In this document: piece after piece, positions 1-21,071 of the stretch
Layout: each line of letters opens with the position of its first letter
Numbering within the stretch: the first letter of the stretch is position 1
Origin: a virus
Direction: 5' to 3' (one strand)
DNA length: 21,071 bases
IMG/VR virus record: IMGVR_UViG_3300009505_000085
Span: 1 to 21,071 of that record
Made by a program: the position numbers and the translations under genes
The notes under the pieces: model-generated
Databases searched by the model: none
The model's input: only the letters and a program-made list of their open reading frames with translations
Told to the model about the DNA's origin: nothing

Positions 1-1
1 A

Positions 2-223
2 AATAATGTTTTTCATCCTGACGATATGAAATTCCACGAAGAATGGAATTGGCTGATGCCAGTAGTAAACCAATGCAAATCATACAGTTTAGATAACACC
101 TATGCTGATAGAATTGACGAGGCTTTAGTAGAGAGTGAGATTGATTTCGACTATCTATTCTGCACTGTCCTTGACTTTATAGAATGGTACAACAACAAAA
201 ACAAAACAACTAAAACTAAATAA
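2..223 (+). CDS. Hypothetical protein, 5'-truncated by window edge
   Basis: The frame is open from the first full codon of the window (position 2) through the ATG at 26 to a TAA at 221-223. The gene probably begins upstream, because the residues before the ATG (NNVFHPDD) read as a natural lead-in to MKFHEEWNWLMPVVNQC. At least 73 residues are visible, acidic and aromatic (HEEWNW, FDYLF, FIEWYNN). I recall similar WNWLMPVV-type small proteins in Bacteroidota phages, but no function is known to me. The following DUF932 gene starts 2 nt after the stop, so the two are very likely co-transcribed. If the real start is the ATG at 26, the protein is 65 aa. Confidence 0.7.
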   Translation, partial: NNVFHPDDMKFHEEWNWLMPVVNQCKSYSLDNTYADRIDEALVESEIDFDYLFCTVLDFIEWYNNKNKTTKTK

Positions 224-225
224 AA

Positions 226-1101
226 ATGAAAGAAGAAAGAGTATTTGAAACCCTACAGTCAACAGAAACTAATTGGACTGTAACTAAAGAACCACTAATC
301 GCCACTAAGGTAACGGACGATGGAATCATTGAACTACCTACCGAAACATTCGGTCTGTTTAGGTCAGACAATAATGGTTGGCTTGGTTCTGTCGGCAATA
401 GATATGAGGCAATGCAAAACTTTGAGTTAGCTGATACGATGGTCGGCATACAAGATATGTTTGGCGGTGACCTCAGAGGTGGCGAGATGAGGGGCGGCAA
501 GAAGATATACTATCAGCTCTCGCTACAAGATGAAACTATTGGTCCAGACACGCTGAAGAGACACATCACTTGTCTTAACTCGCATGATGGCACATCCTCT
601 ATAGGGTTTGGTAGTACCAACACAGTAATCAGTTGTAGTAATACTTTCCACAAGGCTATGAAAGACCTTAGTAAGTTTAGACATACATTGACTGCAAGTG
701 ACCGCCTGGCGATAGCGGTGGCTGAGTTTAAGAAGGCAATGGACGAGGACTCCAATCTAATGGACACCTTCAAGCGTTTTAATGATGTAAATATCGATAG
801 GACAATACTTGAGCGTGTCATGCACAATGTCTTCAAGGTTGACATGAACACTAAGGAGTCTGACGTTAGTACACGTAAGAAGAATCAGATATCAGACTTT
901 GAGAAGGCGTTAGAGCGTGAGACATCTGAGAAGGGTGGTACACTATGGGGTCTGTTCAATGCGGTTACCTACTACACCAACCACATGGAGAAGTCAGATG
1001 ACCACCACCTAATGTTTGGTGGAGGGTATAAGAAGAACCTTACTGCCTTTAACATCATAGAGAAGTATGAGAATGATAAACGAACATTGGTTTATGCATG
1101 A
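226..1101 (+). CDS. DUF932 family phage/plasmid protein
   Basis: This 291-aa protein matches the DUF932 (phage/plasmid-like TIGR03299) pattern. It has an early GNRYEAMQNFE segment (residues 57-67), a Gly-rich loop (GGDLRGGEMRGGKK, 80-93) and the core LNSHDGTSSIGFGSTNTVISC (about 117-137) followed by NTFHKAM. The helical second half has basic stretches. Members are about 250-350 aa, so this one is full length. The family is widespread in phages and plasmids, but its biochemical role is not established. Its place at the head of an early operon suggests a role in DNA metabolism or host takeover, which is inference. The start at 226 lies 2 nt after the previous stop in an A-rich context; the stop overlaps the next start (ATGA). 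Confidence 0.85.
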   Translation: MKEERVFETLQSTETNWTVTKEPLIATKVTDDGIIELPTETFGLFRSDNNGWLGSVGNRYEAMQNFELADTMVGIQDMFGGDLRGGEMRGGKKIYYQLSLQDETIGPDTLKRHITCLNSHDGTSSIGFGSTNTVISCSNTFHKAMKDLSKFRHTLTASDRLAIAVAEFKKAMDEDSNLMDTFKRFNDVNIDRTILERVMHNVFKVDMNTKESDVSTRKKNQISDFEKALERETSEKGGTLWGLFNAVTYYTNHMEKSDDHHLMFGGGYKKNLTAFNIIEKYENDKRTLVYA

Positions 1102-1319
1102 TAGATTTATTTGAACACCATCATACTTTGCCCAATCAATTGAAGTTCATTGTTAATAGGTGGATGGAGATTGAAGCCAGGGATGGTCTTACATATAATC
1201 AATGCGAACAGTTTCTCAATGAGGTCAATGCCATAGGCTATACGTTTGAGTATGGTCTATGTGCAGAACCTTTTGGGTTATGTCGTGTAGATGACAATTT
1301 AGAATCAGGAACATTATAA
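1098..1319 (+). CDS. Hypothetical small protein
   Basis: A 73-aa protein whose start overlaps the DUF932 stop by 4 nt (ATGA), so translation is probably coupled. It reads as a compact helical N-terminus (LPNQLKFIVNRWMEIEARDGLTYNQ) followed by a part with two Cys (FEYGLCAEPFGLCRVDD). No family recognised. Continuous early-operon context and the exact overlap are the main evidence that it is a gene. Confidence 0.65.
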   Translation: MIDLFEHHHTLPNQLKFIVNRWMEIEARDGLTYNQCEQFLNEVNAIGYTFEYGLCAEPFGLCRVDDNLESGTL

Positions 1320-1329
1320 TATTGCAAAC

Positions 1330-1509
1330 ATGAGTACAGTAAGTATTACAGCACTAAAAGACATCAGCAAACACATAAAAGAACTCTATTCAGAAGAGTT
1401 GTACGGACAGGTAGATGTATGGGTGTGCTGTGCTGAACACCTCAACACAATAGAAACAAGAAAACTTAACCGAAGGCTTGGTCTTCACAAAATCAATAAA
1501 CAAAAATGA
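1330..1509 (+). CDS. Hypothetical 59-aa protein
   Basis: A short ORF (MSTVSITALKDISKHIKELY...) fills the gap between two neighbours. It starts 10 nt after the previous stop and its TGA overlaps the next ATG by 4 nt. The predicted protein is helical and basic at the C-terminus (ETRKLNRRLGLHKINKQK), with a CC pair at residues 33-34. The ATGA junction and the absence of any other explanation for this stretch argue that it is real. No family recognised. Confidence 0.6.
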   Translation: MSTVSITALKDISKHIKELYSEELYGQVDVWVCCAEHLNTIETRKLNRRLGLHKINKQK

Positions 1510-1700
1510 GTAAACAAGAAGAAATAACAAGTATGTTGATTGACATATTCGATAGAATCAATATAGATACTCCATCTAACTTTGATGATATTTTAGATTT
1601 TATTGTTGAAGATGTAGATGCTGCTGCTGATAAAGAAAATTGGCATGATGGAGATGTAGCAATATCATTTAGAAGATGGATTGAATTAAACCAAAAATAA
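1506..1700 (+). CDS. Hypothetical small acidic protein
   Basis: A 64-aa strongly acidic protein (DRINIDTPSNFDDILDF, EDVDAAADKENWHDGD), probably all helical. The start overlaps the previous gene by 4 nt and the next start follows its TAA by 2 nt. Small acidic early phage proteins sometimes act as DNA mimics or inhibitors of host enzymes, but nothing here proves that. No family recognised. Confidence 0.6.
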   Translation: MSKQEEITSMLIDIFDRINIDTPSNFDDILDFIVEDVDAAADKENWHDGDVAISFRRWIELNQK

Positions 1701-1702
1701 AG

Positions 1703-1885
1703 ATGAGTAAAGCAGAAAGAATAATAAGAGTAAGGTTTAGCGGAAGCGGACATTACAAAGTAACCATTAGTTACTACGGCAAGGAGTACACCGCAACCGT
1801 CACCGACATGACATTAATAGATGACTACAAGGACGGTATTCGCCAAGCCGCACTTTACGATTACGTTAAACTAAAAGCAATATGA
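1703..1885 (+). CDS. Hypothetical small basic protein
   Basis: A 60-aa protein with an apparent beta-rich core (IIRVRFSGSGHYKVTISYYGKEY) and a helical C-terminus (DDYKDGIRQAALYDYVKLKAI). It resembles small phage ORFs I have seen in Bacteroidota phages, without a named family. The start is 2 nt after the preceding TAA; the stop overlaps the ATG of a 25-codon ORF (ATGA). Confidence 0.6.
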   Translation: MSKAERIIRVRFSGSGHYKVTISYYGKEYTATVTDMTLIDDYKDGIRQAALYDYVKLKAI

Positions 1886-1959
1886 AAAAGATGATAACAC
1901 TTGCATTGTATGTAGTAGCACTCAAGGTGCTTGATTTAATTGATAACCTAAAAAAATAA
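1882..1959 (+). CDS. Possible 25-aa hydrophobic micropeptide
   Basis: ATG at 1882 overlaps the previous TGA (ATGA) and opens 25 codons ending at TAA 1957-1959. The peptide has a Lys start (MKK), a hydrophobic stretch (MITLALYVVALKVLDLI) and a Lys-Lys end, so a membrane or membrane-surface peptide is plausible. The next gene begins 5 nt later. The evidence is position, coupling and hydrophobicity only. It may also be spacer sequence with a chance ORF. Confidence 0.4.
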   Translation: MKKMITLALYVVALKVLDLIDNLKK

Positions 1960-1964
1960 TAGAT

Positions 1965-2144
1965 ATGAAAAAAGATGAAACATTCAACCAGTGGTTTATA
2001 AACAATAATGATATTCCAAATACAAAAGAAGACCATAGTGGACGGCTAAAAGTTCTAATCGGTGATATGTGGATTAATTTGCATGACCTACCAGAGCCAA
2101 TGTTGCGAGGAGTAATAGAGGATTTTACAAACAGAAACAAATAG
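1965..2144 (+). CDS. Hypothetical 59-aa protein
   Basis: An ORF of 59 codons beginning MKKDETFNQWFINN and ending TAG 2142-2144, 5 nt before the next ATG. Acidic and aromatic, with an extended middle (KVLIGDMWINLHDLPEPM) and a helical end. It sits exactly between two other genes in the operon with an A-rich start context. No family recognised. Confidence 0.6.
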   Translation: MKKDETFNQWFINNNDIPNTKEDHSGRLKVLIGDMWINLHDLPEPMLRGVIEDFTNRNK

Positions 2145-2149
2145 AAAGC

Positions 2150-2386
2150 ATGAAAACAACAAGAAGAGTAAACAATTGGGAGTTTAAATGGAACGAGGAA
2201 TGTAACTGCTATGAAGCAAGAGGCGATATGTTCTACGATGATGAGCATGATGAGACACCAGACCCATCTCTATGGGATGCGGCTAAGACGTTAGCTAAAG
2301 AGTTAAGGTCAGAAGGAGTTGACGCACAACCTACTTGGTCTGAAAAAGGGTGGGTGGAAGTAGATATATTAGTAACAGCAAAATAA
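2150..2386 (+). CDS. Hypothetical small acidic protein
   Basis: A 78-aa protein. The N-terminal part looks beta-stranded (VNNWEFKWNEECNCYEARGD) with a CNC pair at residues 18-20. An acidic loop (DDEHDETPD), a helix (AAKTLAKELRSEGVD) and a terminal strand (GWVEVDILVTAK) follow. The alpha/beta pattern looks like a folded domain, but no family is recognised. The start is 5 nt after the previous stop. Confidence 0.65.
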   Translation: MKTTRRVNNWEFKWNEECNCYEARGDMFYDDEHDETPDPSLWDAAKTLAKELRSEGVDAQPTWSEKGWVEVDILVTAK

Positions 2387-2391
2387 TAAAC

Positions 2392-2694
2392 ATGAAAACA
2401 ACAGTAACACCAACAGAAGCAATGGGTAAGATTCTATCCTATAATAGTGGTAGATTTTTTAGCGTCAGGTTCATTAAGAAAGATGGATCTTTTAGGAACA
2501 TGACTTGTAAGAAAGTTGTCAAACACGCAATCAAAGGTACAGGTGCAAGGTACAATGCCTTAGAGCGTGGTTATCTTCCAGTCTACGACATAAGTAAGAA
2601 ACAATATCGCACATTGAATTTCAATACCTTGATGCGGTTCAAACTCAATGGAGTTGATTACAGTGTAACAAAAGAATATTCACTACCATTTTAA
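2392..2694 (+). CDS. Hypothetical basic protein
   Basis: A 100-aa basic protein, start taken at ATG 2392, 5 nt after the upstream stop. A GTG 42 nt further upstream in frame would overlap the previous gene, so it is less likely. The segment FFSVRFIKKDGSFRNMTCKK reads as a beta-hairpin, followed by a Lys/Arg-rich middle. A nucleic-acid-binding role would fit the charge but is inference. The DNA methyltransferase gene starts 10 nt downstream. Confidence 0.65.
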   Translation: MKTTVTPTEAMGKILSYNSGRFFSVRFIKKDGSFRNMTCKKVVKHAIKGTGARYNALERGYLPVYDISKKQYRTLNFNTLMRFKLNGVDYSVTKEYSLPF

Positions 2695-2704
2695 ATAAAA
2701 CAAC

Positions 2705-3937
2705 ATGAATGTATTATCACTATTTGACGGTATGAGTTGTGGACAAATCGCACTCAACAAACTTGGTATCGATTATGACAAGTACTTTGCTTGTGAGATT
2801 GATAAGTATGCAATGCAAGTAACTCAACATAACTTCCCCGACACAGTACAATTGGGGGATGTTCAGTTCGTTACTAAAGAGACATTCGGCAATCACAAGA
2901 TAGACTTAGTGGTGGGGGGTAGCCCTTGCCAGGGCTTCTCCTTTGCAGGTAAGATGCTGAACTTTGATGATCCACGTAGTAAGTTGTTCTTTGAATACGT
3001 CAGGCTCGTTAAGGAGTTGAAACCCAAGTACTTCCTACTTGAAAATGTCAAGATGAAGAAAGAGTCTCAAGACATAATCAGCAAGTATATGGGTGTTGAG
3101 CCTATTGAGATTAACTCATCGTTAGTGTCTGCTCAGACACGTAAGCGGTTGTATTGGACGAACATACCTAATGTGTCTCAACCAGAAGACAAAGGCGTGG
3201 TTCTTAGGGATGTTATAGAGGGTGGGTATATAGATGAGAGGATGGTCAATGAAGGTAAGTCTCATTGCTTAACAGCAAGATACTCTGGCGCAGTTTGGTG
3301 GAACTCTATAGAAAGACGGCAAAGAACAATGATTTCACTTGAGCAAGTAGATGACAAGCTCCGACACCCAGAGGCTACCAAGAAAGGTTATGCTGAAGCA
3401 GGTGAAGATGAGGGGCTTGACCTTACATTCCCTAAGTCAAAAACACGTAGAGGTAGGGCAATGAAAGACAAGTCTAACTGTCTTACTGCGGCAAGTCAAG
3501 AGATGGGGGTTGTAATAGACCCATCTAAGGTTGGGAAGTTTGAAGAAGACAAAGAACTCAGACCTGCGACAATTGTAGGTAGAAGACTTAATGAACGTGG
3601 AGTAAGAGAGGACTATAACAAGGATGTACCAATGACTCAGTGTCTACAGGTAAAACACAATTCTGATAAGTCAGGAACATTGACAACTGTTGATAAGGAT
3701 AATGTTCTGAGTAAGAATGAACCTGGGCGTTACCCCGATGCATACAACGACAAGAAACTATCTTGGCGCAAGCTCACACCACTTGAGTGCGAGAGACTTC
3801 AGACCGTTCCTGACGGATACACATTAGTTATGGAAGATGGAAAACAAAAGGTATCTAACTCTCAGCGTTACAAGATGTTAGGTAACGGATGGACTATAGA
3901 TGTAATTACTCACATAATGAAAAACATGGAACTATGA
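2705..3937 (+). CDS. dcm: C5-cytosine DNA methyltransferase
   Basis: A 410-aa Dcm-type enzyme that transfers methyl from S-adenosylmethionine to cytosine C5 in DNA. The conserved motifs are in order: motif I (SLFDGMSCGQIAL, 5-17, SAM binding), motif IV with the catalytic Cys (GGSPCQGFS, Cys75), motif VI (ENV, 113-115), motif VIII (QTRKR, 144-148), motif IX (LTPLECERLQTVPDGYT, 357-373) and motif X (YKMLGNGW, 389-396). The long stretch 160-350 between VIII and IX is the target-recognition region; it carries three KSxxLT elements (185-190, 256-261, 322-327). No restriction endonuclease is adjacent, so this is probably an orphan methylase protecting phage DNA from host restriction (inference). 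The stop overlaps the next start (ATGA). The symbol is used in the family sense. Confidence 0.95.
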   Translation: MNVLSLFDGMSCGQIALNKLGIDYDKYFACEIDKYAMQVTQHNFPDTVQLGDVQFVTKETFGNHKIDLVVGGSPCQGFSFAGKMLNFDDPRSKLFFEYVRLVKELKPKYFLLENVKMKKESQDIISKYMGVEPIEINSSLVSAQTRKRLYWTNIPNVSQPEDKGVVLRDVIEGGYIDERMVNEGKSHCLTARYSGAVWWNSIERRQRTMISLEQVDDKLRHPEATKKGYAEAGEDEGLDLTFPKSKTRRGRAMKDKSNCLTAASQEMGVVIDPSKVGKFEEDKELRPATIVGRRLNERGVREDYNKDVPMTQCLQVKHNSDKSGTLTTVDKDNVLSKNEPGRYPDAYNDKKLSWRKLTPLECERLQTVPDGYTLVMEDGKQKVSNSQRYKMLGNGWTIDVITHIMKNMEL

Positions 3938-4290
3938 AAGACGATTTTAATGTAACGGCTTATATTGCTATACCTAAAAAAGACACCGATGATTTTGAGT
4001 CAATTTTAGATAAGAACGACATATATGATTACGAAGTAACTGTCGCTCAAAGAGAGTTCGGACCATTTGGTAGTATAGAATGCATTGACTACCACTTCTA
4101 TCATATTGATTTTGGAAAGGATTTTAGGGGTATTGTAGACATGAATAATTTTATAAGTAAAAAACCAATGACAGATGACAATGATGGCAGGACAATTTTC
4201 TACGTGCAGAATTATGAAAAGATAGGTCGTGCCATTGGAGATTTTTGGTTATGTTACCAGTATTCACTTGTAGTTGAAATAGATTGCTAA
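3934..4290 (+). CDS. Hypothetical protein
   Basis: A 118-aa protein, start taken at ATG 3934 because it overlaps the methyltransferase stop (ATGA); an in-frame ATG 45 nt upstream lies inside that gene. Acidic and rich in aromatic residues (IYDYEVTVAQREFGPFG, YHFYHIDFGKDF), consistent with a small alpha/beta domain. No family recognised. It shares one base with the recombinase gene (TAATG). Confidence 0.65.
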   Translation: MKDDFNVTAYIAIPKKDTDDFESILDKNDIYDYEVTVAQREFGPFGSIECIDYHFYHIDFGKDFRGIVDMNNFISKKPMTDDNDGRTIFYVQNYEKIGRAIGDFWLCYQYSLVVEIDC

Positions 4291-4976
4291 TGAAAAAATA
4301 CATAGCATACTACAGAGTATCAACACGCAAGCAAGGTGATTCTGGTCTTGGTCTTGATGCTCAGAAGAGAATGGTTCAAGGATATGTTGGTAGCACCATC
4401 ATACTTAATGAGTTCACTGAGGTTGAGTCTGGTACAAGCAAGGGCAAACGACCAATACTACAACAGGCAATTCAAAAATGCCAAGATGAAAACGCTACCC
4501 TCGTCATAGCTAAGATAGACCGACTGTCTCGTAACGTAAACTTCGTATCAAATCTGTATCAATCAGGTGTTGACTTTGTGTGCTGTGATATGCCACACGC
4601 TAACAAGTTAACCATACATCTTTTTGCGGCAGTAGCAGAGCATGAGGCTGATATCGTATCAGAAAGAAACAAGGCGGCTGCTCAGTCAATCAAGAAGATT
4701 ATAGAACGTGATGGGCATTACATATCTAAAGCTGGGAACAAGATAACTAAGTTGGGAGGAAATGACAACCCAAACACTTTACCTGCAACAATGGCTTTGA
4801 AAGAAAAGTCTCGTAACAACAGGAACAAGAATGTTGCAAGACCATTTGCTCAAGAGTTACGTAGGCAAGGTATTGGATACTGCACTATTGCTCACAGACT
4901 AAATGAGGCAGGTTACAAAACATCAAGAGGTAAGATGTATTATGACAAGACAGTTTACAGACTTTTAAATGATTGA
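4290..4976 (+). CDS. Small serine recombinase (resolvase/invertase family)
   Basis: A 228-aa protein. The N-terminal catalytic domain (about 1-140) has the nucleophile region YYRVST (Arg9, Ser11), the KIDRLSRN motif (75-82, Arg78 and Arg81) and EHEADIVSERN (117-127) at the start of the long helix. The C-terminal part (about 183-226) has an HTH-like arrangement (ARPFAQELRRQGIGYCTIA, then HRLNEAGY). It is shorter than large phage serine integrases (over 400 aa) and near resolvase/invertase size. It could integrate, resolve or invert DNA; no attachment site was found. Start chosen at ATG 4290, which overlaps the previous stop by one base; a TTG 6 nt upstream is unlikely. Confidence 0.9.
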   Translation: MKKYIAYYRVSTRKQGDSGLGLDAQKRMVQGYVGSTIILNEFTEVESGTSKGKRPILQQAIQKCQDENATLVIAKIDRLSRNVNFVSNLYQSGVDFVCCDMPHANKLTIHLFAAVAEHEADIVSERNKAAAQSIKKIIERDGHYISKAGNKITKLGGNDNPNTLPATMALKEKSRNNRNKNVARPFAQELRRQGIGYCTIAHRLNEAGYKTSRGKMYYDKTVYRLLND

Positions 4977-5076
4977 AATTCAAGTTTACTTAATTATTCA
5001 AATAGTCATCATTCAAATGTTGGCTGTATTAATGAATTACTTACATAAAAGACATAATGAAAAAAGGAAAGATTAA
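4969..5076 (+). CDS. Possible 35-aa single-TM membrane peptide
   Basis: ATG 4969 overlaps the end of the recombinase gene by 8 nt and opens 35 codons to TAA 5074-5076, overlapping the following gene by 20 nt. The product has a hydrophobic stretch (VYLIIQIVIIQMLAVLMNYL, residues 6-25) followed by a basic tail (HKRHNEKRKD), the pattern of a one-pass membrane protein with a cytoplasmic C-terminus. It would account for the otherwise empty 80-nt gap. Three ATTCAA repeats in this stretch mostly reflect repeated Ile-Gln codons. Confidence 0.45.
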   Translation: MIEIQVYLIIQIVIIQMLAVLMNYLHKRHNEKRKD

Positions 5077-5278
5077 ATTAATAGTGCGTGTAGCGGCAGA
5101 ACACCCTGACGCTGAAACATTCAAATGCCTGGGCAATAAGATTGTCTTAGAGTTGGATGATTACGATTACGCATACGAGTTTACGATGACAATGCTTAAC
5201 TTGCGAGGCGATAATAAGTTTGAACACGGAGACTTAATGTTTTTTAACAAAGGAATACTAATAGAGATAGACAGATGA
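5057..5278 (+). CDS. Hypothetical small protein
   Basis: A 73-aa protein with a basic N-terminal strand (KKGKIKLIVRVAAEHPD) and an acidic aromatic middle (LELDDYDYAYEFTMTM), ending in a further strand (FFNKGILIEIDR). It looks like a small alpha/beta fold; no family recognised. The TGA overlaps the next ATG by 4 nt. Confidence 0.65.
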   Translation: MKKGKIKLIVRVAAEHPDAETFKCLGNKIVLELDDYDYAYEFTMTMLNLRGDNKFEHGDLMFFNKGILIEIDR

Positions 5279-5691
5279 AGAAAGAAGAGAAGGATGCAAT
5301 CATTGACATACTTACTAAGTGGAGGGATATGATTGGTGTTAATAGTAGGACTGTTGAAAATCTAATTGATAAGGTTAATCAGATATACACCCCAGAGCCA
5401 ATAGACATACAAGAGGTAGATGTTATCAAGGCAGACATTGTGAATATGTGCAATCAAATTAAGTACGATGCCAAGCAGAACAAATTCCGTGGAGTTGACA
5501 ACACTACAAAGAGGATGGCGATTTACAAGGCTTCTGAGATAAAGTATGGTAGAACATCAAGTATGGAGAGTGCGGCAAAAGATTTCTTCGGTAAGGACAG
5601 AACGACACTACTTTACTGGAGTAGGAAATCTGATGACTTTATTGATGTAAAAGACCCTATGTTTGTGAGATATGTTAACGAGTTACTTTAA
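5275..5691 (+). CDS. DnaA domain IV-like DNA-binding protein
   Basis: A 138-aa protein. Residues 80-122 resemble the C-terminal DNA-binding domain of DnaA: RMAIYKASEI matches the first helix, SSMESAAKDFFGKDRTTLLYW matches the DnaA signature (cf. GRDHTTVLHA), and SRKSDDF matches the following helix. The usual His of the signature is Arg here (R109). There is no AAA+ ATPase domain. The N-terminal 60 residues are helical and may be a partner-binding or dimerisation segment. Established: DnaA domain IV reads DnaA boxes. Inference: this protein may bind host or phage origin boxes, or compete with host DnaA. The start overlaps the preceding stop (ATGA). Confidence 0.6.
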   Translation: MKKEEKDAIIDILTKWRDMIGVNSRTVENLIDKVNQIYTPEPIDIQEVDVIKADIVNMCNQIKYDAKQNKFRGVDNTTKRMAIYKASEIKYGRTSSMESAAKDFFGKDRTTLLYWSRKSDDFIDVKDPMFVRYVNELL

Positions 5692-5706
5692 ACTAAAATA
5701 AATAAG

Positions 5707-5982
5707 ATGAATATGGAATTTGAAACAGAAATAGAACAAGCAGAAGTGATGATCGCATTTGATTACCAACCTGAAGAAGCGACAGTACTATATTACTCGG
5801 ACGGTAGCGGTGACCCAGGATGCCCAGCAAGTATTGATAATGTCGGTGTGTATTGGAAGACTCAAAAGTTTAACTCGAAAACGCTCAAACACGAAGATTT
5901 TGAAATTGAGGTTACTGACTTACTTGAGGAGTTAGGCTACGACCTTGAAGATTTGTGTTGGAATTATTTAGAAAATAAATAA
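5707..5982 (+). CDS. Hypothetical acidic protein
   Basis: A very acidic 91-aa protein (ETEIEQAEVMIAFDYQPEEA, EIEVTDLLEELGYDLEDL) with beta strands early and helices late. The sequence GDPGCPASIDNVGVYWKT is distinctive. No family recognised. The first ATG (5707) is used; another ATG lies 6 nt downstream. The next gene starts 1 nt after the stop. Confidence 0.65.
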   Translation: MNMEFETEIEQAEVMIAFDYQPEEATVLYYSDGSGDPGCPASIDNVGVYWKTQKFNSKTLKHEDFEIEVTDLLEELGYDLEDLCWNYLENK

Positions 5983-5983
5983 G

Positions 5984-6205
5984 ATGAATCATAATTTAAA
6001 AGACGGAGATTGGGTTTCCGCAAAAACATTTGAAGGCGAATATATTGAAGGCGCAGTTATACGTCCAACTTCCAAAGAAGAGTACTTATATGTTGATGTT
6101 AATTGGATGCCAGCAGATGATGTTGTAAGTCAGACAATGTTTCAGGTTGAACGGGATTCTGTTAAGGTAGTAGACAAATCAGACTTTATATTCAATGCAA
6201 GATAG
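5984..6205 (+). CDS. Hypothetical small beta-rich protein
   Basis: A 73-aa protein beginning MNHNLKDGDWVSAKTFEGEY. The spacing of DGDWV, GEYIEGAVI, LYVDVNW and FQVERDSVKVV suggests a small SH3-like beta barrel, which is inference. The end overlaps the next gene by 11 nt. Stop is TAG. Confidence 0.65.
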   Translation: MNHNLKDGDWVSAKTFEGEYIEGAVIRPTSKEEYLYVDVNWMPADDVVSQTMFQVERDSVKVVDKSDFIFNAR

Positions 6206-6377
6206 AGAATACTTAGATGTTATTTGGAAGAAGTATAAATCATGGCGTGGAAGGTGTGGAGCAAGGGCTTTACACCACGGAAAAGACGCTAAACTTATTA
6301 GAATGAATAAGATAAGAACTGAATATTGGAATCGATACTGCCTAATTGTTTTTGGCAAACGGATTCCTGAAGTTTAA
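6195..6377 (+). CDS. Hypothetical small basic protein
   Basis: A 60-aa strongly basic protein (IWKKYKSWRGRCGARALHHGK), helical, with a C-terminal GKRIPEV. The charge would suit nucleic-acid binding. It starts inside the previous gene (11-nt overlap) in a different frame. No family recognised. Confidence 0.55.
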   Translation: MQDREYLDVIWKKYKSWRGRCGARALHHGKDAKLIRMNKIRTEYWNRYCLIVFGKRIPEV

Positions 6378-6392
6378 ACCAAAGACAAGAAA

Positions 6393-6524
6393 ATGAAAAG
6401 ATATCAAATCAGACGTAAGGACAGGCGTAACACGCTAAGTGTTAAGAAGTACACCTTTCCGATGTGGTTTATGATGAACCTAACAACAGTAATACTAATA
6501 TATATAATGATTAAAGTAAATTAA
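6393..6524 (+). CDS. Small membrane protein, 43 aa
   Basis: ATG 6393 opens 43 codons to TAA 6522-6524, filling a gap of about 150 nt. A basic N-terminus (MKRYQIRRKDRRN, VKKY) is followed by one hydrophobic segment (FPMWFMMNLTTVILIYIMI, about residues 22-40). This gives a one-pass protein with a cytoplasmic N-terminus by the positive-inside rule. The next gene starts 1 nt after its stop. Function unknown. Confidence 0.55.
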   Translation: MKRYQIRRKDRRNTLSVKKYTFPMWFMMNLTTVILIYIMIKVN

Positions 6525-6525
6525 A

Positions 6526-6828
6526 ATGGAAGAAAGAGAATTAAACGAAAAGCTAACATTGGTAGTTAATACTATGTTTCAAATTGGAAGTAGTGAACAC
6601 GCAGAGGGGACACCTCTCCAGGGTATATTCCTTGCGCTATCAACCGCAATTATGTCTACGGGAACAGAAGACTTTGACGATGAAGATATACGTCAAGCTT
6701 CGATAGATTTAATCGATGCGTTAGGCTCGGTTGTCAACTGCTCTAGGTTAATCAGAGAGATAGAGATGAAGAACGAAATTAACAACCTCTTAGGCGGAGG
6801 AGAAGAAGACAGCAATGGGTTGGATTAA
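6526..6828 (+). CDS. Hypothetical helical acidic protein
   Basis: A 100-aa acidic protein that appears all helical (LNEKLTLVVNTMFQIG, LQGIFLALSTAIMS, DEDIRQASIDLIDALGSVV). It ends in a loose acidic tail (GGGEEDSNGLD). The end overlaps the replication initiator gene by 14 nt in another frame, which suggests translational coupling to replication. No family recognised. Confidence 0.65.
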   Translation: MEERELNEKLTLVVNTMFQIGSSEHAEGTPLQGIFLALSTAIMSTGTEDFDDEDIRQASIDLIDALGSVVNCSRLIREIEMKNEINNLLGGGEEDSNGLD

Positions 6829-7666
6829 GATAGATAGGACTATAGCCGAACACTGGCTATGGTCTGATGAGAAGAAACTAAAGTGGTGGCTTACGCTGCT
6901 TATGGAGGTCAACTACGCAGACAGTAAGATGTCTTTGGGATACAAAGTCTACCGTGTTAATAAGGGTCAGTCCTCTAACAGTATTAGAACTTGGGCGAAC
7001 ATTTTTAAGACAGGAACAAAGTCAGTTACTAAGTTCTTTCAGATGCTTGAGTTGGATGGATTGGTAACTAAGCAAACTATAGGCAAAGGGAAACAATCAA
7101 CCACACTCCTAACTGTCTGTAACTACGATAGTTACGAGCCGATAAGCTACGGATTGGAAACGCAAGAGAACACACAAGGGAGTACGCAAGAACAGACACA
7201 AGAGGTTACACGAGAGGGAGACAATAAGAAAAGGGAAAAAGATAAAAAAGAGAAAAAGGAAAAAGGGATACCTACACTTGAAGAAGTTATATCTTATGTT
7301 GTCGGTAGGGGTTACGACCAATCTATTGCCGAAAAGTTCTATGATTATTACCAAGACCGTACACCATCAAATGCAAGGTTATGGAGGGATAAGAACGGCA
7401 ACACCGTTAAGGATTGGAAGGGTAAGCTAACTCATGTATGGTTCAGGGATGCTGAGAAGCGTGATGTCAATGTTCCTGTCTTAGAGCCAGGGTGGAGATA
7501 TATTGATATGTCTGAGGCTTATGATATTGTTCGTAGTACTAACCCCGTAAGTCTGTCTGAGAAAGAGGCTAAGTCGGAGGGCGATGATTATGTCAGGAAG
7601 ATTATAAATATTAACCCATCATACAAAAGTGCTGGTGAAGGTTGGAAATACAGAGCAAGTAAATGA
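6815..7666 (+). CDS. Phage replication initiator, winged-helix DnaD/O-like
   Basis: A 283-aa protein with the layout of phage replication initiators. Residues 1-110 form a replisome-organiser-type winged helix (WLWSDEKKLKWWLTLLM; KSVTKFFQMLELDGLVTKQ; TTLLTVCNYDSYE). Residues 114-150 are a low-complexity linker, first TQEx repeats and then Lys/Glu-rich. Residues 152-213 are a helical domain with the conserved YDYYQ...VKDWKGKLTHVWFRD pattern seen at the C-termini of DnaD/DnaT-like phage proteins. It probably binds the origin and helps load the helicase encoded two genes downstream. The linker-coding DNA contains a 12-bp periodic array, as in lambda O, where the origin lies inside the initiator gene. 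Confidence 0.8.
   Translation: MGWIKIDRTIAEHWLWSDEKKLKWWLTLLMEVNYADSKMSLGYKVYRVNKGQSSNSIRTWANIFKTGTKSVTKFFQMLELDGLVTKQTIGKGKQSTTLLTVCNYDSYEPISYGLETQENTQGSTQEQTQEVTREGDNKKREKDKKEKKEKGIPTLEEVISYVVGRGYDQSIAEKFYDYYQDRTPSNARLWRDKNGNTVKDWKGKLTHVWFRDAEKRDVNVPVLEPGWRYIDMSEAYDIVRSTNPVSLSEKEAKSEGDDYVRKIININPSYKSAGEGWKYRASK
7160..7219 (+). repeat. Iteron-like array, five units at 12-bp spacing
   Basis: Five copies of a 9-bp unit start at 7160, 7172, 7184, 7196 and 7208, exactly 12 bp apart: ACGCAAGAG, ACACAAGGG, ACGCAAGAA, ACACAAGAG, ACACGAGAG (consensus ACRCAAGRG). The 3-bp spacers differ. A nearly pure purine stretch follows (about 7212-7266). The array is in frame within the initiator gene and encodes TQEN, TQGS, TQEQ, TQEV, TREG. 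It could therefore be a peptide-level linker repeat, a DNA-level iteron origin, or both. Position inside an initiator gene next to a purine/A-rich tract matches the lambda-type origin plan. Confidence 0.55.
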
Positions 7667-7935
7667 AAGTACATATACACTTGAGTAGTGAACATATTTC
7701 CGAAGAAGATAATATACGTTATGAGGATAATCCAATCGAAACGTATTGGGATATACCAGTGTTACCCAACAAGGGAGATAATATTGGATTAGAATCAATT
7801 GTAGGTATCCAAAATGTACCCGAATCAATAGACAATCGTAATCTGTCTTGGACTGTTGAGCGTATTTTTTACTTTAGAGATTATGACAGCTACAAGATAA
7901 TTCCAACAATTTACTTAGAAGGTAGAAAAAGATGA
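7663..7935 (+). CDS. Hypothetical protein
   Basis: A 90-aa protein joined to both neighbours by 4-nt ATGA overlaps, so it is translated with the initiator and the primase-helicase. Mostly beta (MKVHIHLSSEH, YWDIPVLPNKGDNI, SWTVERIFYFRDYDSYK), with an acidic first half and a basic end. No family recognised. The tight coupling suggests a replication accessory role, which is inference. Confidence 0.65.
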   Translation: MKVHIHLSSEHISEEDNIRYEDNPIETYWDIPVLPNKGDNIGLESIVGIQNVPESIDNRNLSWTVERIFYFRDYDSYKIIPTIYLEGRKR

Positions 7936-9794
7936 CAGAACTGTTTGAAAGAGAGATAAGCATATACGAGAGTCTGTTCGATGTAGACTCTTCTCATGTG
8001 ATTACTGTAGGTCAAGCTCTAAAACGAATCAAGCAAGGTAAGAGCAGAGGGAAGGTTGAGCAAATAAGGAGACTTGGTAGCGGAGAAGAACGTGATAGTG
8101 TTAAGAAGAGTCTTCCATCGCCATTGTTTTCAGGAGTCTTCAAGTCACGTAACGACAACAACATAATCTCATACACGGGATTGATATGCTTGGACTTTGA
8201 CCACTGTAATATCGCTGACAAGATAGCCGAACTAAAGAGGAGTAAATATGTAGTGTCTTGCTGGGTGTCTCCAAGCGGTAATGGAGTTAAGGCTTTAGTT
8301 CAAGTTTCAGAGCCTGAGAGACACTTAGAACATTTCGATGCGCTTCTTGAGGACTTTAAAGACCTTGATCCGTCAGGAAGAAACCTTAGTAGGATATGCT
8401 TTGAGTCTTACGACCCTAAGATTTACGTTGCAAGGAAGTGGGATGTGTATGATAGGTTTGTTGAGAAGGTGTACGAGGCTATGCCCATCAAGGTAACGAC
8501 AAACAACACCGTCTACGAGAAGCTAAAGAAGTGGATGATTAACAAGGGCGAGGGTTTCTTTGAAGGTAACCGAAACAATTTCGTATTCAAACTTACCTGT
8601 GGATGTCTGAGGTTCGGTCTTACCAAAGACGAAGTACGTGACTCTATGATTGGCGATTTCTGCGGAGGTTCGTTTACTGTGAAGGAGTTAGATGTTATTT
8701 TAAACTCTGTCTACAGAAACTACATCTCAGACTTTAATACTGCCGAGTTTACTGATGACGATAGGCTCATACATAGCGTAACAAGGGAGAGCATAGAAGA
8801 GAAGCTTGAATCATTAGATGGACCGCTTGAGGATGTGATATACCTTAACGACATATTTGACGATATGCTCAAGGACTTTCACTCTGGAAATCAGAAGGGT
8901 GAGACAACGCACTTTCCAGGTATTGACGAAAGGTTCAGGTGGATGCGTGGTGAGATAACAATTGTAGGTGGCATTGGTAACTTCGGTAAGTCTACGATGA
9001 TGTTACAGCTAATGCTTATGAAATCTTTGATGGACGGGTATAAGTGGGCGATATTCTCTCCCGAACAGTATCCACCTAAGTTCTTTTACAACCAATTGAT
9101 TCACGCTATGGTAGGAAAGTCACCGTACAAACATCATCAGAACCAAATGTCTGAGGAAGAATATCGTAAGGCGGCTGAGAAGATTAACGACAAGTTCTTT
9201 TTCATCTACCCTGAGAAGGAGATGCCAAGTCAGGACTACATAAACAGAAAGTTCGTGGAGACAATGATTAAGCACAACATCGATGGGTGTATGATTGACC
9301 CGTTTAATGCGATATACCGTGACCGAAGTACAAGAATGCGTGACGATCAGTATCTTGAGGACTTCTTCCGAGTACAGAAGAAGTTTGCTTTGGAGAATAA
9401 CGTCTACATGGTGATTGTAGCACACCCAAACAGCTCCATACAGAAGGATGAGCGTACAGGTGACTACAAAACCCCAAGGGTGTATGATTTTGCAGGTGGG
9501 GCAATGTGGAACAATAAGGCTGATAACATAATAATGTTTCACAGACCATTCTACAACTCACAACCGCAAGACTCTACGTCTTTATTTATTTCTCAGAAGA
9601 TTAAGAAAAAGGAGCTGAACGGGACTACTGGCGAGGCTATGCTCACATACGATGTGATGAAAGGTCGATTCTATGACGATGGGATTAACCCCTTAGAGAG
9701 GGATGAAAATGCATACACAGTACCTAACAGTAGGGCTATGATTAACGCAAGGCTTCCATATAATGATGACGATAATTTGGATGTTCCATTTTAG
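7932..9794 (+). CDS. Primase-helicase: BT4734/VirE-type primase fused to SF4 helicase
   Basis: A 620-aa fusion. Residues about 60-175 match the BT4734/VirE N-terminal type archaeo-eukaryotic primase domain: GLICLDFDHCN has the metal-binding Asp pair (D88, D90), and WVSPSGNGVKALVQV (111-125) the second motif. Residues about 195-265 form a helical primase-C-type linker (FEGNRNNFVFKLTCGCLRFG). Residues about 325-580 are a RecA/DnaB-like ATPase: Walker A GGIGNFGKST (346-355), ATFSPEQ-equivalent AIFSPEQ (373-379), Walker B GCMIDPF (452-458) and VIVAHPN (494-500). It would unwind and prime DNA at the phage fork. The extreme C-terminus, DDDNLDVPF, mimics the acidic tip of SSB proteins. The start overlaps the previous stop (ATGA). 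Confidence 0.85.
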   Translation: MTELFEREISIYESLFDVDSSHVITVGQALKRIKQGKSRGKVEQIRRLGSGEERDSVKKSLPSPLFSGVFKSRNDNNIISYTGLICLDFDHCNIADKIAELKRSKYVVSCWVSPSGNGVKALVQVSEPERHLEHFDALLEDFKDLDPSGRNLSRICFESYDPKIYVARKWDVYDRFVEKVYEAMPIKVTTNNTVYEKLKKWMINKGEGFFEGNRNNFVFKLTCGCLRFGLTKDEVRDSMIGDFCGGSFTVKELDVILNSVYRNYISDFNTAEFTDDDRLIHSVTRESIEEKLESLDGPLEDVIYLNDIFDDMLKDFHSGNQKGETTHFPGIDERFRWMRGEITIVGGIGNFGKSTMMLQLMLMKSLMDGYKWAIFSPEQYPPKFFYNQLIHAMVGKSPYKHHQNQMSEEEYRKAAEKINDKFFFIYPEKEMPSQDYINRKFVETMIKHNIDGCMIDPFNAIYRDRSTRMRDDQYLEDFFRVQKKFALENNVYMVIVAHPNSSIQKDERTGDYKTPRVYDFAGGAMWNNKADNIIMFHRPFYNSQPQDSTSLFISQKIKKKELNGTTGEAMLTYDVMKGRFYDDGINPLERDENAYTVPNSRAMINARLPYNDDDNLDVPF

Positions 9795-9796
9795 CT

Positions 9797-9816
9797 AACG
9801 GTTTGGCTATGTGTAG
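9797..9816 (+). repeat. Intergenic AACGG..GGCTATG motif, copy A
   Basis: The 67-nt gap after the helicase gene contains AACGGTTTGGCTATGTGTAG. Two related copies lie after each of the next two genes. Around this copy an imperfect hairpin can be drawn: GGT (9800-9802), GGC (9805-9807), a 10-nt loop, GCC (9818-9820), ACC (9822-9824), with unpaired bases between the arms. Beyond the repeat the gap is A/T-rich with no clear promoter. Confidence 0.5.
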
Positions 9817-9861
9817 TGCCGACCTTGATAAATTACTGCACTAATAAATAAAGATAAAATT

Positions 9862-10074
9862 ATGAGTAAAGAACTGAACAACCAAGAGGAAAATAAGGCA
9901 TTACATATAGGAGGTGTTGTGCGTAGTGCGGATGTAAATATAGTAGATAGCGATATTGCAACCATTGAAGCCTTACACGATTTATTATTAGATGCTCACG
10001 GATATTCACTTGACTTTAGAACACTGAGAAAAGCTAGGGAATTAACTGCAAAAATGTATAAAGCACTTTATTAG
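9862..10074 (+). CDS. Hypothetical protein in motif-bracketed insertion
   Basis: A 70-aa protein. The N-terminus is polar (MSKELNNQEENK), then a strand (ALHIGGVVRSADVNIV) and two helices (ATIEALHDLLLDAHGYS, RTLRKARELTAKMYKALY). No family recognised. Unlike other genes in this arm it is separated from both neighbours by about 60 nt, and each gap carries a copy of the AACGG..GGCTATG motif. This suggests it entered as a unit. Confidence 0.6.
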   Translation: MSKELNNQEENKALHIGGVVRSADVNIVDSDIATIEALHDLLLDAHGYSLDFRTLRKARELTAKMYKALY

Positions 10075-10084
10075 TATTACGCAC

Positions 10085-10105
10085 AACGGCTACGGCTATG
10101 CACAG
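10085..10105 (+). repeat. Intergenic AACGG..GGCTATG motif, copy B
   Basis: AACGGCTACGGCTATGCACAG lies 10 nt after the stop of the 70-aa gene. It differs from copy A mainly by one inserted base and a changed 3' end; CGGCTA is doubled in tandem. A further AACGG occurs in the same gap near 10113. From memory, closely similar motifs recur between genes in Bacteroidota genomes; I could not check this. Confidence 0.5.
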
Positions 10106-10132
10106 AAATTTTAACGGATTAAAACAACGAAA

Positions 10133-10396
10133 ATGAATACACCAGAAGATTTTTTGAAAGGAATAAATATTAAGGATAGGACTATTAGAGTTCTTACGTT
10201 CAGCGACAAAAATTATATGCTAACTGATTTAATGCTTGACTATGCCAAAGTTTACAGCGAAAGTTTAGTTGCAAAAGTTGATATAGCTGATGTTGTAGGG
10301 CGAAGCGAACAGTTAGTTTGCGATTCTTATTATGCAAACAACCTTTCAATGCAAAAAGAATGTTTGAATTGTGGAAAATTATCAACAGAGCATTAG
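10133..10396 (+). CDS. Hypothetical protein in motif-bracketed insertion
   Basis: An 87-aa protein (MNTPEDFLKGINIKDRTIRVLTFSD at its start, given here as a 20-residue-class lead) with a helical middle (YMLTDLMLDYAKVYSESLV) and a CLNCG pair of Cys near the end (residues 78-81). Its opening resembles many short flavobacterial hypothetical proteins that begin with a xxDFLKG-type helix. It is flanked by motif copies B and C and has 58-64 nt gaps on both sides. Stop is TAG. Function unknown. Confidence 0.6.
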   Translation: MNTPEDFLKGINIKDRTIRVLTFSDKNYMLTDLMLDYAKVYSESLVAKVDIADVVGRSEQLVCDSYYANNLSMQKECLNCGKLSTEH

Positions 10397-10412
10397 CAAA
10401 CTAATTGCCTAC

Positions 10413-10431
10413 AACGCCTAGCTATACATAG
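10413..10431 (+). repeat. Intergenic AACGG..GGCTATG motif, copy C
   Basis: AACGCCTAGCTATACATAG, the most diverged copy, lies 16 nt after the 87-aa gene. It contains an inverted repeat, CCTA (10417-10420) and TAGG (10429-10432), around an 8-nt loop. An outer pairing AAC/GTT (10413-10415 with 10432-10434) leaves two bases bulged. Copies A and C thus both allow imperfect hairpins with unpaired bases, a feature also of integron attC sites. Confidence 0.45.
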
Positions 10432-10460
10432 GTTATGTTCTGAATAACTAAATTAGCAAT

Positions 10461-10580
10461 ATGAAGAAAAAAGAAAGGGTAATAGATAGGTTGATCAAGT
10501 ATCAACAGGACTACGAGAAGTATATGCAACTAATAAGGGAGCAACTACATATACATAATTCTAAAAAGAAAGAAGGATGA
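10461..10580 (+). CDS. Possible 39-aa charged helical protein
   Basis: ATG 10461 opens 39 codons, and the TGA at 10578-10580 overlaps the exonuclease ATG by 4 nt. The product (MKKKERVIDRLIKYQQDYEK...) is a single basic, probably coiled helix. The ATGA junction matches the general coupling style of this arm, which supports it as a gene despite its length. No family recognised. Confidence 0.5.
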   Translation: MKKKERVIDRLIKYQQDYEKYMQLIREQLHIHNSKKKEG

Positions 10581-11692
10581 AATACGAATGGGTAACAGAA
10601 ATTAAAGACAGAACCCCTGAGTGGTTCGAGTACAGGAAGAACGGACTAGGAGCATCGTCTGCCGCAATAGTCTGCGGTATAAGCCCCTATAAACCTACAC
10701 CGATGCAGCTTTACCACGAGAAGGTGGGGACAATGGAGTCAGAGAGTTTTATGTCTGCACCTGCATTTCACGGTATATACCAAGAGGAGTACGTTGCTAA
10801 CCTTTGGAAGTATTACGATGGCACTGAGGAAGGCTATATGGAGCAGTTTGAAAGTGGGAATATTATACGCCAGGCTGACCATCTTGTGGGATTCGTACAG
10901 AACCCTAAGTACCCACACCTTTATTGCAACTTGGACAGGGTTATTGAGAAGGGTTCACGCAAGCTAAACGAGGACGGAACATTGTCTGATGAGTTGACAA
11001 GTAAACCTTGTCCACTGGAGATAAAGACAATGAATGGTTTTGTCTACAAGAAGTACGATGGCGTTCCTGATATGTACATAATACAGGTTCATCAGCAGAT
11101 GTTGATAATGGAGTGTGACTACGCTGAGATTGCTATACTGATTGACGGAAGAGGCTTTAAGGTATTTCCAATAGAACGTAACGAGGAAATCATTGAGATG
11201 ATAACCGAAAGCACCTACGATTTTTGGAAGAGAGTTATACAAGGAAGACAGGCGTTTATTCAAGCAGAGCAAGCTAAAGAAGACGGAGACTACGACAAGT
11301 ACGATGACTGGATGGGAGTTATCCAACACCTTGAGCCTGAACCTAACGACAACGAACACTACTCAGCGTTTATATCGGAGACTCACGAGGTGGAGCAAGA
11401 GATAATGCAGGGAGATGAAGACCTGTTAATGCAGTGCAAGCACCTTCAGACAGTTAAGTCGATGATTAAGCAACTTGAGAAAGAGAAGCGTGAACTTGAG
11501 AATAAGATAAAGAACGAGTTCAGAAAGGAGTCTGTTGAGAAGATTGAGTTCCCAGCAAATGGCTACATGAGATACTACCAACGTGCCAACAATAAAACTA
11601 AAATGTTGGACGTAAGAATCAACAAGCCAGACGAGTTCACTATAGGTGTAGAGTTAGAAAAAATAGACAGAGAAATAGGATATATCATCTAA
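10577..11692 (+). CDS. YqaJ-type viral recombinase/exonuclease
   Basis: A 371-aa PD-(D/E)XK nuclease of the YqaJ family, the counterpart of lambda exonuclease. Key features are WFEYRKNGLGASSAAIVCGISPY-type opening (residues 16-38), a catalytic Asp in YCNLDRVI (D120), the ExK pair in CPLEIKT (E148, K150) and a helix with a conserved Gln (IIQVHQQMLIM, Q170). Residues about 280-315 form a coiled coil (MIKQLEKEKRELENKIKNE), a common C-terminal addition in phage YqaJ proteins. It should degrade one strand from double-strand ends to give ssDNA for the Erf annealing protein encoded 18 nt downstream. Confidence 0.88.
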   Translation: MKYEWVTEIKDRTPEWFEYRKNGLGASSAAIVCGISPYKPTPMQLYHEKVGTMESESFMSAPAFHGIYQEEYVANLWKYYDGTEEGYMEQFESGNIIRQADHLVGFVQNPKYPHLYCNLDRVIEKGSRKLNEDGTLSDELTSKPCPLEIKTMNGFVYKKYDGVPDMYIIQVHQQMLIMECDYAEIAILIDGRGFKVFPIERNEEIIEMITESTYDFWKRVIQGRQAFIQAEQAKEDGDYDKYDDWMGVIQHLEPEPNDNEHYSAFISETHEVEQEIMQGDEDLLMQCKHLQTVKSMIKQLEKEKRELENKIKNEFRKESVEKIEFPANGYMRYYQRANNKTKMLDVRINKPDEFTIGVELEKIDREIGYII

Positions 11693-11710
11693 TAATTATA
11701 CTTTAGCGCA

Positions 11711-12304
11711 ATGGAAAAACTAATAAAACTACAGAACGAACTCAATGTTCCTAAGACCGAGCTTAATAAGTTTGGAGGGTATAAATATAGAACTGTAGAA
11801 CAAATTCTTGAGGCTGTAAAGCCACTACTTGACAAGCATGGTCTTTGCTTAAATCTAACCGATAGCGTTAGAGAACTATGTGGGATTCCATACACAGAGG
11901 CAAACGCATCTATTTTTACTATAGACCCCAAAACAAAAGAGCGTGTTTTAATAGCGTCCTCATATGGTTACGCAGGGATAGATGTTAACCAAAAAGGAAT
12001 GAGCCTGGGGCAATGCTTCGGAGCGTCTTCATCGTATGCTCGTAAGTATGCATTGAATGGACTTCTGTTGATTGACGATAACAAAGACCCTGACGTAACA
12101 AACAATCACTCTACTGCAAAACCAAGGAAGACAACTACCGTAGAGAAGAAGGCAGGAGCAAAGAAAAAGGTAATGGCAGGTACTTCTGAGTACAATAAAC
12201 TACTTAAATGGATTGACTCGCCTAAAGGGTCAATAGAAAAAGCACTTGAGATGTACGACATCGACAAGGCTACGGAAAATATCATAAGAAAAACAATTAA
12301 ATAA
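11711..12304 (+). CDS. erf: Erf-family single-strand annealing protein
   Basis: A 197-aa member of the ERF superfamily, which anneals complementary ssDNA during phage recombination. The two family signatures are present: NKFGGYKYRTVEQILEAVKP (19-38) and SLGQCFGASSSYARKYAL-NGLLLIDD (98-123), with DPD after. A Thr/Lys-rich linker (about 130-155) joins a short helical C-terminal domain, the usual layout. It sits between the YqaJ exonuclease and SSB, forming an exonuclease-annealase-SSB module like lambda Red. The start at 11711 lies 18 nt after the exonuclease stop. Confidence 0.88.
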   Translation: MEKLIKLQNELNVPKTELNKFGGYKYRTVEQILEAVKPLLDKHGLCLNLTDSVRELCGIPYTEANASIFTIDPKTKERVLIASSYGYAGIDVNQKGMSLGQCFGASSSYARKYALNGLLLIDDNKDPDVTNNHSTAKPRKTTTVEKKAGAKKKVMAGTSEYNKLLKWIDSPKGSIEKALEMYDIDKATENIIRKTIK

Positions 12305-12315
12305 ATCCAAGTAAA

Positions 12316-12705
12316 ATGAGTTCAGTAAACAAAGTAATCCTAATCGGAAACGTAGGTAAAGACCCAGAGGTTAAGCAATTAACAAACGGCAAGGTAGCCA
12401 ACATGGTTATGGCAACGTCTGAAAGGTACAAGGATAAAAACGGTGACCGTCAGGAGAAGACCGAATGGCACAACATCGTTATCTACGGAAAACTTGTAGA
12501 CATCGTTGAGAAGTATGTCAATAAGGGAGACAAGTTATATATTGAGGGAAGTATTACCACACGTAAGTGGCAAGATAAAGAAGGAAACGACAGATACAAT
12601 ACCGAAGTAAAGGCATTCAATATGACTATGCTTGGTGGAACGGAGAAGAGGTCAACTCAGCCAGAGGCAGTAGCGGCAGGCGGAGAAGATGATTTGCCTT
12701 TCTAA
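12316..12705 (+). CDS. ssb: Single-stranded DNA-binding protein
   Basis: A 129-aa bacterial-type SSB with an OB fold over residues 1-110: NKVILIGNVGKDPEVKQL, an FMATS-like VMATSERYKD, TEWHNIVIYGKLVDIVEKYV, KGDKLYIEGSITTRKWQDK. A short linker ends in the acidic tip GGEDDLPF, which binds partner proteins in known SSBs. It is shorter than most host SSBs because the linker is brief. It coats ssDNA during replication and recombination. It is the last gene before the terminator of the early unit. Confidence 0.95.
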   Translation: MSSVNKVILIGNVGKDPEVKQLTNGKVANMVMATSERYKDKNGDRQEKTEWHNIVIYGKLVDIVEKYVNKGDKLYIEGSITTRKWQDKEGNDRYNTEVKAFNMTMLGGTEKRSTQPEAVAAGGEDDLPF

Positions 12706-12726
12706 GTATCTGATTATCAGTTAGTT

Positions 12727-12758
12727 AAGAAGCCCTGTCGTAATGATGGGGCTTCTTT
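12727..12758 (+). terminator. Rho-independent terminator of the early operon
   Basis: An inverted repeat begins with AAGAAGCCC (12727-12735) and ends with GGGCTTCTT (12749-12757): 9 perfect pairs, extendable by TGTC/GATG with two wobbles to 13 bp around a GTAAT loop. The following T run is short (CTTCTTTGTATATTT). It stands 22 nt after the SSB stop. Confidence 0.8.
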
Positions 12759-12759
12759 G

Positions 12760-12767
12760 TATATTTG
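12760..12767 (+). promoter_or_regulatory. Putative TAnnTTTG -7 box for the HTH gene
   Basis: TATATTTG matches the Bacteroidota sigma-factor -7 consensus TAnnTTTG and lies 3 nt before the ATG of the HTH gene, directly after the terminator. No TTG at the usual -33 distance was seen, since that place is taken by the terminator stem. The transcript would be leaderless or nearly so. Confidence 0.45.
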
Positions 12768-12770
12768 AGC

Positions 12771-13145
12771 ATGGCTTACAAAAGAAAATTTAAACTTACA
12801 ATTACAGACGAGGTGTACGAGAAGATGCAATCTCGTAATCAACTTTGGACGAGGGAGGCTTTCGATCAGTCTGAGGAGCTTGCAGGGCAGTTCAAGGACA
12901 ACATCATATATATGTGCGAGAAGAAGGGAGTAAAAATAACCGAGATGGTTAAATGGCTGAATGAGATGGGTCTTAAATTCCAAATAAGAAGGCTATACAA
13001 ATGGGGGGAGGTACACGCAATTTACCCTACGCTTATAGAGATTACATTCTTCTCTAAGTATTTTGAGATAGACCCAGGAAGAATGGTAAGTAAAGACCTA
13101 CGTGCTGTAGACAGACTAAAGGGTATTTCTAAAGAGAATATCTAG
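12771..13145 (+). CDS. HTH transcriptional regulator, Cro/C1-like
   Basis: A 124-aa protein. Residues about 41-109 fit a Cro/C1 (XRE) helix-turn-helix with an extended turn: NIIYMCEKKGVKITEMVKWL, then IRRLYKWGEVHAIYPTLIEI, then FFSKYFEIDPGRMVSKDL. The N-terminal 40 residues are basic and charged. Start chosen at ATG 12771; a TTG 6 nt upstream falls within the TATATTTG box. It sits alone between the early terminator and the convergent late genes, a natural position for an early/late or lysogeny regulator (inference). The last 30 bp overlap the end of the opposite-strand gene. Confidence 0.7.
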   Translation: MAYKRKFKLTITDEVYEKMQSRNQLWTREAFDQSEELAGQFKDNIIYMCEKKGVKITEMVKWLNEMGLKFQIRRLYKWGEVHAIYPTLIEITFFSKYFEIDPGRMVSKDLRAVDRLKGISKENI

Positions 13146-13397
13146 CATATCCTCCATTTCAGATGTCATCTTAACATCCATGTAGGATCCATCTGAGAAC
13201 ACAAGAGATGCTACTGCTTTGTTGTTGATGTTTCTAGTGTAAGCTCTTGTCACATCCTCTATATGAAACCAACCCACTGATTCTTCGTAATTTGGTTTTG
13301 GAAGTGGCGGTGGAGATGGAAGGTTAAGCTTCTCATTCTCTTCCTTTGCCATTTCAATTTCTTCGATGTTCGTGCAGATAAATGTAGATGCTCTCAT
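13116..13397 (-). CDS. Hypothetical protein with proline-rich segment
   Basis: A 93-aa protein, last gene of the minus-strand unit. A helical N-terminus (IEEIEMAKEENEKLN) is followed by LPSPPPLPKP (26-35) and a beta-like C-terminal domain (AVASLVFSDGSYMDVKMTSEM, about 61-81). A later Met at residue 16 could be the start, which would leave a 50-nt leader after the TATCTTTG box. The 3' end overlaps the convergent HTH gene by 30 bp. No family recognised. Confidence 0.6.
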   Translation of the reverse strand: MRASTFICTNIEEIEMAKEENEKLNLPSPPPLPKPNYEESVGWFHIEDVTRAYTRNINNKAVASLVFSDGSYMDVKMTSEMEDMLDILFRNTL

Positions 13398-13401
13398 GCA
13401 T

Positions 13402-13409
13402 CAAAGATA
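13402..13409 (-). promoter_or_regulatory. Putative TAnnTTTG -7 box, minus strand
   Basis: On the minus strand TATCTTTG lies 4 nt upstream of the ATG at 13397 and fits the Bacteroidota -7 consensus. No convincing TTG at -33 was seen. It could give the last gene of the late operon its own transcript. Confidence 0.35.
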
Positions 13410-13413
13410 CGAA

Positions 13414-14037
13414 CTATCTTGAGATAATGTTCCTGCCGAACCTTAACCCAATGTAGTGGTCACCATTAAACCCATAGTCAATACCGTAGTATCCCTTCTT
13501 GACAGTACCTTGTAGACCGACACCCATAAGCGGAATATAGCGTGACTTAAAGTTTGATATAAGACCAGCGTTTGCGTGTATGCCTAGTGCAAATTTTGCA
13601 CCTACCACTTTCTTTGGAGTGTAGGTGACCTTTAAGTTCTCAGACCTGTTTTGGTAGTTCTGCCAATTTAATTGAATGCTGGCGTTTTTTTGGTCTATAG
13701 TCGTATCGTACTTAGCTATCTCTGTTAGCCAAGCCTCAACGATGCTAACGGTGTCTACTAAAAACAACGTGTCTAAGCGATTAACTATTATCTCCGAGGT
13801 GATTGTATCTTTTACGGTAACAAACTCCTTAGATACAAACCTAACGGTGTCTGTTCGCCATCTGTCAACATATTCAATGGTCGGGACTGGTTTTTCTATG
13901 ATAGTGGTAACGGGCTTTCCGCTTGTATCACCGCAACCTTTCCATGCAACAATAACTCCCATCAGAAAGGCTATCAGATACGGTAGGTACGTCTTCAGTA
14001 GATGTTTTACTATGTCGTTGTTTAGTATCCAATTCAT
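13414..14037 (-). CDS. Membrane-anchored protein with beta-rich C-terminus, spanin candidate
   Basis: A 207-aa protein. One N-terminal membrane segment (TYLPYLIAFLMGVIVAW, about 16-32) is followed by KGCGDT. A long periplasmic-type stretch is rich in Thr, Val and charged residues (to about 140). The C-terminal domain has alternating aromatic/Gly strands (KFALGIHANAGLISNF, GVGLQGTVKKGYYGIDYGF, YIGLRFGRN) like a small outer-membrane beta barrel. It follows the endolysin and overlaps the preceding membrane gene by 104 nt in another frame. A protein spanning inner membrane to outer membrane would suit a spanin. The Cys after the membrane segment is not in a classical lipobox. Confidence 0.6.
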   Translation of the reverse strand: MNWILNNDIVKHLLKTYLPYLIAFLMGVIVAWKGCGDTSGKPVTTIIEKPVPTIEYVDRWRTDTVRFVSKEFVTVKDTITSEIIVNRLDTLFLVDTVSIVEAWLTEIAKYDTTIDQKNASIQLNWQNYQNRSENLKVTYTPKKVVGAKFALGIHANAGLISNFKSRYIPLMGVGLQGTVKKGYYGIDYGFNGDHYIGLRFGRNIISR

Positions 14038-14131
14038 CTTGTAGTGATTCTATTCTCATACCCATTGCTATCACAAGCAGACATAGCCCTAGTATTGTGA
14101 TAGATAAAACTCTAAATTCAAATTTTTTCAT
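13928..14131 (-). CDS. Small membrane-anchored lysis protein, i-spanin-like candidate
   Basis: A 67-aa protein. Start chosen at 14131, where ATG overlaps the endolysin stop (TGATG); an ATG 12 nt upstream is possible. A signal-anchor segment (VLSITILGLCLLVIAMG, about 8-24) is followed by a charged, possibly coiled part (MRIESLQDELDTKQRHSK). The tail has Cys-Cys at 60-61. Its last third overlaps the next gene by 104 nt out of frame. Position directly after the endolysin plus N-in/C-out topology fit an Rz-like inner-membrane spanin subunit, though it is shorter than lambda Rz. Confidence 0.55.
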   Translation of the reverse strand: MKKFEFRVLSITILGLCLLVIAMGMRIESLQDELDTKQRHSKTSTEDVPTVSDSLSDGSYCCMERLR

Positions 14132-14514
14132 CAGTAACTCCAAACAGTTGGTCTGAGGAAGTCTTTATTGTCAGGCTCAATGTTATCCAAGTGTATGAAT
14201 CTGCCGCCTCCTTTCTGCTGTATTCCAACACCCGTAAATCCAATCTCAAATGCGATTTTCAAGACATCGTAAGCATCGCCTCTATCTACACCTACATCAG
14301 CCGCTTGCCCTGTAGCGTGTGCGCCTGGACGAGACTTCTTAGCCTCTATAGGGTGTGATTCGTGTCTGTAGCCAGATGTAATACGCATAGGCTTACCGTA
14401 CTTAGTTCTAAGGCTCTGTAGCATAGCCATGAACTCAGGCTTCATCTCGTTCTTTCCTGAGTGCTTACAGTCAAACTCTTCTTTGCTAAAGTTAGGGTAG
14501 TCTTTCCAGCTCAT
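14131..14514 (-). CDS. Peptidase M15-type endolysin
   Basis: A 127-aa protein of the M15 (D-Ala-D-Ala carboxypeptidase / L,D-endopeptidase) family, which cuts peptide bonds in peptidoglycan. Zinc-site motifs are clear: ITSGYRHESHP leads into GAHATGQAADVG (His66, Asp73), and RFIHLD supplies His108. It starts with the typical NFSKEEFDCKHSG segment. Length matches small single-domain phage M15 endolysins; no signal peptide is present, so export should depend on a holin. The surrounding two-TM proteins and membrane-anchored proteins make this the centre of the lysis module. Confidence 0.88.
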   Translation of the reverse strand: MSWKDYPNFSKEEFDCKHSGKNEMKPEFMAMLQSLRTKYGKPMRITSGYRHESHPIEAKKSRPGAHATGQAADVGVDRGDAYDVLKIAFEIGFTGVGIQQKGGGRFIHLDNIEPDNKDFLRPTVWSY

Positions 14515-14623
14515 CTCTATCTTTCTTTTTAGGTGTCTTACCTTTAATTGAACACGTTCCTGTCTTCAAACATCTCTTATCGCACTCAATAGGACTAATT
14601 TCACACCACTTTTTTTTCTCCAA
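14492..14623 (-). CDS. Possible 43-aa Cys4 mini-protein, TTG start
   Basis: The 109-nt gap before the endolysin is open in one frame from a TTG directly after the holin-like gene's TAG (14626-14624) to a TAA inside the endolysin start. The product contains KKKWCEISPIECDKRC and KTGTCSIKGKTPKKK: four Cys spaced C-x6-C-x3-C-x5-C and a basic tail. This regular composition is unlike random sequence and could form a small zinc or disulfide fold. There is no ATG in frame. It is also in the same frame as the gene before it, separated only by the TAG. Confidence 0.45.
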   Translation of the reverse strand: MEKKKWCEISPIECDKRCLKTGTCSIKGKTPKKKDRDELERLP

Positions 14624-14821
14624 CTAAACTTTTTTATTCTCCTCGTTTGAATTAAATAGGTTGTAAATTTTAATACCAACAGTAATTGTTAAAGATATAG
14701 CTGTCGCAATTAAGATATACAAACTCAAGGACTCTTTAAACTTTGCTATCCAGACAAATGAAAGGATAACTCCAAATGTATCAACTGTGTTCGACAATAT
14801 TTCAACTTTACTTTGAGGCAT
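14624..14821 (-). CDS. Two-TM holin-like membrane protein
   Basis: A 65-aa protein with two hydrophobic segments (FGVILSFVWIAKF, about 16-28, and LYILIATAISLTITVGIKIY, about 34-53), separated by a short charged turn (KES), and an acidic/basic tail (NSNEENKKV). Size and topology fit a small class II holin, which would let the endolysin reach the cell wall. The start overlaps the previous stop by one base (TAATG). The alternative is a membrane accessory protein such as an antiholin. Confidence 0.6.
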   Translation of the reverse strand: MPQSKVEILSNTVDTFGVILSFVWIAKFKESLSLYILIATAISLTITVGIKIYNLFNSNEENKKV

Positions 14822-15015
14822 TAGTTCTTCCTTTCAAATGTGCCAATACCTAATAGAGCAGCAGCAGATACAATTAACGTGTTAGCCACGCTCTCGTTTA
14901 TTTCAAGCTTCTCAAATAAGTCACCTACAAACGCAAATAGTACAACTGCGAGGACAACATACCCTGCCACCCTCTTGCTGCTTAGATTGTTATTTGTGTC
15001 TCTTAGTAGGCTCAT
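14821..15015 (-). CDS. Two-TM holin-like membrane protein
   Basis: A 64-aa protein. A polar N-terminus (MSLLRDTNNNLSSKRVAG) precedes a first hydrophobic segment (YVVLAVVLFAFVGDLF, about 19-34). After KLEINES a second one follows (VANTLIVSAAALLGIGTF, about 43-60) and then a basic end. The RDTNxxxSSKRVAG opening resembles small phage holin-type proteins I recall from Bacteroidota phages. It is coupled by ATGA to the gene before and TAATG to the second holin-like gene, so the two may work as a holin/antiholin pair. Confidence 0.6.
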   Translation of the reverse strand: MSLLRDTNNNLSSKRVAGYVVLAVVLFAFVGDLFEKLEINESVANTLIVSAAALLGIGTFERKN

Positions 15016-15227
15016 AACACTAGATTACCTTCTTCGTTAATTTCGGGTACAATGCCCCAAACTAATAACTCAGCAACCCATTGCTCTTCGTCAGTAAATT
15101 CGTCAAAAATCCAAATCGTTTCAAACACTTGGTTAGGGTCAACCCAACCGTATGATTTGACTTCTGTTCGCTCGTCATCGAAGCATACATAGTATGTTCT
15201 AACTTCAGGGTATTTTATCTCGTTCAT
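15012..15227 (-). CDS. Hypothetical small acidic protein
   Basis: A 71-aa acidic, Trp-rich protein (SYGWVDPNQVFETIWIFDEF, DEEQWVAELLVWGIVPE). No membrane segment. The start follows an A-rich stretch, 13 nt after the adhesin gene stop; its stop overlaps the holin-like gene by 4 nt. No family recognised. It marks the boundary between structural and lysis genes. Confidence 0.65.
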   Translation of the reverse strand: MNEIKYPEVRTYYVCFDDERTEVKSYGWVDPNQVFETIWIFDEFTDEEQWVAELLVWGIVPEINEEGNLVL

Positions 15228-15240
15228 CTTGTTTTATTTT

Positions 15241-16599
15241 TTAAACTCCACCACCATCTATTATACCGCCCCATTTAGAAATAAGGCTTGTTCTTGCTGT
15301 TTCTGCTGCTCCACCACTTGTATATTGTGAACCACCGAAATTGACTGTTCCCGAATAAGACATTGCACCTTGTGCATCCCAAGCAATAAGTAACGCATCG
15401 TAGTTAGCAGTTGATAGACCAGTAGCACTTAGCATAAAGTTGCCAAAGTTGCTTACTTGGTTAATATCCCAACTACCAATGTTTTGGTCAAAGGAGGTGG
15501 CACCTCGGAACATACCGCTCATATTAGTCACACTACTCACATCCCAACTGCCAATGTTTTGGTCAAAGGGTGTATTATAGAACATAGCGTTCATAGTAGT
15601 CACACTACTCACATCCCAACTGCCAATGTTTTGGTTAAAGGAGGAGGCAAAACCGAACATATAATTCATAGTAGTCACACTACTCACATTCCAAGCGTCA
15701 AGGTTTTGGTCAAAGGAGGTGGCATCTCGGAACATATAATTCATATTAGTCACACTACTCACATTCCAAGCGTCAAGGTTTTGGTTAAAGGAGGTGGCAC
15801 CATAGAACATTTCGCTCATACTAGTCACATTACTCACATTCCAAGCGCCAATGTTTTGGTCAAAGGAGGTGGCACCTCGGAACATAGCGTTCATATTAGT
15901 CACACTACTCACATCCCAAGCACCAATGTTTTGGTCAAAGGAGGTGGCACCTCGGAACATAGCGACCATATTAGTCACACTACTCACATCCCAACTGCCA
16001 ATGTCTTGGTCAAAGGAGGTGGCATCTCGGAACATAAGAGACATATTAGTCACATTACTCACATTCCAAGCGCCAATGTTTTGGTTAAAGGAGGTGGCTA
16101 AATAGAACATATAGCTCATATTAGTCACACTACTCACATCCCAAGAACTAAAGTCTGGAGTTGTTAATGATGAACAACCACTAAATGTATATTGTAAATT
16201 TGTACCGCTAATTATTGGATAATCTGTTGCCGATATGTCTAAATTACTACATCCTTGAAATATCCTATCATTTGAAATATCAAATCCTCCCCAATTGCTT
16301 ACGTCAACTATTTTCCTTTTATCACCACCATTGTTAAATCGGAACGTGTTAACTGTACCTTCAATCGTAACCGTATAAGTTCCGCCCGAAGCGTAGGTAT
16401 GCGTGTTTGATGTATCTGTATTTCCATCTCCCCAATCAACTGTAGGTCCTGCTATCATAGGTAGGACAATAGTATCACTTGCAGAGCCTGCCTGTGTAGT
16501 GTCCCAAGTTGAAACGAAGTTGGGGTTTGGAGGTGTACCTCCTCCACCAAAGGCGGCAATCCTAAATGTAGTTCCTATGCCATTGTGTATGCCAGGCAT
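15241..16599 (-). CDS. Surface/adhesion protein with PKD-like domain and DUF285 repeats
   Basis: A 452-aa protein. Residues about 28-85 contain a PKD-type signature ([20 protein letters not shown], then TYTVTIEG). Residues 152-375 hold nine 25-residue repeats of the DUF285/BspA kind ([25 protein letters not shown]), one of which is a residue short. A degenerate tenth ([14 protein letters not shown]) and a unique C-terminal region follow. DUF285 repeats are known from surface proteins of Mycoplasma, BspA-like proteins and marine Bacteroidota. In a phage late operon, next to fibre genes and just before lysis, the likely role is host recognition at the tail tip or decoration of the virion (inference). 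No signal peptide seen. Confidence 0.8.
15475..16146 (-). repeat. Tandem 75-bp coding repeats (DUF285)
   Basis: Nine consecutive in-frame units of 75 bp, one reduced to 72 bp (coding for NTPFDQNIG where others have [10 protein letters not shown]). Units share long near-identical blocks such as those encoding [10 protein letters not shown] and ATSFDQNIG. Variation is concentrated at the residues just after the MF pair and at the S/A-W-D/N position. Such similarity allows gain and loss of units by recombination. Confidence 0.9.
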
Positions 16600-16602
16600 T
16601 AC

Positions 16603-16896
16603 TTACAGATTGTAGATGATTACGCTTCCTGCCGTATCGATTGTTAAGGCTGTAATTACGCTTCCTTCTGGAACCACAATGTAAGCCCCTGCTTTCAATC
16701 CGTTATCCAAACCATAAGCAGTTCGAGAATCAACTCCATCTACAGAAAAAGCTGAAATTGTGGTATCTTCTTGTGCTATAAATGAATAACCGCCAAGGTT
16801 ACTATGAGCCCCAACTGGTAGTAATTTACATCCGTTACCTACAATCTTTCTTAGCTTTGATAGGCTTTCTACTTCTCCTGGTGATAATTTTGACAT
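16603..16896 (-). CDS. Hypothetical structural protein
   Basis: A 97-aa protein. A helical N-terminus (SPGEVESLSKLRKIVGNG) is followed by a beta-rich domain (GYSFIAQEDTTISAFSVDGV, AYIVVPEGSVITALTIDTAG). The shape resembles small head- or tail-decoration-type domains. No family recognised. It sits 3 nt before the adhesin start and 1 nt after the 37-aa ORF. Confidence 0.65.
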   Translation of the reverse strand: MSKLSPGEVESLSKLRKIVGNGCKLLPVGAHSNLGGYSFIAQEDTTISAFSVDGVDSRTAYGLDNGLKAGAYIVVPEGSVITALTIDTAGSVIIYNL

Positions 16897-16897
16897 T

Positions 16898-17011
16898 TTA
16901 ATTTTCTTTAAAAATTTCCTTTAAAGCATCTGACATTGTGATACCCTCAGTTACAGACTTAAATTTTGCCTGCTTTACTTTCTTTGCTACTTCTTTTATT
17001 TTATCTAACAT
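16898..17011 (-). CDS. Possible 37-aa helical protein
   Basis: ATG at 17011 opens 37 codons to TAA 16900-16898; the next gene begins 1 nt later. The product (MLDKIKEVAKKVKQAKFKSV, then TEGITMSDALKEIFKEN) is a Lys-rich amphipathic helix pair. It fills a gap of about 140 nt in a late operon that is otherwise fully coding. No family recognised. Confidence 0.5.
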   Translation of the reverse strand: MLDKIKEVAKKVKQAKFKSVTEGITMSDALKEIFKEN

Positions 17012-17036
17012 ATCGTTTTGTTTTAAGTCGTTATTA

Positions 17037-17651
17037 CTAAGATGATGGTGAATCGATTATAAAGTTATTCGCTATAACAGAGTCATCAGCACCTATAACT
17101 ACATATCCAAGGATCTGCGTAGAATCAATAGTAAGTCTAAAGTCATGCAAGTACTTAGGGCTTGAGCCTGTTGCTGTTGGGTTTTCCTCGTACTTGTATG
17201 TCCACTGGATATTGTCTAAATTATACCGTATAAGTGAATTGCTTATTTCAATTCCATTTAATACAGTACCGTCTGTAGGTCTAAAGCTCTCTGACCCCAA
17301 TATAGATATTAAATCTCCACTACCATCATCTATGATTCCTACGCCCTTAAAATTTGATACTTCGGTTGAGAAATCCCCATTAGATTGATATACACCATTA
17401 ATCGTAGTTCCTGGAGTAGCTATAACACCAGTAAATGTTGCCTTCCAATCAGCAGCAGCAAACGGGGATGCTGTTATTGCATTAAAAAGTGATCCTACAT
17501 CTACTGAACGAAATTCTGGTGTTGGGGTTGATGTAGAAAAGTTTTCGGCATTTAAGTTTTTAGCCTGAACCTTTCGCAAAAAACTTACATCATTATGTAC
17601 CTCCTGCGTTACGTGCTGCCTTACGGGACTTCCTTTTTCAAAATAATCCAT
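17037..17651 (-). CDS. Hypothetical virion protein
   Basis: A 204-aa protein. A short helical N-terminus (MDYFEKGSPVRQHVTQEVHN) precedes a Ser/Thr/Gly-rich, beta-strand domain with many GxI and DxT turns (FTGVIATPGTTINGVYQSNG, GIIDDGSGDLISILGSESF). A C-terminal sandwich-like part (YLHDFRLTIDSTQILGYVVI) ends the protein. Composition is typical of tail-fibre or baseplate accessory proteins. No family recognised. Its start shares one base with the upstream stop (TAATG). Confidence 0.65.
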   Translation of the reverse strand: MDYFEKGSPVRQHVTQEVHNDVSFLRKVQAKNLNAENFSTSTPTPEFRSVDVGSLFNAITASPFAAADWKATFTGVIATPGTTINGVYQSNGDFSTEVSNFKGVGIIDDGSGDLISILGSESFRPTDGTVLNGIEISNSLIRYNLDNIQWTYKYEENPTATGSSPKYLHDFRLTIDSTQILGYVVIGADDSVIANNFIIDSPSS

Positions 17652-17992
17652 TATATATATTTAGGTAAATTATCGTCTAATATTTTTGCGTCTGAACATC
17701 CACACGGACATCCACACAAAGCGTCCATCTGTCCGAGGAACTTTTTAGCTACAGAGTCTTTAAAGCAAGAAACTTCTGTCTCCTCGTCTTGGTTCAACGT
17801 GAATACGCCCTCGTCAATGTATGTACACATCTCTCCGATAGCATAGTTCAGGAACATTGCCTTTCTCTTCTTACACTCGTATGTGTCGGTATCTCCGATA
17901 GTACGAGCCTCCATCATATCAATAACCATATCAGCGAAGCAACACCTCGCCAATACTGTTCTGTTCGTTATATTGGATTGATTAAATATCAT
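17651..17992 (-). CDS. Cys-rich hypothetical protein
   Basis: A 113-aa protein with nine Cys at 17, 18, 40, 56, 76, 93, 95, 97 and 99. The last four form LCGCPCGCSDAK. The middle is helical (DMVIDMMEARTIGDTDTYEC, KKRKAMFLNYAIGEMC). The pattern suggests metal binding, for example an Fe-S cluster or zinc, or disulfide bonding. No signal peptide. Linked to both neighbours by overlaps (ATGA before, TAATG after), so it belongs to the structural operon. No family recognised. Confidence 0.65.
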   Translation of the reverse strand: MIFNQSNITNRTVLARCCFADMVIDMMEARTIGDTDTYECKKRKAMFLNYAIGEMCTYIDEGVFTLNQDEETEVSCFKDSVAKKFLGQMDALCGCPCGCSDAKILDDNLPKYI

Positions 17993-18729
17993 CCTCGTCT
18001 TATTGCTTTAATGTACCACCCGTGTACCTTACACGTACAGGCTTTGTCTGCCTCAATTTTTAACTGAGCCAAAGTATCTCTTACATCTTCGCTACCGATG
18101 TAGACACCCATGTATCGGATAACTTCAAATGTTCCCGTTGCCTTGTAGTTTTGGTCAGAGATAAAAGGGACTACAACGGAGCCACCGCTACCCATTACAA
18201 GATTAACGTCAACTACTGTGTTCGTTGAGGCAATAATCACACTGATATCCATCCTGATATCAACCATGTCACCTACATTAAGGTCGCTAAAGTCAAACCC
18301 GTTGGAAGATGTGTCCCAAAGTTGAGTTATACCGTTTCCTCCTATAGGTAGGTATGCAGTGTTTGTGTCTACCCCTAAACCGTCATTTGTAAGGACGGCA
18401 GGAACAGCACTTACAGCTATCGGTGATCCTGTCGTAGTAACATCCGCATAGTCTGCCCAACCACCTGAGAATCCATCTGGTGATGCTGTTCCTATGTAAT
18501 GCTTAATTGTTGTTACAAGGTCGTATATTGAGTTGGTAGAAGGCTGATCTATCATAGATGCCTCCTGATTAAATATCGTGTTTAGTGATTCACCTATAGT
18601 TTGGGTAATGATAATTCTTCCATTACTCGCAGACACAGACAGTTCTGACTTAGGGTAATAGTTAATATTCTTACCCACCTTGTCGTGGATAAGAAGCTCT
18701 AAGGTCTTATTTTGTATATCGTAAGCCAT
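17989..18729 (-). CDS. Hypothetical virion/fibre protein
   Basis: A 246-aa protein. The N-terminus (MAYDIQNKTLELLIHDKVGK) leads to a probable helical stalk region (SLNTIFNQEASMIDQPSTNS). The C-terminal half (about 130-230) is beta-rich with a jelly-roll-like strand pattern (DMVDIRMDISVIIASTNTVV, VDVNLVMGSGGSVVVPFI, FEVIRYMGVYIG). A CTC pair is near the end. This stalk-plus-sandwich layout is usual for trimeric fibre or receptor-binding proteins. No family recognised. Confidence 0.65.
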   Translation of the reverse strand: MAYDIQNKTLELLIHDKVGKNINYYPKSELSVSASNGRIIITQTIGESLNTIFNQEASMIDQPSTNSIYDLVTTIKHYIGTASPDGFSGGWADYADVTTTGSPIAVSAVPAVLTNDGLGVDTNTAYLPIGGNGITQLWDTSSNGFDFSDLNVGDMVDIRMDISVIIASTNTVVDVNLVMGSGGSVVVPFISDQNYKATGTFEVIRYMGVYIGSEDVRDTLAQLKIEADKACTCKVHGWYIKAIRRG

Positions 18730-18731
18730 TA

Positions 18732-19682
18732 TTATTTAAGCATACATAGTACGATTGTAGACCTGCCACCTACAGCTCCAGAAACAGATGTCTCAATTTT
18801 AATTACATCTCCAGCTACAAATGTATTGTTAGCGGTAGGTGTTGTTGAAACTATATTACCAAGAGTAAGAGCGTTAGACATATCAATTTGAGATCCCGTA
18901 AGAACAGTTCCTGTGTCATCCTTGAATATATGAGTTCCTGTTGATGTAAACGGCTTTGTTACTGTGCCGTGGATAGCCTCAATAGTACAAGGGAAGCATA
19001 TCTTATACTCCAACACTCCAATCTCACCAGCAGTTTCAAAGGATGTTGGTATTACAACCTGAGTTCTGTTTGAGTCATCGTCTAACTTAGCGGAAGTAAC
19101 TGCATCGTCTGCAATCTTAGTTGTAGTAATTGCATCATTTGCAATTGTCAATACCCCACCTTTAATCATGGTAGCATCTCCGCTTATTAAGTTGGCTGTC
19201 ATTCCTGCGGCTGTGTCACCTATAAGTATCTTGCCATCAGTCTGACCTTGCATTTTATCAAGTGTAACAGCATCGTCAGCAATACTAGCAGTCGTTACTG
19301 AGTCGGATGCAAGTCTGTGTGACCCGATAATCCCCAACTCATCAAAAGAAGGTCTTATGGTCACAATCCAAGCAGCCCCATCGTACAGACACTCTGCTAT
19401 AAATTTTGAAGCTATTAGTTCATCAGGAACGCTAACGCCAAAAATCTGCAAGGCAGAAGCCCCAATACTTAGGTTTGCGTTCCATACAATTTCTACAAAC
19501 GTATCTTTAGATGGCGATCCTGTAGGTACAATTGTATAAGGAGCTGTAGCAGCCCCACTAAAAACGTAAGATAGTCTTGGTATTGGCGGTGTTGCCGAAG
19601 GAAATGTATTAGGGGATACATCTACATTGTAAGTACCTGAAGATGATACCGTTACGTGAATTGAAAATTTATTTTTAGACAT
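18732..19682 (-). CDS. Tail-fibre-like protein with IADDAVT repeats
   Basis: A 316-aa protein. Residues 1-110 look like a beta-sandwich (KFSIHVTVSSSGTYNVDVSP, FVEIVWNANLSIGASAL). Residues 121-200 are the stalk, with SDSVTTASIADDAVTLDKM (127-144) and NDAITTTKIADDAVTSAKL (182-200), the repeat type common in phage fibre stalks. Residues about 208-316 form a second beta domain (GVLEYKICFPCTIEAIHGTV). The role as virion fibre is inferred from repeats and neighbours. The next gene starts 2 nt downstream. Confidence 0.7.
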   Translation of the reverse strand: MSKNKFSIHVTVSSSGTYNVDVSPNTFPSATPPIPRLSYVFSGAATAPYTIVPTGSPSKDTFVEIVWNANLSIGASALQIFGVSVPDELIASKFIAECLYDGAAWIVTIRPSFDELGIIGSHRLASDSVTTASIADDAVTLDKMQGQTDGKILIGDTAAGMTANLISGDATMIKGGVLTIANDAITTTKIADDAVTSAKLDDDSNRTQVVIPTSFETAGEIGVLEYKICFPCTIEAIHGTVTKPFTSTGTHIFKDDTGTVLTGSQIDMSNALTLGNIVSTTPTANNTFVAGDVIKIETSVSGAVGGRSTIVLCMLK

Positions 19683-19684
19683 CT

Positions 19685-20335
19685 TTATGATTTCAAGTAT
19701 TTAGTAACCTCATAATATGTAAGCGTAGTGGTATTTACTCCGTCAGAAGTAATCTCAATCTCTATGTTTTGATTTGAACTTAAAGTAATAGCAGATGTTA
19801 AAGCTCTATTAACCCCTCCAATCTCATACGATGGTTCATAAAAATTTTGAAGTAATCTATCTCCCTGATTGTAATTAGATGCTGAAATGTGAGGTGTTAT
19901 TTCATTTATAGCAGAAACAACAAGGTCTACTTCAAAACTAAGAGCGTTACCATTTGCTTGCCCAGCATACCAAACAAGCATATCAAATCCTCCGAACTTA
20001 ACTTTTACAGTTGAATAATACGCATCAGTATTGTCAGCTATAACTTCTCCCTTAACCTTTATAAAGTCACCAACGGTTCCTATTGTTCCTCCGTCTATTT
20101 GAGATGTTTTTGGTGTACTTGTACCAAGAGACGTTGCATTATTTGACGCTGTGTTAGGTCCAGTTGTGTCCATGTAAAGGACAGAAACACCGTCAATTCC
20201 GTTAGTCCCGTTAGTCCCGTTAGTCCCATTAGTCCCGTTAGTTCCAGCAGCACCAGCAGCACCAGCAGCACCAGCAGCACCAGCAGGTCCTACAACCCCA
20301 GGCAGTGTTATATTTGAACAAGAATTACAACTCAT
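19685..20335 (-). CDS. Collagen-like fibre protein
   Basis: A 216-aa protein. It begins MSCNSCSNITLP, then 13 Gly-X-Y triplets (residues 13-51): GVV, GPA, four GAA, five GTN, GID, GVS. A C-terminal globular beta domain follows (about 52-216; VKVKFGGFDMLVWYAGQANG, LSSNQNIEIEITSDG). Collagen-like triplets in phage fibres form trimeric triple helices; the N-terminal Cys pair could lock the trimer or dock to a partner (inference). There is no signal peptide. It is 2 nt from each neighbour in the structural operon. Confidence 0.8.
   Translation of the reverse strand: MSCNSCSNITLPGVVGPAGAAGAAGAAGAAGTNGTNGTNGTNGTNGIDGVSVLYMDTTGPNTASNNATSLGTSTPKTSQIDGGTIGTVGDFIKVKGEVIADNTDAYYSTVKVKFGGFDMLVWYAGQANGNALSFEVDLVVSAINEITPHISASNYNQGDRLLQNFYEPSYEIGGVNRALTSAITLSSNQNIEIEITSDGVNTTTLTYYEVTKYLKS
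20201..20281 (-). repeat. 9-bp tandem repeats coding for collagen triplets
   Basis: On the minus strand two blocks of tandem 9-bp codon triplets lie side by side. Four GAA units (Gly-Ala-Ala) run from 20281 to 20246 and five GTN units (Gly-Thr-Asn) from 20245 to 20201. Units within each block are nearly identical, so slippage could change the number of triplets without breaking the frame. Confidence 0.85.
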
Positions 20336-20337
20336 TT

Positions 20338-21071
20338 TTAACAGCTTTTACAATCATTATTACATATAGCCTGTAATCCTACAAGCAGTTTATCTGCCTT
20401 TGCGTCTTTTCCGCAAGCAGCAGCAGCCTTTATTCCTTGCAACATAAGCATGGACTCTATAGCAGCGTCTGTTGCCTTGTCTCCCGTACAGTCACAGTCT
20501 ACATCAATGGTAGACATCTTACCCCTTACACAGCACTCTACATTGCAAAGGAAGTAGGATTCTGAAGATGCGTTGTATGTGACGCTACCTGTAATAGGCT
20601 CTAAATCTGTCAGGCTCCAAGAAAAAGCGTACTTACCGTCTTGTATAAGACCAGGTGTAACACTCTGTATGTTTTGATTTGTTGTTCCTGAAATATTGAC
20701 AACGCAAATACCAAAGCTAGACCCAGAAAATGTGACAAGACCCGTGGTATCATCATAAGTAGCAGTGACTCCAGTTAAAGAAGATGTTGCTGCCGCCCCA
20801 CTTACAAATGAATCACCTATTTCCTGGGAGGTTGCAGACCCATCAGAAGTGAACCCTATAGACCCATTTACCAGATCACCATTTGAATCAGTGTATACAA
20901 TAAAAACCAAGTATCTAGTTGAGTCCTGAACATCAAAACTCATACTTACGGAAGTTGATGCTAATGGACTTAAAACAAGAGAGTTATCAGACAATGAAAA
21001 CTGTTTTGACTTTAAATTAAAAGTAACACTATCATCACCTGGATAGGTTATCGTAAATGTTTCGGCAGTTA
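20338..21071 (-). CDS. Cys-rich virion protein, 5'-truncated by window edge
   Basis: The frame is open on the minus strand from the right window edge; codons before the possible TTG at 20994 read ITYPGDDSVTFNLKSKQFSL, so the gene starts outside the window. At least 244 residues are visible. The first part is Ser/Thr-rich and beta-like (YLVFIVYTDSNGDLVNG, GVTATYDDTTGLVTFSG). The C-terminal 75 residues are Cys-rich (LCNVECCVRG, VDCDCTGD, ACGKDAKADK, ICNNDCKSC) with helices between. The terminal CxxxCxxC is mirrored by the CxxC at the N-terminus of the collagen-like gene 2 nt downstream. No family recognised; virion role from context. Confidence 0.65.
   Translation of the reverse strand, partial: TAETFTITYPGDDSVTFNLKSKQFSLSDNSLVLSPLASTSVSMSFDVQDSTRYLVFIVYTDSNGDLVNGSIGFTSDGSATSQEIGDSFVSGAAATSSLTGVTATYDDTTGLVTFSGSSFGICVVNISGTTNQNIQSVTPGLIQDGKYAFSWSLTDLEPITGSVTYNASSESYFLCNVECCVRGKMSTIDVDCDCTGDKATDAAIESMLMLQGIKAAAACGKDAKADKLLVGLQAICNNDCKSC

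Follow-up and report, generated by a model that had tools for sequence, protein, structure and literature searches.

Putative integron-type cassettes behind the helicase gene of a virus, and related arrays in Bacteroidota phages and chromosomes

Two small genes and their complementary arms

Two small genes that lie between the helicase and exonuclease genes of a virus raise the question of what they are and how they came to be there. The stretch analysed, termed here the window, comprises 21,071 nt (IMG/VR virus record IMGVR_UViG_3300009505_000085, positions 1 to 21,071). The two open reading frames are at 9862-10074 (ORF 1) and 10133-10396 (ORF 2). Neither translated protein has a match in Pfam or PHROGs, neither was found in isolated phages, and an Rfam search gave no match. 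The isolated-phage match that was detected concerns the attC/leader DNA only, in Cellulophaga phage phi19:1 (70%), where gp109 reads MKTNIVGTTKGIRTKALHVSGVIV... Other genes of the window include a serine recombinase of the resolvase family in the left arm (4284-4976) and, on the minus strand at 15241-16599, a structural-type protein of tandem repeats that is BspA/DUF285-like by eye.

An initial annotation of the region described gaps of 58-67 nt around the two genes in an otherwise gap-free left arm, three copies of a short motif in these gaps and a motif-gene-motif period of about 290-330 bp. The gaps measure 67, 58 and 64 nt, the motif copies start at the AAC at 9797, 10085 and 10413, and the period is 288 and 328 bp; the left arm, however, has further gaps at ~4977-5056 and ~6378-6525. 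Taken by itself, the motif AACGG..GGCTATG is weak, as it has two matches with three or fewer mismatches, which 7 of 100 shuffles equal. Imperfect hairpins had also been proposed for the first and third copies, but the stretch from the first copy to the first R box folds at the level of shuffles on both strands (z ~0.1).

The strong signal at this site is formed by complementary arms, which the initial annotation overlooked (Table 1). A 10-nt arm inside ORF 1, GTTGTGCGTA, is complementary to TACGCACAAC after ORF 1, and a second complementary pair, GTTGTAGGGC and GCCTACAAC, flanks the body of ORF 2. As in integron cassettes, these R''/R' arms flank the gene, are complementary within a cassette and differ between cassettes, and the motif corresponds to half of an attC site of integrons. 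A stable structure arises only when the ends of cassette 1 are joined as in a circle: the inner L''/L' stem is then present, and the attC fold has stems of 11 bp (outer) and 14 bp (inner; z -2.3). In cassette 2, R arms of 9 bp form the outer stem and the L stem is partial; the long attC of this cassette overall folds no better than shuffles. The better-folding strand in the window is the one that carries the genes. The unit limits first drawn, 9795-10105 and 10106-10431, were replaced by those given in Table 1.

Table 1. Features of the helicase-exonuclease region of the window
Feature	Position	Strand	Remarks
Primase/helicase gene	7932..9794	+	BT4734-like N domain, DnaB_C; upstream of array; stop codon is the insertion hotspot
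Left edge TAGCTAA^CGG	9792..9799	+	Putative crossover 9798/9799, immediately 3' of helicase stop; same in viral locus L020
Cassette 1, 288 bp: attC, leader, gene body	9799..10086	+	Unit set by AA^C crossovers as in phage Freya
attC L arm GGCTATGTGTAGTGCC, cassette 1	9805..9820	+	Fold
Start codon and 18-codon leader MSKELNNQEENKALHIGG inside attC, cassette 1	9862..9915	+	20/20 copies in frame
Partner L arm GGCATTACATATAGG, cassette 1	9897..9911	+	Fold; in-frame coding gives ..KALHIG.
R box/arm GTTGTGCGTA, cassette 1	9916..9925	+	GTT is a Val codon; partner 10078-10087
Gene 1 body (VVRSADVNIVDSDIATIEALHDLLL..)	9916..10074	+	Purifying selection; known behind three other leader types
Closing arm TACGCACAAC, cassette 1	10078..10087	+	Putative AA^C crossover 10086/10087
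Cassette 2, 328 bp: attC with long leader, gene body	10087..10414	+	
Start codon and 53-codon leader MNTPEDFLKG..VAKVDIAD inside second attC	10133..10291	+	
Gene 2 body (VVGRSEQLVCDSYYANN..)	10292..10396	+	Opens with arm GTTGTAGGGC (from 10292), Val codon in frame
Closing arm GCCTACAAC, cassette 2	10407..10415	+	Putative AA^C crossover 10414/10415
Phage flank right of array	10415..10460	+	Alignable with relatives' intergenic site (..ACATAGGTTATGTTCTGAATAACTAAATTAGCAATATG)
YqaJ/RecE-like exonuclease gene	10577..11692	+	Downstream of hotspot

It is proposed that the two genes are integron-type cassettes, inserted site-specifically after the helicase stop codon, and that they represent a phage-borne branch of an integron system of Bacteroidota. 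The probability of this reading, which is drawn from sequence comparison, is put at nearly nine in ten. The initial annotation had likewise suggested that the genes came in as cassettes, and this is upheld by the paired arms, the attC-type fold, the clean boundaries in relatives and the exact gain and loss of units in isolates of Polaribacter phage Freya (PMC8776804). The cassette anatomy and the clean insertion are evident in the sequences compared.

Chromosomal arrays and the insertion site in phages

The exact 18-mer of the motif is found in 90 genomic stretches, mostly of Bacteroidota. The motif is not universal in the phylum, as most of 148 genomes spread over the phylum are at background. 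At motif sites of Bacteroidota chromosomes a matching upstream arm is present in 95 of 159 cases, against 2.6% for shuffled arms. In a pattern search of 23 such genomes, up to 75 sites per genome were detected, and the reversed pattern gave 0-2 per strand. They are arranged in chains in which 117-126 nt separate the arms in 124 of 149 cases. Covariation is seen between the L''/L' hexamers (eight perfect distinct pairs versus 1.5 when shuffled). Chromosomal genes run opposite to the motif (142/149), and the canonical attC is thus the reverse complement of the motif, ..AAC-AACG-GGCTATAATTCATTGC....GCAACGAAACCATAGCC-AAACC-GTT...

Chromosomes of marine Flavobacteriaceae carry large arrays with the window-type site. 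In ~20 of 26 chromosomal loci (L237-L262) the array is preceded by a co-oriented integrase of ~375-400 aa. These integrases belong to the XerA/'integron integrase' type, lack the IntI insert and carry an additional domain of ~100 aa at the N-terminus. In an uncultured Flavobacteriaceae genome, one array of ~45 kb (L263-L265; G002:C3, ~475,500-519,700) comprises dozens of attC sites that all point the same way; almost none are reported for the phylum by standard integron searches.

That many Bacteroidota chromosomes carry the motif between genes had been anticipated, and from this it could be argued that the motif is a dispersed REP/MITE-like Bacteroidota repeat, brought in with host DNA by illegitimate recombination and with the genes as passengers; its weak significance in the window would also fit. 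Such an origin is nevertheless highly improbable. Every gene body has its own complementary arms, which differ between cassettes and which a dispersed intergenic repeat of this kind would not have, the spacing is fixed near 120 nt, cassette chains have an integrase at one end, and Freya isolates gain and lose exact units. The earlier suggestion of a Bacteroidota intergenic repeat therefore survives in that the same half-site fills the marine flavobacterial integron arrays, but not as an alternative to cassettes.

Viral relatives of the window were collected by means of the helicase and the exonuclease. The gap between these two genes varies: it consists of 43-65 nt only, or contains a 303-nt gene, HNH-type genes or arrays of small genes. 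The arrays are found in four lineages, the window type (also L003), L020, L024/L025/L027 and L096, and each array gene is flanked by its own complementary arms, e.g. TTATACCAC..GTGGTATAAC in L024. Compared with the empty relative L026, the array of L024/L025/L027 interrupts the TAGAAC behind the helicase stop precisely at AA^C. The comparison of presence and absence in relatives proposed at the outset thus yielded empty sites and the exact L024 insertion, but not the window's own site. The exact empty site predicted for the window phage (TAGCTAACGCCTAGCTATACATAGG; helicase stop plus CTAACGCCTAGCTATACATAGG) is absent from 374 loci, and this, together with the shuffle-level fold of cassette 2 and the lack of an integrase in the record, counts against the cassette explanation.

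Other occupants of the hotspot differ in structure. HNH-type genes in L016, L021, L023 and L099 lie behind a conserved leader of ~130 nt that contains a promoter-like box, TATATCTTTGTG, and an inverted repeat, GTTCCAAG..CTTGGTTC. In L020 the C-terminal coding sequence of the helicase recurs after the array, at ~8900-9000, as if the array and an alternative gene end had been inserted as one.

Gain and loss of cassettes can be followed in cultured phages. Polaribacter phage Freya carries an array, an AAC^ACCCC site and an integrase, and seven isolates (1, 2, 5, 6, 8, 9 and 10) were compared. The published genomes of Freya isolates are 44.0-48.9 kb in size, and the authors take the integrase as a sign of temperate life (PMC8776804); the word integron is absent from the text of that paper. 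The flanks of the arrays are identical over the compared stretches and the differences are exact gains or losses of cassettes, bounded by ..AAC and the site ACCCCTATAACAACAATAAG that precedes the integrase or, in isolate 8, by two attC sites. Isolate 6 has a cassette that is not seen in isolate 10, and a 307-bp cassette separates isolates 9 and 10; the gene in the latter cassette has a leader, ..LRIGG, that continues into V-SNRR through an in-frame GTT. These differences define the mobile unit as attC, leader and body, broken at the AAC that follows the gene. The sequence common to all junctions is AAC only, which is too short for homologous recombination. A crossover at the leader-side G^TT was considered and dropped, as the polarity of chromosomal attC sites is opposite and the Freya breaks are at the AAC after the gene. 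Isolates of the sister phage Danklef, with genomes of 47.2-48.2 kb, have one integrase and variable size, and cassette turnover is likely there also (PMC8776804).

The hotspot might also be a mosaic in which homologous recombination by the phages swaps small genes, the attC remnants being fossils of host integrons with no role. The phage encodes RecE- and Erf-like recombination proteins, the gap in relatives also holds the 303-nt gene or HNH-type genes without attC, and the duplicated helicase C-terminal segment of L020 follows an array. This reading is considered unlikely. The edges of arrays fall at AA^C, the L024 insertion is exact with respect to the empty L026, and the Freya junctions share no more than three nucleotides. 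Insertion or loss at precisely G^TT/AA^C is what both L024 and the Freya isolates display.

Phage integrases, inverted genes and leader peptides

In the window record of 21 kb, which is possibly incomplete, no integrase was recognised. In the viral contig L269, by contrast, a cassette array is followed by a 267-aa tyrosine recombinase with 46% identity to the integrase of a chromosomal array, and L269, other viral contigs and Freya have the complete integron arrangement of integrase and attI beside the array. Relatives of the L269-type integrase are found in 99 viral contigs, some larger than 300 kb, and mostly beside such arrays. Some metagenomic 'viral' contigs may include DNA of bacteria; Freya, phi19:1 and P12002L are isolated phages. 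Upstream of the integrase the density of arm pairs is five times that downstream (1.48 versus 0.29 per kb). In 33 arrays of at least three cassettes, 157 genes are co-directional with the integrase and 7 have the opposite direction. The last AAC precedes the integrase by 33-57 nt in many arrays. AAC^ACCCCTATAACAAC is a candidate partner site of attC for the phage integrase.

Both the integrases of the chromosomal arrays and those of the L269 type score below the cut-off of the IntI model TIGR02249 (265 bits). The match breaks at about model positions 180-240, and the IntI-specific region is missing. Phylogenetically, the viral integrases sampled group in a single supported clade; those of Freya and Ingeline are on long branches and their placement is less sure. 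The enzymes of the clade found beside arrays presumably move the cassettes.

The initial annotation had assumed, by analogy with known integron cassettes, that each gene has its attC behind it. In the window, and in viral cassettes generally, gene and attC do not have this order and orientation. Among 81 viral cassettes, 68 genes have the orientation of the motif and 5 the reverse, versus 11 and 177, respectively, among 197 chromosomal cassettes. The viral gene is inverted relative to attC, and attC is therefore at the 5' end of the gene. Many viral genes start inside attC, as both window genes do, and 28 of the 81 start inside the cassette instead.

A host origin of the leader with the ALHIGGV sequence was rejected, as only 2 of 299 genomes carry this type. 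Given the inverted genes of the phages and the near absence of this leader from chromosomes, the phage arrays are not simply captured host DNA, and both observations further weaken the proposal of a mosaic with fossil attC sites.

One attC type is present in 22 viral stretches and always has an ATG and a leader ending in ..KALHI.. or a close variant. The distance from the ATG to the GTT of the R box is a multiple of three (54, 48 or 69) in all 20 usable copies, and the distance upstream of the ATG is 57, 58 or 59, with one exception. This leader is fused to many unrelated bodies, and the R-box GTT is read as Val. In fused open reading frames of all viral loci, GTT is in the Val frame in 156 cases versus 38 and 10 in the other frames; the same count in chromosomes gives 5, 5 and 2, with no Val excess. 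At the other end of the body, the TAA stop often overlaps the closing AAC.

Bodies and leaders are found in differing combinations. The gene 1 body, which is also present behind the three other leader types, is 96% identical to that of viral locus L106, and the 60 nt before the GTT are 57% identical (random, 48 +/- 4). The body has a dN/dS of ~0.05 in this comparison, and more body families with differing leaders were observed. These comparisons thus make apparent that leader and body are fused in frame through the R box and that leaders exchange their bodies; the leaders are probably translated. An exchange of bodies needs breaks at the leader-side R box; these are absent at the Freya junctions, and the exchange may reflect how new cassettes arise.

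Alternatively, the true starts of the open reading frames could lie 3' of the R box, and the ATG and leader before it would be an attC that is open by coincidence. In its favour, many phage genes do start inside the cassette, and substitutions in the leaders are not concentrated at third positions; yet this reading has little probability: the ..KALHI.. leaders are without exception in frame, with an upstream spacing that is not a multiple of three, the excess of the Val frame is lacking in chromosomes, and different leader families end in the same frame.

A scheme for the phage cassettes would be as follows. Insertion would occur by recombination between A and C of AAC (G^TT on the other strand) just past the helicase stop. 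For the inverted gene, attC would be the source of the 5' leader and the start codon and, in many cases, of a leader peptide in frame; the GTT of the R box would be read as Val where leader and body join, and the complementary R box would close the body, frequently through a TAA stop overlapping AAC. Related phages appear to encode the recombinase beside the array, an Xer-like tyrosine recombinase without the IntI insert, and cassettes closed at AA^C may be exchanged by such a phage- or host-encoded integrase acting on the folded attC. For the window phage the integrase may act in trans, supplied by a co-infecting phage, by a host integron or by a part of the genome outside the record. The exact cassette gain and loss in Freya is evident from the genomes compared. 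It appears rather likely, at a lower level of confidence than for the window cassettes, that Bacteroidota phages, apparently including very large ones, carry active integrons of their own, with an Xer-like integrase lacking the IntI domain, an attI site and inverted cassettes whose attC gives the start codon and a leader peptide; with the boxes read as a Val codon and a stop, bodies devoid of start codons would reassort among leaders.

Relation to known integrons and meaning

The arrays resemble the sedentary chromosomal integrons (IntI, attI and attC arrays) of Vibrio and Xanthomonas in the R''/R' and L''/L' arms, in the G^TT crossover, and in consisting of small, mostly unknown genes in cassettes that are gained and lost singly. 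They differ in that the recombinases are without the IntI-specific insert, and in that the phage genes are inverted in the cassette, often start inside attC and are co-directional with the integrase.

Integrons and attC clusters are known in phages, and in the study of Qi et al. (2023; PMC9892861) IntI1 recombined attC sites taken from virulent phages. Two attC sites of Polaribacter phage P12002L were tested there with IntI1 and one was confirmed; these sites have the same anatomy and gene orientation as the phage type described here. That study reports integrase-free attC clusters in virulent phages, as well as fragments of host integrons, whereas related phages here carry their own integrase clade beside the arrays. 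The available text does not mention Cellulophaga or flavobacterial phages by those names, nor inverted genes or attC-encoded leaders. Fused cassettes of class 1 integrons also have a reading frame that crosses the boundary of a recombination site, but, according to the abstract of one such report (PMC4670013), these are rare and arise from loss of attC, and the fusions described here are systematic, in a fixed frame and with an intact R box. In the searchable literature, which takes in only a minority of subscription journals and no preprints, no account was found of inverted cassettes with attC-encoded leaders or of the phage integrase clade.

For Bacteroidetes proper, IntegronFinder 2.0 lists a single complete integron, that of Salinibacter ruber (PMC9024848). 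Set against this, the tens of sites in arrays of marine Flavobacteriaceae and the arrays in phages suggest a large, overlooked system of gene exchange between phages and hosts. Cassette expression and formation become testable in the cultured pair Freya and Polaribacter sp. HaHaR_3_91, where turnover is already visible. A recombination site that codes for protein in a fixed frame would swap bodies behind different N-termini in one step and, if true, this would represent site-specific exon shuffling in prokaryotes.
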